A stretch of DNA of 64,000 bases from an uncultured Aquimarina sp. (GTDB lineage Bacteria; Bacteroidota; Bacteroidia; Flavobacteriales; Flavobacteriaceae), in contig NZ_CANMQT010000004.1 in NCBI RefSeq assembly GCF_947500065.1, positions 62,001 through 126,000 on the forward strand, written 5' to 3'. Numbering within the stretch: the stretch's first letter is position 1; each line of letters opens with the position of its first letter. Positions 1-64,000 of this stretch are shown piece after piece. The notes under the pieces were generated by a model. That model was not told the DNA's origin. It worked only from the letters and a program-made list of their open reading frames with translations, and did not search any database. The position numbers and the translations under genes are program-made.

Positions 1-765
1 GAAATCGGATTAACCTATCAGATAGGTTCTGGTCAACATATTGCTAATTCATGCAATCAAAAAGTGATTTGTGATTTTAGAACCAATGATGTCGCCCAAG
101 GAGGACAAGGAGCTCCGTTAGTTCCAATTGGAGATCAACTGTTATTTAACAAGTACGGTTTTTGTCTTAATCTAGGAGGAATAAGTAATATTTCGTTCGA
201 CCTTAATGGTAAAAGAATAGCCTATGATATTTCTCCTGCCAATATGTTATTAAATCTTATTTGTGCTACCATACATGTTGAATATGATGATGGAGGACAG
301 CTTGCCAGAACAGGAACATTAAACAATGAAATGCTAGCATCATTAAATAGACTAGCCTTTTATGAGGAACCCTATCCAAAATCACTAGGGTATGAATGGT
401 TTGTAGAAAAGGTTATTCCAATTATTAAAAACACCGAGGATTCTGTTGAAAATTTATTACATACTTCAGTGTTACACATCACAGAACAAATTGCTAACGC
501 AATAAAGAAAACTGACAAACAAAATTCATCTCTTTTGATAACTGGTGGTGGTGCTAAAAACGACTTTCTAATAGAAATTTTACAACAAAAACTTCAAAAA
601 TTCTCCAAAATCATTATACCCGACACCAGTATTATCGATTATAAAGAGGCTTTAATCTTTGCATTTATGGGAATATTAAAAGATAGGAATGAAATAAACT
701 GTCTGAAATCAGTTACTGGTGCTAAAATAGATACTGCTTCTGGAGTTATTTATTATCCAAGTTAA
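1..765 (+). CDS. anmK: Anhydro-N-acetylmuramic acid kinase, C-terminal part (5' end outside window)
   Basis: Open from base 1, so the N-terminus lies outside the window; 254 residues remain of a family that is usually about 350-370. The visible part carries the AnmK signatures: a QIGSGQHIA stretch at the very start, then DFRTNDVAQGGQGAPLVP, which belongs to the ASKHA kinase core, then NLGGISNIS, and the late nucleotide-binding loop TGGGAKNDFL. AnmK phosphorylates and opens 1,6-anhydro-MurNAc in peptidoglycan recycling in the cytoplasm. The gene ends 89 bp before udk on the same strand. The assignment rests on motif recognition and is firm. Confidence 0.93.
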   Translation, partial: EIGLTYQIGSGQHIANSCNQKVICDFRTNDVAQGGQGAPLVPIGDQLLFNKYGFCLNLGGISNISFDLNGKRIAYDISPANMLLNLICATIHVEYDDGGQLARTGTLNNEMLASLNRLAFYEEPYPKSLGYEWFVEKVIPIIKNTEDSVENLLHTSVLHITEQIANAIKKTDKQNSSLLITGGGAKNDFLIEILQQKLQKFSKIIIPDTSIIDYKEALIFAFMGILKDRNEINCLKSVTGAKIDTASGVIYYPS

Positions 766-830
766 TATTTCTTTTTATTCTCACCATTAATAAAAAAAAG
801 GCTATCACTCAAAAACTCGATAACTATTTC

Positions 831-838
831 TAAATTTG
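831..838 (+). promoter_or_regulatory. Possible -7 element (TAAATTTG) for udk
   Basis: TAAATTTG matches the Bacteroidota -7 consensus TAnnTTTG and lies 16 bases before the udk ATG. No convincing TTTG -33 box is found 19 bases upstream, so this is only a half match. Confidence 0.35.
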
Positions 839-854
839 CCAAAAACAATAGGGA

Positions 855-1463
855 ATGCTTATTATTGGAATAGCTGGAGGAACTGGTTGTGGAAAAACAA
901 CTGTAGTAAAACAAATTGTAAATGAACTACCTGAAAATGAAGTATGCGTAATTTCACAGGATTCATATTATAAAGACACTAGTCATCTTCGATATGAAGA
1001 AAGAACTAGAATTAACTTTGACCACCCACAATCCATCGATTTTGAATTATTAGGAGTACACCTAGATGCATTAAGAAAGGGAGAAACTATTGAGCAGCCT
1101 GTATATTCGTTTGTAGAACACAATCGAACAAAAGAAACGGTAAAGACTGAACCTAGTAAGGTAATTATTGTAGAAGGAATTTTGATTCTTACGAATCCCC
1201 AAATTCGAGATATGTTTGACATAAAAATATATGTACAAACAGATAGTGATGAACGTCTAATAAGACGATTAAAACGTGATATTGCGGAAAGAGGTCGAGA
1301 TATGGAGGAAGTTTTAGACCGTTACCAAAATACTTTAAAACCTATGCATCAGCAATTTATTGACCCAACCAAGGAGTTTGCCGATTTAATTATTCCGAAT
1401 AATAATTATAACAACGTAGCTATTGATATTGTTCGTACTATAGTAAAAGAACGCTTGAATTAA
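855..1463 (+). CDS. udk: Uridine kinase
   Basis: A 202-residue P-loop nucleoside kinase. The Walker A motif GGTGCGKTT covers about residues 8-16, and the substrate region DSYYKD and NFDHPQSIDF follow, as in uridine/cytidine kinases. The length is typical of bacterial Udk. It phosphorylates uridine and cytidine for pyrimidine salvage. It is followed after 40 bp by the FtsB-like gene, an arrangement I recall as common in Flavobacteria. No anomalies are seen. Confidence 0.95.
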   Translation: MLIIGIAGGTGCGKTTVVKQIVNELPENEVCVISQDSYYKDTSHLRYEERTRINFDHPQSIDFELLGVHLDALRKGETIEQPVYSFVEHNRTKETVKTEPSKVIIVEGILILTNPQIRDMFDIKIYVQTDSDERLIRRLKRDIAERGRDMEEVLDRYQNTLKPMHQQFIDPTKEFADLIIPNNNYNNVAIDIVRTIVKERLN

Positions 1464-1503
1464 CTTTTGTACCTTTATAAACTAATAAATTACTGGATCT
1501 AAA

Positions 1504-1863
1504 TTGAAGCTAAAACGCTATTTTGAAAAGCTAAGGAATACACCTGCCTTAATACCGATTTTTGCCATATTTTTCAACAAATATGTGTTAATCATTCTGG
1601 TATTTGTGGTGTGGATTTTGTTTTTGGACACAAATTCCTGGCTTATTCATAGAGAATTAGATCAAGAAATTAAGGAATTAAAAAATAATAAAGAGTATTA
1701 CAAAAAAGAAATTGTCAAAGATCAAAAGAATATAAAAGTCCTAAAAGATAGTAGTGAACTAGAAAAGTTTGCAAGAGAGGAATATTTTATGAAGCGAGAT
1801 AACGAAGAGATTTATATTATTGAATACGAAGACAGTATCCCTAAAAAAAAGAAAGATGACTAA
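1504..1863 (+). CDS. Septum formation initiator family protein (FtsB/DivIC-like)
   Basis: A 119-residue bitopic membrane protein. A basic N-terminus is followed by one hydrophobic segment (about residues 20-42, NKYVLIILVFVVWILFLDT). A charged coiled coil then runs to about residue 90, and the family ending EKFAREEYFMKRDNEEIY is present. FtsB/DivIC proteins link FtsL and FtsQ in the divisome. No ATG occurs upstream or near the N-terminus; the best start is TTG at 1504, which places the family start correctly. The 3' end overlaps mutA by 8 bp, suggesting translational coupling. Confidence 0.85.
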   Translation: MKLKRYFEKLRNTPALIPIFAIFFNKYVLIILVFVVWILFLDTNSWLIHRELDQEIKELKNNKEYYKKEIVKDQKNIKVLKDSSELEKFAREEYFMKRDNEEIYIIEYEDSIPKKKKDD

Positions 1864-3223
1864 AACTTTGTTCGATAGCTTTGATAAAGTTTCTACAAAA
1901 GAATGGAAACAAAAAATCCAATTCGATTTAAAAGGAGCAGATTATAACGAAGCCTTAATTTATAAATCTTATGAAGGGATTGATATAAAGCCTTTCTATA
2001 ATGAAGAAGATATTACAGGAATTCATAATGATGTTACTAATCCTTCATCCTGGATAAATTCTCAAAAGATTGAAGTTGAAGATGCAGTAACTGGAAATAA
2101 TGCTGGATTAGATGCTATAAAAAAAGGAGCAGAAAGTATTTATTTTGTTATCGCTTCAGAAAGTATTGATCCCATAACATTATTGTCTAATATCTCCCCA
2201 GACATATCTGTTTATATTGAAACTTTATTTTTATCAGCTAATTATATTCGTAAGATAAATGATATTGCCGATAAATCGCAGCTTTCTATTTACCTGTTAA
2301 CCGACATCATTGGCAATCTAGCAAAAACTGGGAACTGGTTTAAAAGTCTAAAAGAAGATCACCTCGGTTTAGAAAACATTATAAAAGAAAGCTCTAATTT
2401 AAAGAACATTATTAGTATAGACCTTAGTATTCTTCAAAATGCTGGTGCTACTATGATTCAACAATTAGCTTATGGATTGGCACACGCTAATGAATATCTT
2501 AACCATTTTAAAAATCTTGAAAACAACCCTTTCCAGAAAACTCCTATAGTCTTTAATGTAGCTGTAGGGGGAAATTACTTCTTTGAAATTGCCAAATTGA
2601 GGGCTATCAGAGTATTATGGAATTCTTTAGCACAAGAATATAAAATGTTAAAAAAATGTTATATATTCGCCCATCCTTCACACAGAAACAAAACCATTTT
2701 AGATTATAATGTAAATATGCTTCGTACAACTACCGAGTGTATGAGTGCCATATTAGGTGGCGCAGACGCTATTCATAATTTGAGATATGATGATGTATAT
2801 AATCTAGATAATGATTTTGGGGCAAGAATAGCAATCAATCAATTGTTAATCCTAAAAAATGAAAGCTATTTTGATATCGTAAACAATCCTTCATCTGGAT
2901 CTTATTATATCGAAAGTTTAACAAATCAGTTGTCCGATAAAGCATTGTCTTTATTTAAAAACATCGAAAAAGGTGGAGGTTATCTGAAACAATTAAAATC
3001 TGGAACAATCCAGAAAAAGATAAAAGAAAGTGCAGAAAAAGAACAAGAGCTTTTTGACAAGGAAGAAATTATTTTAACAGGAGCCAATACCTACAAGAAT
3101 CCTGAAGAATTAATACCTCCATTACAGAAAAGTCCTTTTCTAAAAAAGAATATACGAAAGACTTTAATAAGCCCAATTATTAAACGAAGATTGTGTGAGA
3201 AAATTGAGAAAAACATTTTATAA
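1856..3223 (+). CDS. mutA: Methylmalonyl-CoA mutase small subunit, without cobalamin domain
   Basis: 455 residues related to the MutB TIM barrel, but divergent. Recognisable blocks include the VWGGN-like region AVGGNYFFEIAKLRAIRVLW, STTECMSAILGGADAIHNL-type helix text, and NNPSSGSYYIESLTNQL near the C-terminus. The small subunit is the non-catalytic partner of MutB in succinyl-CoA to methylmalonyl-CoA conversion. Many MutA proteins are above 600 residues and keep a degenerate cobalamin domain; this one stops after the barrel. The ATG at 1856 overlaps the end of the FtsB-like gene by 8 bp; a TTG at 1820 is possible but would lie wholly inside that gene. The assignment is firm. Confidence 0.9.
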   Translation: MTKTLFDSFDKVSTKEWKQKIQFDLKGADYNEALIYKSYEGIDIKPFYNEEDITGIHNDVTNPSSWINSQKIEVEDAVTGNNAGLDAIKKGAESIYFVIASESIDPITLLSNISPDISVYIETLFLSANYIRKINDIADKSQLSIYLLTDIIGNLAKTGNWFKSLKEDHLGLENIIKESSNLKNIISIDLSILQNAGATMIQQLAYGLAHANEYLNHFKNLENNPFQKTPIVFNVAVGGNYFFEIAKLRAIRVLWNSLAQEYKMLKKCYIFAHPSHRNKTILDYNVNMLRTTTECMSAILGGADAIHNLRYDDVYNLDNDFGARIAINQLLILKNESYFDIVNNPSSGSYYIESLTNQLSDKALSLFKNIEKGGGYLKQLKSGTIQKKIKESAEKEQELFDKEEIILTGANTYKNPEELIPPLQKSPFLKKNIRKTLISPIIKRRLCEKIEKNIL

Positions 3224-3307
3224 CGCAAATAATTCATAATTTATTGTTAACTTTCGTAAAAATTAACATTTAAACAACAAACAATTAACAAAACTAAATC
3301 TTAATCG

Positions 3308-3940
3308 ATGCCCCAAATGATTAGATCTAGAATCGCTTTAGTAACTTTATTACTATTAACATCTATTAGTTATTCGCAAAATGGTATAAATTGCCTAAGT
3401 GTTGACAGCAGTGGACTCTATTCCAAAGCATTCGACGCATTTGAAAAAGACTTATTCGAATATTACAAATTTGGAAACGACTCTATAAAGACATACCGTA
3501 CTTTCTTAGCAGAAGTAGCAAGTTTATCTCTAGATTTAAGAAAATTACCCTCAGATAATTCTATTCAATTAGCAAGAGTTTTTAAAAAGAAGTCTAATGA
3601 TCCTAATTCTATTTGGGTTAAATTAAGTGATTACGAAAATCAGGAAGCTACAAAAAAACCATCTCCATACACCCATCCTTCTAAAAAAAATGAAGAAGAA
3701 ATTCTGATATTTAACTATAGAGGAGGACTTATTCAATGTTTAAAAAACAATAGTGACAGTGATGATTTTCGAGAAATAATAAGTACCCTTGAACAAGATG
3801 GAAACGTAAGTACATCTTTAATTGCACAAAGGATTTATTATATTCCTGACACGAAATTTCGTGCCTCCGAAATAAAAAAGTTTATTGCTTTTGATATCTA
3901 CTACTCTATTCTGATGGTTATCGAAAAAGCTTTTGGTTAA
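3308..3940 (+). CDS. Secreted protein of unknown function, paralogue of the next gene
   Basis: 210 residues, family not recognised. A signal peptide is clear (RIALVTLLLLTSISYSQ), probably cut after SYS-Q; the ATG at 3317 would suit it as well as the one at 3308. The mature protein shares a body with the next gene: NC near the N-terminus, AFDAFEKDLFEYYKFGNDSI, LIQCLKNNS, and the tail FRASEIKKFIAFDIYYSILM. Two cysteines are conserved between the pair and could form a disulfide. It lies between mutA and mutB on the same strand with an 84-bp gap. No function is assigned. Confidence 0.8.
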   Translation: MPQMIRSRIALVTLLLLTSISYSQNGINCLSVDSSGLYSKAFDAFEKDLFEYYKFGNDSIKTYRTFLAEVASLSLDLRKLPSDNSIQLARVFKKKSNDPNSIWVKLSDYENQEATKKPSPYTHPSKKNEEEILIFNYRGGLIQCLKNNSDSDDFREIISTLEQDGNVSTSLIAQRIYYIPDTKFRASEIKKFIAFDIYYSILMVIEKAFG

Positions 3941-4047
3941 TCATTATTGCAATATTCTATCCTAAAGTGTTAACTTATTTTATATTTTCTAAAATAGATC
4001 ATTAATAAAACCGTAATTTTACGTTTTCAATAATGGCTTATTTTTTT

Positions 4048-4716
4048 ATGAAAACAACAATAATTATATCCATAATTCTTGTGAGCATTTTATGCTCTTG
4101 TTACAATAAAAAACAAAATACAATTCAGTGCGGTACTATTTCTAATCAGAAAATTATCAACAAAGCATTTGTTTCTTTCGAAAATGATCTATTTGCATAT
4201 TATAAATTAGAAAATGATACCATTGGCACCTACAAAAAATTTCTTTCTGAAATTTCCAGTATGTCAATTGACCTAAAGACTATAGCATCCAATAAGTCCA
4301 GAAATATTACTGGAAAAATTTTAGAAAATGCTAGCACTGATAATTCTCTTTGGATTTCTTACTATGATTATTATCGACAACCTATTGAAAATAACAAAGA
4401 AGAAATTCCAACATCTCAAATACTTGAAAATTTAGATATTGAAACAGAGGAAGAGAAAAAAATTAGAATTCAACAAGAGAATAATATGCTTGTCCTGAAC
4501 TATAAAGGACCACTTATACAATGCCTTAAAAATAATTCTAAAAATAATGATTTAACAAAAATTATTGAAAAACTAGAATGGATTGGACCTATTAATCCAA
4601 AAATAATAGCTGACGGTTTTAATGCCATTAACCCTGAAGACACTTTTCGATCTAAGGAAGTTAAAATCTTTATTGCTTTTGAAATATACTATTACATGCT
4701 AATGATTGCTGCGTAG
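4048..4716 (+). CDS. Lipoprotein of unknown function, paralogue of the preceding gene
   Basis: 222 residues from the ATG at 4048; an ATG at 4033 is in frame but would add five residues before the signal sequence. The lipoprotein signal is MKTTIIISIILVSILCSC. The body matches the upstream gene: IQCGT, KAFVSFENDLFAYYKLEND, YKGPLIQCLKNNS, and FRSKEVKIFIAFEIYYYMLM near the C-terminus. It therefore arose by tandem duplication; one copy is a lipoprotein and the other appears to be a soluble secreted protein. mutB follows after 26 bp. Family and function are unknown. Confidence 0.8.
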   Translation: MKTTIIISIILVSILCSCYNKKQNTIQCGTISNQKIINKAFVSFENDLFAYYKLENDTIGTYKKFLSEISSMSIDLKTIASNKSRNITGKILENASTDNSLWISYYDYYRQPIENNKEEIPTSQILENLDIETEEEKKIRIQQENNMLVLNYKGPLIQCLKNNSKNNDLTKIIEKLEWIGPINPKIIADGFNAINPEDTFRSKEVKIFIAFEIYYYMLMIAA

Positions 4717-4742
4717 CAGAAACTGAATAAGTTATCTTAAAA

Positions 4743-6878
4743 ATGACCAGAAAGAACATTCAACATATTACGTTAAACAAAGAAAGTGAGCCGCTAAATT
4801 CACTTTCAGAAAATAACACGTTCACTACTTCGGAAGGGATCGACATAAAATCAAAATATACCGAAGTAGATATACAAAATCTTAAACATCTGAATTTTGC
4901 TGCAGGAATCCCTCCTTATTTACGTGGACCCTACTCTACCATGTATGTAAGAAGACCTTGGACTATAAGACAATATGCCGGATTCTCTACTGCAGAAGAA
5001 AGCAACGCATTTTATCGCAGAAATCTTGCTGCCGGTCAAAAAGGATTATCCGTTGCTTTTGATCTTGCAACACATCGTGGATACGACAGTGATCATGAAA
5101 GAGTATTTGGAGATGTCGGAATGGCTGGAGTAGCCATTGATACTGTGGAGGACATGAAAGTACTCTTTGATCAAATACCATTGGATAAAATGTCTGTCTC
5201 TATGACAATGAATGGAGCTGTGTTACCAATAATGGCTTTTTATATTGTAGCTGCAGAAGAACAAGGAGTAGATCAGAAATTATTATCCGGAACCATTCAG
5301 AATGATATTTTGAAGGAATTCATGGTACGTAACACCTATATTTATCCACCTACTCCATCCATGCGAATTATCAGTGATATTTTTAAATATTGCTCTAAAA
5401 ATATGCCCAAATTCAATCCAATAAGTATTTCTGGATATCATATGCAAGAAGCAGGAGCCACTTGCGATATTGAATTAGCATATACACTAGCAGACGGATT
5501 AGAATATATCAGAAAAGGAATTGATGCAGGTCTGGATGTTGATTCTTTTGCTCCTCGCCTATCCTTCTTTTGGGCTATAGGAATGAACCATTTCATGGAA
5601 ATTGCTAAAATGCGTGCAGCACGCATGCTTTGGGCAAAATTAATCAAACAATTTAATCCGAAAAACCCAAAATCCTTAATGCTCAGAACACATTGTCAAA
5701 CCAGTGGATGGAGTTTAACAGCTCAAGATCCATTTAACAATGTAGCTAGAACTTGTATAGAAGCAAGTGCAGCAGCTTTTGGAGGTACTCAAAGTTTGCA
5801 TACAAATGCATTGGATGAAGCTATTGCATTACCTACAGATTTCTCTGCAAGAATAGCGAGAAACACACAAATATATCTTCAGGAAGAAACACAAATCAAC
5901 CGAACAGTCGATCCTTGGGCTGGAAGCTACTATGTAGAATCTTTAACAAATGATATTGCAGAAAAAGCCTGGAAACTCATAGAAGAGGTTGAAGAATTAG
6001 GTGGAATGACTAAAGCTATAGAAGCCGGAATTCCTAAAATGCGTATTGAAGAAGCTGCTGCACGTAAGCAAGCCAGAATTGATAGTCAACAAGACGTAAT
6101 TATTGGAGTTAACAAATTTCAACTAGAAGAAGAAGAACATATCGCTACTCTGAAAGTAGATAACAATGCTGTAAGAAACCAACAAATTGAAGGATTAACA
6201 AAAGTAAAAAACTCTAGAGACGAACAAGCCGTAAAACAAGCGATACATAATTTAACCCAAGCGGCAAAAGATGATGCTCAAAATCTATTATCTTTAGCCG
6301 TGGATGCTGCCAGATCAAGAGCAACCTTAGGAGAAATTAGTGATGCCCTTGAAAAAGAGTTTGGAAGATATAAAGCGGAAATTAAATCATTTACAGGAGT
6401 GTATGCTAAAGAAATAAAAAATGACAAATCTTTTGCCAAAGCAAGAGAACTCGCTAACCAATTTGCGGATTTAGAAGGAAGAAGACCTAGAATAATGATT
6501 GCCAAAATGGGGCAAGATGGTCATGATCGTGGAGCTAAAGTAGTTGCTACTAGTTATGCAGACGTAGGTTTTGACGTAGATATAGGTCCCTTATTTCAGA
6601 CCCCAACAGAAGCAGCAAAACAAGCTGTAGAAAATGACGTACATATCGTAGGGGTTTCTTCATTAGCTGGAGGACACAAAACATTAGTACCACAAATCAT
6701 TGCTGAGTTAAAAAAATATGAAAGAGAAGATATTATGGTTATCGTTGGTGGAGTAATCCCTCCTGATGATTATGAATTCTTATTTCAAGAAGGAGCTGTT
6801 GCCATATTTGGCCCGGGAACGAAAATTAGTGACGCTGCAATTACTATATTGGAAATCCTGATTTCAACATTCGAATAA
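4743..6878 (+). CDS. mutB: Methylmalonyl-CoA mutase large (catalytic) subunit
   Basis: 711 residues, full length. The N-terminal TIM barrel includes [18 protein letters not shown] and [18 protein letters not shown]. The C-terminal cobalamin domain (about residues 580-705) has DGHDRG, the SSLAGGH loop and VGGVIPPDD, which is the DxHxxG...SxL...GG signature of base-off/His-on B12 binding. The enzyme interconverts methylmalonyl-CoA and succinyl-CoA and would pair with the MutA encoded 1.5 kb upstream. A 14-bp dyad follows the stop. No anomalies are seen. Confidence 0.96.
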
Positions 6879-6888
6879 CTTTAAAGTG

Positions 6889-6902
6889 CTATGCGCGCAT
6901 AG
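6889..6902. repeat. 14-bp palindrome after mutB
   Basis: ctatgcgcgcatag is a perfect dyad 10 bp after the mutB stop, followed by TATTTT. It could be a weak terminator or a protein-binding site; the stem is short. Confidence 0.35.
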
Positions 6903-6959
6903 TATTTTAAATATAAATTGTAACTTTCACCAAAATAATGATATTATAATACATAACAT

Positions 6960-7841
6960 ATGAGCTATACTGATAAAATGCTTCGCGATGGAGCGCTAGA
7001 AGGAAAAAATATTGTCGTTACTGGAGGTGGTAGCGGATTAGGAAAATCTATGACCAAGTACTTTATGGAGCTTGGAGCAAAAGTAGCTATCACATCGCGT
7101 AACCTTGAAAAATTACAAGGTACTGCAAAAGAGTTAGAAGCAGAAACTGGAGGTACTTGTCTACCAGTTCAATGTGATGTAAGACATTATGATCAGGTGG
7201 AAGCTATGAGGGATCAAGTTCTTGAAGCATTCGGATCTGTAGATGTATTATTAAACAATGCTGCAGGAAATTTCATTTCTCCTACAGAACGTTTATCAGC
7301 TAATGCCTTTGATACAATTATAGATATTGTACTTAAAGGAACTAAAAATTGCACACTTGCTTTTGGAAAACATTGGATTGATACCAAATATAAAAACACC
7401 AATGTATTAAATATAGTAACTACTTATGCTTGGACTGGTTCTGCTTATGTAGTGCCAAGTGCTACTGCTAAAGCAGGTGTACTAGCAATGACTAGATCTC
7501 TTGCTGTGGAATGGGCAAAATACGGTATGCGATTCAACGCAATCGCTCCTGGGCCTTTCCCAACTAAAGGTGCTTGGGATCGTCTCTTACCTGGTGATAT
7601 GAAGGATCAATTTGACCTTTCTAAAAAAGTACCTTTACAACGTTTAGGAGAACATCAAGAATTGGCAAACTTAGCTTCTTACCTTGTATCTGACTTTTCT
7701 GCATATGTAAATGGGGAAGTAATAACACTAGATGGAGGTGAATGGTTGAAAGGTGCTGGGCAATTTAATTTATTAGATCAAGTTCCTGAACAAATGTGGG
7801 ACATGCTCGAAGCGGCTATCCGAGCTAAAAAGAGCAAATAA
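6960..7841 (+). CDS. SDR-family oxidoreductase, 2,4-dienoyl-CoA reductase-like
   Basis: A 293-residue classical short-chain dehydrogenase. The cofactor motif TGGGSGLGK is at about residues 21-29 and NNAAGNF at about 98-104. The usual YxxxK is replaced by SATAKAG, as in 2,4-dienoyl-CoA reductases of the peroxisomal/mitochondrial DECR type, which lack the catalytic Tyr. PGPFPTKGAWDRL and DGGEWLKGAGQFN also fit that subfamily. The inferred role is NADPH reduction of 2,4-dienoyl-CoA in beta-oxidation of unsaturated fatty acids. A strong terminator follows. Confidence 0.85.
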   Translation: MSYTDKMLRDGALEGKNIVVTGGGSGLGKSMTKYFMELGAKVAITSRNLEKLQGTAKELEAETGGTCLPVQCDVRHYDQVEAMRDQVLEAFGSVDVLLNNAAGNFISPTERLSANAFDTIIDIVLKGTKNCTLAFGKHWIDTKYKNTNVLNIVTTYAWTGSAYVVPSATAKAGVLAMTRSLAVEWAKYGMRFNAIAPGPFPTKGAWDRLLPGDMKDQFDLSKKVPLQRLGEHQELANLASYLVSDFSAYVNGEVITLDGGEWLKGAGQFNLLDQVPEQMWDMLEAAIRAKKSK

Positions 7842-7869
7842 GTGTAAAAACAAGTCAAATTAACTATAG

Positions 7870-7906
7870 CTGGATGTCAGATTTTTTATCTGACATCCAG
7901 TTTTTT
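7870..7906 (+). terminator. Intrinsic terminator after the SDR gene
   Basis: A 13-bp perfect stem (ctggatgtcagat pairing with atctgacatccag, 7870-7882 and 7888-7900) with a 5-T loop is followed by six Ts. It closes the udk-mutB-SDR block. Confidence 0.9.
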
Positions 7907-7993
7907 ATGCAAAAAAAACAAAGATTACGGGTAACACATCTAACTAATTCTGCACTTATACATATAGAATAAGTAATTCTTAATCTATAATAA

Positions 7994-8054
7994 AGAGTAT
8001 TGAAAACCTATTATACTTTAAAGTAGGTATCTAATTAGGTTTCCAATACTCTTA
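7994..8054. repeat. Long imperfect inverted repeat upstream of the M16 peptidase gene
   Basis: The arms aagagtattgaaaacct (7994-8010) and aggtttccaatactctt (8038-8054) pair with a one-base bulge or mismatch. The loop holds the palindrome tactttaaagta. The element is 97 bp before the M16 ATG, in a 309-bp gap otherwise without genes. It could be a regulatory hairpin or the remnant of a small mobile repeat. Confidence 0.5.
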
Positions 8055-8150
8055 ACTAAACATTCAACTAAAAAAATAGTTCAAAGATGAAAGTTTTAAC
8101 TATTTTTAGCTAATTAATAACTAAAACTAATTCACACTAATAAATCATCA

Positions 8151-11006
8151 ATGAATAGAAAAACAATTTTCAACACATTCTTAGGAGTTTTTTTATGCAG
8201 TATTCCATTTTCTGGAATTGCTCAAACAACTACTAGTAAAGAGCTTGGAGCAGCTACTAATGTAAAAAATGAAGGTAAGATTCCTACGGATCCCAATGTC
8301 AAAATAGGAAAATTAGATAATGGTCTTACCTATTACATTCGTAATAATGGAAAACCTGAAGACAAAGTAGAATTAAGACTCGTTGTAAACGCAGGTTCCA
8401 TTTTAGAAGACGAAAACCAACTTGGATTGGCTCACTTCATGGAGCATATGAACTTTAATGGAACTAAGAATTTTAAAAAAAATGAACTTGTAGATTATCT
8501 ACAAACAATCGGGGTTAAATTTGGAGCAGATCTAAACGCATATACAAGTTTTGACCAAACCGTTTATATTTTACCTATTCCTAGTGATGATCCGGAAAAA
8601 TTAGAAAAAGGATTTCAAATTATAGAAGATTGGGCTCATAATGCAGAATTGACAGAAGAAGCAATTGATGGAGAAAGAGGTGTTGTATTAGAAGAATATC
8701 GATTGGGCAAAGGAGCTAATGAACGTATGCTACAAGAGTATCTACCTATCATAGCCTACAATTCTAGATACTCTGAACGTTTACCTATCGGTACAAAGAA
8801 GATCCTAGAGAATTTCAAATACGAAGATGTAAGGACTTATTATAAAGATTGGTACAGACCGGATTTAATGTCTGTAGTTGCTGTGGGTGATCTTGACGTA
8901 GCCACATTAGAACAAAAAATAAAGGATCATTTTAGTGGTATTAAAATGCCGAAAAACCCAAAAAAGAGAGAAACTTATGATACTCCTAATCATAAAGAAA
9001 CTCTTATTGCAGTAGTATCAGATAAAGAAGCCTCTAACTCTATAGTAAGAATTATGTATAAGGATAGAGAGATTTCAGAACCAATCACTAAGGTGGAAGA
9101 TTATAGAAAAGAAATAGTAGAAGGGGTATTTAGCCAAATGATGAATAATCGTCTTAATGAATTAAGAAACAAACCTAACCCACCTTTTGTATTCGCATTT
9201 AGCAGTCATAGTGGAACATTTGCGAGAAACAGAAAAGCTTACCAATCGTTTGCTATGACACCGGAAACAGGACAACTTAATGCCTTAAAAGTAATTTTAC
9301 AGGAGAACAAAAGAGTTAAACAATATGGTTTTAAAGCAGGAGAACTTGAACGTGCAAAAAAAGATATTTCTGCGCGGTGGGAAAAACAATTTAAAGATAA
9401 AGATAAGAGAGAATCTAATAGGATTATAGGACAATATATTAATAACTATTTACAACAAGAACCTATTCCTGGAATCGAATGGGAATATCAATATACAATG
9501 TCTCAATTACCTACTGTTACTCTAGAAGAAGTTAATGGGTTAATTAAAGACTTCTTGCATGATGATAACCGTGCAGTTGTTATGACCGGACCAGAAAAAG
9601 AAGGTCTAAAACAAGTTACCAAAGAAGAAATTCTTTCTTTATTAAAGGAAGTAGAAACTGCCAACATAGAAGACTATAAAGACGAGAAAGTTCGTGAGAA
9701 TTTGATCGAGAAAATGCCAACTCCAGGAAAAATTGTTTCATCTAAAAGAGATGAAAAACTAGATATTACGGTATTAGAATTAAGTAATGGAGCAAAAATC
9801 ACGTATAAGAAAACAGATTTCAAAAATGATGAAATACTGTTTTCTGGGTATAGTTATGGAGGAAGTTCTTTGTATAGTAACGAAGATTATTTGCAAATAG
9901 CTCATGGCGGCGGTAGTGTTTCGCAGACAGGTTTAGGAGGATTATCTTTAAATGATATGAACAAAGTAATGTCTGGCAAAATCGTAAGACTAAGACCTTA
10001 TATTGGTGGTATTTCTGAAGGTTTTAATGGATCATCTACTCCTAAAGATCTAGAAACTTTATTTCAACAAGTATACTTATACTTTACTGATGTAAACAAA
10101 GACGAGAAGGCATTTAGATCAGATCTGGAAAAACAAAAAGGTTTTTTAAGCAACTATCTTTCTAATCCTCAAAATTATTTTCGTGAAGAGTTTAATAAAT
10201 TTCAATTCGGGAAAAATCCAAGATATGTTGGTTTCCCTACAGCTGAAAAATTAGATGCAGCAAACTATGAACTAGCATATAAAAAATATAAGGAAAGATT
10301 CGCCGGTGCTGGTGGTTTCAATTTTTATTTTGTGGGTAACGTGGATGATGCTAAATTAAAAGAATACGCAGAGAAATATATTGCTAGTTTACCAAATACG
10401 GGTAAAGATGAAACCTATAAAGTATCTGATTTCAGGCCATTATCAGGTGCTCACGAGAAAACCGTATACAAAGGTAAAGACCCTAAAAGTGCTGTAAATA
10501 TTATTTGGAGAGGAGAAACGGAGTATACTAAATCAGAAGATTTAGCAATAAAAGCGCTAGGAGAAATCCTTTCGATCAAATTAATCGAAAAACTTCGTGA
10601 AGAAGAAGGTGGTGTATATGGAGTTGGTGCAAGAGGAAGACTTAATAAATTACCATATGGAAGTTATAACTTTAGTATAAGTTTCCCTTGCGGACCTGAA
10701 AATGTAAAAAAACTAACTGATGCCGCTATCACTGAGTTAAAAACAATCATACAAGAAGGACCAACCGATAAAGATCTTGCTAAAATTAAAGAATCTAGAT
10801 TATTAGAATATAAAGAAAAAAGTAAACAAAACTCATTTTGGTTAAACAACCTTCAGAGTGCTGATTATAATAAATCACCAATGGAGACTGGAGAAACATA
10901 TGCAGAAACTATTGCTAAGTTATCCAAACAAGATGTTCAAAATGTTGCTAAAAAGTACTTAGATAAAGGACATATTTTGGGTGTTTTAATGCCTGAAAAA
11001 GAATAA
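8151..11006 (+). CDS. Secreted M16-family zinc metallopeptidase (two-module, pitrilysin type)
   Basis: 951 residues. A signal peptide (about residues 1-25, ending SGIAQ) precedes two M16 modules. The first has the inverted zinc motif HFMEH (residues 95-99) and the downstream glutamate region ERGVVLEEYR (about 175-184). The second module (from about residue 560) lacks HxxEH and keeps the substrate-closing features GGVYGVGARG and NFYFVGNV. The length and one-active/one-inactive pattern match fused periplasmic M16 peptidases of Bacteroidota. It likely degrades peptides in the periplasm. It stands alone between two hairpins. Confidence 0.92.
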   Translation: MNRKTIFNTFLGVFLCSIPFSGIAQTTTSKELGAATNVKNEGKIPTDPNVKIGKLDNGLTYYIRNNGKPEDKVELRLVVNAGSILEDENQLGLAHFMEHMNFNGTKNFKKNELVDYLQTIGVKFGADLNAYTSFDQTVYILPIPSDDPEKLEKGFQIIEDWAHNAELTEEAIDGERGVVLEEYRLGKGANERMLQEYLPIIAYNSRYSERLPIGTKKILENFKYEDVRTYYKDWYRPDLMSVVAVGDLDVATLEQKIKDHFSGIKMPKNPKKRETYDTPNHKETLIAVVSDKEASNSIVRIMYKDREISEPITKVEDYRKEIVEGVFSQMMNNRLNELRNKPNPPFVFAFSSHSGTFARNRKAYQSFAMTPETGQLNALKVILQENKRVKQYGFKAGELERAKKDISARWEKQFKDKDKRESNRIIGQYINNYLQQEPIPGIEWEYQYTMSQLPTVTLEEVNGLIKDFLHDDNRAVVMTGPEKEGLKQVTKEEILSLLKEVETANIEDYKDEKVRENLIEKMPTPGKIVSSKRDEKLDITVLELSNGAKITYKKTDFKNDEILFSGYSYGGSSLYSNEDYLQIAHGGGSVSQTGLGGLSLNDMNKVMSGKIVRLRPYIGGISEGFNGSSTPKDLETLFQQVYLYFTDVNKDEKAFRSDLEKQKGFLSNYLSNPQNYFREEFNKFQFGKNPRYVGFPTAEKLDAANYELAYKKYKERFAGAGGFNFYFVGNVDDAKLKEYAEKYIASLPNTGKDETYKVSDFRPLSGAHEKTVYKGKDPKSAVNIIWRGETEYTKSEDLAIKALGEILSIKLIEKLREEEGGVYGVGARGRLNKLPYGSYNFSISFPCGPENVKKLTDAAITELKTIIQEGPTDKDLAKIKESRLLEYKEKSKQNSFWLNNLQSADYNKSPMETGETYAETIAKLSKQDVQNVAKKYLDKGHILGVLMPEKE

Positions 11007-11027
11007 TTCAAACTTATTATTCATTCT

Positions 11028-11060
11028 AAAGGCCATCTGCTACAGCAGATGGCCTTTTTT
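11028..11060 (+). terminator. Intrinsic terminator after the M16 gene
   Basis: The stem aggccatctgct / agcagatggcct is followed by a T run, 22 bp after the stop codon. Confidence 0.9.
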
Positions 11061-11140
11061 ATTATGCACTGTTAATATTTTTCATTTTTATAATGTATAA
11101 TTAATTGTATTTTTATCGCTTAAAATCCAAATCTCCCCCA

Positions 11141-11905
11141 ATGGGTAAAATAATAGCGATTGCCAATCAAAAAGGTGGTGTTGGTAAAACAACCACTTCT
11201 GTAAATTTAGCAGCTTCTCTAGGAGTATTAGAGAAAAAAGTATTACTAATAGATGCCGATCCTCAAGCCAATGCGACTTCAGGACTGGGATTAGATGTAG
11301 AGAGTATAGAAAAAGGAACCTATCAGATCCTAGAACATACGATCAAACCTACAGAAGCAATTTTAGAAACCAACTCTCCCAATGTAGACATTATACCTGC
11401 ACATATTGATCTGGTAGCAATAGAAATAGAACTTGTAGATAAAGATGAACGAGAATATATGCTAAAAAAAGCTATTCTGGATCTTAAAACATCGTATGAC
11501 TATATTCTTATCGATTGTGCACCATCACTAGGTTTGTTGACACTAAATGCACTTACAGCTTCAGATTCTGTTATCATTCCTATTCAATGTGAGTATTTTG
11601 CACTAGAAGGATTAGGTAAATTACTAAATACGATTAAAAGTGTTCAGAAGATTCATAATGAGCATCTGGATATAGAAGGGTTATTGTTAACAATGTATGA
11701 CTCCCGATTAAGATTATCCAATCAAGTCGTTGAAGAAGTACAGAAACATTTTAACGAAATGGTTTTTAAAACAATCATTCAGCGAAATATACGTTTAAGC
11801 GAAGCACCTAGTTATGGTGAAAGCATAATAAATTACGATGCTTCTAGTAAAGGTGCCAGCAATTACTTAAGTTTGGCGCATGAGATTATAAAGAAAAATA
11901 GTTAA
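11141..11905 (+). CDS. parA: ParA/Soj chromosome-partitioning ATPase
   Basis: 254 residues starting MGKIIAIANQ at the ATG 11141; a TTG at 11105 would add a non-family extension. The deviant Walker A KGGVGKTTT starts at residue 11, followed by DADPQANATSGLG and DCAPSLGLLTLNAL. This is the chromosomal ParA type. It works with ParB, encoded 6 bp downstream, to segregate the origin region. No parS site was recognised nearby. Confidence 0.95.
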   Translation: MGKIIAIANQKGGVGKTTTSVNLAASLGVLEKKVLLIDADPQANATSGLGLDVESIEKGTYQILEHTIKPTEAILETNSPNVDIIPAHIDLVAIEIELVDKDEREYMLKKAILDLKTSYDYILIDCAPSLGLLTLNALTASDSVIIPIQCEYFALEGLGKLLNTIKSVQKIHNEHLDIEGLLLTMYDSRLRLSNQVVEEVQKHFNEMVFKTIIQRNIRLSEAPSYGESIINYDASSKGASNYLSLAHEIIKKNS

Positions 11906-11911
11906 GGATTC

Positions 11912-12817
11912 ATGGCGAAGGCAACAAAAAAACAAGCTTTAGGTAGAGGATTATCAGCTTTACTTAAAGATCCGGAAAATGATATCAAATCAGCAGATGA
12001 CAAAAATGCTGATAAAGTAGTTGGAAATATTATAGAATTGGATCTCAATAGTATTGAAGTAAATCCTTTTCAACCACGTACCAGTTTTAATGACGAAACA
12101 CTTCAGGAACTTGCTACTTCCATAAAGGAAATAGGTGTAATACAACCAATTACAGTTCGTAAATTAGACTTTGACAAGTACCAGTTAGTAAGTGGAGAAA
12201 GACGTTTTCGTGCATCTAAATTAGTTGGATTAAAAACCATACCTGCATATATACGTATTGCTAATGATCAGGAATCATTAACAATGGCTTTGGTAGAAAA
12301 TATCCAACGTCAGGATTTAGATCCTATAGAAATTTCATTGTCCTATCAAAGGTTAATCGATGAGATCAATCTAACGCAAGAACAACTAAGTGATCGTGTT
12401 GGTAAAAAAAGATCTACAATTGCTAATTACCTAAGGTTATTAAAATTAGACCCTATTGTACAAACTGGCATTCGAGACGGATTTATATCAATGGGTCATG
12501 GTAGAGCATTAATTAATATCCAGGATCAACAGCAACAGCTAGATATTTATGAGAAAATCATAGGAGATTCTCTATCTGTTCGTAACACTGAAAAATTAGT
12601 TCGGTCTTTAAATAATACAGAAGAAAAACCTGAAACTGAAAAAACTGAAAGTAAAGCTCCTACCTATATCTTAAAAGGAATCAAAGATTTCTCAGAATAT
12701 TTTGGTGCTAAAATTGATGTTAAAGTTTCCAGCAATGGACGAGGGAAATTAATAATCCCGTTTTCTTCTGAAGAAGATTTTAAACGCCTAAAGAAACTCA
12801 TTGATAGTGAAAATTAA
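11912..12817 (+). CDS. parB: ParB/Spo0J chromosome-partitioning protein
   Basis: 301 residues. The N-terminus has the family tag LGRGLSALL. The CTPase/ParB core follows, with NPFQPR, VSGERRFRASK and ENIQRQDLDPIE. The helix-turn-helix region is QEQLSDRVGKKRSTIANYLRLL, and a C-terminal dimerisation region ends the protein. It binds parS and slides as a CTP clamp. It lies 6 bp after parA and overlaps the next gene by 11 bp. Confidence 0.95.
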   Translation: MAKATKKQALGRGLSALLKDPENDIKSADDKNADKVVGNIIELDLNSIEVNPFQPRTSFNDETLQELATSIKEIGVIQPITVRKLDFDKYQLVSGERRFRASKLVGLKTIPAYIRIANDQESLTMALVENIQRQDLDPIEISLSYQRLIDEINLTQEQLSDRVGKKRSTIANYLRLLKLDPIVQTGIRDGFISMGHGRALINIQDQQQQLDIYEKIIGDSLSVRNTEKLVRSLNNTEEKPETEKTESKAPTYILKGIKDFSEYFGAKIDVKVSSNGRGKLIIPFSSEEDFKRLKKLIDSEN

Positions 12818-13409
12818 ATCCTTTTATATTATTTTATTACTATGCTTTTGTATTCATCCTTTGTTTTCTCAAGAGGAAGATGAGAATAAGGATGAAGAAC
12901 TAAAAATGGTTATCGAAGAAGTCGCAGTCAAAAAGAAAAAAAATAAAAAGCTAAGACCCTATGAACCCTTAGCGCCAGCTCGTGCAGCTTTTTATTCAGC
13001 AGTTCTGCCTGGACTAGGACAAGCCTATACTGGGAAATATTGGAAAATACCAATTGTATATGGCGCGCTTGGTGCTGGAGTTTATTTTTATCTTGAAAAC
13101 AACAACACCTATAATGATCTTAGAGATGTTTATAAAGCTAGATTAGCTGGTGTTGATCCGAGTACCTTAAAGTTTGAAGATTTTTCTGATGATCAATTAA
13201 TTGATTTGCAGAGACGTTTCAGAAAAGATCAGGAATTATCTTTACTTATTACCGTAGGTTTATATGTTTTAAATATCATTGATGCTAATGTAACAGCTCA
13301 CTTACAACAATTTAATGTTTCAAAAGATCTATCGTTTAAACCCAAAGTAAATTTTAATGAATTCGGTGCAAAACCTAATTACGGTGTCTCACTAAACTAT
13401 AGCTTCTAA
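12807..13409 (+). CDS. DUF5683 domain membrane protein with signal peptide
   Basis: 200 residues from a GTG start at 12807 (a TTG at 12801 is the alternative). The signal sequence is IILLLCFCIHPLFSQ. An acidic and then lysine-rich stretch follows, and then the DUF5683 core ARAAFYSAVLPGLGQAYTGKYW with two hydrophobic segments (about 70-100 and 150-170). The P-G-x-GQ-Y pattern resembles small transmembrane protein modules. The gene overlaps parB and lies before dapB, an order I recall as conserved in Flavobacteria. The molecular role is unknown. Confidence 0.82.
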   Translation: MKIKSFYIILLLCFCIHPLFSQEEDENKDEELKMVIEEVAVKKKKNKKLRPYEPLAPARAAFYSAVLPGLGQAYTGKYWKIPIVYGALGAGVYFYLENNNTYNDLRDVYKARLAGVDPSTLKFEDFSDDQLIDLQRRFRKDQELSLLITVGLYVLNIIDANVTAHLQQFNVSKDLSFKPKVNFNEFGAKPNYGVSLNYSF

Positions 13410-13437
13410 ATTTCATAACCAACAACCACAAAAAAAT

Positions 13438-14136
13438 ATGAATATTGCTCTTCTAGGATACGGCAGAATGGGTAAAACCATAGAGAAGATTGCGACAGAA
13501 AGAGGTCACACTATTGTCCTCACTGTTGATAAAGATGATAAAGAATATGATGTATCTGTTGCCGATGTAGCTATAGATTTTAGTATTCCTTCTGCTGCTG
13601 TAAACAATATCACCAATTGTTTCAATGCTGGTGTACCTATTATATCTGGAACAACTGGCTGGCTAGATCATTATGACCAAATTACATCCTTATGCAAGGA
13701 AAAAGACGGAGGATTTATATACGCTTCTAACTATAGTTTAGGTGTTAATTTATTTTTTGAATTAAACAAAAAACTAGCTAAAATGATGAACCCAATAGAA
13801 GGGTACGATATACATATGGAGGAAATTCATCATACGCAAAAATTAGATGCTCCTAGTGGCACAGCCATTACTTTAGCAGAAGGTGTTATAGAGAACACTA
13901 ATAAAGATGCCTGGCAATTAGACGAAGGAGATGATAAAACAATAGCTATTAAAGCAAAAAGAATCAAAAACGTTCCTGGTACGCATACAGTCACCTATGC
14001 TTCCGCAGTAGATGATATAGAAATCAAACATACAGCTCACAATCGTCACGGCTTCGCACTTGGTGCAGTTGTAGCTGCAGAATGGTTATCAGGTAAAACT
14101 GGAGTTTTTGGAATGAAAGACGTTTTAGGATTATAA
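13438..14136 (+). CDS. dapB: 4-hydroxy-tetrahydrodipicolinate reductase
   Basis: 232 residues, slightly shorter than the 240-270 of many homologues. The dinucleotide-binding start is LLGYGRMGKTIE, and the family motif EIHHTQKLDAPSGTA includes the catalytic HH and the substrate-binding K. The C-terminal HNRHGFALGAVVAAEWL is also present. It reduces the DapA product with NAD(P)H in lysine and diaminopimelate synthesis, feeding peptidoglycan. lepB follows 163 bp downstream. Confidence 0.95.
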   Translation: MNIALLGYGRMGKTIEKIATERGHTIVLTVDKDDKEYDVSVADVAIDFSIPSAAVNNITNCFNAGVPIISGTTGWLDHYDQITSLCKEKDGGFIYASNYSLGVNLFFELNKKLAKMMNPIEGYDIHMEEIHHTQKLDAPSGTAITLAEGVIENTNKDAWQLDEGDDKTIAIKAKRIKNVPGTHTVTYASAVDDIEIKHTAHNRHGFALGAVVAAEWLSGKTGVFGMKDVLGL

Positions 14137-14299
14137 AAATTGATTAAAACTAACTGAGCATAGAAGAAGTATTTAAGAGAACAGATGAAATACCTTTTAT
14201 AAATTCAGAAGAAAATCTAATAAATTAAATACCACAATGTGGTTTAAAAAGTGTAACACTTTTATAGTTACATACACTTATACTTAAAATACAAAAAAA

Positions 14300-15868
14300 A
14301 TGACACTATCAGAATGGTTTATTTTTTTCCTGGCAGTACAAGTAGTACACTTCTTAGGAACTTGGAAATTATATATTAAAGCAGGAAGAAAAGCATGGGA
14401 AGCAGCTGTACCGGTATACAATGCAGTTGTTTTAATGAAAATAATCAATCGTCCTTGGTGGTGGGTTATTCTCTTATTCATTCCTGTTATTAATGTAATC
14501 ATGCTTCCTGTAGTTTGGGTAGAAACCATTAGGAGTTTTGGAAAAAACACAACAACAGATACTATTTTAGTAATCGTAACATTAGGTTTTTATATTTACT
14601 ACATAAATTACATGTTAGATGTAAACTATATAGAAAATAGAGATCTAAAACCAAGAACAGGTACTGGAGAATGGATAAGTTCTATTCTTTTTGCGGTTGT
14701 TGCTGCTACCCTAGTACATACGTACTTTATGCAGCCATATACAATCCCAACAGGATCTTTAGAAAGAACATTATTAGTTGGGGATTTCTTATTTGTAAGT
14801 AAGTTTCATTATGGTGCCAGAACACCTATGACATCGGTTTCTTTTCCTATGGTACACGATACAATACCATTGGTAAAAACTAAATCCTATAATAGCGATG
14901 TACAGTATCCCTATTTTAGATTACCTGGTTTCCAAAAAATAAAGCGTAACGATATAGTAGTATTTAGCTGGCCAGTTGATACCGTACGTTTTTTTAGAGA
15001 TCCATCTGGCATTCATGTATACAAACCTATTGACAAGAAATCCAACTATGTAAAGCGCTGTGTAGGTGTACCAGGCGACTCTTTATCTGTCGTTGATGGA
15101 TATGTGCATATCAACGGAAAGCAAACCGTATTACCTGATCGTGCCCAATTGCAATTTTCTTATACAGGAGCTACAAAGGGGAAAAGCTTTAATACTCAAA
15201 ACCTTTACAATCGCTACAAAATCAAAGAAAATGAGTTTGGGTATAATAATACATTCTTTCAATCAGGAGGTTTAACAAACGAAGCAGCGGCTAAGTTTAA
15301 AAACCATCCTAATGTAGCTAGTTTAGAAAGAACAATTAAACCTTCTGGAGAAAAAGAACCTGGTATATTTCCTAACAACGGAAAAGTAAACTGGAATAGA
15401 GATAATTTTGGAGCTATTTATATCCCTGAAGCTGGAAAAACAGTGCAAATGGATCTAAAAAGCTTTTCATTATACCGTAGAATTATAGAAGTTTATGAAG
15501 GTTCTGAAATGGGAATTGACAATAAATTATCCGTAAACGGAAAGCAGATTTTGCTTAACGGTAATCCTATCGATAGTTACACCTTTAAACAAGATTATTA
15601 CTGGATGATGGGAGACAATCGTCATAATAGTGAAGATAGTCGTGCTTGGGGATATGTCCCAGCCAATCATATTGTAGGGAAACCAGTTTTCATATGGATG
15701 AGTTGGGATAGTAATGCCAAAGGTCTTTTTAACAAAATAAGATGGGAACGCTTATTCACCACAGTGGGTGGTAATGGGAAACCCATATCTTATTTCTATT
15801 ATTTCTTAATCCTATTAGTTGGTTGGATAATTTTTAGTAAATATCGCAAAAGAAAGAAAGCGGCCTAA
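14300..15868 (+). CDS. lepB: Signal peptidase I, enlarged Bacteroidota type
   Basis: 522 residues, far longer than the E. coli enzyme (324). The N-terminal 110 residues form a separate membrane domain with three or four hydrophobic segments, like the DUF5684 type. The peptidase follows: a membrane segment (about 127-142), the catalytic serine box MQPYTIPTGSLERT with Ser153, and YVKRCVGVPGD with the general base Lys252. The GDNRHNSEDSRAWG box comes later. A long insertion (about 265-430) separates the boxes, and a C-terminal membrane segment is present (about 495-515). It cleaves signal peptides of exported proteins. Confidence 0.94.
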   Translation: MTLSEWFIFFLAVQVVHFLGTWKLYIKAGRKAWEAAVPVYNAVVLMKIINRPWWWVILLFIPVINVIMLPVVWVETIRSFGKNTTTDTILVIVTLGFYIYYINYMLDVNYIENRDLKPRTGTGEWISSILFAVVAATLVHTYFMQPYTIPTGSLERTLLVGDFLFVSKFHYGARTPMTSVSFPMVHDTIPLVKTKSYNSDVQYPYFRLPGFQKIKRNDIVVFSWPVDTVRFFRDPSGIHVYKPIDKKSNYVKRCVGVPGDSLSVVDGYVHINGKQTVLPDRAQLQFSYTGATKGKSFNTQNLYNRYKIKENEFGYNNTFFQSGGLTNEAAAKFKNHPNVASLERTIKPSGEKEPGIFPNNGKVNWNRDNFGAIYIPEAGKTVQMDLKSFSLYRRIIEVYEGSEMGIDNKLSVNGKQILLNGNPIDSYTFKQDYYWMMGDNRHNSEDSRAWGYVPANHIVGKPVFIWMSWDSNAKGLFNKIRWERLFTTVGGNGKPISYFYYFLILLVGWIIFSKYRKRKKAA

Positions 15869-15908
15869 CATTTGTTTTCTCAGATATAAGAAAAAATAAT
15901 TCTAACTA

Positions 15909-16840
<932 letters not shown>

Positions 16841-16913
16841 ATACATCTATTTAGAAAATATTCTTTATTTTTAGTAAAAACTAGTTGTAATCTTTTAAAA
16901 ACCCAATGTATCC

Positions 16914-17693
16914 ATGAATAGAATTCTACTTTTTATCGTGTTTTTGACTTTTCTTTCTTGCGGAAAACAATCCAAAGAATCAAAAGAAAACACTAAGGAT
17001 CAAACAACCCTATCAGAAGTTGCAACGGCATTGCCTATTCAAAAACATGCTTCTATACCAATGGACACAACACTAGTAAGGAGGCTTTCTAACAAAGAAA
17101 CCTCTTCTATTTTCACAAACAATAGACAAATCCAATTGGGTATTTCAAATACATTATACCAAGCATATACCTATAAAGATGATACTAATGAATATTATCT
17201 AGTATTAACCGATCATCAAAAGGGTATAAATGAAAACAAAGACACCTTATACGATAATGTATATGCACTAAATTTAACTAATAAAAACTATCGATTTAAA
17301 AAGAGGTCCTCTATCAAAGGTGAAATTGATAAAGAATGGGAAACCTCTATAGGTTTCTGGAATCAATACTCACAACTATCTGATCTTGATGGTGATGGTC
17401 ATATAGACCCTATTATAGTTTATGGTACCACAACTGAAAACATGTATGTAGATGGTAGACTAAGAATAATAGCATATTACAAGAAAAAAAGAGTAACAAT
17501 TAAGCATCAAAATAGTGAAATCTCTGATGGTAGACTTACAAAAATTAACAAAAACTTTTATACTTTCCCTTTAGAAATACAAGAAGCAGTCAAAGAAAAA
17601 ATGAGGCTAATGATAAAAAATGGACATGCAGTTTTTGCTGATGACTGGGAAAAAAGCATGAAAAACAGGGCTACACGTTTAGAAAATTTGTAA
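16914..17693 (+). CDS. Lipoprotein of uncertain function with a DxDxDG-type motif
   Basis: 259 residues. The lipoprotein signal is ILLFIVFLTFLSCGK. The middle has LSDLDGDGHIDPII, a calcium-loop-like pattern of the kind seen in VCBS/FG-GAP-like units. The C-terminal half resembles the Flavobacterial family sometimes named M949_RS01915 (surface polysaccharide biosynthesis-associated), for example an AYYKKKRVTIKH strand followed by a FYTFPLEIQEAV helix. That link is from memory and weak. A hairpin follows the stop and faces a convergent gene. Confidence 0.7.
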   Translation: MNRILLFIVFLTFLSCGKQSKESKENTKDQTTLSEVATALPIQKHASIPMDTTLVRRLSNKETSSIFTNNRQIQLGISNTLYQAYTYKDDTNEYYLVLTDHQKGINENKDTLYDNVYALNLTNKNYRFKKRSSIKGEIDKEWETSIGFWNQYSQLSDLDGDGHIDPIIVYGTTTENMYVDGRLRIIAYYKKKRVTIKHQNSEISDGRLTKINKNFYTFPLEIQEAVKEKMRLMIKNGHAVFADDWEKSMKNRATRLENL

Positions 17694-17709
17694 AAACATC
17701 AACAATCAT

Positions 17710-17737
17710 AATTACTTGTAACTGTTACTAAGTAATT
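17710..17737. terminator. Hairpin between convergent genes (possible bidirectional terminator)
   Basis: aattacttgtaac pairs with gttac-aagtaatt with a single bulge. It sits midway between the stop codons at 17693 and 17761. No long T run is present, so termination strength is uncertain. Confidence 0.45.
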
Positions 17738-17760
17738 ATTAGTAATTGTATGATTCAAAA

Positions 17761-18777
17761 TTAAAGTTTAATCCTTGAAGATATAGGGTAATGATCCGAA
17801 AGTTCTACATCAAAACTTTTAAAACCTACCACTTCTGTGTCTTCAGGAACTAATATAAAATCAATTCTAGCTGGAAATAATTCAAAATTAAATGTTTTCC
17901 CAAACCCTTTACCAGCTTCCTTAAAAGTATCCTGAAGATCTTGTGACTTTATCTTATCATATATATAAGAATATGCCGTATTGTTAAAATCTCCCATCAC
18001 AATATTCCTGTATGGTGATGATTTCATATGAGCAATCAATTGTTCTGCTTGACTTTGTTGTTTTTTAAACGAAGTCTGAATCCGCTTGAACAACTTCTGA
18101 GAATCCGCTTTCGCTAAATCATCAGTCTTAGTACTGATTCCATGAGATTGCAAATGAGCATTATATACTCTTATCGTATCAGAAGGCATTGCAATATCAG
18201 CAAAAATGACATTATTAGCAGTCTTCTTAAAGCTTAACGAACCTTTATTTACAAAAGGGTATTTAGAAAAAATAACTAATGCCAATTCTTGACTACGGTG
18301 ATGAAAATACTCATACTTATGTGGATATTGACTAAAATCTATATCTGGATTGTTATAAAACTCTTGCACGCAAAAAATATCCGGATTTTCATCTTTTACT
18401 AATTTAGAGATATCCTTTGGTATAACATCAGAATCAATCCATTTAAACCGATTAAAAGCATGTACATTAAAACTAAACAAGGAAAGCGTATCGTTAATTT
18501 CATTAGAAGATTTACCTCTTAACTTATACAAAGAAGATACATGAGAAATCCCAAGAATTAGTACAATTAACGATAACAACATCTTTCGTTTTAGGAGTAT
18601 TACCCAATACAAAAGAAACAATGCATTAATAACGATCAAAATAGGTACCGTTAAACTCAATACCGATAATAGCGGAAATGTTTGTGGGGAAATATATGGT
18701 AATAGATAGGACATCAATAAGGCAAAAGCTACCAACGAGTTGATAAAAAATACGATCTTATTAACCAGTTTTCTCAT
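17761..18777 (-). CDS. Endonuclease/exonuclease/phosphatase (EEP) family membrane protein
   Basis: 338 residues. Two or three hydrophobic segments in the first 85 residues anchor a C-terminal EEP domain. Its signatures are SFNVHAFNRF, ENPDIFCVQEF, the IVMGDFNNT catalytic Asp/Asn block and the terminal LSDHYPISSRI His. The substrate is unknown; the fold covers nucleases, phosphodiesterases and lipid phosphatases. It starts 2 bp after the stop of a rhomboid gene, as the last gene of the mutL-rhomboid-rhomboid-EEP run. Confidence 0.87.
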   Translation of the reverse strand: MRKLVNKIVFFINSLVAFALLMSYLLPYISPQTFPLLSVLSLTVPILIVINALFLLYWVILLKRKMLLSLIVLILGISHVSSLYKLRGKSSNEINDTLSLFSFNVHAFNRFKWIDSDVIPKDISKLVKDENPDIFCVQEFYNNPDIDFSQYPHKYEYFHHRSQELALVIFSKYPFVNKGSLSFKKTANNVIFADIAMPSDTIRVYNAHLQSHGISTKTDDLAKADSQKLFKRIQTSFKKQQSQAEQLIAHMKSSPYRNIVMGDFNNTAYSYIYDKIKSQDLQDTFKEAGKGFGKTFNFELFPARIDFILVPEDTEVVGFKSFDVELSDHYPISSRIKL

Positions 18778-18779
18778 GA

Positions 18780-19673
18780 CTAATCCTTACCCGCTTTAAA
18801 CAAAAAGTCTTTTTCCTGTTTGGTTAAGCTATCATATCCACTTTTACTAATTTTATCAAGTATTGCGTCTATTTCAGCTTGATTGGGGTTTTTAACGGTA
18901 GCTGATGATGTTTTTTTAGCAGCGTTTTTTGATTTCTTAGCTTTATGCACCGTTTTTAAGGGGCTCTTCTTTCTTGGCTTAAAAAGACTTACGATGGCAT
19001 CCATGAATTTCTCAAACCAACTCCCTATATCATTTCCTTTCTTGAGTTGACTAGCATATAAATAACCAAATAATGCACCTCCTAAATGCGCTATATGTCC
19101 TCCTGCATTACCAGCAGGTATTTGGATAATATCTAGTATCACGAAAAAAGCTGCTATCCACCAAAACTTAACACTTCCTATAAACATTAATCGAATAGAC
19201 ATATGAGGTATATAAGTAGCTGTAGCTATTAATATCGCCATTACAGAAGCGGAAGCTCCTAACAAAACAGAATCCCCAACTTCAGAAAATGCCGGAAACA
19301 AATTATAAGACAGCATATAAAGTAATGCCCCAAAAATCGCACCTAAAAAATAAACCGTTAATACTCGCTTTCCTGTGAGATAAGAGACAAAATATCTTCC
19401 AGAAAAGTACAAAATAATCATATTAGATGCTATATGCCAAAATCCACTATGCAAAAAAGCATAGGTGATTATTGACCAAGGTTTTGTCAAAAAATCATTA
19501 AACTCCTTTGGAAAAACAAACCAGTCCATCAAAAAGCCACTGGAAGCATTAAACAAAAAAGCAAAAGTGTTTAAAAGATAAAACGATACAAACACAACGA
19601 CATTGATCACTATCAATTTCTCAATGATCGTAAACTTCTTAAACTTCAATTTTAAATCGTCTATCTGTGACAT
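18780..19673 (-). CDS. Rhomboid family intramembrane serine protease (second of two)
   Basis: 297 residues with about six membrane segments. The catalytic serine lies in GASASVMA (Ser141) and the histidine in GHIAHLGG (His196), the rhomboid Ser-His dyad. A lysine-rich cytosolic tail (about 230-297) follows. The ATG at 19673 overlaps the TAA of the upstream rhomboid gene as TAATG; the TTG at 19682 is less likely. It cleaves membrane proteins within the bilayer; substrates are unknown. Confidence 0.92.
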   Translation of the reverse strand: MSQIDDLKLKFKKFTIIEKLIVINVVVFVSFYLLNTFAFLFNASSGFLMDWFVFPKEFNDFLTKPWSIITYAFLHSGFWHIASNMIILYFSGRYFVSYLTGKRVLTVYFLGAIFGALLYMLSYNLFPAFSEVGDSVLLGASASVMAILIATATYIPHMSIRLMFIGSVKFWWIAAFFVILDIIQIPAGNAGGHIAHLGGALFGYLYASQLKKGNDIGSWFEKFMDAIVSLFKPRKKSPLKTVHKAKKSKNAAKKTSSATVKNPNQAEIDAILDKISKSGYDSLTKQEKDFLFKAGKD

Positions 19674-20431
19674 TAATTCCAACGATTTTTATTAAACGAA
19701 TTCTTTTTCCAGTACCACATTGTAATAAATCCTATTATTGCTCCACCTATATGTGCCCAATGCGCTACATTAGTAGCCCCATAAATACTTTGACCAGTAA
19801 TTCCTCCAAACAAATCCAACGCGAAATATCCAGCTACTAAATATTTTGCCTTAATCGGAATTGGAATAAACATAATGTACAAAGGTAAATTAGGATACAA
19901 CACAGCGAAAGCTGCTATAACTCCAGAAATTGCACCAGAAGCACCAACCATAGGCGTTAAATACGAACCTAACATTTGTTGTGTTACTTCTTGAGGAATA
20001 TCAGGATACACTACATATTTCCCTGTTACTAAAGCATTATTCAAAAAATCCTCAATTTGTATTGCCGAAAACCCTGCTTCTTGATACGCCTGATATCCTG
20101 GTAAAAACTGAAAATATGTAAAAAGTATTTGTAATCCTGCTGCTCCAAGTCCAGATGAGAAATACAAAAACAAAAACTTTTTCTGTCCTATAGAATATTC
20201 CAAATGGCTTCCAAACATATACAACATAAACATATTAAAAAATATGTGAGTAAATGTAGTTTGACTATGCATAAACATGTGCGTAATGATTTGCCATACC
20301 TCGAAATTCTCGTTCTTCGGAAACCATAATGCAAATAATCGAAAAGCCGTATCCCCTAAACTCAATGCTCCTACGAAAAAGATCACATTGATTATTAATA
20401 AAGTCTTTACTGTATCTGTAATTCTACCCAT
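19673..20431 (-). CDS. Rhomboid family intramembrane serine protease (first of two)
   Basis: 252 residues, about six membrane segments. The active-site serine lies in MVGASGAISGV and the histidine in AHWAHIGGAIIGF. An insertion of about 45 residues between membrane segments (around 105-150) is absent from the neighbouring rhomboid, so the two are not recent duplicates. It is coupled by TAATG to the second rhomboid and lies 6 bp after mutL. Confidence 0.93.
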   Translation of the reverse strand: MGRITDTVKTLLIINVIFFVGALSLGDTAFRLFALWFPKNENFEVWQIITHMFMHSQTTFTHIFFNMFMLYMFGSHLEYSIGQKKFLFLYFSSGLGAAGLQILFTYFQFLPGYQAYQEAGFSAIQIEDFLNNALVTGKYVVYPDIPQEVTQQMLGSYLTPMVGASGAISGVIAAFAVLYPNLPLYIMFIPIPIKAKYLVAGYFALDLFGGITGQSIYGATNVAHWAHIGGAIIGFITMWYWKKNSFNKNRWN

Positions 20432-20437
20432 CTACTC

Positions 20438-22315
20438 TTAAAATTTTTTATCTATATCATCTACTGTTAACGTGATGAATGTTGGCTTATTATCTGGTGT
20501 CACTGTTGGTTCTGTACACGCAAAAAGGCTATTTACGATATGTTGCTGTTGTTCTTTGGCTAAATCTACTCCTGTTCTTACTGCAATACTACCAGAAATA
20601 GATCTTGCCAATAAGTCTGTTAATGAAAAACCACTATCTGGTACTTCTTGTTCAATATCGCTTACCAACTTCTCCAAAAGCACAGAAACTTCACTTTCTG
20701 TAGTTACTGTAGGAATTCCTGAAATAGAAACTTCTTCTCCGGCAATTTCTCCAAAAACAAAACCCGTATTTTCTAAATGCTCTCGCACAGATTTTAATAA
20801 CTCTATTTCTTGTTTAGAAAAGGATAACTTTAGTGGAAACAACAACTGCTGACTCACAGCACTAGCCATTGTAATATTGCGTAAGACCTCCTCATATAAC
20901 ACCCTCTGATGCGCTCTGTGCTGATTAATAATCACCATACCACTCTTAATAGTAGTTACAATATATTTTCGTCTTAACTGATATGTTGTATTATGTTCTA
21001 ACTCCGCCTGTTGATCTCCATTAAACAAAGAACCCGTTACCTCAGCACTCTCAAACTGTATAGAAGAAAAATCACTTTCGGTAGGTTTAGAAGGTATTTC
21101 TGTGGTATCCAAACCAGCATATAGGTTTTCCCAACTACCCGCTGATTCTTTCTTAAAACTCGTATAACTTTTAGTTGAAGAAAATGATGAATCTTCTTTC
21201 TTTTCTTCTTTAAATGGATTAAAACTTCGATCCACCTCTATGGTAGGAGTTTTGACTATTTTACTTTTATATTCATATGGAGTATCCATAGATGAATCCC
21301 TATTAAAATCCAGCACTGGTGCCACATTAAACTGCCCTAAACTATGTTTTATAGTAGAACGTAGCATTGCGTATAATGCATGTTCATCATCAAATTTAAT
21401 TTCAGTTTTTGTGGGATGAATATTGATATCAATTGATGTAGGGTCTACTGTAAGGTAAATAAAATAACTAGGATGTGTTTTTTCTTTCAGCAGTCCTTCG
21501 AATGCAGAGTTCACTCCGTGATTGAGATAAGCACTCTTAATAAATCTATTATTGACAAAGAAAAATTGTTCTCCTCGAGTTCGCTTAGCATATTCAGGTT
21601 TACACACAAATCCAGTAATACTAACTAAGTCAGTTTCTTCATCGACAGGTACTAGTTTTTCGTTGGTTTTTCCTCCAAAAATATGTACAATTCGTTGACG
21701 ACAGTTAGAAATTGGCAAACTAAACACCTCACTATTATTGTGATACATATCGAATTTAATATCAGAGTGCACCATTGCAACCCTATGAAACTCATCGATA
21801 ATATGACGTAATTCTACCGTATTTGATTTTAGAAAATTACGACGTGCAGGAATATTATAAAACAGATTCTTAACGCTGATAGAAGTTCCTTTTGGAACTA
21901 CACATACTTCTTGTGAAGTCACCTCGCTACCTTCTATTTTGATTTCTGTTCCTACTTCATCATCCTCTTGTTTGGTTTTTAGTTCTACATGCGCAATGGC
22001 AGCAATGGAGGCGAGTGCTTCTCCTCTAAACCCTTTGGTATCTAGTTGAAATAAGTCTTCTGCTGTTTTTATTTTTGAAGTGGCGTGTCGTTCAAAACTA
22101 AGTCGAGCATCTGTAACGCTCATGCCCATTCCGTCATCAATTACTTGAATCAGTGTTTTTCCTGCTTCTTTAATAATTAATTTAATATGAGTCGCCTTAG
22201 CGTCAATTGCATTTTCTAATAGTTCTTTAACTACAGAAGCTGGTCTTTGCACTACCTCTCCGGCAGCTATTTGATTAGCTACATGATCCGGTAATAGTTG
22301 TATGATATCTGACAT
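20438..22315 (-). CDS. mutL: DNA mismatch repair protein MutL
   Basis: 625 residues. The GHKL ATPase N-terminus is intact: ELLENAIDA (31-39), DDGMGM (60-65), GFRGEALASI (95-104). A variable linker (about 335-440) precedes the C-terminal dimerisation domain. The endonuclease motif expected as DQHAxxExxxxE reads INQHRAHQRVLYEE (463-476), and the late CPHGRP-like motif is CTEPTVTPDNKP. The nuclease centre therefore looks degenerate, although the ATPase is complete. It couples MutS recognition to downstream repair. It is followed by two rhomboid genes 6 bp on. Confidence 0.94.
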   Translation of the reverse strand: MSDIIQLLPDHVANQIAAGEVVQRPASVVKELLENAIDAKATHIKLIIKEAGKTLIQVIDDGMGMSVTDARLSFERHATSKIKTAEDLFQLDTKGFRGEALASIAAIAHVELKTKQEDDEVGTEIKIEGSEVTSQEVCVVPKGTSISVKNLFYNIPARRNFLKSNTVELRHIIDEFHRVAMVHSDIKFDMYHNNSEVFSLPISNCRQRIVHIFGGKTNEKLVPVDEETDLVSITGFVCKPEYAKRTRGEQFFFVNNRFIKSAYLNHGVNSAFEGLLKEKTHPSYFIYLTVDPTSIDINIHPTKTEIKFDDEHALYAMLRSTIKHSLGQFNVAPVLDFNRDSSMDTPYEYKSKIVKTPTIEVDRSFNPFKEEKKEDSSFSSTKSYTSFKKESAGSWENLYAGLDTTEIPSKPTESDFSSIQFESAEVTGSLFNGDQQAELEHNTTYQLRRKYIVTTIKSGMVIINQHRAHQRVLYEEVLRNITMASAVSQQLLFPLKLSFSKQEIELLKSVREHLENTGFVFGEIAGEEVSISGIPTVTTESEVSVLLEKLVSDIEQEVPDSGFSLTDLLARSISGSIAVRTGVDLAKEQQQHIVNSLFACTEPTVTPDNKPTFITLTVDDIDKKF

Positions 22316-22609
22316 TTATTGTCGGGCAGTAAATATGGATAAATCAAAATCAATTAAATATAAAAAGACGAAGATTAGCACAGCTGCAATATAAATGACT
22401 CTTTTGTTTATTTCTCTATTTCCTCGATTACGGCTCGATTTCCGATCTTCGCTCCATTGAGACCCAAAGTCAATTGCATTTCTGGTATCACGATATTTAG
22501 CAATTCTATTTTCAAAATCATAGATATTTCCTTCACTCTTACCTTTATAATACCGTGGAGTATAGTTATATCTTCGATTTGTTTTTCTCTTAGGGATACT
22601 TAATTTCAC
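22316..22609 (-). CDS. Small basic membrane-anchored protein next to mutL
   Basis: 97 residues from a GTG at 22609. Six bases before it is GGAG (in AAAGGAG), a rare clear Shine-Dalgarno sequence in this window that decides this start over the TTG at 22639. The N-terminus is basic and tyrosine-rich (RRYNYTPRYYKGK), and one membrane segment ends the protein (YIAAVLIFVFLYLIDFDL). Similar Flavobacterial proteins have, as I recall, been labelled 'riboflavin synthase subunit beta'; no such domain is visible. It ends 1 bp before the mutL ATG, suggesting coupling. Confidence 0.75.
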   Translation of the reverse strand: MKLSIPKRKTNRRYNYTPRYYKGKSEGNIYDFENRIAKYRDTRNAIDFGSQWSEDRKSSRNRGNREINKRVIYIAAVLIFVFLYLIDFDLSIFTARQ

Positions 22610-22773
22610 GTGCTGCTCCTTTCTTTTTATATTATCCAAATATACTTAAAAATGCAAAGTAATCTAAAGCTTTTAGCATTACAATAACATTGAAATATTA
22701 ACAGCAAGGATAATGCCGTTTTTTAAAATCTGGAAAAGAGAGGGATTATATTAACTAAAGAGAATATGACTTC

Positions 22774-23271
22774 CTAAAACTTAGCATTTTTACGCAATTG
22801 TGCCATTTTTATGGCTGCGATAGCCGCTTCTGTACCTTTATTACCGTGTTTACCACCTGCACGATCTATTGATTGTTGCATATTATTATCTGTAAGTACA
22901 CAAAAGATAACAGGAATATCGTTTTGGATATTTAAATCTTTAATTCCTTGAGTAACTCCTTCACACACAAAATCAAAATGTTTTGTTTCTCCTTGAATAA
23001 CACTACCTATAGCTATAACAGCATCCAGCATATCATAAGATTCCTGCATTTTCTTACAGCCATAGATCAGCTCAAAACTTCCAGGAACGTTCCATCTAAC
23101 AATGTTTTCTTTTATTGCTCCACAATCTATTAAAGCATCAAAAGCACCTTGAAAAAGACCTTCTGTTATAGTTTCATTCCACTCTGAAACAACAATCCCA
23201 AACCGAAAATTTTTCGAGTTTGGGATCGTAGCTTTATCGTATTGAGATAAATTTTTATTTTCTGTAGCCAT
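22774..23271 (-). CDS. ribH: 6,7-dimethyl-8-ribityllumazine synthase
   Basis: 165 residues, normal length. It has the substrate loop VSEWNETITEGL, VPGSFELIYGCKK, IGSVIQGETKHFDFVCEGV with the catalytic His, and HGNKGTEAAIAAIKM at the end. It condenses 5-amino-6-ribitylaminouracil with 3,4-dihydroxy-2-butanone 4-phosphate in riboflavin synthesis and forms icosahedral or pentameric assemblies. No other rib gene is nearby. Confidence 0.96.
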   Translation of the reverse strand: MATENKNLSQYDKATIPNSKNFRFGIVVSEWNETITEGLFQGAFDALIDCGAIKENIVRWNVPGSFELIYGCKKMQESYDMLDAVIAIGSVIQGETKHFDFVCEGVTQGIKDLNIQNDIPVIFCVLTDNNMQQSIDRAGGKHGNKGTEAAIAAIKMAQLRKNAKF

Positions 23272-23293
23272 GTTTGGTTGACTGTTTATTGTT

Positions 23294-23314
23294 GATAGTC
23301 GATAGTCGATAGTT
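23294..23314. repeat. Three tandem heptamers in the ribH upstream gap
   Basis: gatagtc, gatagtc, gatagtt follow one another in the 92-bp gap between ribH and the TPR gene. The rest of the gap is also low in complexity (aactaagaactaaaaacc). It looks like slipped-strand repeat growth rather than a regulatory site. Confidence 0.6.
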
Positions 23315-23363
23315 TTTATGACTTTGTTTTAAAAACTAAGAACTAAAAACCAACAACTGTAAA

Positions 23364-24137
23364 CTACTTAAGCATTCCTTGAGCTCTTCCTAAGTGTACA
23401 TCAGCTTGATTAGCTTCTACACTTTTAGAAAACTCTTCTTTTATTCTTTCTAAATACGTAATTGCTACTTCTGGTTTACCTAAAGAAATTGCAGTAATTG
23501 CAGATTTAAGTAAAAATCTAGGAGTAGTAAAATCATTTGTCTTAGCTTTTACCGCTTTCTGATAATATGAAAACGCCTCATCCATTTGATCCAACTGAGC
23601 AAAAGCATCTCCTATTCCTCCTAATGCTAAAGGACCTAGCATTTCATCATCACTCTTAAACTTATCCAGGTAATCGATAGCTTCTTGATACTTTTTCATA
23701 TTAAGGTATGAAAAACCTGCATAGTAATTAGAAAGATTAGCTGCCTTAGTACCACTGTAGTTTTCTATAATCTCTAAGAATCCGTATTTACCATCTCCTC
23801 CATTAAGAGCTAGTGTATATAAAGAATCACTAAGAGTAGTATTTCCATTTACTGCATTATCAAAATATTCTTGCGCTTTAAACATCTCATTAGATGCTTC
23901 TAACTCTTTTGGCTCCTGAATATATTTCTGATATCCAAGATATCCTAAAACTACAACAGCGATAGCACCAACAATGATAAATATATATTTTTGATTAGCA
24001 GCAACCCATTCTTCAGTTCGGGAAGCACCTTCATCTAAAGTATTAAATACCTCAGCAGTTGTAGAATTGTCTTCTAATTGCTCTACCTCTTCTGCTTTAT
24101 TTTTTGGTTTGTATCCTCGTTTCTTATAAGTTGCCAT
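23364..24137 (-). CDS. Membrane-anchored tetratricopeptide repeat protein (YfgM-like layout)
   Basis: 257 residues. A charged N-terminus of about 50 residues precedes one membrane segment (about 51-70, IFIIVGAIAVVVLGYLGYQ). The C-terminal helical region contains at least three TPR-like units, such as YYAGFSYLNMKKYQEAIDYL and DAFAQLDQMDEAFSYYQKAV. The layout matches the YfgM/TPR_21 group that assists envelope protein handling next to SecYEG, but this is inferred. It is the first gene of the leftward run and diverges from recF. Confidence 0.82.
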   Translation of the reverse strand: MATYKKRGYKPKNKAEEVEQLEDNSTTAEVFNTLDEGASRTEEWVAANQKYIFIIVGAIAVVVLGYLGYQKYIQEPKELEASNEMFKAQEYFDNAVNGNTTLSDSLYTLALNGGDGKYGFLEIIENYSGTKAANLSNYYAGFSYLNMKKYQEAIDYLDKFKSDDEMLGPLALGGIGDAFAQLDQMDEAFSYYQKAVKAKTNDFTTPRFLLKSAITAISLGKPEVAITYLERIKEEFSKSVEANQADVHLGRAQGMLK

Positions 24138-24273
24138 AAATTATATTTAATGAACGGCAAAAATAAAATTTTTATTCATAATTAAAAGCGAAAATATTTG
24201 TTATTTTTCAATAATTTGCACTTCTTATTTGAGAATTTCTAAAAAGTCGCGACTTGCTGACGATCAGTAATTT

Positions 24274-25359
24274 ATGATTCTAAAATCACTTTCTTTAATC
24301 AATTATAAAAATTTTGAATCGGTTAATTTCGAATTTGACGATAAGATTAATTGTCTTGTTGGCCACAATGGAGTGGGAAAAACTAATATTCTGGATGCTA
24401 TTTATCATTTGTCTTTCGGAAAAAGTTATTTTAATCCAATTACTAGTCAAAATATAAAGCATGATACCGATTTCTTTGTTATTGAAGGGTTATATGAAAA
24501 ACTAGATCGAGAAGAAAAAGTAATCGTAAGTGCAAAAAGAAGTCAGAAAAAAGTAATAAAGCGAAATAGCAAAGCCTACGATACTTTTAGCGAACACATA
24601 GGCTTTCTTCCTCTTGTTATTATTTCTCCAGCTGATAGAGATCTCATTACAGATGGAAGCGATACTCGTCGTAAATTCATAGATGGTGTGATTTCTCAGA
24701 GTGACACCGCTTATCTTTCTTCTTTATTAAAGTATAGCAAGGTGGTTTCTCAGCGTAATTCACTTTTAAAATATTTTGCTGCAAACAATACATTTGACCC
24801 CACTACTTTAGAAATCTACAATCAGCAACTAAATGAACTGGGAAGTATTATTTATAAAAAAAGAACTACTTTTCTTGAGACATTTATTCCTATTTTCATA
24901 AGTCGTTATGAAGCGATTAGTTCTGGCAAAGAATCTGTAGCATTGCGTTATCAAAGTAAATTATCACAAACTGATTTGCTAACACTTTTAGAACAAAACA
25001 TAGCTAAGGACAGAATGCTGCAATATACCAGTGTAGGAGTACACAAAGATGATTTGTCTTTTGAGATCGAAGGTCATCCTATAAAGAAGTTTGGAAGTCA
25101 AGGACAACAAAAATCATTTTTAATAGCGTTAAAACTCGCTCAGTTTGACTTTATAAAAAAACAAAGCCAGGTGAATCCATTGTTATTATTAGATGATATT
25201 TTTGATAAACTGGATGAACAACGCGTAGAACATATCATACAACTTGTAGATGATCAAAATTTTGGACAACTTTTTATCAGTGACACTCATGCAGATCGTA
25301 CAGAAAATGTGGTAAAAAAAATATCTCAGTCCTATAAGATTATTAAGCTTGGATTGTAA
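24274..25359 (+). CDS. recF: DNA replication and repair protein RecF
   Basis: 361 residues. Walker [10 protein letters not shown] is at residues 30-38, the ABC signature is [14 protein letters not shown], and Walker B is [15 protein letters not shown]. This is the RecF arrangement of an SMC-like ATPase without the long coiled coil. It loads RecA at gaps with RecO and RecR. A lipoprotein and a DUF721 gene follow closely on the same strand. Confidence 0.95.
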
Positions 25360-25373
25360 CAAAAAGAAAACCT

Positions 25374-25787
25374 ATGTTAAAAAACTGTATTTATATATTC
25401 GCACTTCTATTAGTTTCTTGTTCGAAACCGGATCCAAAAGAATATATCAAACATCTCTCTGGATATTGGGAAATCGAAAAGGTAATTACATCTGATGGTG
25501 TTGAAAAACAATACAATTTCAATCAAAGCATTGATTTTTTTGAAGTAACTAATATGGAAGGTATTCGTAAAAAAGTACAGCCACAATTAAACGGCAATTT
25601 TATAGCAACAAGAGATAGTGAAACCTTTACATTAGTTATCGAAAATGACAGTTTAAGAATACATTATAAAACCCCATTATCAACTTGGAAAGAAACATTG
25701 ATTTCTGCCAAAGAAAATCAGATAATCCTGCTAAATGACGCAGGAAACCTTTACTTTTACAAACCATACACAAAGATTGAATTATAA
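25374..25787 (+). CDS. Small lipoprotein, lipocalin-like fold suspected
   Basis: 137 residues. The lipobox is ALLLVSCSK. The mature part begins with a KHLSGYWEIEKV strand and then alternates short beta-like stretches (ETFTLVIENDSLRIHY, NLYFYKPY), the pattern of lipocalin-like Bacteroidota lipoproteins. No catalytic motif is seen. It begins 14 bp after recF and ends one base before the DUF721 gene. Confidence 0.75.
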   Translation: MLKNCIYIFALLLVSCSKPDPKEYIKHLSGYWEIEKVITSDGVEKQYNFNQSIDFFEVTNMEGIRKKVQPQLNGNFIATRDSETFTLVIENDSLRIHYKTPLSTWKETLISAKENQIILLNDAGNLYFYKPYTKIEL

Positions 25788-26084
25788 ATGGCAAGGCGAC
25801 AAAATGATCTCCAAAGCATAAACAACGTTCTCAAAGATTTTGTGAGCGAAAACAAACTTCAGAAAGGCCTGGACAAGGTCGAGGTGCGTGATATTTGGGA
25901 ACAAATTATGGGTCCTGCCATTAATAAATATACCAGAAATATTAAACTGGACCGCGAAACATTATTCATAGAACTTACCTCTTCTGTACTTAGAGAAGAA
26001 CTAAGCTATGGGAAAGAAAAAATCATCAGTAATCTGAATGAAGCTTTAGGCAGAGAGCTAATCAAGAAACTAGTTTTGCGCTAG
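25788..26084 (+). CDS. DUF721 / DciA-like protein
   Basis: 98 residues. The KH-like DUF721 core is visible: VEVRDIWEQIMGPAINKYTRNIKLDRETLFIEL in two halves, then SSVLREELSYGKEKIISNLNE. DciA relatives load the replicative helicase in bacteria without DnaC, so a link to the dnaB at 54.1-55.7 kb is plausible. The gene abuts the lipoprotein stop. It overlaps the convergent thioesterase gene by 15 bp at the 3' ends. Confidence 0.83.
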   Translation: MARRQNDLQSINNVLKDFVSENKLQKGLDKVEVRDIWEQIMGPAINKYTRNIKLDRETLFIELTSSVLREELSYGKEKIISNLNEALGRELIKKLVLR

Positions 26085-26462
26085 TCTATCCTTTACGAAT
26101 TCAATTTTGGTCTTACCGTGTGGTGAAGGTTTTCCGTTCTCATCAAGATTGACCATAGTAATCTTTTCTACTTTAATAATTGTTTTTCGAGTTAGCTTAT
26201 TTCTAACTTCACAAGTTAAAATTAAAGATGATCTTCCAAACTTTACTACATCCATTCCTATTTCTACAATATCACCCTGAACAGCAGAACTGACAAAATT
26301 TATTTCTGACATAAATTTTGTTACTACCCTTTTACTTTCTAACTGAATAACTGCATAGAGCGCAGCTTCTTCATCTATCCATTCTAATAATCTTCCTCCA
26401 AATAATGTTTCATTCGGGTTTAGATCACCCGGTTTCACAATCTTTCTAGTGTGGTATCTCAT
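26070..26462 (-). CDS. Acyl-CoA thioesterase, hotdog fold
   Basis: 130 residues. The active-site region is NPNETLFGGRLLEWIDEEAA (YciA/acyl-CoA hydrolase type, with the conserved Asn, GG and Asp). VVTKFMSEINFVSSAVQGD and VEKITMVNLDENGKP follow, all expected for hotdog acyl-CoA thioesterases. It hydrolyses acyl-CoA to fatty acid and CoA; the chain preference cannot be read from sequence. The 3' end overlaps the DUF721 gene by 15 bp. Confidence 0.9.
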   Translation of the reverse strand: MRYHTRKIVKPGDLNPNETLFGGRLLEWIDEEAALYAVIQLESKRVVTKFMSEINFVSSAVQGDIVEIGMDVVKFGRSSLILTCEVRNKLTRKTIIKVEKITMVNLDENGKPSPHGKTKIEFVKDRLAQN

Positions 26463-26479
26463 ATTCCTTTACTTTCGTA

Positions 26480-26487
26480 CAAAGTTA
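26480..26487 (-). promoter_or_regulatory. Possible -7 element (TAACTTTG) for the thioesterase
   Basis: TAACTTTG on the minus strand matches TAnnTTTG, 17 bases before the ATG. No TTTG -33 box is found at the usual distance. Confidence 0.35.
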
Positions 26488-26638
26488 CTAAAACACCTGA
26501 TTTTTTCTATAGATTTATAGCTCTTAGGAAAGAATTATCTTATTCGAAATTTCACTAAAGAATTACTGCTAAATTAGAAAATTTGAATACAGAATGTTAC
26601 AACTTACATATTTTAATACCAAAGAAGGTTTATCTATT

Positions 26639-28102
26639 TTATTGAACAACTAATTCTTCACAAAACTCTGTTCCATCAGGACAGGTATCGGTTTCAGTTT
26701 TGATACAGATTTGATACGTTCCCGGACTAAACTGAAAAAAGAACATATTATCTGCACCTTGACCACCATCTTGTTCTACGACATCTCCATTAATTGTCCA
26801 TTCATAGGTGATTACATCAATATTCTCGAAATTGGCTGTGAAATTATAACCAGATGTATTCCCTTCTTGTTCTATTGTGAAAAATAAACTAGGACAGATT
26901 GCCTCTACTACAATTTCTTTACAAAATTCCGCTCCATTAGGACAAGAAGGTGTCTCGGTTCTGATACACACTTCATGCACTCCTGGCAACAAATCAGACA
27001 AAAGTGTATTATCTCCTTCAATGCCTCCATCAGTCTCCACAAACTGATTGTCAATAAACCATTCATAGTTTAGCTCATCAATTCCTGTGAAACTAGATGA
27101 GAAAGTATATGCTAATGTTCCTGATTGCTGTTGAGATTCAAAAAACAATTCCGGACAAAAAGCAGCAACTTCTATTCTTTTACAAAATTCAACGCCTTCT
27201 GGGCACATCGCTGTTTCGGTTTTAATACAAACCTCATAAACTCCAGGAGCATTAAAATCCCGTATTAACAAATTATCACCCTGATTGTTTGGCCCATCAT
27301 TTTCAATAAACTCACCATTGATAAACCAACTATAAGAACCTATAGCGTCAAGGTCTGGGAAATCCGCCTCGAATCGATACCCTAAATTAAAAATATCAGT
27401 TTGTTCGAAATTAAAATCTAACTGAGGGCAACGACTCTCACAAGATTCTATCAACCTAAAAAAACCAAAATAAGTATCTATTATAGTTGTACTATCAAAA
27501 TTAGGAGCGACTAATACATTTACTGGGAATTTAAAATCTGGTTGATACGTTATTTCTTGATTTTGATAAAAAACCAAAAATTCTTGATCTGAAGCTATGC
27601 TAGTTTCATTCCCATCAGCATTTAACAAAATAACAGGATAATCAAATTTAAAACAACTATTAAAAAAACGATCAAATTCATCTCGAACAGTATCAAACTC
27701 ACATTCTCTTAAAATATTTAGTAGCGCTGTTTCATTGGCAATAGAAACCTCCGTATCCGTATTCTTAAAAACAATTTTAATAGGAAATTGTAATCCAGTA
27801 ATATTAAAATTTATTCCTTGACTAGAGACTACATCTACTAACCCATCATAACTGTCAATCCTAATAGTTGAATCAGTATTATACCCAAGCGTTATTGGAT
27901 AGACAAACCTAAAACACTGTTCACTTTCTGAAGGAAAAATCTCACCTGAATTAAAACTATTAAGAACAGTTACTAATGAGGTACTTGATATTACCCTATC
28001 CGTATTTTCTTCTGGAAAGAATGAATCATCATTCACACAACTACTGAATAATAGTACGATTAGCAATGTGGATAATTTTATGTATGTATTAAAATTCTTC
28101 AA
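26639..28102 (-). CDS. Repeat lipoprotein A: duplicated N-terminal module plus three cysteine-rich PKD-like repeats
   Basis: 487 residues from a TTG start (no ATG nearby). The lipobox is VLLFSSC, followed by acidic VNDDSFFPEEN, the pattern that sends Bacteroidota lipoproteins to the surface. Residues about 60-235 hold two copies of a module (CFRFVYPITL ... FPIKIVF and CFKFDYPVIL ... FPVNVLV). Three repeats of about 85 residues follow, each with CPxLxF, a YxWFINGE-type strand, YEVCIKTET, CPxGxxFC. Only the PKD-like fold is suggested; no enzyme motif is seen. It is preceded by an element matching the ECF-type promoter shared with its two paralogues and fecR. Confidence 0.8.
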   Translation of the reverse strand: MKNFNTYIKLSTLLIVLLFSSCVNDDSFFPEENTDRVISSTSLVTVLNSFNSGEIFPSESEQCFRFVYPITLGYNTDSTIRIDSYDGLVDVVSSQGINFNITGLQFPIKIVFKNTDTEVSIANETALLNILRECEFDTVRDEFDRFFNSCFKFDYPVILLNADGNETSIASDQEFLVFYQNQEITYQPDFKFPVNVLVAPNFDSTTIIDTYFGFFRLIESCESRCPQLDFNFEQTDIFNLGYRFEADFPDLDAIGSYSWFINGEFIENDGPNNQGDNLLIRDFNAPGVYEVCIKTETAMCPEGVEFCKRIEVAAFCPELFFESQQQSGTLAYTFSSSFTGIDELNYEWFIDNQFVETDGGIEGDNTLLSDLLPGVHEVCIRTETPSCPNGAEFCKEIVVEAICPSLFFTIEQEGNTSGYNFTANFENIDVITYEWTINGDVVEQDGGQGADNMFFFQFSPGTYQICIKTETDTCPDGTEFCEELVVQ

Positions 28103-28125
28103 AATAAGTTGTCTTTATATAAGTA

Positions 28126-28153
28126 AAACGTTTATACGTTGATACACCCTACC
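28126..28153 (-). promoter_or_regulatory. Predicted ECF sigma promoter upstream of repeat lipoprotein A
   Basis: On the minus strand GGTAGGGT (28153-28146), 15 bases, then CGTTT (28130-28126) followed by TACTTAT. The same two boxes with the same spacing occur upstream of fecR and of the two other repeat lipoprotein genes. CGTTT ends 23 bases before the TTG start. Confidence 0.75.
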
Positions 28154-28845
28154 ATACAAACATAATTTTAAATGATATGCGATTTAAAAATTTTAGCCAA
28201 AAAAAAACTTTTAAGTTACTACTTAATTATTTTCAATGTATGAAAATTAAATCAAAACCAAAAAATGCTTCAATTTATATCCAAAATGTCTCCAATAAAC
28301 ATACTTCATTTGATAGACTTTATAAAGTAAAATTTAAATACGAAACTTTAATACTTTTCAGAATTCCTTAAAACCAAAAGGTTACTTAATTAAAAAGAAT
28401 TAACACATCTTTTTTTTAACTAACAATAATTGGTTTTTTCCCCTCAAAACAATAAATTACACTTACTAAAAATCAATCAAAAAACAAACTAACACCTTGT
28501 TTATAAAAAGACTACCATAACACAAAGGGAAAATTCATTTTCACAAGAACTTTCTTTTAATTACACACATACCGGCTATAACTTTTAGGGTAAACGGACA
28601 AACTTAAAATAATTGACTACATACTTTTAAAACAACTGCATTTCTATTGATTATTAAATACAATAAGAATATCAACACATCAACGTAATAATTACAACTC
28701 TAAAGTAGATTTACTTTAGAAAACTACATTAGATATACAAAACATACAGAAGAAACTTCTCATCATTTTAGGTGAGTAGTGACAAGGAGAAAAAAATGAC
28801 CTGAACACTCCTAAACAAGGTAAGGCAACTCTAAAACTCACACCG
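28154..28845. other. AT-rich region without recognisable gene
   Basis: 692 bases, strongly AT-rich with homopolymer runs. Short open frames have no homology-like features. It contains a partial match to the ECF -35 box (TAGGGTAA at 28586-28593) without a CGTTT box at 15 bases. It should hold the promoter of the M57-like protease gene, but I cannot place it. Confidence 0.5.
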
Positions 28846-30273
28846 ATGAAAAAATTAATTACAGGCCTTTTGACCACTTTATTATTCTCTATTCTCATAG
28901 GGTGTTCTGAAGACGACTTAACACTTAACGAAGAATCAACTTCTAACGCACAAAGTCTCAAAGAATATGAAATTACCGAGAATGATTTAATTAAGATTAG
29001 AAAATTAAATTTCAATACTTTAGGATTAAGGTTAGTCGATCGAAAAAACACTGACGGTACATTTGAAAAATATTATATCATCGAGGAAGATATAATGATA
29101 CCTTTTGATCAGGTGAATGAAATGATATCATCTAATAATTCAGCAAAGCAATATCATTCTAATAATATAGTAACTAATAACAGAAACATAACTATAAGAG
29201 GTGTGAATCAAGGAGCAAATGACCTTACAATTTCTCAACAAAATGCACTCACACAGGCAATACAAAATTATAATGATTTAGATATTGGTCTCAACTTTAT
29301 TTTAACTTTTGGCCCAAGAGATAATACAATGGATATTAATGCAATCGAGATCATAGATTCTCGTGCTGGTGCTAGCGCAGATTTTCCTTTTAATGGGAAT
29401 CCTGGACCAGAAGTAAGAATATTCTCAGGAACAAGAAACTTGAATGCTCAAATATTAAGACATATCTGGATACACGAGTTTGGTCACACCTTAGGCTTGC
29501 GGCATACAGATTGGTTTAGTAGAGAAAGTTGTGGTTTAGACAGCTCCGAACCCATTAATCCTCCTGGTTTTCCTAATGCAAACGGAGCTAATCATATTCC
29601 TGGAACACCTACAGGATTTGATCCAAATTCTGTAATGATAGCTTGTTATAATAATTCTGTCCCTGGAGAATTTGGGGGTTTTGATATTGTAGCATTAAAC
29701 TTTTTGTACCCTCTATCTTTATCATTAACGGGATCATCACTTATTTGTAATAATTCTACTGAAATTTACAATCTAAATAATACAAATTTTCCTATTACCT
29801 GGACAACATCTTCAAATCTTCAGATTTTATCTTCTTCTGATAATAGTATTACGGTAAAGCCTGTAAATAGTTCGTTTAATGGATCAGGGTTTATCCAAGG
29901 TACTTCTCCAACTCAAAACATTCGTAAAGATGTGTGGGTAGGAAAAGCTGTTGTAGACTATATTGAATTTGGCAATGGTATTGGAGAAACTGATTATTTT
30001 TGTTCTAGTCATTATGGTAATACTTATGATATCTTTCCTAGGTTACCAGGTACAACACATCAAATAAGAGTTCGAAGATGGCCTAGTTTATCTATCGTAT
30101 ATAGTCCATCAACTAATTATTCCGGAAATTCCGGTACACTAAACTACACACCTTCTCCTGGTTGGTATGTTTTCGAAATAAGAAGAACTAACCCTTGTGG
30201 CACTTCAGAATGGTTCGAAACCGAGGTTGAGTTTGTAGATTGTTCTAATAACGAAGGTGGAGGAGAATTTTAA
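28846..30273 (+). CDS. M57-like zinc metalloprotease lipoprotein
   Basis: 475 residues. The lipobox cysteine is Cys20 (ILIGC), followed by SEDDLTLNEE, a surface-export-like acidic tail. The zinc site is HEFGHTLGLRH (His210, Glu211, His214, His220), with a downstream Met-turn-like SVMIACY. This matches the 'dual-action HEIGH' M57 group of metzincin-like proteases. Residues from about 280 to the end look like two beta-sandwich modules (Ig/PKD-like). It probably acts at the cell surface on peptides or proteins. It is the only plus-strand gene among the repeat lipoproteins. Confidence 0.85.
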   Translation: MKKLITGLLTTLLFSILIGCSEDDLTLNEESTSNAQSLKEYEITENDLIKIRKLNFNTLGLRLVDRKNTDGTFEKYYIIEEDIMIPFDQVNEMISSNNSAKQYHSNNIVTNNRNITIRGVNQGANDLTISQQNALTQAIQNYNDLDIGLNFILTFGPRDNTMDINAIEIIDSRAGASADFPFNGNPGPEVRIFSGTRNLNAQILRHIWIHEFGHTLGLRHTDWFSRESCGLDSSEPINPPGFPNANGANHIPGTPTGFDPNSVMIACYNNSVPGEFGGFDIVALNFLYPLSLSLTGSSLICNNSTEIYNLNNTNFPITWTTSSNLQILSSSDNSITVKPVNSSFNGSGFIQGTSPTQNIRKDVWVGKAVVDYIEFGNGIGETDYFCSSHYGNTYDIFPRLPGTTHQIRVRRWPSLSIVYSPSTNYSGNSGTLNYTPSPGWYVFEIRRTNPCGTSEWFETEVEFVDCSNNEGGGEF

Positions 30274-30354
30274 TTTCTATATAAATTCCTTCATTAGAAA
30301 CTTGATTCTTTTATGATCTAAGTTTTGGCTTTAATAACCTTGTAAAGTTTAATA

Positions 30355-30394
30355 AACAAAATTCCCTGGAAGAATGGCAATGCTCCCAGGGAAT
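30355..30394 (-). terminator. Terminator downstream of repeat lipoprotein B
   Basis: attccctgg (30361-30369) pairs with ccagggaat (30386-30394). Read on the minus strand it is followed by TTTTGTTT. It may also serve the convergent M57 gene, but no T run exists on that side. Confidence 0.7.
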
Positions 30395-30426
30395 CAACCT
30401 AATTAATCTAACCTAACTAAACTTGT

Positions 30427-31851
30427 TTATTCAATCACTAATGTTTTACAAAATGTTGTTCCATTCGGACAATTTGGCGTTTCTGCTATGATACAGATTT
30501 CATATGTCCCTGCTCCAAACTGATAGTACAAATAATCATCTCTATCATTACTGCCTAGTGTCTCAGAATTCACTACATCTCCATTGATGGTCCATTCGTA
30601 AGAAACATCATTCATACCTTCGAATTCTGCCCAGAAATTATATCCAGGTGTATTTCCTTCTTGTTCAATATTGAAAAATAAATTTGGGCAATCTGTTCCT
30701 GATTCTTCTATTTCAATTACTTTACAGAATGTTACTCCTTGTGGACAGTCTGGTGTTTCTACAGAAAGACACACTTCATAACTTCCTGGATTAAATTGAT
30801 AGTAAAAAGGATCATTGTGCCCAGAACTAGTTCCTACATAATCTCCATTTACAGACCACTCTAATGTTACATTATCTATTCCTTCGAAAGCGTTTGGATA
30901 AAAATAATACGCAGGGTTATCTCCATCTTGCTCTGCTTCAAAAAACAAATCAGGACAAGTAGTATCACCTTCGATTTCAATAATCTTACAATATGATGTT
31001 CCTTCTGGACATTCTGGAGTTTCAGTTTTTAAACATACTTCATATCTTCCAGGAGCGAATTGATAATAGAATCTGTTATTGTCACCATTATTAGAATCTT
31101 CTACTAACTCTCCATTAATATACCATCCTAACCACTCAACATCATTAGCTCCTTCAAATTCCACTTGGAAGTAATATGCTGGATTATCACCGTCTTGTTC
31201 TGCAATAAAAAATAAATCAGGACATGTTTCATTAACTTCTTCTACCTCTATTACTTTACAATACGAAGTTCCATTAGGACAATCAGGAGTTTCTGTTTTG
31301 ATACACACTTCATATCTTCCTGGTGTTTCAAACTCCCAGAACAAGTAGTTGTCATCATTCTGATTATCATTTTCTACTACCTCTCCGTTAATAAACCACT
31401 CATAACGTGTTTCTTCAATTTCTGGAAAATCTGCTATAAACTTATATTTATTTGGTCTTTCGAGCTGTCTTGCTTCAAAGAAAAGGTCTGGACAAGGATC
31501 AGTTTCATCTCGATCCACCTCAATCTCTTTACACACCTCTATAGGACAAGTATCGCTTGCTACTTTTACACAAATAGTATGCGTTCCTTCTTCAAATTGA
31601 TAATCGAATATCTGACTCGCTATATCATTCAGGTTTCCTGTGTCTACTTCTTCTCCATCAATAGACCAAGTAAATCTCACATCTTCTACACCATCTAATT
31701 GAGCTACAAAACGATATACTGCGCTACCTGGCACATTCTCAATATTAATAGTTATATCCGGACACGTTTCGAATTCTTCGTTTTCTTCACAAGAAGTAAA
31801 TCCTACTAGTAATGTAAAAATCATTACACACCAAATACTAAGTTTTTTCAT
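30427..31851 (-). CDS. Repeat lipoprotein B: five cysteine-rich PKD-like repeats
   Basis: 474 residues. The signal peptide ends in the lipobox cysteine Cys21 (VGFTSC), then EENEEFET, an acidic surface-export-like tag. Five repeats of about 85-90 residues follow directly. Units two to five each show CPDLFFxAEQ-like start, a Y-x-F strand, EWxINGExV, YYQFxPGxYEVCLKTETPxCPxGTxxCKxIEIE. Each repeat has four cysteines at fixed places. No catalytic motif is seen. It is monocistronic: it has its own predicted ECF promoter 69 bases upstream and a terminator downstream. It is paralogous to the genes on either side of it on this strand. Confidence 0.82.
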   Translation of the reverse strand: MKKLSIWCVMIFTLLVGFTSCEENEEFETCPDITINIENVPGSAVYRFVAQLDGVEDVRFTWSIDGEEVDTGNLNDIASQIFDYQFEEGTHTICVKVASDTCPIEVCKEIEVDRDETDPCPDLFFEARQLERPNKYKFIADFPEIEETRYEWFINGEVVENDNQNDDNYLFWEFETPGRYEVCIKTETPDCPNGTSYCKVIEVEEVNETCPDLFFIAEQDGDNPAYYFQVEFEGANDVEWLGWYINGELVEDSNNGDNNRFYYQFAPGRYEVCLKTETPECPEGTSYCKIIEIEGDTTCPDLFFEAEQDGDNPAYYFYPNAFEGIDNVTLEWSVNGDYVGTSSGHNDPFYYQFNPGSYEVCLSVETPDCPQGVTFCKVIEIEESGTDCPNLFFNIEQEGNTPGYNFWAEFEGMNDVSYEWTINGDVVNSETLGSNDRDDYLYYQFGAGTYEICIIAETPNCPNGTTFCKTLVIE

Positions 31852-31919
31852 CTTTATAATTTTTTAGGGGTTGTCAATAGTTAATTTTCAAGAAGCTTTA
31901 TAACCGCTCCACAATAATG

Positions 31920-31947
31920 AAACGCAGCTAAAAAAGAATACCCTACC
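31920..31947 (-). promoter_or_regulatory. Predicted ECF sigma promoter upstream of repeat lipoprotein B
   Basis: Minus strand GGTAGGGT (31947-31940), 15 bases, CGTTT (31924-31920), followed by CATTATT. It is preceded by a G run. CGTTT ends 68 bases before the ATG, almost the same as at lipoprotein C (66). Confidence 0.8.
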
Positions 31948-31998
31948 CCCATTCCTACAAAAAAAACATTAAACACCTCTCTTTTTTCTTAAAACCCT

Positions 31999-32034
31999 AA
32001 TAAAAATGAGGTCATACATATGCATGACCTCATT
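31999..32034 (-). terminator. Terminator downstream of repeat lipoprotein C
   Basis: aatgaggtcat (32005-32015) pairs perfectly with atgacctcatt (32024-32034). On the minus strand it is followed by TTTTTA. Confidence 0.85.
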
Positions 32035-32069
32035 AGTGAAATATTCAGAGTGATTCTTTTCTTATCAGT

Positions 32070-33494
32070 TTATCCTTGATAATCTATCTCAATACATTTC
32101 TCTAAGTTACCGCAGGTTTGTGAAACCGCTTTATAACAGATTTCATATTTTCCGGATTGATTAACGTGATCTTGAAGTCTTGCAACTCTAGGTGTAATCG
32201 GTGTAATTACAGTACCATCAATTGTCCATACTACAGAACTAGGATCTATATCTGTAATTGATAATGACGTTGCGATAGCAATCTTATCCTCATAATTAAT
32301 CACATCAAAAACTGAACAATCGATACTTTGCGGTTCTGGTATAACAATGCTCGCGCAATATTCTGTTCCATTTGGACAGTCATTCGTTGCTGCTTTAATA
32401 CAAACATTATAAGTTCCTGGATTATATGAACTCAAATCAAGTAGATCATCTCTATCCTGATTTTGTAAAGTTTCTGTTTCTACCAATACACCATCAACAA
32501 ACCACTCATAAACATCTAATTGATCAATCCCAGGAAAATTAGCAAACATCAAAGTTCCCTCTTCAATAAATGATAAGTCAGGACAATCATCTCCACCATT
32601 ATTATTATCTGTTACCTGGACTGTTGTACAAACCTCTATTCCTTGAGAACATTCATTAGAATTAAACTTCACACATACTTCATAAGATCCAAGGTTATAA
32701 TCACTAAGATCCAATGTAACAATACTGCCTTGAACCTGTAAATCTTCAGCAGCTAAAAGTTGATTATTTACATACCATTTAAATAAATCAATATCCTGCG
32801 TACCACTTATTGTTGCGGTCACCACATTTCCTTCTGAAACAATTGAAAGATCTGGGCAAGATCCTTGTCCATCTCCATCTACAGTAATGTCTTCGCAATA
32901 TTCAGCACTAGTACAGGTTGGACTTTCAGAAATTAAACAAATAGTATACGTACCTTCTTCTAAATCGTTAAGAGAAAATTTATTATCCCCTTGATTATTA
33001 GTGCCTTCATTTTCTATAATGACTTCATTGCCAAGAGTCTCTCCAGTAACTTGCCAAGCATAAAATTCTAGCGTATCAATACCCTCAAAATCAGCAATTA
33101 GGTAATCACCTTCTTTTGTGAATTTCAATTCCGGACAACCTTCCATATCCTCTCCAACAACTATATCCTCACAAAATTCTACACCTCCAGGACAATCAGG
33201 AGTTTCTGCTTTTATACAAATAGTATAAGTACCTACTTCATATTCAGAAATATCTAAAGTATTGTCACGCTGATCTTCTAAACTCTCGGTTTCTACCAAT
33301 TGGTCGTTTACAAACCATTCGTATACATCTAAACTATTTATTTCTTCAAAATTAGCAATTAGTTTCCCACCATCTCTTTCAAAAGATAATTCAGGGCATT
33401 CTGAGGTTGGATCGTTTTCATCATTTTCTTCACAAGAAGTGAATGCAACTATAAGCCCAAGCATAAGTAGGCAAAGGATTCTAAGATTTTTCAT
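32070..33494 (-). CDS. Repeat lipoprotein C: five cysteine-rich PKD-like repeats, last one divergent
   Basis: 474 residues, the same length as lipoprotein B. The lipobox cysteine is in VAFTSC, followed by EENDENDPTSE. Repeats start CPELSFER, CPELKFTK, CPDLSIVS, CPDLSFIE and a divergent fifth (CSVFDVIN). Typical repeat text is DVYEWFVNDQLVETE and GTYTICIKAETPDCPGGVEFC. Compared with lipoprotein B the repeats lack the FFxAEQ strand text and form their own subtype. It diverges from the ECF sigma gene across a 161-bp gap. Function is unknown; a surface or adhesive role is inference only. Confidence 0.82.
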   Translation of the reverse strand: MKNLRILCLLMLGLIVAFTSCEENDENDPTSECPELSFERDGGKLIANFEEINSLDVYEWFVNDQLVETESLEDQRDNTLDISEYEVGTYTICIKAETPDCPGGVEFCEDIVVGEDMEGCPELKFTKEGDYLIADFEGIDTLEFYAWQVTGETLGNEVIIENEGTNNQGDNKFSLNDLEEGTYTICLISESPTCTSAEYCEDITVDGDGQGSCPDLSIVSEGNVVTATISGTQDIDLFKWYVNNQLLAAEDLQVQGSIVTLDLSDYNLGSYEVCVKFNSNECSQGIEVCTTVQVTDNNNGGDDCPDLSFIEEGTLMFANFPGIDQLDVYEWFVDGVLVETETLQNQDRDDLLDLSSYNPGTYNVCIKAATNDCPNGTEYCASIVIPEPQSIDCSVFDVINYEDKIAIATSLSITDIDPSSVVWTIDGTVITPITPRVARLQDHVNQSGKYEICYKAVSQTCGNLEKCIEIDYQG

Positions 33495-33560
33495 TTTAAT
33501 TTTTTAATTAAAGATTAAGTAAAAACTCAATTGAGATGTTTGTGTGTTATAACAATAATA

Positions 33561-33588
33561 AAACGATAAGGAACACGCCTACCCCACC
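33561..33588 (-). promoter_or_regulatory. Predicted ECF sigma promoter upstream of repeat lipoprotein C
   Basis: Minus strand GGTGGGGT (33588-33581), 15 bases, CGTTT (33565-33561), followed by TATTATT. It has one base different from the other three -35 boxes. CGTTT ends 66 bases before the ATG. Confidence 0.78.
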
Positions 33589-33620
33589 CCTCATTTATCT
33601 TTTTTTTGCAATTTCTTTTT

Positions 33621-33648
33621 TTTGATACCAGAAAAAAATCTAGTTTTG
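33621..33648 (+). promoter_or_regulatory. Housekeeping-type promoter of the ECF sigma gene
   Basis: TTTG (33621-33624), 16 bases, then TAGTTTTG (33641-33648), an exact TAnnTTTG. The spacing is shorter than the usual 19. Transcription would begin near 33655, at or just before the first possible ATG. Confidence 0.5.
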
Positions 33649-33655
33649 ACGTCTA

Positions 33656-34189
33656 ATGAATCCCCAAATGTCTGATAGTAAAAACTCTACTTGTGACGAA
33701 CAAGTCTTTGATCAATTTTTCAAAAGTCATGCTAAACTTTTGAGAAGTTATCTATATTATAAATTTGGGGATCTTGATCAGGCAGAAGATATTGTGCAGG
33801 ACTCCTTCATTAAACTATGGAATAATTGTTCAAAGGTATCCATAGATAAGGCAAAAAGCTATGTCTATACAATCGCTACTAATCTAGGAATTAGTATAGC
33901 GCGCCATCAACAAGTAAAGTTTAAGCACCAAAAATACATTACACAACGAAAAAGTGATGTTACCAATGAATCTCCTGAATTCGTCATGCTAGAAAAAGAA
34001 TACATGGAGAAGCTAAAAAATGCTATAGCAGATTTACCGAATAGACAGAGAGAAGTTTTTCTTTTGAGTAGAATTGATAAAAAAACATATAGAGAAATTG
34101 CCGAGTTATCGAATGTATCGGTAAAAGCAATAGAGAAATTAATGCATAAAGCTTTAGTGACTTTAAGAAAAAAAATCGGAAATATTTAA
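33656..34189 (+). CDS. ECF-type RNA polymerase sigma factor (FecI-like)
   Basis: 177 residues. Region 2 includes LRSYLYYKFGDLDQAEDIVQ and DSFIKLWNN. Region 4 includes LPNRQREVFLLSRIDKKTY and the recognition helix SNVSVKAIEKLMHKAL. This is the Bacteroidota FecI-like group that works with FecR and a TonB-dependent receptor, both encoded next. The ATG at 33656 would give an almost leaderless mRNA; the ATG at 33668 is the alternative. I infer that it reads the GGTRGGGT-15-CGTTT promoters found beside it. Confidence 0.92.
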   Translation: MNPQMSDSKNSTCDEQVFDQFFKSHAKLLRSYLYYKFGDLDQAEDIVQDSFIKLWNNCSKVSIDKAKSYVYTIATNLGISIARHQQVKFKHQKYITQRKSDVTNESPEFVMLEKEYMEKLKNAIADLPNRQREVFLLSRIDKKTYREIAELSNVSVKAIEKLMHKALVTLRKKIGNI

Positions 34190-34195
34190 AACAGA

Positions 34196-34223
34196 GGTAG
34201 GGTAACACCAAACTTAAACGTTT
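34196..34223 (+). promoter_or_regulatory. Predicted ECF sigma promoter upstream of fecR
   Basis: GGTAGGGT (34196-34203), 15 bases, CGTTT (34219-34223), followed by CTATTAT. It sits between the sigma and fecR genes, so fecR and the receptor gene can be transcribed separately from the sigma gene. CGTTT ends 20 bases before the fecR ATG. Confidence 0.8.
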
Positions 34224-34243
34224 CTATTATATATAAGCAGATT

Positions 34244-35158
34244 ATGTTTGACAATAAAAAAGATGATATATTCTTATCCAGATGGGTTAATGGAGATCTT
34301 TCTCCAGAGGAACTTAGTGAGTTCCAATCGCATCCGGAATACGAATATTATATGAAGATTTTAGCTGGTGCTGATACTTTGGATCTGGCGGAGTATGATG
34401 TAGATGCTGCTTTACGTAACATAAAATCAAATAAACAAACTTCTTATAAGAAGAACACAAAACCGGTTATTAAAATTTGGCCTTATTTAGCTGTAGCAGC
34501 TTCGGTTGCGGTTATATTTGGATTATTCTTATTCAATTCTAATGACTCATTTGCAACTTCTTATGGCGAACAACTAGCAGTAACCTTGCCAGATGGTTCT
34601 GAAATGATATTAAATGCTAAGTCTGAAGCAAGTTTTGATGAAAAAAATTGGAAAACAAACAGAACCGTTTCACTAAACGGCGAAGCCTATTTTAAAGTAA
34701 AAAAGGGAAGTAAATTTACAGTTACTACTAAAAACGGAGATGTTTCCGTATTAGGAACTGAATTTAACGTACAATCACAAGCTTCATTTTTCGAAGCAGT
34801 TTGCTATGAAGGCAAGGTACGTGTTACAAGCAACCAAGATAATACAATTCTTACAGCTGGAAAAGCTTACAGAAACATTACAAACACGGCCCCTGAACAT
34901 TGGACGCTTGTAGCGCAAGAACCTTCCTGGATTACTAACACAAGTTCGTTTAGAAGTATTCCTCTACACTATGTTTTCAAAGAATTAGAGGATCAATACA
35001 ATATCACTATCAATACAAAGAATATAGATACAGATATAATTTATACTGGAACTTTCCCTAATAATAACATAAATGTTGCTCTTAAAACAGTTTTTAGTAC
35101 CTTAGGTTTGCAATACCAGCTATTGCAAAACGGTAAGACCGTGGTAGTAGAAAATTAA
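34244..35158 (+). CDS. FecR-family anti-sigma factor
   Basis: 304 residues. A short cytoplasmic N-terminal domain binds sigma factors in this family (about 1-80, including FLSRWVNGDLSPEELSEF). One membrane segment follows (about 84-102, PYLAVAASVAVIFGLFLF). The periplasmic FecR domain (about 110-205) includes LAVTLPDGSEMILNAKSE and VSVLGTEFNVQ. The C-terminal DUF4974 domain includes RSIPLHYVFKELEDQYNITI. It transmits the receptor signal to the sigma factor. It is 4 bp before the receptor gene. Confidence 0.93.
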   Translation: MFDNKKDDIFLSRWVNGDLSPEELSEFQSHPEYEYYMKILAGADTLDLAEYDVDAALRNIKSNKQTSYKKNTKPVIKIWPYLAVAASVAVIFGLFLFNSNDSFATSYGEQLAVTLPDGSEMILNAKSEASFDEKNWKTNRTVSLNGEAYFKVKKGSKFTVTTKNGDVSVLGTEFNVQSQASFFEAVCYEGKVRVTSNQDNTILTAGKAYRNITNTAPEHWTLVAQEPSWITNTSSFRSIPLHYVFKELEDQYNITINTKNIDTDIIYTGTFPNNNINVALKTVFSTLGLQYQLLQNGKTVVVEN

Positions 35159-35162
35159 AAGA

Positions 35163-37712
35163 ATGAAGAGACTTTTATGTGTATGCATACTTTTGTGGAG
35201 TACATCTGTTTTTTCACAGGAAAAAGCAACTATAATTGATGCGAAAAACTACCCTTTATCGCAAGTAATCCCTTCTTTAGAAAAACAATTCAATGTAAAA
35301 TTCTCATACATTGATGCAACTATTATTAATAAATCTGTTTCAATACAAACCAATGCTGATACAAGCATAGAGGATGTTATTAAGAGCTTGCAATTACAAT
35401 CAAAATTAAAATTCGAAATTACAGGAGAAAATTTCATCACTATTAGAAAGTATTCTCAGAATGATAGTGTTACCATCTGTGGTTATATTTATAATGAAAA
35501 TTCTGAGCCGTTAGAAAAAATTAGAGTATTCTTTAAAGCTTCTAGAACTAACATAACTACCAATGAGAAAGGGTATTTTGAAAACACAGATATTCCTTTT
35601 AATTCCGCGATTTTAATAAGTGCGCCAGGATTTAGACAGAAAGTATTAAACTCTTCTGAATTTCTTACTAATGAATGCATTAATATCTATCTCACCAATA
35701 CCATAGAAGCGCTGGACGAAGTCGTTATTCAAGAATACCTTACCAAGGGAATTACTCAAAATAAAAAAGTAGTAAATATTAACCTAAAGGACATTGAGAT
35801 ATTGCCTGGTCTTACGGAACCGGATATATTGCAGAGTATTCAATTGACGCCAGGTGTTAATAGTCCATTCGAAACCGCATCAGGTTTATATGTACGTGGT
35901 AGTGCTCCTAATCAAAACTTAGTGCTTTGGAATGGCATCAAAACATACCATCAAGGGCATTTTTTTGGTATGTTATCTGCTTTTAATCCATATGTTGTAA
36001 AAGAAGTAGATTTTTCTAAAAGTGGAGTTAGCGCCCAATATGGAGATAGAATCTCCGGAGTAATTGATATCAAAACTGAAAATGAGGTTGTTAACCGTTT
36101 TACCGGAGGAGCAGGGTTTAATATGATCAATGCGGATGCAGTTGTTCATGCACCGATTATAAAAGATAAAGTATCATTACAACTATCCGGAAGACGTTCA
36201 TATACGGACGTTCTAGAAACATTTACCTATAAACAATTTGCTGATCGTGTTTTTCAGAATACTACCATCGCGGAAACAAACCCACTTAATGAAGTTAAAA
36301 ATGATTTTTTCTATGCAGACTATAATGCCAACCTGATTGCTAAAGTGTCGGATTTTGACAAAATTGAAGTAAATGCACTTTACAGTAAAAATGATCTTGA
36401 TTTTAGAAGAAGTGATGATCTTATGTCTTTTAATGATGATTTAGCAACAGAAAATGAAGGGTATAACATAAGCTGGAAGCACAGCTGGAGTGATCGTTTT
36501 AACGTTCGTACTAGTGGATATTACACAAGCTATTTGCTGAATTATCAATTCATCACCGGAGCATCTGGAATAACAACTGAAACTGAAAGCAAAAAGAATA
36601 GTGTAAAAGATTTTGGTGCTGCTATAGATGCTAATTACTCTCTATCTGATTATCATAAAATTCTTGGTGGATATCAATTTTCGAATAATACTATCAAGTA
36701 TGCATTTGTAACTACTACGCCTAGCTATGAATTAGTTTTGGATCAAGATGATCGTTTTCTAAATACACATGCAGTTTATGGTGAATATAAATATGAAACC
36801 CCTAAAAACTTTTATCTCTCTGCAGGACTGCGCTTAAATCATTATACCGAATTAGATAAAACATTTATAGAACCCAGAGTTTTTATACAGAAAAACTTAT
36901 CTAAATATTGGGAAGTAAACGCTACAGGTGAATATCGTAGCCAGGCTGTCAGCCAGATTAGAGAATCCGTAGTTAGTGATCTATCCTTAGAAAATCAAGT
37001 TTGGACGCTATCAAACAAAGAGCAGTTCCCTGTGATTACTAGTTATCAGTTTACGCTAGGAAGTAGTTTTAAGAAAAACAAATGGTATTTTGATGTAGAT
37101 ACATATTACAAACAAATAGATGATATCACTTCGCTAACGGCAGGTTTCATCAATCCAATTGATAATACCTATCATAACGGAGAAAGTAGCGTCTACGGCA
37201 TTGATTTTTTTCTAAAAAAGCGTTTCAAAAACTATAAGACCTGGGTAAGTTATTCATATATCAATACTCGAAATAAATTTGAGGATATCAATAATAATGA
37301 ATCTTTTCCTGGTAATTGGAACATTGAACACACGGTAAAATGGTCTCACTTTTATAAGATCAATAATTTTCAATTTTCCTTAGGTTGGCTCTGGCATACT
37401 GGCAAAGCTTTTACCAATGTTGCTGGAGTTGATGAAAGTGGGAATCTGGTATTACTAGATTTTGGAGAAATCAATGGTACGAATCTACCTATATATCACA
37501 GATTAGATTTTTCTGCAATTTATGATTTCAAAATAAGGTCTAATCCATATATCAAATATCGAATAGGACTTTCTGTATTGAACCTTTATGATCGAGAAAA
37601 CATATTAAATCGAGAGTTTAGAACTACCAATTCACTAGACAATCGATTTATTAACTCAGATATTTTTGCTTTGGGGATTACTCCTAACCTAAGTTTTAGG
37701 GTGCTTTGGTAG
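35163..37712 (+). CDS. TonB-dependent outer-membrane receptor with STN signalling domain
   Basis: 849 residues. A signal peptide (ending SVFSQ) precedes an STN domain (about 25-95, including PLSQVIPSLEKQFNVKFSYI), a carboxypeptidase-regulatory-like beta domain (about 103-180), a plug (about 200-305, including VRGSAPNQNLVLWNGI and QYGDRISGVIDIKTE) and a long beta-barrel ending in FRVLW with a terminal aromatic. The STN domain marks it as a transducer that contacts FecR. No SusD partner is encoded nearby, so a classical glycan-uptake pair is not present. The ligand is unknown. A terminator follows. Confidence 0.93.
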   Translation: MKRLLCVCILLWSTSVFSQEKATIIDAKNYPLSQVIPSLEKQFNVKFSYIDATIINKSVSIQTNADTSIEDVIKSLQLQSKLKFEITGENFITIRKYSQNDSVTICGYIYNENSEPLEKIRVFFKASRTNITTNEKGYFENTDIPFNSAILISAPGFRQKVLNSSEFLTNECINIYLTNTIEALDEVVIQEYLTKGITQNKKVVNINLKDIEILPGLTEPDILQSIQLTPGVNSPFETASGLYVRGSAPNQNLVLWNGIKTYHQGHFFGMLSAFNPYVVKEVDFSKSGVSAQYGDRISGVIDIKTENEVVNRFTGGAGFNMINADAVVHAPIIKDKVSLQLSGRRSYTDVLETFTYKQFADRVFQNTTIAETNPLNEVKNDFFYADYNANLIAKVSDFDKIEVNALYSKNDLDFRRSDDLMSFNDDLATENEGYNISWKHSWSDRFNVRTSGYYTSYLLNYQFITGASGITTETESKKNSVKDFGAAIDANYSLSDYHKILGGYQFSNNTIKYAFVTTTPSYELVLDQDDRFLNTHAVYGEYKYETPKNFYLSAGLRLNHYTELDKTFIEPRVFIQKNLSKYWEVNATGEYRSQAVSQIRESVVSDLSLENQVWTLSNKEQFPVITSYQFTLGSSFKKNKWYFDVDTYYKQIDDITSLTAGFINPIDNTYHNGESSVYGIDFFLKKRFKNYKTWVSYSYINTRNKFEDINNNESFPGNWNIEHTVKWSHFYKINNFQFSLGWLWHTGKAFTNVAGVDESGNLVLLDFGEINGTNLPIYHRLDFSAIYDFKIRSNPYIKYRIGLSVLNLYDRENILNREFRTTNSLDNRFINSDIFALGITPNLSFRVLW

Positions 37713-37751
37713 TATTGCTTCTGATAAAAAAATCTAATTGAAAGTCATAAA

Positions 37752-37783
37752 AAAAACCATCTCGAATCATCAAGATGGTTTTT
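37752..37783. terminator. Bidirectional terminator between the receptor and ndk genes
   Basis: aaaaaccatct (37752-37762) pairs with agatggttttt (37773-37783). It has A and T runs on both sides and lies between convergent genes. Confidence 0.88.
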
Positions 37784-37811
37784 GAACACTATATAAAATA
37801 TAACTTTTTTA

Positions 37812-38231
37812 CTAGAATTGCTCTCTTCCTGAGAAATGGAAAGTGCCTTCTATAGCAGCATTATCATCACTATCACTACCATGTACCGCATTTTCGCTAA
37901 TTGAAGTAGCAAACTTCTTACGAATAGTTCCTTCTGCAGCGTCTTCAGGATTCGTAGCACCGATTAAGGTTCTAAAATCTTCTACAGCATTTTCTTTTTC
38001 AAGAATAGCCGCCACGATTGGACCACTAGTCATATATTCTACTAATTCTCCATAAAAAGGACGCTCGCTATGTACAGCATAAAAAGCTTTAGCATCATCA
38101 GTAGTTAACTGTGTTAATTTCATTGCTACAATTCTAAAACCTGAAGCAGTGATTTGCTCAAGGATCGCTCCGATGTATCCTTTTCTTACCGCATCCGGCT
38201 TAAGCATGGTAAAAGTTCTATTTGTTGCCAT
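37812..38231 (-). CDS. ndk: Nucleoside diphosphate kinase
   Basis: 139 residues, usual length. It opens [17 protein letters not shown], and the phosphohistidine is His117 in [12 protein letters not shown]. It transfers the gamma phosphate between NTPs and NDPs. A perfect 8-bp hairpin lies 24 bp upstream of the ATG. Confidence 0.97.
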
Positions 38232-38254
38232 TTTAAAAATTTGTTTTTTATCCT

Positions 38255-38274
38255 ATTTCCTAACAATAGGAAAT
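38255..38274. repeat. Hairpin in the ndk leader region
   Basis: atttccta and taggaaat form a perfect 8-bp stem with a 4-base loop, 23 bases before the ndk start. It could be a leader hairpin or operator. Confidence 0.4.
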
Positions 38275-38407
38275 TCTATTCTTTTAATATTTTTTTTTGA
38301 CCACAAAAGCCAAATGCAAAATTTTGTGCAAAAGTATAGATAAAAGCATCAAAAACAAGAAATTTCCTCATAAAGTACTGCCTTTTATAAAATCAGGTCA
38401 AAAAATT

Positions 38408-39065
38408 CTAATTTTTAGGATATTGTTGTATAAATTCCTGTAAAATTCTATTGTTTTCTCCTCTCATCTGCATAATTACCTTTTGTTTATCAAAATCAAA
38501 TTTTAAAATCCCAAAACTAGGAATAAAAACTACCTCTCCTACTCTATTTTTATTAGGCTCTCCGTTATATTTGGTATATGCATGGGTTAATCCACTAGAT
38601 GTAAAATCTACCAATGGATATGAAAATCCAGGTAAATTTATTTTTAAAAATAGGATCATCTTTCGGTACTCCGAGAAAATCATAAAACAACTGTTGGCTT
38701 TCTCTTTTCATTTTCCATTCTACTCCTGCATCACTTTTACCATAATCATGATCATCCCAGGTAGCAAGAATAAGAACAGTATTTTTTAATTTTTGATAAT
38801 CTGTATTATTATTCTGAATTTTATAGTCATTCTCAATTTTAGCCATATCGTCAGAATCACCATAGATATTATCGCCTCCCCAGATAAAAACGTTTGGTTG
38901 GTTTTTTTTTAGAATCTCAGCCCAAAAAGGTTGTGGATTATCTTGTTTGTTGCAACTTCCAAAAGCAATCGTAAAATCCGAAGTTTCGTTTTGTACTATG
39001 TCTTGACAAAAAGCACAATGAATTGTAAAAAATAGTACTAAAAGTATACTGCTAAGAGTTTTCAT
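38408..39065 (-). pseudogene. Alkaline phosphatase D-like / metallophosphatase, broken by a central deletion and frameshift
   Basis: The 5' part (39065 to about 38645) encodes a signal peptide, FTIAFGSCNKQDNP, VFIWGGDNIYGDSDDMAKIE and ATWDDHDYGKSDAG, the start of the PhoD-like family of about 340 residues. The 3' part (about 38640-38408), in another frame, encodes YPLVDFTSSGLTHAY and GEVVFIPSFGILKFDF, the normal end of the same family. About 130-150 central residues are missing, including the region expected to carry SGDRH metal ligands. The first frame runs to a stop at 38595. Both halves remain well preserved, so decay looks recent. Confidence 0.85.
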
Positions 39066-39144
39066 TTTGATTGAAATTAGAACTCAATAAAATTAAGAAT
39101 TCCTTTATTATCATATTATTAATAAATAGTATATTCGCTGATCT

Positions 39145-40161
39145 ATGAATACGAGTGAGATTAAAGAAATAAAAGGACTTTTAAGTTCCCCAAAAAAAAT
39201 TGTAATTATTCCTCATAAAAATCCTGATGGAGATGCTATTGGGTCTACTTTAGCATTATATCATTATCTAACTGGATTAGGACATGATGCTACGGTTATT
39301 ACGCCTAATGACTACCCTCGTTTTTTAAAATGGATTCCTGGAGAGAATACCGTTTTAAAATATGATGCTGATACTGAGTTAGCAGTTACTAAAATCAGGG
39401 AAGCAGATATTATTTTTACTCTAGATTTTAATCATTTTTCCAGAACTGGAAATATGGAAAGTCTATTAGAAAATACAGATACTACCTATATTATGATTGA
39501 TCATCATCAGCAACCAGATGATTATGCTACATATACCTATAGTGATGTTGGCATGAGCTCTACTTGCCAAATGATTTATCATTTTATAGAAAAATTAGAT
39601 GACTTGGATAAGGTCACTGCGGATATAGCAACATGTATTTATGTTGGTATTATGACAGACACAGGTTCTTTTAGATTTAGATCTACAACAAGTACTACTC
39701 ATAGTGTAATTGCTGATTTAATTGATCGCGGTGCGAACAATACCGCAATCCATGAAAACATATATGATAATAACTCTTATTCTAGATTACAACTACAAGG
39801 AGTAGCTCTCAAAAATTTAAAGATAATTCCAGAATATAAAACCGCTTATATAACGTTATCACAAAAAGAATTAGATGACCATAATTTCAAGAAAGGTGAT
39901 ACGGAAGCTTTTGTTAATATGGGTTTATCTGTTGAAGGAATAGTTTTTGCCTTGATTTTTATCGAAAATAAAGGTGAAAACATTATAAAGATTTCTTTAC
40001 GATCTAAAGGTGATTTTTCTGTTAATGAATTCTCTCGAAATCACTTTGAAGGAGGCGGTCATCATAATGCTGCAGGTGGAAAAAGCAATCTTTCTCTTAC
40101 TGAAACCATTGAGAAATTTATTAGTATCTTACCTTCCTATAAAAATGCCCTAAATCCATGA
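39145..40161 (+). CDS. nrnA: DHH-family oligoribonuclease / PAP phosphatase (NrnA-like)
   Basis: 338 residues. The DHH domain has HKNPDGDAIGSTLALYH and MIDHHQQPDDYA with the DHH triad. The C-terminal DHHA1 domain has EGGGHHNAAGG. Bifunctional NrnA degrades short RNAs and dephosphorylates 3'-phosphoadenosine 5'-phosphate. It overlaps gldI by 4 bp (ATGA). Confidence 0.93.
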   Translation: MNTSEIKEIKGLLSSPKKIVIIPHKNPDGDAIGSTLALYHYLTGLGHDATVITPNDYPRFLKWIPGENTVLKYDADTELAVTKIREADIIFTLDFNHFSRTGNMESLLENTDTTYIMIDHHQQPDDYATYTYSDVGMSSTCQMIYHFIEKLDDLDKVTADIATCIYVGIMTDTGSFRFRSTTSTTHSVIADLIDRGANNTAIHENIYDNNSYSRLQLQGVALKNLKIIPEYKTAYITLSQKELDDHNFKKGDTEAFVNMGLSVEGIVFALIFIENKGENIIKISLRSKGDFSVNEFSRNHFEGGGHHNAAGGKSNLSLTETIEKFISILPSYKNALNP

Positions 40162-40709
40162 GACATTTTCTTCTATCATTAAGTCTTTTAGCATTATTTT
40201 TCTCCTGTAAAGCGCCTGAAGCAAGGAAACCTGTAAGTATCTCATCTGGATCGTTTATTAGCGAATCTATAAACAGAAATAAGGAACTTAGCGCTAGAGA
40301 AGAAACTAGAATCCAAAAGATTATCAAAGAAGATTCTTTAAATAATTATATTACATCAGATGGTGGATTCTGGTATTATTATGAGAAAAAAGATACTATT
40401 TCTACTATTACGCCAAAGTTTGGAGATGTTGTAAATTTCAATTATAACATAAAAGATCTAAACAATGTAATTATATACAATCGAAAAGAGTTAGATACTG
40501 TAAACTATGCGATTGACCAAGAAGATTTATTTTTTGGACTGAGAGAAGGATTGAAACTGATGAAAGAAGGAGAAATCGTAACATTTTTATTCCCTTCATA
40601 TCAAGCTTACGGTTATTATGGAGATGATAATAAGATTGGAACAAATATTCCGTTAATATCAAGAGTAACACTCAATAAAATTACCAAACAATCAACAAAA
40701 GAAAATTAA
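40158..40709 (+). CDS. gldI: Gliding motility-associated FKBP-type peptidyl-prolyl isomerase GldI
   Basis: 183 residues. The lipobox is LALFFSC. A short linker leads to an FKBP domain (about 75-178), with FGDVVNFNYNIKDLNN, FGLREGLKLMKEGEIVTFL and the loop YGYYGDDNKIGTNIPL. GldI is a lipoprotein needed for gliding and type IX secretion in Flavobacteria. It is translationally coupled to nrnA and lies 14 bp before a second prolyl isomerase gene. Confidence 0.9.
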   Translation: MRHFLLSLSLLALFFSCKAPEARKPVSISSGSFISESINRNKELSAREETRIQKIIKEDSLNNYITSDGGFWYYYEKKDTISTITPKFGDVVNFNYNIKDLNNVIIYNRKELDTVNYAIDQEDLFFGLREGLKLMKEGEIVTFLFPSYQAYGYYGDDNKIGTNIPLISRVTLNKITKQSTKEN

Positions 40710-40723
40710 ATTTTAACAAAAAA

Positions 40724-41854
40724 ATGAAAAAACTAAATCTTTTATTTTTAGCTCTTATTGCTATAACCTTTAGTAATTGTGAAGAAAAATATCCCGAGCT
40801 CGCGGATGGTGTATATGCAGAAATCATTACCAATAAAGGAACTACCGTTGCCAAGTTATATCATGAAGCAACACCGCTAACAGTTGCTAATTTTGTTTCT
40901 CTGGCAGAAGGAACCAACACCTTAGTAGATAGTTTATATCAAGGAAAAAAATACTATGACGGTATTATATTCCATAGAATAATTAAAGATTTTATGATCC
41001 AGACGGGAGATCCTTTAGGAACAGGGACTGGTGATCCAGGTTATAAATTTCCTGATGAATTTGTAGACTCATTGGGCCATAAGTCTAAAGGAATCTTATC
41101 TATGGCTAATTCAGGTCCTGCTACTAACGGAAGTCAGTTTTTCATCACACTAAAAGAAACTCCATGGTTAAACGGAAAGCATACTGTATTTGGTGAAATC
41201 GTTTTTGGACAAGATATCGTAGATAGTATTGGAGTTGTTGAAACCAAAAAACCTGGCGACAAACCAGTTTCTGAAGTAAGAATGGAACAAGTAAATATTA
41301 TCAGAAAAGGTAAGAGCGCTAAAGCTTTTGATGCTAAAGTAGTTTTTGAGGGTCAGTTAAAAGCCTTAGAAGAAGAAAAATTAGAGCAAGAACGTCTTAA
41401 TAAAGAAAGAAACGCTAAAGTTGCGGCTAAGCATGCAGAATTAAAAGAAAAAGTAACTACACTAGAAAGTGGCTTAGGAATTTATTATGTAAACAAAGGA
41501 GATGGTGAACAACCAAAGCTTGGTCAGATCGTTCAAGTCAATTATGAAGGATACTTTGTTGATGGAAAATTATTCGATACAAATGTTGAAGAAAAAGCTA
41601 AGGAAACGGGAACATGGGATCATCGTCGTGCAAGTCACCCTAAGGGATATGTTCCTTTAGAAATGCCTTATTCTCCGGATGCTCAAATGATTCCAGGTTT
41701 TAGAGAAGGTGTACAGAATATGAAAGTTGGTGATAAAACTGTAATTTTCATTCCTCCTCATTTAGGATATCCAAATGGAAGAGGTCAAATACCTGCTAAT
41801 GCAGACTTAATCTTTGAACTAGAATTAGTCGGAATACAAGGAGAAAAAAAGTAA
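40724..41854 (+). CDS. Cyclophilin-FKBP fusion peptidyl-prolyl isomerase, lipoprotein
   Basis: 376 residues. The lipobox is ITFSNC. The cyclophilin domain (about 28-190) has YDGIIFHRIIKDFMIQTGDP and NGSQFFITL. A charged helix (about 205-245) then leads to an FKBP domain (about 250-372) with GQIVQVNYEGYFVDGKLFDT and MIPGFREGVQNMKVGDK. Two isomerase folds of different families are joined in one envelope lipoprotein. Together with GldI this gives a two-gene folding module. A terminator follows. Confidence 0.92.
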   Translation: MKKLNLLFLALIAITFSNCEEKYPELADGVYAEIITNKGTTVAKLYHEATPLTVANFVSLAEGTNTLVDSLYQGKKYYDGIIFHRIIKDFMIQTGDPLGTGTGDPGYKFPDEFVDSLGHKSKGILSMANSGPATNGSQFFITLKETPWLNGKHTVFGEIVFGQDIVDSIGVVETKKPGDKPVSEVRMEQVNIIRKGKSAKAFDAKVVFEGQLKALEEEKLEQERLNKERNAKVAAKHAELKEKVTTLESGLGIYYVNKGDGEQPKLGQIVQVNYEGYFVDGKLFDTNVEEKAKETGTWDHRRASHPKGYVPLEMPYSPDAQMIPGFREGVQNMKVGDKTVIFIPPHLGYPNGRGQIPANADLIFELELVGIQGEKK

Positions 41855-41871
41855 TACTAAATAACTTATAA

Positions 41872-41905
41872 AAAAGGCATCTTATTTAAAATAAGATGCC
41901 TTTTG
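41872..41905. terminator. Bidirectional terminator between the PPIase and pepD genes
   Basis: aaaaggcatcttat pairs with ataagatgcctttt, with T runs on the plus side and A on the other, between convergent genes. Confidence 0.9.
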
Positions 41906-41927
41906 TTTTTACAATAAATACTAAAAA

Positions 41928-43388
41928 TTATTTCACAGGAATATTTTGTAGAATTTCCTTTACAAAACCCCAATATTTCTTAGCTGAAGAAATACTTGCT
42001 CTCTCATCTGGAGAATGTGCTCCTAAAATAGTTGGACCAAAGGATATCATATCCATATTAGGATAATTTTGACCTAAGATACCACATTCTAATCCAGCGT
42101 GACAAGCTGCTACATGAGCTTTTTCTCCATTAATTTTTTGATACAACTCGTCTAACACCTTTAATATTGAAGAATTCATATTCGGTGCCCAACCGGGATA
42201 ATCTCCATCCGTCGTAACCTCACATCCTATCAATTCAAAAGTTGCTCTAAGTTTATTTACTAAATCCAATTTTGTTGACTCCACACTACTTCTAGTCAAA
42301 CATTCGATCTTAATAGTACCACCACCAATTGTTACTTTGGCTATATTATTAGAAGTTTCTACCAAATCAGAGATAGATAAACTCATTATATATACCCCAT
42401 TATGAGCTGCATACAAAGATTTTAGGAGACCTTCCTGAACTCCTAGTTCCATAACACTACTTGGTAAATCAATCTGCTTTAATTCGATTGATAAATTGGG
42501 ATCTACCGAAGAAAGTTCGTTTTTAATAGTTGAAACTAACTCTCCTATTTCAAACTCGAAAGCTTCGGAATGTATTGTATCCACTACGATTGTTGCAAAA
42601 CTTTCTCTTGGGATAGCGTTTCGCAAGCTTCCTCCTTTGATTTCGTGGATTCTAAGTCCAAAATTTTCAAAACCATCAAACAACAACCTATTCATAATTT
42701 TATTAGCGTTACCTAATCCTTTATGAATATCCATTCCAGAATGTCCTCCATTTAGCCCAGTTACAGAAATAGTATATGCTGATTTCCCTTCCTCTATCTC
42801 TTCTTCTTCATAAGCTCTTTCTGCAGTCACATCTACTCCTCCTGCACATCCTACACCTATTTCATCGTCTTCCTCTGTATCTAAGTTTAATAAAATATCT
42901 CCTTGTAGCCAATTCGGTTTTAATCCCATTGCTCCGGTCATTCCAGTTTCTTCATCAATAGTAAATAAAGCTTCTATTGCTGGATGAGAAATTTCGTTAG
43001 ACTCCAGAATAGCCATAATAGTCGCTACACCTAACCCATTATCTGCCCCCAAAGTAGTTCCTCTCGCTCTTACCCAATCACCATCAACATACATTTCGAT
43101 TCCTTGCGTATCAAAATCAAAGACAGTATCTGCATTTTTTTGATGAACCATATCTAAATGAGATTGCATAACTACAGTTTTTCGATTCTCCATACCTGCC
43201 GTAGCTGGCTTTTTAATCAAAACATTACCTACTTCATCTATTTCTACTGGTAATCCTAATGAATTTCCAAAATCTTTCATAAAAGCGATTACACGTTCTT
43301 CTTTTTTCGAAGGTCTAGGAACAGCATTAAGATCTGCAAATTTATTCCAAAGTTCTTTGGGCTCTAGGTTTCTTATTTCCGAATTCAT
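41928..43388 (-). CDS. pepD: Aminoacyl-histidine dipeptidase (M20C)
   Basis: 486 residues from the ATG at 43388 (a longer reading from 43418 would add ten unlikely residues). Metal-site motifs are QSHLDMVHQ, GADNGLGVA and DEETGMTGAMGL. CHAGLECGIL and the terminal FGPTILGAHSPDE are family features. It cleaves dipeptides such as carnosine-type Xaa-His. It diverges from the DUF3810 gene across 96 bp. Confidence 0.94.
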   Translation of the reverse strand: MNSEIRNLEPKELWNKFADLNAVPRPSKKEERVIAFMKDFGNSLGLPVEIDEVGNVLIKKPATAGMENRKTVVMQSHLDMVHQKNADTVFDFDTQGIEMYVDGDWVRARGTTLGADNGLGVATIMAILESNEISHPAIEALFTIDEETGMTGAMGLKPNWLQGDILLNLDTEEDDEIGVGCAGGVDVTAERAYEEEEIEEGKSAYTISVTGLNGGHSGMDIHKGLGNANKIMNRLLFDGFENFGLRIHEIKGGSLRNAIPRESFATIVVDTIHSEAFEFEIGELVSTIKNELSSVDPNLSIELKQIDLPSSVMELGVQEGLLKSLYAAHNGVYIMSLSISDLVETSNNIAKVTIGGGTIKIECLTRSSVESTKLDLVNKLRATFELIGCEVTTDGDYPGWAPNMNSSILKVLDELYQKINGEKAHVAACHAGLECGILGQNYPNMDMISFGPTILGAHSPDERASISSAKKYWGFVKEILQNIPVK

Positions 43389-43484
43389 ATGTCTCGTATG
43401 TTTTTGGCAAATGTACATTATGAAAATCTTAATTCAAATGATATATTAAATGTTGTAGATTTACATACTATTATATTTTATTTC

Positions 43485-44549
43485 ATGCAATCCAAAACAA
43501 AATTATACCTTACTATTCTATTACCATTACAGATCTTAATTATTAAAATTCTTTCTTTCTTTCCTGAATTTGTTGATCGATTTTATAGTAATGGTTTGTT
43601 TGTATATACTTCTAAAGCATTACGATATGCGTTTGGTTGGATTCCTTTTTCTTTCGGAGACATCGGTTATAGTATTTTGATTGTACTCCTAGTCCGTTTT
43701 TTATTCAAAAAAGTATTTCGAAAAAAAGTAGCGTGGAAATCTGTATTGCTAGACGTTGGTGCTACTTTATCCATTGTTTACGCATGCTTCCATCTTTTAT
43801 GGGGAATTAATTATTATAGATTGCCAATGCATGAAATATTAAAGATTAATGATCAATATACTGAAGCTGAACTTGTATTGGTTTCAGAAAAATTAATTGA
43901 TAAGGCTAATACCATCCATGCCAATTTAGAATCTAACGATACGTTGTCTATAGTAATGCCTTATAGTAAAGAAGAAATATTTGAAAAAACCATCCCTGCT
44001 TATCAGCAACTTAACCATATCTTTCCCACTATTAATTATTATCCAAAAAGTATTAAAAAATCTCTATTAAGTGTACCACTGACATATATGGGATTTAGTG
44101 GCTATCTTAATCCAATTACTAATGAAGCTCAGATTAATGGATTAATAATTAATTACAAAGCGCCAACCACCAGCTGTCACGAGGAAGCACATCAGTTAGG
44201 TTTTGCTAAAGAAAATGAAGCTAATTTTATAGCAGCTCTAACTACTATGAATTATGACGACGCTTATTTTAATTATAGTGGAACCACCTTTGCTCTAAAA
44301 TTCTGTTTAAATGACCTGTACCTTAGAGATGAACAAAAAGCACTGTGTTTGATAGAGAAACTAAGACCAGGAATTCGAAAAAACTATCGAGAAGTTAATG
44401 AGTTCTGGATGCGCTATCAAAATCCATTAGAGCCTATTTTTAAAAGTTCATACGACACCTATCTAAAAGCAAACAACCAACCCAAAGGCATGGAAACCTA
44501 CAGTTACGTAGTTGCCTTATTAGTAAACTATTATAAAGATAAATTATAG
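43485..44549 (+). CDS. DUF3810 integral membrane putative metallopeptidase
   Basis: 354 residues from the ATG at 43485; the in-frame extension to 43389 lacks family character and would overlap the promoter region. Three membrane segments fill about the first 120 residues. The C-terminal domain carries SCHEEAHQLGFAKENEANFI, an HExxH zincin motif with a downstream glutamate. DUF3810 proteins are predicted gluzincins of unknown substrate. It diverges from pepD. Confidence 0.85.
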   Translation: MQSKTKLYLTILLPLQILIIKILSFFPEFVDRFYSNGLFVYTSKALRYAFGWIPFSFGDIGYSILIVLLVRFLFKKVFRKKVAWKSVLLDVGATLSIVYACFHLLWGINYYRLPMHEILKINDQYTEAELVLVSEKLIDKANTIHANLESNDTLSIVMPYSKEEIFEKTIPAYQQLNHIFPTINYYPKSIKKSLLSVPLTYMGFSGYLNPITNEAQINGLIINYKAPTTSCHEEAHQLGFAKENEANFIAALTTMNYDDAYFNYSGTTFALKFCLNDLYLRDEQKALCLIEKLRPGIRKNYREVNEFWMRYQNPLEPIFKSSYDTYLKANNQPKGMETYSYVVALLVNYYKDKL

Positions 44550-44668
44550 ATCTTTAAAATTACTTTGATTTAGAACTCACTTATCAGTTGTTAAAAAATT
44601 ACTAATTTTTAAGGTCTTTCTATAGCAACAGTTATCTTTAAAACCAATTCATCTTTACACTAACTCTT

Positions 44669-47656
44669 ATGAAAAAACTATTATTATCGCTCTTAGCGAT
44701 ATTTATGGGACTTAATCTTTACGCTCAAGAATATTTTCCAAAAAATGATGGCGTAAAAACGTCCAACTCTAATTATACTGTTTTCACGAATGCTATAATC
44801 CATACTTCTCCAGAAACAGAAATCAAGAACGGTACGTTAATTATTCAAAAAGGAAAAATTACACAAGTAGGAACTTCTCTTACAATCCCAAAAAATAGCG
44901 TGGTAATTAATTTAAAAGGAAAACATATTTACCCTTCTTTTATTGACCCTTACACAAATTTTGGTATCAAAAAGCCTAAAAGAGAAGGAAATCCTTTTGG
45001 AGGAAACCCTCAGTATGATGCTTCGAGAGAAGGTTACTATTGGAATGATCATATTCGTCCGGAAACAAATCCTCTTAAAGATTTCACATATGATAATAAG
45101 AAGGCTGATGAATTTATCAAAGAAGGGTTTGGAGCATTAAACACACACATGCCAGATGGAATCATCAGAGGAATTGGTATGCTCGTTGCCCTAAATAATG
45201 ATGGAACAGAAGGTGAACGATTGCTTAGCGAAGCGTCATCTCAACTACTTTCTTTTTCTAAAAGTGCAAAAAGCAAACAATTATACCCAACTTCTCTAAT
45301 GGGATCTATGGCACTATTAAGACAGACGTATAACGATGCTAGCTGGTATGCCAAAGGAAATATGGACAATAAAGATCTATCATTAGAAGCATTAAATAGA
45401 AATAAAAATCTACCACAAATTTTTGAAGCTGGAAGCAGAATTAATGGTTTTAGAGCTGACAAAGTAGGTGATGAATTTAATATCCAATACATAATTGTTG
45501 GTGGTGGAGATGAATATGCTAGAATTGATAAAGTAAAAGCTACCAATGCCAAATATATTCTTCCCCTTGATTTTCCTGATGCATATGATGTATCAGACCC
45601 ATATATGTCCAACTTAGTAAGTTTAGGTGATATGCGTCACTGGAATCAAGCTCCAACGAATCCATCTGTCCTTGATAAAAACAACATACAATTTTCCTTG
45701 ACTACACATAAATTAAAAAAAATAGGAGATCTTAAAACCAGAATAGAAAAGGCAATAGCACACGGGTTGGATAAAAAAACTGCCTTAGCTTCTTTAACTA
45801 CAGTTCCTGCTCAAATTCTTGGCAAAAGTGATGTACTTGGTATTATAAAGAAAGGTGCCTATGCCAACTTTCTGATTACTAATAGTGAAATGTTTTCAAA
45901 AGATAACATCATTTATGAAAACTGGGTACAAGGTCATAAAAATGTTGTTACCGATATGAATGTGACTGATATCAATGGATCATATGACCTTACTCTTGCA
46001 GGTAAAACTTATGACGTATCAATATCCGGAAAACCATCAAAGCCAAAAGCAGAAGTAAAACTTGGAGAAACCAAACTTGGAAGTAAAATCACTTATAAAG
46101 ATGATTGGTTATCCATAACCTTTACCGATGCTGACACTACAAAAACACAGTATACCAGAATCGTTACCGCAATCAATAAAAATCCAAAATTTTTAACAGG
46201 AAAAGCAATTCTTCCTAACGGTGCCGAAACAACTTTCACAGCAAAACAAAAGCCTAAAGAAGATACTGAAGAAGATAAAAAGAAATCTGAGGATAAAGAA
46301 GAAGCACCGAAAGTACTTCCAGTTACCTATCCAAATATAGCCTATGGAACTAGTAAACTTCCAACATCCCAAAATCTATTGTTTAAAAACGCTACGGTGT
46401 GGACAAACGAATCTGATGGAATTCTAAAGGAGACTGACGTATTAGTGAAAGATGGAAAAATTGCTGCCATCGGTAAAAACCTTAACTCCGGAAATGCAAA
46501 AGTTATTGACGCAACCGGAAAACATCTTACAAGTGGTATAATTGATGAACACTCCCATATAGCTGCAGCTGCTATAAACGAAGCTGGCCACAATTCTACC
46601 GCCGAAGTGACAATAGAAGACGTTGTTTCTCCAGATGATATAAATATGTATCGCAATCTAGCTGGTGGAGTAACTTCTATACAAATCCTTCACGGTTCTG
46701 CTAACCCAATTGGCGGAAGATCGGCAATTCTAAAATTAAAATGGGGAGAAAGTGCAGAAAACCTAATTTACAAGAATTCTCCAAAATTCATCAAATTTGC
46801 TTTAGGAGAAAACGTAAAACAAAGTAATTGGGGTGATAGAGAAAGAGTACGTTTCCCTCAGACTCGTATGGGAGTAGAACAACTCTATATCGATTATTTC
46901 ACACGTGCTAAGGAATATGAGCAACTAAAAAATAGCGGAAAACCATATCGCAAGGATATAGAAATGGAAACTCTTGTAGAAATCCTTAATGGTAAACGTT
47001 ATATCAGTTGTCATTCTTATGTACAAAGTGAGATTAATATGTTAATGAAAGTTGCAGAGAAGTTCAATTTCAGAATAAATACATTCACTCATATTTTAGA
47101 AGGTTATAAAGTTGCCGATAAAATGGCCGCACATGGTGTTGGAGGATCCACGTTCTCTGACTGGTGGGCATATAAGTATGAGGTAAATGATGCTATTCCT
47201 TATAATGCTACAATTATGCACAATCAAGGAGTTACAGTAGCTATTAATAGCGATGATGGTGAAATGTCCAGAAGATTAAACCAAGAAGCTGCAAAGTCTG
47301 TAAAATACGGAGGAGTAAGTGAAGAAGACGCCTGGAAATTCGTAACATTAAATCCTGCAAAACTTTTACACATTGATGATCGCGTAGGAAGTATCAAAAT
47401 TGGTAAAGATGCCGATATAGTATTGTGGACTGATCATCCATTATCTATTTACGCAAAAGCTGAAAAAACAATTATTGAAGGAGCTGTATATTTTGATCTT
47501 GAAAAAGACAAAGCAATGAGAAAAACTATTGCACAAGAAAAAAATCAGCTTTCTACTATGTTACTAAAGGCTAAAAACAATGGTTTAAAAACACAACCGC
47601 CTAAGAAAAAAGAAAAACAAGAATTTCATTGTGAGACTTTAGAAACTATCCACTAA
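44669..47656 (+). CDS. Two-module amidohydrolase, first module inactive-looking
   Basis: 995 residues. A signal peptide (ending NLYAQ) precedes two amidohydrolase modules joined by a lysine/glutamate-rich linker (about 528-550). In module one (about 30-525) the usual HxH after the IDxH position reads IDPYTNFG, so metal ligands are missing. In module two (about 565-965) the ligands look intact: IDEHSHI, ISCHSY, FTHILEG and NSDDGE. The C-terminus ends GSIKIGKDADIVLW, typical of the family. Exported Bacteroidota amidohydrolases are usually of unknown substrate. The next gene starts about 17 bp later. Confidence 0.88.
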   Translation: MKKLLLSLLAIFMGLNLYAQEYFPKNDGVKTSNSNYTVFTNAIIHTSPETEIKNGTLIIQKGKITQVGTSLTIPKNSVVINLKGKHIYPSFIDPYTNFGIKKPKREGNPFGGNPQYDASREGYYWNDHIRPETNPLKDFTYDNKKADEFIKEGFGALNTHMPDGIIRGIGMLVALNNDGTEGERLLSEASSQLLSFSKSAKSKQLYPTSLMGSMALLRQTYNDASWYAKGNMDNKDLSLEALNRNKNLPQIFEAGSRINGFRADKVGDEFNIQYIIVGGGDEYARIDKVKATNAKYILPLDFPDAYDVSDPYMSNLVSLGDMRHWNQAPTNPSVLDKNNIQFSLTTHKLKKIGDLKTRIEKAIAHGLDKKTALASLTTVPAQILGKSDVLGIIKKGAYANFLITNSEMFSKDNIIYENWVQGHKNVVTDMNVTDINGSYDLTLAGKTYDVSISGKPSKPKAEVKLGETKLGSKITYKDDWLSITFTDADTTKTQYTRIVTAINKNPKFLTGKAILPNGAETTFTAKQKPKEDTEEDKKKSEDKEEAPKVLPVTYPNIAYGTSKLPTSQNLLFKNATVWTNESDGILKETDVLVKDGKIAAIGKNLNSGNAKVIDATGKHLTSGIIDEHSHIAAAAINEAGHNSTAEVTIEDVVSPDDINMYRNLAGGVTSIQILHGSANPIGGRSAILKLKWGESAENLIYKNSPKFIKFALGENVKQSNWGDRERVRFPQTRMGVEQLYIDYFTRAKEYEQLKNSGKPYRKDIEMETLVEILNGKRYISCHSYVQSEINMLMKVAEKFNFRINTFTHILEGYKVADKMAAHGVGGSTFSDWWAYKYEVNDAIPYNATIMHNQGVTVAINSDDGEMSRRLNQEAAKSVKYGGVSEEDAWKFVTLNPAKLLHIDDRVGSIKIGKDADIVLWTDHPLSIYAKAEKTIIEGAVYFDLEKDKAMRKTIAQEKNQLSTMLLKAKNNGLKTQPPKKKEKQEFHCETLETIH

Positions 47657-47673
47657 AATTAATGAATCAAGAC

Positions 47674-48966
47674 ATGAAAAACATATCATATATAGTGTTG
47701 TTACTACTATTTTCATTTGGAAATATAACAGCACAGCAAACCCCTGCTAAAGCTCAAAATGAGGCTATTACAATTACAGGTGCAACAGCACACATAGGTA
47801 ACGGTGATGTGATAGAAAACAGTATTATTATTTTTGAAAACGGAAAAATAACCAATATTGGTGCTAATGGAAGCGCTACGACAAAAGGAAAGGTAATTGA
47901 TGCATCAGGCAAACACATATATCCTGGATTCATAGCACCTAATACGACTTTAGGACTTGTAGAGATTGGAGCAGTAAGGGCTACCGATGATGACAGTGAA
48001 ATAGGTGGTTTCAACCCTCATATCCGAAGTATTGTTGCTTATAATGCAGAAAGTAAAATTGTAGAAAGCATGAGGCCTAATGGAGTTTTAATCGCTCAAA
48101 CTACACCTCGCGGTGGATGGATTTCAGGAACTTCTTCTATTGTACAATTAGATGCCTGGAATTGGGAAGATGCTGCGCTAAAAACGGATGATGGAATTCA
48201 TCTGAATTGGCCAAGTCCTTTTACAAGAGGAAGATGGTGGTTGGGTGAAGATCCAGGTTTTAAACCAAATAAGAAATACAAAGAACAAGTTACAGAAATC
48301 AATGATTATCTGTATCAAGCAAAAGCGACTATTAAATCAAGCTCGGGTAAAAAACACTTGCCTCATTTGGCAATGGCTAAAATCTTTGATGGTTCTCAAA
48401 CATTGTTCATCCATGTTAGCCCTGAAAAAGCAATTCTAGATGTTCTTAGTTTTGTCAAAGAACATGGAATGCAAAAAGTAGTATTGGTACATGCAGACGA
48501 AGCATACAAAGTTGCTAATCAGTTAAAACAACAAAATATTCCTGTATTACTAACTAGAACTCATTCTACACCAAATTATGAAGATGATGATTATGATTTA
48601 CCATACAAAAATGCAAAAACACTAATGGATGCTGGTGTATTGGTAGGGTTAGAAAATAGTGGTCAAATGGAACGCGCTAATGCTCGTAATCTTCCTTTTC
48701 AGGCTGGAACAGTTGCTGCCCATGGATTGGATAAAGAAAAGGCTTTGCAATTAATCACTGGGAATACTGCAAAAATACTAGGCATTGATGCTATGGTAGG
48801 TACACTAGAAGTAGGAAAAGATGCTACCTTATTTATTAGTATCGGTGATGCTTTGGATATGCGAACCAATCAATTAGAAAAAGTTTTTATCCAAGGTCGT
48901 GATATCAGTTTAGAAAGTCATCAAACTAGACTCTGGAAACGATACAGTAATAAATACAGTAAATAA
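47674..48966 (+). CDS. Amidohydrolase-like secreted protein without metal HxH
   Basis: 430 residues from the ATG at 47674, which gives a clean signal peptide (MKNISYIVLLLLFSFGNITA); the ATG at 47662 is the alternative. The fold is recognised by VIDASGKHIYPGFI and TLEVGKDATLFI. At the place of the HxH motif the text is IAPNTTLG, and the late Asp-containing SDS/SDD position reads GLENSGQ. It is therefore probably non-catalytic and may partner the product of the preceding gene. A strong terminator follows. Confidence 0.85.
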   Translation: MKNISYIVLLLLFSFGNITAQQTPAKAQNEAITITGATAHIGNGDVIENSIIIFENGKITNIGANGSATTKGKVIDASGKHIYPGFIAPNTTLGLVEIGAVRATDDDSEIGGFNPHIRSIVAYNAESKIVESMRPNGVLIAQTTPRGGWISGTSSIVQLDAWNWEDAALKTDDGIHLNWPSPFTRGRWWLGEDPGFKPNKKYKEQVTEINDYLYQAKATIKSSSGKKHLPHLAMAKIFDGSQTLFIHVSPEKAILDVLSFVKEHGMQKVVLVHADEAYKVANQLKQQNIPVLLTRTHSTPNYEDDDYDLPYKNAKTLMDAGVLVGLENSGQMERANARNLPFQAGTVAAHGLDKEKALQLITGNTAKILGIDAMVGTLEVGKDATLFISIGDALDMRTNQLEKVFIQGRDISLESHQTRLWKRYSNKYSK

Positions 48967-48985
48967 TTGAATTTATAATATATGT

Positions 48986-49020
48986 AAAAAGAGGCGCTTT
49001 AATCAAAGCGCCTCTTTTTT
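48986..49020. terminator. Bidirectional terminator after the amidohydrolase pair
   Basis: aaaaagaggcgcttt pairs perfectly with aaagcgcctcttttt with a 4-base loop. The genes on both sides converge on it. Confidence 0.93.
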
Positions 49021-49022
49021 GT

Positions 49023-49340
49023 TTAAATTCCTAGTTTCACCATTTGGTGCTCGCTTTTATACTTAAGCGCCACTGTAACTCGAACTGATTCATATATTTC
49101 ATCTCCTCCTTTGGATCTCCAAACCGCTTTAACTCCTTCCTTTATCAACCAGGAAAATGAAGGTGTATAGGTAGGTCTAGGAACTAAATGCATAGCATTA
49201 GAAGCTTCTAATGCTTCAGCATAGATTTCTGCTGCTAAATCTCCTAAATCATCAGTTACATCGTACTCTGAAATTGTATTATTAGGATAAAAAAAGTTTA
49301 AGATTTCTACGACCATTTGGTCATCGTGTAATTTACTCAT
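49023..49340 (-). CDS. Small soluble protein of unknown function
   Basis: 105 residues without signal peptide or membrane segment. It opens MSKLHDDQMVVEILNFFYP and has a mixed alpha/beta composition, with PSFSWLIKEGVKAVWRSKGG in the middle. The body ends two bases after a terminator stem, and the gene has a clear ATG. I do not recognise the family. It lies between a convergent terminator and an aminotransferase gene 120 bp upstream on the same strand. Confidence 0.65.
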   Translation of the reverse strand: MSKLHDDQMVVEILNFFYPNNTISEYDVTDDLGDLAAEIYAEALEASNAMHLVPRPTYTPSFSWLIKEGVKAVWRSKGGDEIYESVRVTVALKYKSEHQMVKLGI

Positions 49341-49460
49341 CGAATAAGGTTTTAAGAGATTAAAAAAAGATTAGCTATTTTGTGTATACAAATTTCGCAA
49401 ATTTTAACTCCATATCACCCCCCGTTTTCAGTGAAATTCAACTCCCTATTTTTGAGTACA

Positions 49461-50582
49461 TTAACTTTTAAATTCCTTCATATCCTGAAGAGCACTAACT
49501 AACATATTGACATGATTTAGTGTACAACTTTCGCCCATTATACCTATACGCCATATCTTACCTGCAAAGTCACCTAATCCTCCTCCAACTTCGATATTAT
49601 AATCATTCAATAATCTTTTTCTTAGTAACGTTTCGTCATTTCCTTCAGGTAGAAAAACAGCATTTAAATTAGGTAATCGATATTGTTCTTCTACCAAATA
49701 TCTAAACCCTAAATTTTCCAATTTAGTTTTCAAAACTTGATGAACATTTTGATGTCTCTTCCATCTATTTTCTAATCCTTCTTCTAAAACAATTCTAAGA
49801 GATTCCCTTAACGCATATACAGAAGAAACCGGTGCAGTATGATGATATGCTCGTTTAGCACCTCCCCAATAATTTTTCACTAAACTTAAATCTAGAAACC
49901 AGCTTTGCACTTTCGTTTTTCTATTTTCCAAAGCTTTTAATGCGTTGTCAGAAAAACTAACTGGAGACAATCCTGGAGGTGCACTTAAATTTTTCTGTGT
50001 ACCTGTATATATAGCATCTATATTCCAATCATCTACTCTTAGTTCCATTCCACAATACGAAGTTACCGCATCCACCATTAGCAATCCACCTGCATTATGC
50101 ACCAAGTCGCTTATTTCCTTTAGTGGCTGTAATGCTCCTGTAGATGTTTCAGCGTGAACAAGTGCTACTAATTTTGGCTTCTTACATACATCTAATACTT
50201 TTTTAATATCTTCTGGACTGATTACAGTTCCCCAATCCACCTTTACTTTATGAACTTTGGCTCCACATCTTTCTGCGATATCAGCCATTCTACCTCCAAA
50301 CACTCCATTAATACAAATGATAGCTTCATCTCCTGGTTCCAATAAATTAACCAGACAGGTTTCCATACCAGCACTTCCTGGAGCAGAAACAACAAATGTC
50401 ATATTGTTTTGAGTCATAAAGGTATCCTGTACCATTGTTTTGACTTCATCCATAATGGTTACGAATTCCGGATCTAAGTGCCCTATTAAGGGTGTGGACA
50501 TTGCTTTAAGTACTCTAGGATGTGCATCTGATGGTCCTGGCCCCATCAATATCCTATTACTCGTAGTAAGTTCTGTATACAT
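49461..50582 (-). CDS. PLP-dependent alanine-glyoxylate / serine-pyruvate aminotransferase family protein
   Basis: 373 residues, class V fold. Near the N-terminus is MGPGPSDAHPRVL; SAPGSAGMETCL follows, then MVDAVTSYCG with the PLP-ring Asp, and YTGTQKNLSAPPGLSP with the Schiff-base lysine. IVEVGGGLGD-type text (YNIEVGGGLGDFAGKIWRIG) lies near the end. The family moves amino groups among alanine, serine, glyoxylate and pyruvate; the true substrate cannot be fixed. It stands alone on this strand. Confidence 0.9.
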   Translation of the reverse strand: MYTELTTSNRILMGPGPSDAHPRVLKAMSTPLIGHLDPEFVTIMDEVKTMVQDTFMTQNNMTFVVSAPGSAGMETCLVNLLEPGDEAIICINGVFGGRMADIAERCGAKVHKVKVDWGTVISPEDIKKVLDVCKKPKLVALVHAETSTGALQPLKEISDLVHNAGGLLMVDAVTSYCGMELRVDDWNIDAIYTGTQKNLSAPPGLSPVSFSDNALKALENRKTKVQSWFLDLSLVKNYWGGAKRAYHHTAPVSSVYALRESLRIVLEEGLENRWKRHQNVHQVLKTKLENLGFRYLVEEQYRLPNLNAVFLPEGNDETLLRKRLLNDYNIEVGGGLGDFAGKIWRIGIMGESCTLNHVNMLVSALQDMKEFKS

Positions 50583-50809
50583 AAAATTAGTTTTTGCGTG
50601 TGTTACTATATCGTTTTCGTAAATAGAATTAGATATAGGACATAAAATTAGCTAATTCTAAAAATGTACTTAAACATCAATTTTTACCTCCTTGTTAAAA
50701 AATCAATGCAAAATGATTATTTAGCAATATAAAAGATAAATGAAACCCAAAAATTACCACATTCTAAAAATGATATGATAATTTTTACGAAAAAAAGTTT
50801 TTGATTTAC
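50583..50809. other. Gap upstream of the aminotransferase gene
   Basis: About 230 bases that should hold the aminotransferase promoter. No convincing TTTG-19-TAnnTTTG pair was found on the minus strand, and no small gene is seen. Confidence 0.4.
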
Positions 50810-50845
50810 AAAAAAGAACCCCATTACTAATAGCAATAGGGTTCC
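50810..50845 (-). terminator. Terminator after the DUF6503-like gene
   Basis: On the minus strand gaaccctatt pairs with aatggggttc (one G-T pair) and is followed by six Ts. Confidence 0.8.
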
Positions 50846-50880
50846 ATTAAATAATTTTCCTTTTTCGATATTGATACTTC

Positions 50881-51687
50881 TTACATAGTATCTTCTTTCT
50901 CTTCTTTTGGTTTTCTAAATAAAGAAAGATCTAATTTTTCCGAACTTGCACTCGCATTTACAAAATTCCTTTCACTTCTAACATCGCCTACTACACTTTC
51001 TTTATATTCTCTCCATTTTAACGTTTCTGGAAGTAATAAACCATCTACATCACTCCAATCCGTATATTCTATCAAACTTATTTTTTCACTACTTTCTTTG
51101 CTAAAAAATGTTACTGTATATCCCAAATACTTCATTTTGTGAGAATCCGCATCGTAGTACAAGAAATAATTATCTTTTGGCGAATCACCAACTCCATCTC
51201 CATAAGATACTTTATAACCAGGATACAAGGTATCACCTACTTGAAGATCATCTACTTTTTCATAAGAAATACCTTCATCCCCCAATACAAAAGGCATTGC
51301 ATAAAAATAAAACATTAGGTTATGATAAAAACGAGGGTTCCCTTTAAAATGGGTAGAATCTTGTATAATCCAAGCTTCTTCTCCGTCAAAACCAATTACA
51401 AATTTATCAGTTTCTATACGAGCATGCCGAGTCTTAAGATCAGTAGTATGCTTTTCATTACCTTCTGGATTGGCAAGCTCAAAAACAAGTGTATTTTGTT
51501 GATCAAAAGTTTGTATTCCTCCGTGAGCAGTAAATACCGCAGCTATATCCGCAGGAAAATCTTTAGAACGATCCGGAATCGTTTCTTCTACTGGTGCCTC
51601 ACTTACAATTTCTTTTTCGGCCTTTGAAACTTCCTTGCAAGAAATTATAGTACTAATTGCAATAAGTAGTAATGATATTTTTTTCAT
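50881..51687 (-). CDS. DUF6503-like lipoprotein
   Basis: 268 residues. The lipobox is ISTIISC, followed by an acidic stretch. The core resembles DUF6503: VFTAHGGIQTFDQQNTLVFE, then IGFDGEEAWIIQDS and FKGNPRFYHNLMFYFYAMPF. These look like beta-strands of an LolA/LppX-type lipid-binding fold, but that is inference. The DUF name is from memory. A terminator follows the gene. Confidence 0.78.
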   Translation of the reverse strand: MKKISLLLIAISTIISCKEVSKAEKEIVSEAPVEETIPDRSKDFPADIAAVFTAHGGIQTFDQQNTLVFELANPEGNEKHTTDLKTRHARIETDKFVIGFDGEEAWIIQDSTHFKGNPRFYHNLMFYFYAMPFVLGDEGISYEKVDDLQVGDTLYPGYKVSYGDGVGDSPKDNYFLYYDADSHKMKYLGYTVTFFSKESSEKISLIEYTDWSDVDGLLLPETLKWREYKESVVGDVRSERNFVNASASSEKLDLSLFRKPKEEKEDTM

Positions 51688-51765
51688 TTTAGAGTTAAGG
51701 TTATTGTTTAAGTATACAATAGTCGTATCATATTCATAGCCTTACAAAATATTACAAATTACTTA

Positions 51766-52764
51766 TTACTTCTTACTTTTTACTATTTTGCCAGCTTCAT
51801 ATATGTGATTTTTATCAGAAAAAATATACTTGCTCTCATTATACTTGAACGTATTCACATCCGCTTCTTCAACAATTTTCCCGTTAAAAAAAACATGATC
51901 CTTATCCTTAGTATATCCATATTCTAATTCCTCAAACGTAGAAGCATCAACATCATCCATAATTAATCCATGATAATAAATATGATTATCAATTTTAATT
52001 AGAGAAGAATAATCACTAAAAAAGCGTATTTCTTCACTATTTTTAAATGGGAAACTAAATATCTTATTTGCACTATCTATATATACGTAAACATTCTTAT
52101 CATCTCGAATACAGGAATTTGTTAATGAGATTACCTCTGAAATATTAGCATCTTCTATTTTTAATAGCGGCTTTCCATATCTATAATGATATACAGCCTT
52201 TGCATCCATACAAAATTGATAATTAATAACTTCAAAAGATTCATGAGCTACTTCTGTACATTTTATATTATTACGATATATAAAGTTTTTATCTTTTGCA
52301 AAATCAAATCCCAACTGCTCATAGGTTTCAGCATCCGCTCCTTCCAGAACTTTAAATCCTTCTGCATCTGAATCATCCAAATAATAAAGGTCATCCACTA
52401 ATATATACACATGGTTTTTATCCATTGGCATAAATCCAGATTTTACCTGAAAAGATGGAACATGGATTGGAGAGTTTATTGCTCTGGATTTAAAATAAGC
52501 ATATTCTTCATCTTTAGCATAATCTCTTCCCAAAACTTGAAAAGTAGCCATATCTACCTTCATTTCACGTTTTCCTAATGAAAACCAATTCCCCATTGGA
52601 CTATATACAATTCCCTCTTTATCTCTTGTGTAATAATACGAATCCGATAATTCTTCGTTAACCAAATTCCCGAAGGGGTTAAGAAAGCGATATACTCCAT
52701 AGATACACAAAGCACCTATTGATATAAACACAACGACTAGTATCATGATTATTTTTTTTGCCAT
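51766..52764 (-). CDS. DKNYY-type repeat protein with N-terminal membrane anchor
   Basis: 332 residues. One N-terminal membrane segment (about 4-24, IIMILVVVFISIGALCIYGV) is followed by about seven degenerate repeats with cores such as AKDEEYAYFKS, MDKNHVYILVD, AKDKNFIYRNN, TKDKDHVFFNG and SDKNHIYEAGK. This is the DKNYY repeat, probably a beta-rich fold in the periplasm. No enzymatic motif is present and the role is unknown. It lies 78 bp before the DUF6503-like gene on the same strand. Confidence 0.8.
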   Translation of the reverse strand: MAKKIIMILVVVFISIGALCIYGVYRFLNPFGNLVNEELSDSYYYTRDKEGIVYSPMGNWFSLGKREMKVDMATFQVLGRDYAKDEEYAYFKSRAINSPIHVPSFQVKSGFMPMDKNHVYILVDDLYYLDDSDAEGFKVLEGADAETYEQLGFDFAKDKNFIYRNNIKCTEVAHESFEVINYQFCMDAKAVYHYRYGKPLLKIEDANISEVISLTNSCIRDDKNVYVYIDSANKIFSFPFKNSEEIRFFSDYSSLIKIDNHIYYHGLIMDDVDASTFEELEYGYTKDKDHVFFNGKIVEEADVNTFKYNESKYIFSDKNHIYEAGKIVKSKK

Positions 52765-52847
52765 TGGTTCAAAACTACAAAAAGTAAAATAGGAATATCA
52801 CCCTATAAACAGTGATTATTAATAGTACCAATTAGCACAAAAATCTA

Positions 52848-54131
52848 TTAGGTTTTTTGCTTCTTCTTTTTAGCAGCAGGAAAGAGAACATTGTTAAGAA
52901 TCAAACGATACCCAGGAGAATTAGGATGTAATTCCAATTCTGTTTTTGGATCTCCTACTCGATGTTGATAATCTTCGGGATCGTGTCCACCATAAAAAGT
53001 AAAGAATCCTTTTCCTTTTATTCCATGAATGTATCTAGCTTCATTATTAGTTCTGTTTTCTCCCAGAACTAATACATTCGATTTAATTTCATTAGGATCA
53101 TATGCTGTTGTCTGTCCCATAAATCCTTTTACCAAAGCAGTATGGTTCTGACAAAGCATAGTAGGAATTGGATCCCATTTTGCTGAAAAATCCATCAATG
53201 TAAAATAATCTGTAGTCTTAGAAATGCGTCGTTTTCGTGTCATATCAATAGAAGAGAACTCATATACATTGGGACTACGTTCTAATGTAAAATTCTTGAA
53301 AGCAAAAGTTTTAGTATAGTCTATTTTAGATTGATATCCTGGTTCACTAGGATCTCCATCGAACATAGGCTCACAAATATCAACACCTTCTGCGGCCAAG
53401 GCAATCTCAAAACTATCCGTAGCACTACACATAGCAAACATAAATCCACCTCCTACTACGTAATCTCTAATCTTTAACGCAACTCCTAATTTTTCTTGGG
53501 AAACTTTTTGATATCCTAAATCATTAGCTAGTTTTTCCGCATTCGCTTTTTCTCTTATATACCAAGGAGCTGCTCTATAGGAAGCATAAAACTTACCATA
53601 CTGCCCTGTGAAATCTTCATGATGAAGGTGTAACCAGTCAAATAATATTAAATTATCTTCTAATACTTCCTTATCGTATATCGTTTCATATGGAATCTCA
53701 GCAAAAGTAAGAACCATTGTTACGGCATCATCCCACGGTTGATTCCCTTTTGGAGAATATACGGCAATTTTTGGAGCTTTTTCCAAAACAACAGCTTCCA
53801 TATTCTTAGATGGGCTACTAATTTCTGCTAGAATTTCTTCTGTTTTAGCATTGCTTAATAATTCATAAGAAACGCCTCTTATAGTACATTCTTTCCTAAT
53901 ATTTTCTGTATCAGGTAAAAGAAAAGAGCCTCCTCTATAATTAAGTAACCACTTTACTTTAAGATCCTTACTAAGTGTCCAATACGTAATCCCATAGGCC
54001 TTTAAATGATTTTGCTGACCTTCAGCATCCATAGGTATTAATACATAGGAAGCATAGGATTGAAAAGAAAGAAAAAATAATAAACTATAAACTATAAACT
54101 TATACTTTATTTTAGAAAGGAACGTCGTCAT
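52848..54131 (-). CDS. Bacteroidota protein commonly labelled 'asparagine synthetase B'; secreted, function unclear
   Basis: 427 residues from the ATG at 54131; ATGs at 54134, 54137 and 54146 are in frame and also lie inside the end of dnaB. A signal peptide (ending SFQSYA) is present. No Cys2 amidotransferase start and no PP-motif of AsnB can be found. The visible pattern is KIAVYSPKGNQPWDDAVTMV, FDWLHLHHEDFTGQYG and GGGFMFAMCSATDSFEIALA, which suggests a glutamine-amidotransferase-like or DUF4159-like alpha/beta fold. It ends in a lysine tail. The overlap with dnaB is 20 bp. Confidence 0.8.
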   Translation of the reverse strand: MTTFLSKIKYKFIVYSLLFFLSFQSYASYVLIPMDAEGQQNHLKAYGITYWTLSKDLKVKWLLNYRGGSFLLPDTENIRKECTIRGVSYELLSNAKTEEILAEISSPSKNMEAVVLEKAPKIAVYSPKGNQPWDDAVTMVLTFAEIPYETIYDKEVLEDNLILFDWLHLHHEDFTGQYGKFYASYRAAPWYIREKANAEKLANDLGYQKVSQEKLGVALKIRDYVVGGGFMFAMCSATDSFEIALAAEGVDICEPMFDGDPSEPGYQSKIDYTKTFAFKNFTLERSPNVYEFSSIDMTRKRRISKTTDYFTLMDFSAKWDPIPTMLCQNHTALVKGFMGQTTAYDPNEIKSNVLVLGENRTNNEARYIHGIKGKGFFTFYGGHDPEDYQHRVGDPKTELELHPNSPGYRLILNNVLFPAAKKKKQKT

Positions 54132-55659
54132 CATCATTAGAATCATTTATGCTACTCCCGAAAGCCTCATCTGCACTAGGAAGATGTTTTGTACTAAAAG
54201 GATCTTCTTCTTCTTTACCGTCATTCATTTTAGAATGAAACTCAAAAGGAGTACTAAAGTCATCTAAGTTATCAAATTTACCTAAGTGACCAATGAATTT
54301 TAACCTTATATTTTCTAAACCACCATTACGGTGCTTAGCTACAATAAATTCTCCTTGACCTTGGGTAGGTGATCTTTCTTCATCATCCCATTCATCAATC
54401 TTATAATATTCAGGTCTAAATATAAATGCTACAATATCCGCATCTTGCTCAATCGCTCCAGATTCCCTTAGATCACTCAATAATGGACGTTTACTTCCTC
54501 CACGCGTTTCTACAGCACGCGATAGCTGCGATAATGCAATAACTGGTATATTTAATTCTTTTGCTAATGCCTTAAGGTTACGAGAGATTGTCGAGATTTC
54601 CTGTTCACGATTTCCGTTCTTACCACTTCCACCTGCAGTCATCAACTGTAAATAATCTATTACAATCATTCGTATTCCGTGCTGAGAAGCCAAACGTCTT
54701 GCTTTAGCTCTTAAATCAAATATAGAAAGAGAAGGTGTGTCATCTATAAAAAGTGGTGCTTTTTCTAAATCTTTTACTTTTACGTTAAGTTGTTCCCATT
54801 CGTGTTTTTCTAGCTTACCAGTACGTAATTTTTCTGAAGAAAGACCAGTTTCAGAAGAAATCAAACGTGTAATTAATTGTACAGAGGACATCTCTAATGA
54901 GAAGAATGCAACAGGAATATTAGCACCAACAGACATATTTCTTGCCATTGATAATGTCAAAGCTGTTTTACCCATACCTGGACGTGCCGCAACAATAATT
55001 AAATCACTGGGTTGCCAACCTGAGGTCAATTTATCTAACTTATCAAAACCAGAAGGCACACCACTCATTCCTTCTTTATTTGATATTTCCTGAATCTTTT
55101 TCTTAGCTTGAATTACTAAATTCTGAGCACTCTCTGTTGATCTTTTAATATTACCCTGAGTTACTTCATACAATCTCGACTCGGCCATATCCAAAAGATC
55201 GAAAACATCTGCAGTCTCATCATAAGACTCTTCAATAATTTCGTTAGATATTTTAATTAAGCTACGCTGAATATATTTCTGCAAAATTATACGCGCATGA
55301 AACTCAATATGTGCTGAAGATGCTACCTTTTGAGTTAGTTGTATAAGATAATATTCCCCACCTGCTAATTCTAATTTTGCATCTTTCTTAAGCTGACTGG
55401 AAACCGTTAATAAGTCAATTGGTTCTGAATTTTCGAAGAGTTTGAATATTGCTTCAAAAATGTATTTATGAGATTCTCTATAGAATACATCAGGATTAAG
55501 GATGTCGATAATTTCATCTACACCCTTCTTATCAATCATCATTGCTCCAAGCACAACTTCCTCTAAATCAGTTGCTTGAGGAGGTATTTTTCCTTTTTCC
55601 AGCGAAATTACGTTCCCCCGACCGTAATTAGATTGCTGAGTTTGCTGTACTTTTTCCAT
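54112..55659 (-). CDS. dnaB: Replicative DNA helicase DnaB
   Basis: 515 residues from the ATG at 55659 (a GTG two codons upstream is the alternative). The N-terminal helicase domain has LEEVVLGAMMIDKKGVDEI. The RecA-like ATPase has Walker A AARPGMGKTALTL (about 225-235), Walker B-like MIVIDYLQLMT, and the arginine-finger region LRESGAIEQDADIV. It unwinds DNA at the fork. A well-formed housekeeping promoter lies upstream. Confidence 0.96.
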   Translation of the reverse strand: MEKVQQTQQSNYGRGNVISLEKGKIPPQATDLEEVVLGAMMIDKKGVDEIIDILNPDVFYRESHKYIFEAIFKLFENSEPIDLLTVSSQLKKDAKLELAGGEYYLIQLTQKVASSAHIEFHARIILQKYIQRSLIKISNEIIEESYDETADVFDLLDMAESRLYEVTQGNIKRSTESAQNLVIQAKKKIQEISNKEGMSGVPSGFDKLDKLTSGWQPSDLIIVAARPGMGKTALTLSMARNMSVGANIPVAFFSLEMSSVQLITRLISSETGLSSEKLRTGKLEKHEWEQLNVKVKDLEKAPLFIDDTPSLSIFDLRAKARRLASQHGIRMIVIDYLQLMTAGGSGKNGNREQEISTISRNLKALAKELNIPVIALSQLSRAVETRGGSKRPLLSDLRESGAIEQDADIVAFIFRPEYYKIDEWDDEERSPTQGQGEFIVAKHRNGGLENIRLKFIGHLGKFDNLDDFSTPFEFHSKMNDGKEEEDPFSTKHLPSADEAFGSSINDSNDDDDVPF

Positions 55660-55700
55660 AACCACGAATGTAAAAAAATTGTAAAGAGGCGGACCTTATA

Positions 55701-55731
55701 CAAAGGTAATGAATGTTCACCGGTCTTCAAC
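55701..55731 (-). promoter_or_regulatory. Housekeeping promoter of dnaB
   Basis: Minus strand GTTG (55731-55728), exactly 19 bases, then TACCTTTG (55708-55701), an exact TAnnTTTG. The transcript would start near 55694, giving a leader of about 35 bases. Confidence 0.75.
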
Positions 55732-55774
55732 AAATGGACTGTTGATAACTTAATTATATTGTTAATAAGCATAA

Positions 55775-55805
55775 AAAAATCTGAAGTCAAAAACTTCAGA
55801 TTTTT
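55775..55805 (-). terminator. Terminator after accA
   Basis: aaaaatctgaagt pairs with acttcagattttt, followed on the minus strand by further Ts. It separates accA from dnaB. Confidence 0.9.
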
Positions 55806-55827
55806 GTGTCAAGTGATTTATTAGGGG

Positions 55828-56781
55828 TTAGCCTTTAAAGACTCCCATATTAGCATATTTATCCATACGCTTTTCAACCAATTCTTCTGGTGATAAGTTT
55901 TTCATCTCATCAAAAGAAGATAAAATTGTATCTCGTACGGTTTTGAATGTTTTTTCACGATCACTATGTGCCCCACCAAGTGGTTCTCTTACGATTTCAT
56001 CAACTACTTTGAGTTTGGCACTGTCTTTTGCTGTTAGTTTTAATGCTTCTGCCGCAATTTCTTTTTGCTCCCAACTTCTCCATAGGATAGAAGAACAATT
56101 TTCTGGAGAGATCACAGAATACCATGCATTCTCTAACATTAATACTTTATCACCTACTCCTATTCCTAAAGCTCCACCACTAGCACCTTCTCCAATGATA
56201 ATAACAATTATAGGCACCTTAAGACGAGTCATTTCCAGGATATTTCTAGCAATAGCTTCTCCTTGGCCTCTTTCTTCAGCTTCTAAGCCTGGATAAGCAC
56301 CAGGAGTATCTATAAAACTAACTACAGGAATACCAAATTTTTCCGCACTTTTCATTAAACGAAGTGCTTTTCTATATCCTTCAGGATTAGCCATACCAAA
56401 ATTACGATATTGTCTTGTTTTGGTATTATATCCTTTTTGTTGTCCTATAAACATGAAGCTTTGGTCTCCAATTTTGCCAAGACCTCCTATCATAGCTTTA
56501 TCATCCTTAACATTACGATCTCCATGTAATTCTAAGAAAGAATCTCCACAGATTGCATTAATGTAATCTAAGGTATATGGTCTAGATGGATGTCTGGATA
56601 ACTGGACACGTTGCCAAGCTGTAAGGTTCTTATATATTTCCTTTTTAGTCTCGTTCAACTTCTTTTCGATTTGCTTGCAGGTGTCAGTAACATCAACGTC
56701 ACTTTCCGCTCCTATAGCGCAAGCTTTCTCAAATTGTTCCTCGAGTTCTTTTATGGGGAGTTCAAATTCTAAATATTCCAT
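55828..56781 (-). CDS. accA: Acetyl-CoA carboxylase carboxyltransferase subunit alpha
   Basis: 317 residues. Core blocks are [63 protein letters not shown] and [11 protein letters not shown]. It carries out the carboxyl transfer to acetyl-CoA in fatty acid synthesis with AccD, which is not in this window. It stands alone between an EamA gene and dnaB. Confidence 0.97.
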
Positions 56782-56822
56782 ATCAAGAATATATTTATTT
56801 TATTTTAACTAGGGTTAGCGGA

Positions 56823-56830
56823 CAAATATA
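56823..56830 (-). promoter_or_regulatory. Possible -7 element (TATATTTG) for accA
   Basis: TATATTTG on the minus strand fits TAnnTTTG, 41 bases before the ATG. A matching TTTG at 19 bases was not found. Confidence 0.35.
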
Positions 56831-56853
56831 AAACAATACTTGTTAAACTAGTA

Positions 56854-57768
56854 TTAAGACCTTTGTCTTTTTATTTTTTTAATGTTTTTAAATATTCCAT
56901 TTAGCACAACAGTGCCTAATATAATAAGGGCTCCGTAATAAAACCCAGGGTTCATTTTTTCTGAATCACCAAAAATAAAAAAAGCCAGTACTATTCCATA
57001 AACTGGTTCTAAATTAATTGTTAGCATCACTGTATAAGGACTTAAGTATTTCATTACCTGAACAGAACCAATAAAAGCATAGGCTGTACAAAAAGATGCC
57101 AAAATAATAAGGTATATCCAATCGGATGTTGACAATTGAAAGAAAGAAACAGAAAAACCATCATTCTCGTTTCCAAAAAAGGAAATCCCTATTAAATAGA
57201 TGGTCACAAAACCTACTCCACTTAATAGTTCGTAAAAAGAAATCATCGACGGCGAATATTGTTGTGCTATTTTTCCGTTTATCAAAGAAAAAACTGAAGA
57301 CAAAAATGCAGAACATATCGCATAAATAATCCCTAAAAAATAATCTCCTTCTACATTAAAAATAATGTATAAACCAGAAATCACCATAAGACCAAATACA
57401 ACTTCATACCAAATTAATTTCCTTTTATAGAAAATTGGTTCTAAAATTGAAGTAAAAAATGCTCCGGTAGAAAGAACAGCTAAAGTTATAGAAACATTAG
57501 ATACTTTTATTGCTGCAAAAAAAGTAATCCAATGCAATGCAATGATTGCTCCAGCTACACATAAAGTAACTAAAAGCTTTTTAGAAATGTTTATGGAAAT
57601 TTTTCTGAAATAGATGTAGATATAAATAAACCCTGAAGCCATTAACATTCTATACCAAACTAAAGGCAATGCATCAATAGAGATCAATTCTCCTAGTATC
57701 GCTGTAAAACCCCATACAAATACGATAAAATGAAAGTGCAGATAGTTCTGAAGCTTAACGTTTGGCAT
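56854..57768 (-). CDS. EamA/DMT-family transporter
   Basis: 304 residues with about ten membrane segments in two EamA halves. Family text includes the opening VWGFTAILGELISIDALPLVWYR in two parts, and FIGSVQVMKYLSPYTVMLTI with NLEPVYGIVLAFFIFGD in the second half. It is a drug/metabolite-type exporter of unknown substrate. It overlaps the upstream LptF/LptG-type gene by 14 bp, so it is probably cotranscribed with it and with tgt. Confidence 0.9.
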   Translation of the reverse strand: MPNVKLQNYLHFHFIVFVWGFTAILGELISIDALPLVWYRMLMASGFIYIYIYFRKISINISKKLLVTLCVAGAIIALHWITFFAAIKVSNVSITLAVLSTGAFFTSILEPIFYKRKLIWYEVVFGLMVISGLYIIFNVEGDYFLGIIYAICSAFLSSVFSLINGKIAQQYSPSMISFYELLSGVGFVTIYLIGISFFGNENDGFSVSFFQLSTSDWIYLIILASFCTAYAFIGSVQVMKYLSPYTVMLTINLEPVYGIVLAFFIFGDSEKMNPGFYYGALIILGTVVLNGIFKNIKKIKRQRS

Positions 57769-58825
57769 TATACAATAGATAAATTGCTAAAATTCCAAAA
57801 GAAACATTCGGAAACCATACCGCTACTAATGGTGGAAAATCAGATTGGTTAGCCATAGTACCTAATACTTTATCAAAAAAGATGAAAATAAAGGCTAACG
57901 AAATACCTACAGCTAAGTTAATCCCCATTCCTCCTCTTCTTTTCATAGAAGAAACTGCCACACCTATTACTGTAAGAATAAATGCTGAAATAGGAATACT
58001 CCATCTTTTATAAGCTACCACTTTATAACGATTAATATCTGAAGACCCTCTTTTGCTTTCTTTTTCGATAAACTTACTTAATTGCATATAATTAAGTGTT
58101 TCCGCAACATAGGTTACTGGTGTAAATTCATCAATATTAAATGGCAAAACTGTATCCTTCTTTCTAGCTTTTTCTATAATATCCCCATCTTCCAATATAG
58201 TACGTTTTACAAAATCTCTTAATTCATAAATACTGTCCTTAGAGGTAATTGTTCTTGCTGAAATTTTAGTCACTAACTTATTTCCATCAAAGTATTCTAA
58301 TGTAAAATTAGTTGCCTTTTTTTGAAGTGGTTTAAAATCATTAGCATACAAAAAAATACTATCGTTTAATTGTCTATATACATTTCTGGTTTCCTGAACT
58401 TTTTTACCCTTTTTTAGATAAGAATATTTAAATTCATTAAATCCCTGACTTGCCTTAGGTGCTAAAAACAATCCCATTGCTAACGCTCCTAAACAAATAA
58501 TAATCGCTCCTATTATATAAGGTCTAAGGAATCTCCAAAACGAAACTCCAGAACTTAAGAAAGCAATAATTTCGGTTTTATTAGCTAATTTAGAAGTAAA
58601 CCAAATCACTGAAAGAAAAACAAACAATGGGAACAATAGGTTTGCAAAATAGACCGTAAAATCAAGATAATAAGATACAACCGCAGTAAAAGGAACTTTG
58701 TGTTCCAACATATTATCAATCTTTTCCGAAAGATCTACTATGATACCAATAGGAATAAATAAAAGAATCATTGCGAAAAATGTTCCTAGATATCTTTTGA
58801 GTATGTACCAATCTAATATTTTCAA
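57755..58825 (-). CDS. LptF/LptG-family permease
   Basis: 356 residues from a TTG start at 58825, one base after the tgt stop. Six membrane segments flank a periplasmic jellyroll-like domain (about 130-250). Family motifs are the opening ILKRYLGTFF and WFTSKLANKTEIIAFLSSGV, with VVAYKRWSIPISAFILTVIG before the last membrane segments. LptF/LptG move lipopolysaccharide with LptB; which of the two this is cannot be told. It sits between tgt and the EamA gene. Confidence 0.9.
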   Translation of the reverse strand: MKILDWYILKRYLGTFFAMILLFIPIGIIVDLSEKIDNMLEHKVPFTAVVSYYLDFTVYFANLLFPLFVFLSVIWFTSKLANKTEIIAFLSSGVSFWRFLRPYIIGAIIICLGALAMGLFLAPKASQGFNEFKYSYLKKGKKVQETRNVYRQLNDSIFLYANDFKPLQKKATNFTLEYFDGNKLVTKISARTITSKDSIYELRDFVKRTILEDGDIIEKARKKDTVLPFNIDEFTPVTYVAETLNYMQLSKFIEKESKRGSSDINRYKVVAYKRWSIPISAFILTVIGVAVSSMKRRGGMGINLAVGISLAFIFIFFDKVLGTMANQSDFPPLVAVWFPNVSFGILAIYLLYNAKR

Positions 58826-58826
58826 A

Positions 58827-59957
58827 TTATAATCTTTTATCCATTTGTTTAACCATCATATTTTTCCAGGAATAAAAATCACCCGCCAAGATATGTTTTC
58901 TAGCTTCTCGAGTCAACCATAAATAGAAGCCTAAATTATGTATTGTTGCTATTTGTTTTCCTAATAATTCATTTACCGAAAAAAGATGTTTCAAGTATGC
59001 CTTAGAATACTCTGTGTCTACATATGTAATTCCCATTTCATCTATAGGCGAAAAATCATCTTCCCATTTTTTATTCTTCATATTCATTGTACCATGAGCA
59101 GTAAAAAGCATTCCATTACGAGCATTACGAGTAGGCATAACACAATCGAACATATCAATTCCCAATGCAATATTCTCTAATATATTAATAGGTGTTCCTA
59201 CGCCCATTAAATATCTCGGTTTATCTTCCGGTAAAATTTCTGTTACTACTTCTGTCATTGCATACATTTCTTCAGCCGGTTCTCCAACAGACAATCCCCC
59301 TATTGCATTGCCTTGGGCTCCAGCATTAGCAATATACTCTGCAGACTGTTTTCTAAGGTCTTTATAAGTACTTCCTTGTACAATCGGAAAAAAAGTCTGA
59401 TCATATCCATATTTAACCGGAATTTTTTCGAGATGTTGCATACATCTGTCTAACCACCTGTGCGTCATATGCATACTTCTTTTAGCATATCCATAATCAC
59501 AAGGATATGGCGTACATTCATCAAAAGCCATGATAATATCTGCTCCTATAGTACGCTGTATTTCCATCACATTTTCTGGAGTAAACACATGATAAGAACC
59601 ATCAATATGAGATTTAAATTTAACACCTTCTTCCTTAATTTTACGATTTGCAGATAAAGAATATACCTGATATCCTCCACTATCGGTAAGAATATTTCGA
59701 TCCCAATTCATAAACTTATGCAATCCTCCTGCCTTTTCCAAAATCGGCGTCTGCGGCCTGAGATACAGATGATATGTATTTCCCAAAATAATATCAGGGT
59801 TAATATCATTTTTCAGTTCTCTCTGATGCACTCCCTTTACGGTACCAACAGTACCAACAGGCATAAAGATTGGAGTTTCAATAACTCCGTGATCAGTTGT
59901 TATTTTTCCAGCTCTTGCCTTGCTTTGAGGATCAGTAGATAATAGGTCGAATTGCAT
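58827..59957 (-). CDS. tgt: Queuine tRNA-ribosyltransferase (TGT), without the zinc-binding cysteines
   Basis: 376 residues. The barrel carries LTDSGGYQVYS (Asp92), FDECTPYP, IGGLSVGEP and FDCVMPTRNARNG with nucleophile Asp271. The segment that in most bacterial Tgt holds CxCxxC (about residues 304-318) reads SPIDEMGITYVDTEYS and has no cysteine, while AYLKHL follows as usual. It exchanges guanine 34 for preQ1 in tRNAs with GUN anticodons. It starts a run with the LptF/LptG and EamA genes. A -7 element lies 20 bases upstream. Confidence 0.94.
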   Translation of the reverse strand: MQFDLLSTDPQSKARAGKITTDHGVIETPIFMPVGTVGTVKGVHQRELKNDINPDIILGNTYHLYLRPQTPILEKAGGLHKFMNWDRNILTDSGGYQVYSLSANRKIKEEGVKFKSHIDGSYHVFTPENVMEIQRTIGADIIMAFDECTPYPCDYGYAKRSMHMTHRWLDRCMQHLEKIPVKYGYDQTFFPIVQGSTYKDLRKQSAEYIANAGAQGNAIGGLSVGEPAEEMYAMTEVVTEILPEDKPRYLMGVGTPINILENIALGIDMFDCVMPTRNARNGMLFTAHGTMNMKNKKWEDDFSPIDEMGITYVDTEYSKAYLKHLFSVNELLGKQIATIHNLGFYLWLTREARKHILAGDFYSWKNMMVKQMDKRL

Positions 59958-59977
59958 AATTTTTATTTCGTAGAGCG

Positions 59978-59985
59978 CAAAGATA
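59978..59985 (-). promoter_or_regulatory. -7 element (TATCTTTG) for tgt
   Basis: TATCTTTG on the minus strand fits TAnnTTTG, 20 bases before the tgt ATG. The box 19 bases further up is not TTTG, so the match is partial. Confidence 0.45.
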
Positions 59986-60072
59986 ACTAACTAAAACTAC
60001 TTTGATAAAGTGAAGATTGCGAAAACTTTTCGTTATTAACAATAGTATCTTGATTAAAAGGTGATCAGACAT

Positions 60073-60103
60073 TTTGCCACGGTTATCAAAACCTTTATTT
60101 TTG
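60073..60103 (+). promoter_or_regulatory. Consensus Bacteroidota promoter for the transketolase genes
   Basis: TTTG (60073-60076), exactly 19 bases, then TATTTTTG (60096-60103). Both boxes and the spacing fit the sigma-ABfr type consensus. The ATG lies 31 bases further on. Confidence 0.85.
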
Positions 60104-60134
60104 CGCCTTAATCATTAAGCCAATTAGCATAGCA

Positions 60135-60980
60135 ATGCCAAAAACACAACAATTAGAAGATTTTGTAACTCAGGTTCGTAGAGATATTCTGCGACAAGTT
60201 CACAAAGTAAACTCAGGGCATCCAGGTGGTTCTCTGGGATGCACAGAATTTTTTGTAGCTCTTTATCAAGAAATTCTAGAAAGAAAAGATGGTTTCGATA
60301 TGGATGGAAAAGAAGAAGATCTTTTTTTCTTATCTAACGGACATATCTCTCCAGTTTTTTATAGTGTATTAGCGAGAAGTGGGTATTTTCCGGTGGAAGA
60401 GTTAAACACATTCAGATTAATTAACAGTAGACTTCAGGGACACCCTACCACACATGAAGGTCTTCCGGGTATCCGAATTGCTTCAGGATCTCTTGGACAA
60501 GGAATGTCTGTAGCTATCGGAGCTGCGCAAGCAAAAAAACTGAACAATGACAACCATATTGTATACAGTCTTCATGGAGATGGAGAGTTACAAGAAGGAC
60601 AGGTTTGGGAAGCAGCTATGTATGCTTCTGGAAAAAAAGTGGACAATCTTATCTCTACTATCGACCTTAACGGACAACAAATTGACGGATCAACGGATGA
60701 TGTATTGCCTTTAGGTAGTCTTAGAGCTAAATTTGAGGCTTTTGGTTGGGATGTTATGGAAATTAAAGAAGGAAATAACATTACAGCTGTAATCGAAGGC
60801 TTAAAGGAAGCAAAAAGCAGAACTGGAAAAGGAAAACCAGTTTGTATATTAATGCATACTGTAATGGGTAATGGAGTAGATTTTATGATGCACACACATG
60901 CTTGGCACGGTAAAGCTCCAAATGACGAACAATTAGAAATAGGTTTAGCACAAAACCCTGAGACTTTAGGAGACTATTAA
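60135..60980 (+). CDS. Transketolase, N-terminal (TPP-binding) subunit
   Basis: 281 residues. The thiamine-pyrophosphate domain has GHPGGSLGCTEFFVALY, HGDGELQEGQVWEAAM and IDLNGQQIDGST. It is half of a split transketolase; the other half follows after 51 bp. Together they move two-carbon units in the pentose phosphate pathway. It starts behind a consensus promoter. Confidence 0.95.
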   Translation: MPKTQQLEDFVTQVRRDILRQVHKVNSGHPGGSLGCTEFFVALYQEILERKDGFDMDGKEEDLFFLSNGHISPVFYSVLARSGYFPVEELNTFRLINSRLQGHPTTHEGLPGIRIASGSLGQGMSVAIGAAQAKKLNNDNHIVYSLHGDGELQEGQVWEAAMYASGKKVDNLISTIDLNGQQIDGSTDDVLPLGSLRAKFEAFGWDVMEIKEGNNITAVIEGLKEAKSRTGKGKPVCILMHTVMGNGVDFMMHTHAWHGKAPNDEQLEIGLAQNPETLGDY

Positions 60981-61031
60981 GGCATACAAAAGAGATTTCT
61001 GTAAAACAGAAATTACTTAAAAAAAATATTC

Positions 61032-61985
61032 ATGAAAAAATATATAGATACAGGAAAAAAAGATACTCGCTCTGGTTTTGGAGTTGGTCTTGAAGTACTT
61101 GGAAAAACAAACGAAAATGTTGTAGCACTTTGTGCGGATCTTATAGGTTCTCTAAAAATGGATGCATTTATAGCAAACAATCCGGATCGTTTTTTTCAGA
61201 TAGGAATTGCTGAAGCTAATATGATGGGAATTGCAGCTGGATTAACTATTGGAGGCAAAATACCTTTTACTGGAACATTTGCTAATTTTTCTACTGGTCG
61301 AGTTTATGATCAGATTCGTCAATCCATTGCTTACAGCGGGAAAAACGTGAAAATATGTGCATCTCATGCTGGTTTAACACTGGGAGAAGATGGTGCAACA
61401 CACCAGATTTTAGAAGATATTGGGTTGATGAAAATGTTACCAGGAATGGTAGTAATAAATCCTTGTGACTTTAATCAAACCAAAGCTGCTACTATTGCAA
61501 TAGCAGAATATGAAGGTCCTGTATACTTACGTTTCGGAAGACCTAAAGTAGCTAATTTCACTCCTGAAGATCAAAAATTCGAAATAGGAAAAGCTGTTCA
61601 TTTACAAGATGGTTCTGATGTAACAATTGTAGCTACAGGTCACCTTGTATGGGAAGCATTAATAGCTGCTGAAGCTCTACATGCAAAAGGAATTAGCGCT
61701 GAAGTGATTAACATCCATACTATAAAACCACTTGATAACGAAGCTATCTTAAATTCGGTTAAAAAGACAGGTTGTATTGTTACTGCAGAAGAGCATAACT
61801 TCTTAGGAGGTCTTGGAGAAAGTGTATCTAGAGTACTAGCTCAAAACTACCCAGTTCCACAAGAGTTTATTGCTACTAATGATACTTTTGGTGAAAGCGG
61901 AACTCCAGATCAACTTATGGAAAAATACGGATTAAACGCTGAAGCTATAACAAACGCTGTAGAAAAAGTTATAAAGAGAAAATAA
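61032..61985 (+). CDS. Transketolase, C-terminal (pyrimidine-binding and C-domain) subunit
   Basis: 317 residues. It contains the Pyr domain with QIGIAEANMMGIAAGLTIGG and HAGLTLGEDGATHQ, then a C-terminal domain with EHNFLGGLGESVSRVL. It completes the active site with the N-terminal subunit encoded just upstream. A terminator follows. Confidence 0.95.
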   Translation: MKKYIDTGKKDTRSGFGVGLEVLGKTNENVVALCADLIGSLKMDAFIANNPDRFFQIGIAEANMMGIAAGLTIGGKIPFTGTFANFSTGRVYDQIRQSIAYSGKNVKICASHAGLTLGEDGATHQILEDIGLMKMLPGMVVINPCDFNQTKAATIAIAEYEGPVYLRFGRPKVANFTPEDQKFEIGKAVHLQDGSDVTIVATGHLVWEALIAAEALHAKGISAEVINIHTIKPLDNEAILNSVKKTGCIVTAEEHNFLGGLGESVSRVLAQNYPVPQEFIATNDTFGESGTPDQLMEKYGLNAEAITNAVEKVIKRK

Positions 61986-62016
61986 CATTCAGCATTTAAA
62001 CACAATTAATTCTTAG

Positions 62017-62048
62017 AGCCTTCCATAAAAAAATGGAAGGCTTTTTTA
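62017..62048 (+). terminator. Terminator after the transketolase genes
   Basis: gccttccat pairs with atggaaggc and is followed by six Ts. Confidence 0.88.
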
Positions 62049-62151
62049 TTGGTTATTAGAATAATCTGATGCTATTGTCGTTATAAAAGAAACACTGACC
62101 TCTACCAAAAAATAGTTAATTATTTTATTCATCTTTTAAAACTCATTTAAA

Positions 62152-62769
62152 ATGAAAAATGTATTAGTGTTTTTAATTCTTTTCAACTCCTTCGGACTTA
62201 TCGCACAAGAAAAAGGAATTAACTTCGGTGTAAAAGCTGGTCTTAATTATGGAGATAATGGTAAAATTGAATTCAATGATGTCACCAATGCTGGTAGTAA
62301 TTTACTATCAGAAAATGCTGATGATCGCGTAGGTTATCACATTGGTCTTTTTTTAAGAGGAGATATTACCGAAAATTTTTATCTAAAACCTGAATTACAG
62401 TATACCCAGAACAGTAGTTCTTACTCTTTTAACAACAGAAAATTAGACTATAATCTAAAAAAGTTGGATCTACCTATTTTAGCAGGAATATACCTCCTAG
62501 GACCTTTACATGTTTTTGGTGGTCCTTCTTTACAGTACATTGTAGATAACGACTTAGAAGATGTACGATTAAGTGAAGTTAAAAACGAGTTCACTGTGGG
62601 TGTTCAATTTGGAGTAGGACTACAGATAAGACGTCTTAATATCGATCTAAGATACGAAAGAGGAATTAGCAAAAACCAAGCTCAGGCAATTGACGAAAAT
62701 ACTGGTCAGGCCATCAGAGTGGATTCCAGACCAAATCAATTTATACTAAGTGTAGCTTTAGATTTGTAA
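62152..62769 (+). CDS. Outer-membrane beta-barrel protein (PorT-like/porin family)
   Basis: 205 residues. A signal peptide (ending GLIAQ) precedes alternating barrel strands such as INFGVKAGLNYG, YHIGLFLRGDI, FYLKPELQYTQ and LNIDLRYERGI, ending in a strand QFILSVALDL. This is the small eight-strand-type barrel frequent in Bacteroidota. Similarity to PorT is only structural and no T9SS role is claimed. The gene ends in a palindromic terminator shared with the next gene. Confidence 0.87.
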   Translation: MKNVLVFLILFNSFGLIAQEKGINFGVKAGLNYGDNGKIEFNDVTNAGSNLLSENADDRVGYHIGLFLRGDITENFYLKPELQYTQNSSSYSFNNRKLDYNLKKLDLPILAGIYLLGPLHVFGGPSLQYIVDNDLEDVRLSEVKNEFTVGVQFGVGLQIRRLNIDLRYERGISKNQAQAIDENTGQAIRVDSRPNQFILSVALDL

Positions 62770-62773
62770 TTTC

Positions 62774-62835
62774 CTAAAAATAATATTTAAAAAAGCCCGG
62801 TAAATTTACCGGGCTTTTTTAAATATTATTTTTAG
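62774..62835. terminator. Perfect 62-bp palindrome acting as a bidirectional terminator
   Basis: The arms of 31 bases are exact reverse complements about position 62804/62805. The core is aaaaaagcccggtaaa and its mirror. The outer right arm runs across the stop codon (62832-62834) of the following minus-strand gene. Both convergent genes gain a GC-rich stem and a T run from one element. Confidence 0.92.
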
Positions 62836-64000
62836 TTTTTTTCATCAGAATCATCCGCATCTAGATGATTTTTTATTCCATCACCATCATCATCATAAAA
62901 TGTTATTTCATCCAATTCAATAAAACCATCTCCATTAGCGTCATTAACTGTTATTTCATCTCTGGTTAATGTTCCATCATTATCATCATCTGCATCCAAA
63001 TAATCTGGAACTGTATCAGCATCTGTATCATCGTCTTGATCAAAAACCAATCTATCACCATCAATATCTTCTAGATAAGAAGGTATTCCATCATTATCAT
63101 GATCGGATTGATTAACTCCATATAACTGGATGTTAAAAATAAGTGGTGAATATAACGGAACTTCTCCACCAGGTGCAGAGGAAGAAAAATATCCTAAACC
63201 AGAAGGGAAAAAGACTGTGAAATTACCAAAATCCATATTATAAGTTGCCGTTCCATCTCCATTAGGATCTGGCATAATAAAATTAGAAGCTCCTTTAAAA
63301 TCTACAATAGATTCTCTCCACCCTTCGATAAGTGCTAATTGATCAAACCATAATGGTGTAACAGCATTGTCAAATACTTTTCTGTCAAGATCATTATTAT
63401 CTACTGGATCTTTCTGATCAATAATACCATCACCATCAGAATCGGTTTTCCCAGAATCCGTACCTGGTACATCATCATCATCTGCATCACTATCATCTGC
63501 AATTCCATCTCCATCTCTATCCGTTCTAACCTCATCATCAATTGAATCCGCTTGTCCATCACCATCCGCATCAACATCTGCTTCGTCTGGGATACCATCA
63601 CCATCCTCATCTTGATTATCATAAAACAATTCACCTCTATATGTTACAAAGGTAGAATCTGCAAATGTAGGTTGACGTTCAGTTGCAGCACCACTATTTA
63701 AATTCAAAACATATATAGTATAATCTACATCTTGTTCTGTAGCAGTATCTTCTCTAGTAATCGTTTTAGTTTCAAGAAACCCTGAATCCCATATTGACGT
63801 TTCGCTACTATTGGCTCCAGCTATAGTGTCAAATTTTGTTACAGTATACTCAGGAATATTATCATTGTTTAAATCTACCCCAACTTCAGTATAAAAATGA
63901 GTTTTCAAATAGCTTTGAATTATTGGATCTTCATCTGCTTGTTGTTCTGCCCTGTCTCTAGGCGGAACACTCTCAATACCATTATCATCATCACCGCTAC
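62832..64000 (-). CDS. FKBP-type peptidyl-prolyl isomerase-like protein with thrombospondin type-3 repeats (5' end outside window)
   Basis: 389 residues remain, open to the window edge. The first ones (GIESVPPRDRAEQQ) are the typical post-lipobox start of Flavobacterial FKBP lipoproteins. The FKBP-like core is split. One part ends in TFVTYRGELFYD; the other holds KVFDNAVTPLWFDQL, ALIEGWRESIVDF, VFFPSGLGYF and VPLYSPLIFNIQLYG. Between them are about 80 residues of DxDGDGIxD calcium-binding repeats, and more repeats end the protein. The catalytic competence of the FKBP fold is uncertain. It converges on the outer-membrane barrel gene. Confidence 0.85.
   Translation of the reverse strand, partial: SGDDDNGIESVPPRDRAEQQADEDPIIQSYLKTHFYTEVGVDLNNDNIPEYTVTKFDTIAGANSSETSIWDSGFLETKTITREDTATEQDVDYTIYVLNLNSGAATERQPTFADSTFVTYRGELFYDNQDEDGDGIPDEADVDADGDGQADSIDDEVRTDRDGDGIADDSDADDDDVPGTDSGKTDSDGDGIIDQKDPVDNNDLDRKVFDNAVTPLWFDQLALIEGWRESIVDFKGASNFIMPDPNGDGTATYNMDFGNFTVFFPSGLGYFSSSAPGGEVPLYSPLIFNIQLYGVNQSDHDNDGIPSYLEDIDGDRLVFDQDDDTDADTVPDYLDADDDNDGTLTRDEITVNDANGDGFIELDEITFYDDDGDGIKNHLDADDSDEKN

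Follow-up and report, generated by a model that had tools for sequence, protein, structure and literature searches.

The 64,000-nucleotide stretch of an uncultured Aquimarina sp. analysed here (the window) carries one pair of short boxes in front of a fecR-receptor operon and of three repeat lipoprotein genes, which raises the question of what reads these boxes and how far the set of genes behind them extends. A sequence-only reading had placed the pattern GGTRGGGT-N15-CGTTT at four positions and assigned them to fecR and lipoproteins A, B and C; all four were found at the coordinates and on the strands it gave, with the 15-base spacing and in front of the genes it had named:

34196..34223, plus strand: predicted ECF-type promoter of the fecR-receptor operon, GGTAGGGT-N15-CGTTT, exact match
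28126..28153, minus strand: predicted ECF-type promoter of lipoprotein A, exact match
31920..31947, minus strand: predicted ECF-type promoter of lipoprotein B, exact match
33561..33588, minus strand: predicted ECF-type promoter of lipoprotein C, exact match

No other copy had been reported in the window, and a search allowing up to one mismatch returned zero further matches, the sigma and M57 genes included. Dinucleotide shuffles of the window gave a mean of 0.03 matches and never reached four. A scan of the whole genome (6.57 Mb, 69 contigs), proposed as a check, showed that the exact motif is not scattered, since 4 of its 5 copies lie inside the window; the remaining copy, C3:622888, was considered as a promoter, but it falls inside a 351-aa ORF, no gene start was found behind it, and it was treated as chance. 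The short form GGTRGGGT-N15-CGT occurs 7 times genome-wide, compared with 1 match for a reversed control pattern, and two of its three extra copies are conserved in relatives. When one mismatch was allowed in the long form, the real and control patterns both gave 9 matches, so one-mismatch copies alone stand at background level. Across genomes, 45 with a sigma at ≥55% identity contained 287 real and 78 control matches, while 9 Aquimarina genomes without a close sigma orthologue, four of them incomplete (55-89%), showed no motif excess (16 real, 15 control). The corresponding numbers in 195 other Flavobacteriales genomes were 17 and 24, with controls counted by eye. The shuffles, the reversed-pattern control, the genomes without the sigma and the gap histogram described below rule out chance as the source of the motif.

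Comparison of orthologous loci, also proposed earlier, showed both boxes to be conserved across Aquimarina and into Cytophagales. Among 41 Aquimarina loci, the site was present upstream of fecR in 41/41, lipA in 39/41, lipB in 32/36 and lipC in 17/20, and upstream of the sigma gene in 0/41, the receptor in 0/41 and ndk in 0/35. Some of the lipoprotein genes that have no site (2 lipA, 4 lipB and 3 lipC) may share a transcript with a neighbour. When sigma/fecR pairs were selected by sigma identity of at least 72%, all 46 had the site, 44 of them exactly; one of the other two has A for the first G, and one has a 16-nt gap. Nine Cytophagales contigs and one unplaced MAG share both the module and the boxes, with the site at fecR in 10/10 and at a lipB-type lipoprotein in 9/9 where this is present. 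In 40 fetched loci, gaps from 5 to 30 nt were counted between the boxes, and the 129 pairs obtained fell at 15 nt (124), 16 nt (2) and 26 nt (3), with none at other gaps. T follows CGT in 124/124 unique sites, though the search pattern left that base free, and the spacer columns are near background, the boxes and spacing being kept while the spacer letters diverge. The gap histogram and column information thus reveal the two boxes, fixed gap, GT-containing -10 box and variable spacer of an ECF-type promoter, which supports this reading of the predicted sites.

The gene that could supply the matching sigma, and its neighbours, are as follows:

33656..34189, plus strand: ECF sigma factor gene (Sigma70_r2, r4; PF04542 8.1e-12, PF08281 1.2e-14)
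33641..33648, plus strand: TAGTTTTG, a -7 box of sigma-A type before the sigma gene, read in the sequence
34244..35158, plus strand: FecR-type anti-sigma factor (PF04773 3.4e-19, PF16344 1e-08, both over cut-off)
35163..37712, plus strand: TonB-dependent receptor (transducer) with an N-terminal signalling-type domain (PF16344 at 28-92, PF13715, PF07715, PF00593)

The sigma scored 125.7 bits against TIGR02985, slightly under the cut-off of 126.4. Its gene probably starts at 33668 rather than 33656, because most orthologues are 172-173 aa long, without the first four residues. The housekeeping-like promoter suggested for it is supported by a TAnnTTTG box in 41/41 loci (within 150 nt before residue 21). 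In the receptor, PF16344 (residues 28-92), the plug PF07715 and the barrel PF00593 were all over cut-off; a profile search with the receptor alignment returned no solved relatives at E 0.001. The locus therefore appears to combine the parts of a cell-surface signalling system, with sigma regions 2 and 4, an adjoining FecR, a transducer and a predicted site before the receptor operon.

The proposal that the sigma at 33656 reads the sites is supported by the conservation of boxes and spacing, by the lack of a motif excess where no close sigma orthologue was found, and by the loss of the boxes from one distal site in genomes of that kind. We are confident, on these comparative grounds, that the locus encodes a cell-surface-signalling regulon in which the local sigma would drive fecR-receptor, lipoproteins A-C and further genes. 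The sigma gene would be transcribed from its housekeeping promoter, and its product held by the FecR-type anti-sigma factor, whose partner would be the downstream TonB-dependent receptor. As judged from the family, ligand at the receptor would lead FecR to free the sigma, which would then bring RNA polymerase to GGTRGGGT-N15-CGTT promoters. Transcription of fecR-receptor by the sigma would constitute feedback on its own inhibitor and sensor, and lipoproteins A, B and C, presumably at the surface, would be sigma-driven targets. In this genome, the sigma would also drive the gene of a type IX-secreted protein and, through a second promoter lying upstream, that of a 57-residue protein. In sister species, this promoter precedes two short terminator-ended RNA families, presumably expressed as sRNAs, together with M57 lipoproteins and further type IX cargo.

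FecR matches in this genome number 9, and the boxes might instead be read by another of its sigmas, or by several FecR-linked sigmas jointly, with the local sigma as only one contributor. Four of its sigma/fecR paralogues show a recognisable site at the 15-nt spacing, and in three the first box is GTAGGGT. A related second sigma could also read some of the sites, the G-type paralogue (L087, L095) having GGTAGGGT-N15-GGTT. However, while parallel FecR systems have the -35 box in common, they mostly carry TGTT where CGTT stands here, and the paralogues of this genome have TGTT, TGTA or GGTT. Moreover, CGT-type sites are not in excess in genomes that keep such paralogues but have no close orthologue of the sigma. 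Sigmas of the C-type and T-type also differ at residues 78-83, a distinction confounded with phylogeny, in a comparison of 78 sigma/fecR pairs (L084, L085, L101, L102 and L108 were dropped for want of a clear site, and the 16-nt-gap pairs L078, L098, L229, L239 and L244 were assigned to the C-type by hand). We consider it improbable that another sigma, or several together, account for the sites, and retain the local sigma as their predicted reader.

The regulon had been described as four promoters; those four hold, but it is not confined to them, and at least two more members were found in this genome, the genes for the type IX-secreted protein and for the 57-residue protein. Homologues of the type IX protein have the site in 8 of 10 cases and lack it in 2; one of the eight has internal stops. 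The site precedes the 57-aa gene in 25/30 loci, and in three genomes that lack the sigma this gene has visibly lost the boxes, with the housekeeping promoter remaining in two of them. G041 and G051 have the sigma, yet there the 57-aa gene lacks the site. G024, an 89% complete draft in which no close orthologue of the sigma was found, nevertheless keeps the 57-aa site and both RNAs. The predicted regulon of sister species includes two sRNA-like families, a tandem RNA array, M57 lipoproteins and other type IX cargo.

The two RNA families, R1 and R2, were found in 15 and 19 of 54 genomes, and combine an apparent promoter of their own, a predicted terminator hairpin and sequence conservation. Folding z was -3.8 to -4.7 in five examples, and covariation was modest (5 pairs changed on both sides, a value reached by 29/500 shuffles). 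Models built without the promoter part gave 19 hits outside the building set, several of them near copies of those used; 17 had both boxes exact upstream (one at a 16-nt gap), and the other 2 had one mismatch in the boxes, one of these at a 16-nt gap. No Rfam match was obtained in the window or in the seven RNA loci searched. R1 and R2 are probably sRNAs under sigma control in some relatives. When base pairing with the start regions of locus genes was ranked, lipB was the best partner of R1 in 4/9 genomes and tied in a fifth, and the sigma message was the best partner of R2 in 5/9 and among the top two in 7/9 (table read by eye); elsewhere unrelated ORFs, ndk, the receptor, lipA or fecR ranked first. 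The pairing is a tentative lead, because the genomes are closely related and the backgrounds comprise 15-20 ORFs each.

The position of the boxes relative to these RNAs bears on whether they are promoters at all. Two fixed boxes at a fixed gap, close to genes, could suit binding by a dimeric protein, whether repressor or activator, or the boxes could form a transcribed RNA element. Against this, the boxes are by eye neither an inverted nor a direct repeat, and a TAnnTTTG box is absent in or just after 118/128 sites. The layout and spacing fit an ECF promoter, with a median of 21 nt from site to fecR start and with boxes that mostly begin ~33 nt before the modelled start of both terminator-ended families, which puts those starts roughly where transcription from such a promoter would begin, and in A. 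intermedia each of four tandem RNA units has its own box copy. A regulator-binding site or RNA element is thus very improbable, and the boxes are best taken as candidate ECF promoters.

The presumed lipoprotein outputs, and a neighbouring peptidase, are as follows:

26639..28102, minus strand: lipoprotein A, in which two N-terminal units and three PKD-like repeats can be made out by eye
30427..31851, minus strand: lipoprotein B, with repeats that are PKD-like and bear cysteines (37.6 bits against PKD_3, over cut-off)
32070..33494, minus strand: lipoprotein C, with repeats that by eye look like those of B; PKD_3 gave no match
28846..30273, plus strand: M57-type metallopeptidase lipoprotein (PF12388 2.9e-47), no site here

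Lipoprotein A, which appears to start at the TTG at 28102, scored 20.7 bits against PKD_3, under the cut-off of 26.3, and 14 of 25 members of its alignment A5 match PKD_3 at E 0.01. A Por_Secre_tail match in lipoprotein C (42.6 bits summed, with no single stretch passing) was taken as a repeat artefact. The M57 gene had been read as lacking the site, which holds in this genome, where the gene is not counted in the regulon (0/2 M57 genes at the locus have a site); two M57 lipoproteins of A. agarilytica, however, do carry it.

Rather than outputs in a functional sense, the lipoproteins might be surface partners of the receptor, in SusD-like or glycan-binding capture, and the regulon an uptake system of unspecified substrate. 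They are apparently co-regulated and are kept beside the receptor from Aquimarina to Cytophagales. Besides the PKD-like repeats, they have acidic residues behind the lipid cysteine (typically VNDDSFFP, EENEEFET and EENDENDQ where the lipobox was parsed, part of the sequences being unparsed); passages of a study of F. johnsoniae give SDDFE as a lipoprotein export consensus (PMC5080379). Lipoprotein A has a weak profile match to the surface glycan-binding protein 6e57. However, this match is not significant (E 0.035), and searches with lipoproteins A-C against Pfam (E 0.1) and NCBIfam (E 0.01) returned no SusD, so the receptor has no SusD-type lipoprotein beside it as in a SusC/SusD uptake locus. 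By sequence profile, lipoprotein B had no solved relatives at E 0.1 and lipoprotein A weak ones only. The other scanned regulon members are type IX cargo and M57 peptidases, with no obvious glycan enzymes. We regard capture and uptake as a reasonable possibility that falls somewhat short of probable; it does not conflict with what the signalling-regulon explanation says of the promoters.

In the literature consulted, promoters of FecR-linked ECF sigmas in Bacteroidota are hardly known, though such systems abound there. At this locus, a sigma can be followed in the sequence, together with its promoter and regulon, through a genus and beyond it into a second order. Any related genome can be scanned for the boxes, which offer a testable code for the separation of parallel sigmas, and the predicted regulon would link a TonB receptor with lipoproteins at the surface, type IX cargo and probable sRNAs. 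We tentatively suggest, as a possibility that we would not yet call likely, that a Bacteroidota TonB-receptor signalling sigma runs a mixed regulon made up of repeat lipoproteins at the surface, proteins secreted by the type IX route and small RNAs, the RNAs being a feedback arm on regulon messages, and that parallel FecR-linked sigmas in one cell share a GTAGGGT-N15 frame and are separated mainly by the first -10 base, whether C, T or G, with sigma residues 78-83 as its readers.

The locus appears to be a variant form of known cell-surface signalling. Among Bacteroidota motifs, SM6 of Flavobacterium psychrophilum is described in passages of its report as having a CGT box at -10, and the promoters listed for it cover, among others, type IX secretion genes and Rfp11, a putative regulatory RNA (PMC9723704); an ECF sigma/anti-sigma operon itself stands in the SM6 list as given there, whereas the sigma gene here has no site. 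A non-canonical -30/-10 motif of B. thetaiotaomicron has TGTT near -10, according to part of its report (PMC12596196). In the available text of these two reports, neither a GGTRGGGT -35 box nor a 15-nt gap is assigned to a single FecR-linked sigma. Excerpts on ECF21-Dma of B. thetaiotaomicron describe ECF/anti-sigma pairs controlling the cell envelope (PMC13088901); there the anti-sigma itself crosses both membranes and has a beta-barrel at its end, and the sigma group differs from the one here. VreA-VreI-VreR (PUMA3) of Pseudomonas aeruginosa is alike in being cell-surface signalling with secreted-protein targets, which, in the passages available, also include secretion components (PMC2729926). 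VreA, however, is modelled not as a barrel receptor but as a signalling domain combined with a TolA/TonB-like one, and phylum and targets differ. In Serratia, HasS is the anti-sigma of the sigma HasI. We know of no lipoprotein set for HasI-HasS. Its wiring matches that here, in the service of haem uptake: HasI drives hasS, and hasI is not autoregulated, as part of one account states (PMC9249621). FecI-FecR-FecA, the ferric citrate system of E. coli, likewise has an ECF sigma, a FecR-type anti-sigma and a signalling-domain TonB-dependent receptor whose gene lies behind a sigma-specific promoter. According to passages of the same account, E. coli fecIR is Fur-regulated, with no autoregulation (PMC9249621). 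In contrast to E. coli fec, the sigma gene here stands alone, fecR-receptor would form a sigma-dependent unit, and the predicted outputs comprise repeat lipoproteins and type IX cargo, joined in relatives by RNA genes.

The sequence-only reading had named an ECF sigma factor, FecR, a TonB receptor, three repeat lipoproteins and an M57-like protease in this locus, with the paired boxes GGTRGGGT-N15-CGTTT in front of four of these genes. The gene identities hold, the protease being an M57 peptidase lipoprotein, and all four sites lie exactly where they were placed:

28126-28153 (-), site before lipA (repeat lipoprotein gene A)
31920-31947 (-), site before lipB (repeat lipoprotein gene B)
33561-33588 (-), site before lipC (repeat lipoprotein gene C)
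34196-34223 (+), site before fecR
28846..30273 (+), M57 gene
33656..34189 (+), ECF sigma gene
34244..35158 (+), fecR
35163..37712 (+), TonB receptor gene

The absence of further copies was also borne out, with no other match in the window at up to one mismatch (shuffle expectation, 0.03). The receptor's N-terminus is a FecR_C-type domain, usually named STN. Among the three lipoproteins PKD_3 was above cut-off in B only, and the repeats of C were recognised by eye. Orthologues of lipoprotein B (30427-31851) fall into length classes ∼90 residues apart (386, 474, 565 aa, and longer), as if whole repeats had been gained and lost. The genome is placed in Aquimarina. In its 6.57 Mb (69 contigs) the long form matches exactly at five places, and allowing one mismatch raises this to nine, versus nine for the reversed control pattern; the shorter GGTRGGGT-N15-CGT has seven copies versus one. 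The seventh (C3:622888) was rejected as a regulon site, being inside an ORF and looking like chance.

To evaluate conservation, the window was compared with 40 congener loci chosen as best fecR matches (down to genome G051), with the first G allowed to be A and the gap to be 15 or 16 nt. In these 41 loci the site precedes fecR in 41/41, lipA in 39/41, lipB in 32/36 and lipC in 17/20. It was found before none of the sigma (0/41), receptor (0/41), ndk (0/35) or M57 (0/2) genes, in agreement with the earlier claim that the sigma and M57 genes lack a copy. Box pairs in the 40 fetched loci were separated by 15 nt (n = 124), 16 nt (n = 2) or 26 nt (n = 3), and by no other gap between 5 and 30 nt. 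Across the 41 loci, T follows CGT in all 124 unique sites without being demanded by the search pattern, and the spacer of these sites is close to background composition. All 41 loci have a TAnnTTTG box in the 150 nt ahead of sigma residue 21, compared with just 10 of 128 paired-box sites; thus the sigma gene appears, from these motifs, to have the housekeeping promoter proposed for it, and the other genes an ECF-type promoter. The listed sigma ORF start (33656) is 8 bases past the end of the -7 box, and orthologues favor the ATG at 33668.

Occurrence of the motif was also compared with that of the sigma factor. Over 54 Aquimarina genomes, GGTRGGGT-N15-CGT gave 303 matches versus 93 for the reversed pattern. 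Nine genomes (G003, G011, G013, G019, G024, G031, G046, G049, G050), four of which are 55-89% complete, yielded no sigma exceeding 54% identity to the query in a search at E 1e-45; pooled, they gave 16 real versus 15 control matches. The remaining 45 gave 287 versus 78, a split that is approximate for the most divergent of these because some paralogues reach 55-58% identity. A slightly longer motif form gave 17 real versus 24 control matches in 195 other Flavobacteriales genomes. Comparison supports well the interpretation that this sigma would read these sites. The four paired-box sites are real, and the predicted regulon is wider than was thought.

Two further predicted members lie in the same genome. 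At C2:28394 the site stands before the gene of a 429-aa protein that scores 31.9 bits for the type IX sorting domain (cut-off 27). Homologues occur in 10 of the 54 genomes, this one included; eight of them have an exact site, which is missing in G051 and G040, and in G025 it is present while the gene has internal stops. The second member is:

C3:467738-468171 (loci L007, L276), ECF site and 57-residue protein gene

Here the site is ∼235 nt upstream of the gene, which occurs in 42/54 genomes; the protein is probably membrane-bound, judged by eye. Of 30 loci, 25 carry a site at a closely similar distance, with no more than one mismatch; it is absent from G019, G046 and G050, which lack this sigma, and from G041 and G051, which have it. 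G024 has the site though no sigma was found. In 19 aligned loci the gene's housekeeping promoter is kept throughout, and the ECF boxes form a conserved island in 17 of them, in some cases with a single letter altered, and are gone in G019 and G050.

For members in relatives, 40 stretches around further sites, picked among those listed and not at random, were added to those fetched earlier. Of 14 sites in A. agarilytica, 11 lie upstream of a gene whose product, on inspection by eye, looks exported: ten at no more than 60 nt and one, lipA-like, at 140 nt. Seventeen proteins encoded downstream of sites in several genomes, this one included, were scanned; 10 match the type IX sorting domain at E 0.001, with 5 of them above the cut-off, and 2 are M57 peptidases. 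Behind some conserved sites there is no ORF, and an sRNA-like stretch follows:

L109-L113, L142, L143, L138 (sister species), R1 family examples
L116-L119, L140, L144, L148 (sister species), R2 family examples
L105, 8961-9600 (G028 contig 6), A. intermedia tandem array

R1 (∼70 nt) and R2 (∼110 nt) both end in a hairpin and T run. With models built without the promoter part, R1 was found in 15/54 and R2 in 19/54 genomes at E 1e-4, and neither in the window's genome. Hits outside model building numbered seven for R1 and 12 for R2, several being near copies of hits used and four having sites already in the motif listing; both boxes are exact upstream of 5/7 and 12/12, respectively (one R2 with a 16-nt gap), and the other two R1 hits have one mismatch each, one with a 16-nt gap. 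Taking all R2 hits together, four sites lie at a greater distance (-60, -63, -127, -139). Weaker R1 matches (E above 1e-4) look like plain terminators and lack the boxes. Folding z-scores of five examples were -3.8 to -4.7; in the R1 hairpin 93% of cells are paired, with both-side changes in 5/12 pairs, a number equaled by 29/500 shuffles. Neither the window nor the seven RNA loci searched matched an Rfam family. The A. intermedia array consists of four tandem units, spaced 169-171 bases, each with a promoter, an RNA-like stretch of ∼110 nt and a hairpin. The candidate RNAs are presumably transcribed. In pairing predictions R1 tends toward the start region of lipB or fecR, and R2 toward that of sigma, weakly, with few backgrounds and nine related genomes.

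A search with receptor alignment A3 found relatives in Cytophagales and other groups. In nine Cytophagales contigs and one unplaced MAG, all holding the region upstream of the receptor, fecR is preceded by the site in 10/10 (gap 15 in seven, 16 in three), as is a lipB-type lipoprotein in all nine that have one (within L229-L252), always with a 16-nt gap. Sigma identity is 53-65% in nine of the ten; in L235 no sigma was found beside fecR. No site was seen in L238, whose contig ends in the region upstream of the receptor. More distant FecR systems of Ancylomarina, Allomuricauda, Flagellimonas and Croceitalea share the first box (G)GTAGGGT and the spacing of 15 nt, with TGTT replacing CGTT. Parallel units also occur in the window's own genome:

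C8, C1, C4, C3 (loci L081-L087, L089-L095), other sigma-fecR-receptor units

Four such paralogues show an identifiable site ahead of fecR, with a 15-nt gap and second box TGTT (two, one with first box GTAGGAG), TGTA or GGTT. Among 78 sigma/fecR pairs, the C-type site is present in all 46 whose sigma is 72% or more identical, exactly so in 44. With five pairs lacking a clear site dropped, and sorted by the first letter of the second box, 60 were C-type, 12 T-type and 1 G-type. Sigma residues 78-83 split C- from T-type (for example, S80 in 60/60, N80 in 12/12), a difference confounded with phylogeny. The differing second box may be a code separating parallel systems.

In cell-surface signalling families, the signal passes from receptor to FecR to sigma. 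The receptor studied here would signal likewise, as passages of PMC9249621 outline for that route. The sigma gene stands apart under a predicted constitutive-type promoter, and anti-sigma and receptor would be made from a sigma-dependent one, a wiring that could give sensor amplification together with feedback by the inhibitor. Its outputs would be envelope and exported proteins. Where parsed, acidic residues follow the lipid cysteine of the lipoproteins, compatible with surface export by the signal described in passages of PMC5080379. A surface capture or attachment layer, switched on by contact of receptor with substrate, is the likeliest role, held with moderate confidence. In the largely open-access full-text literature surveyed, as titles, abstract openings and passages, neither this regulon nor a GGTRGGGT-N15-CGTT promoter is described. 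Judged from sequence comparison, the system adds a new variant to cell-surface signalling; its promoter is unusually clear and its predicted regulon extends past the four sites first seen. Its predicted placement of fecR and receptor under a sigma-dependent promoter, with sigma apart, resembles HasI/HasS wiring as portrayed in the passages surveyed.
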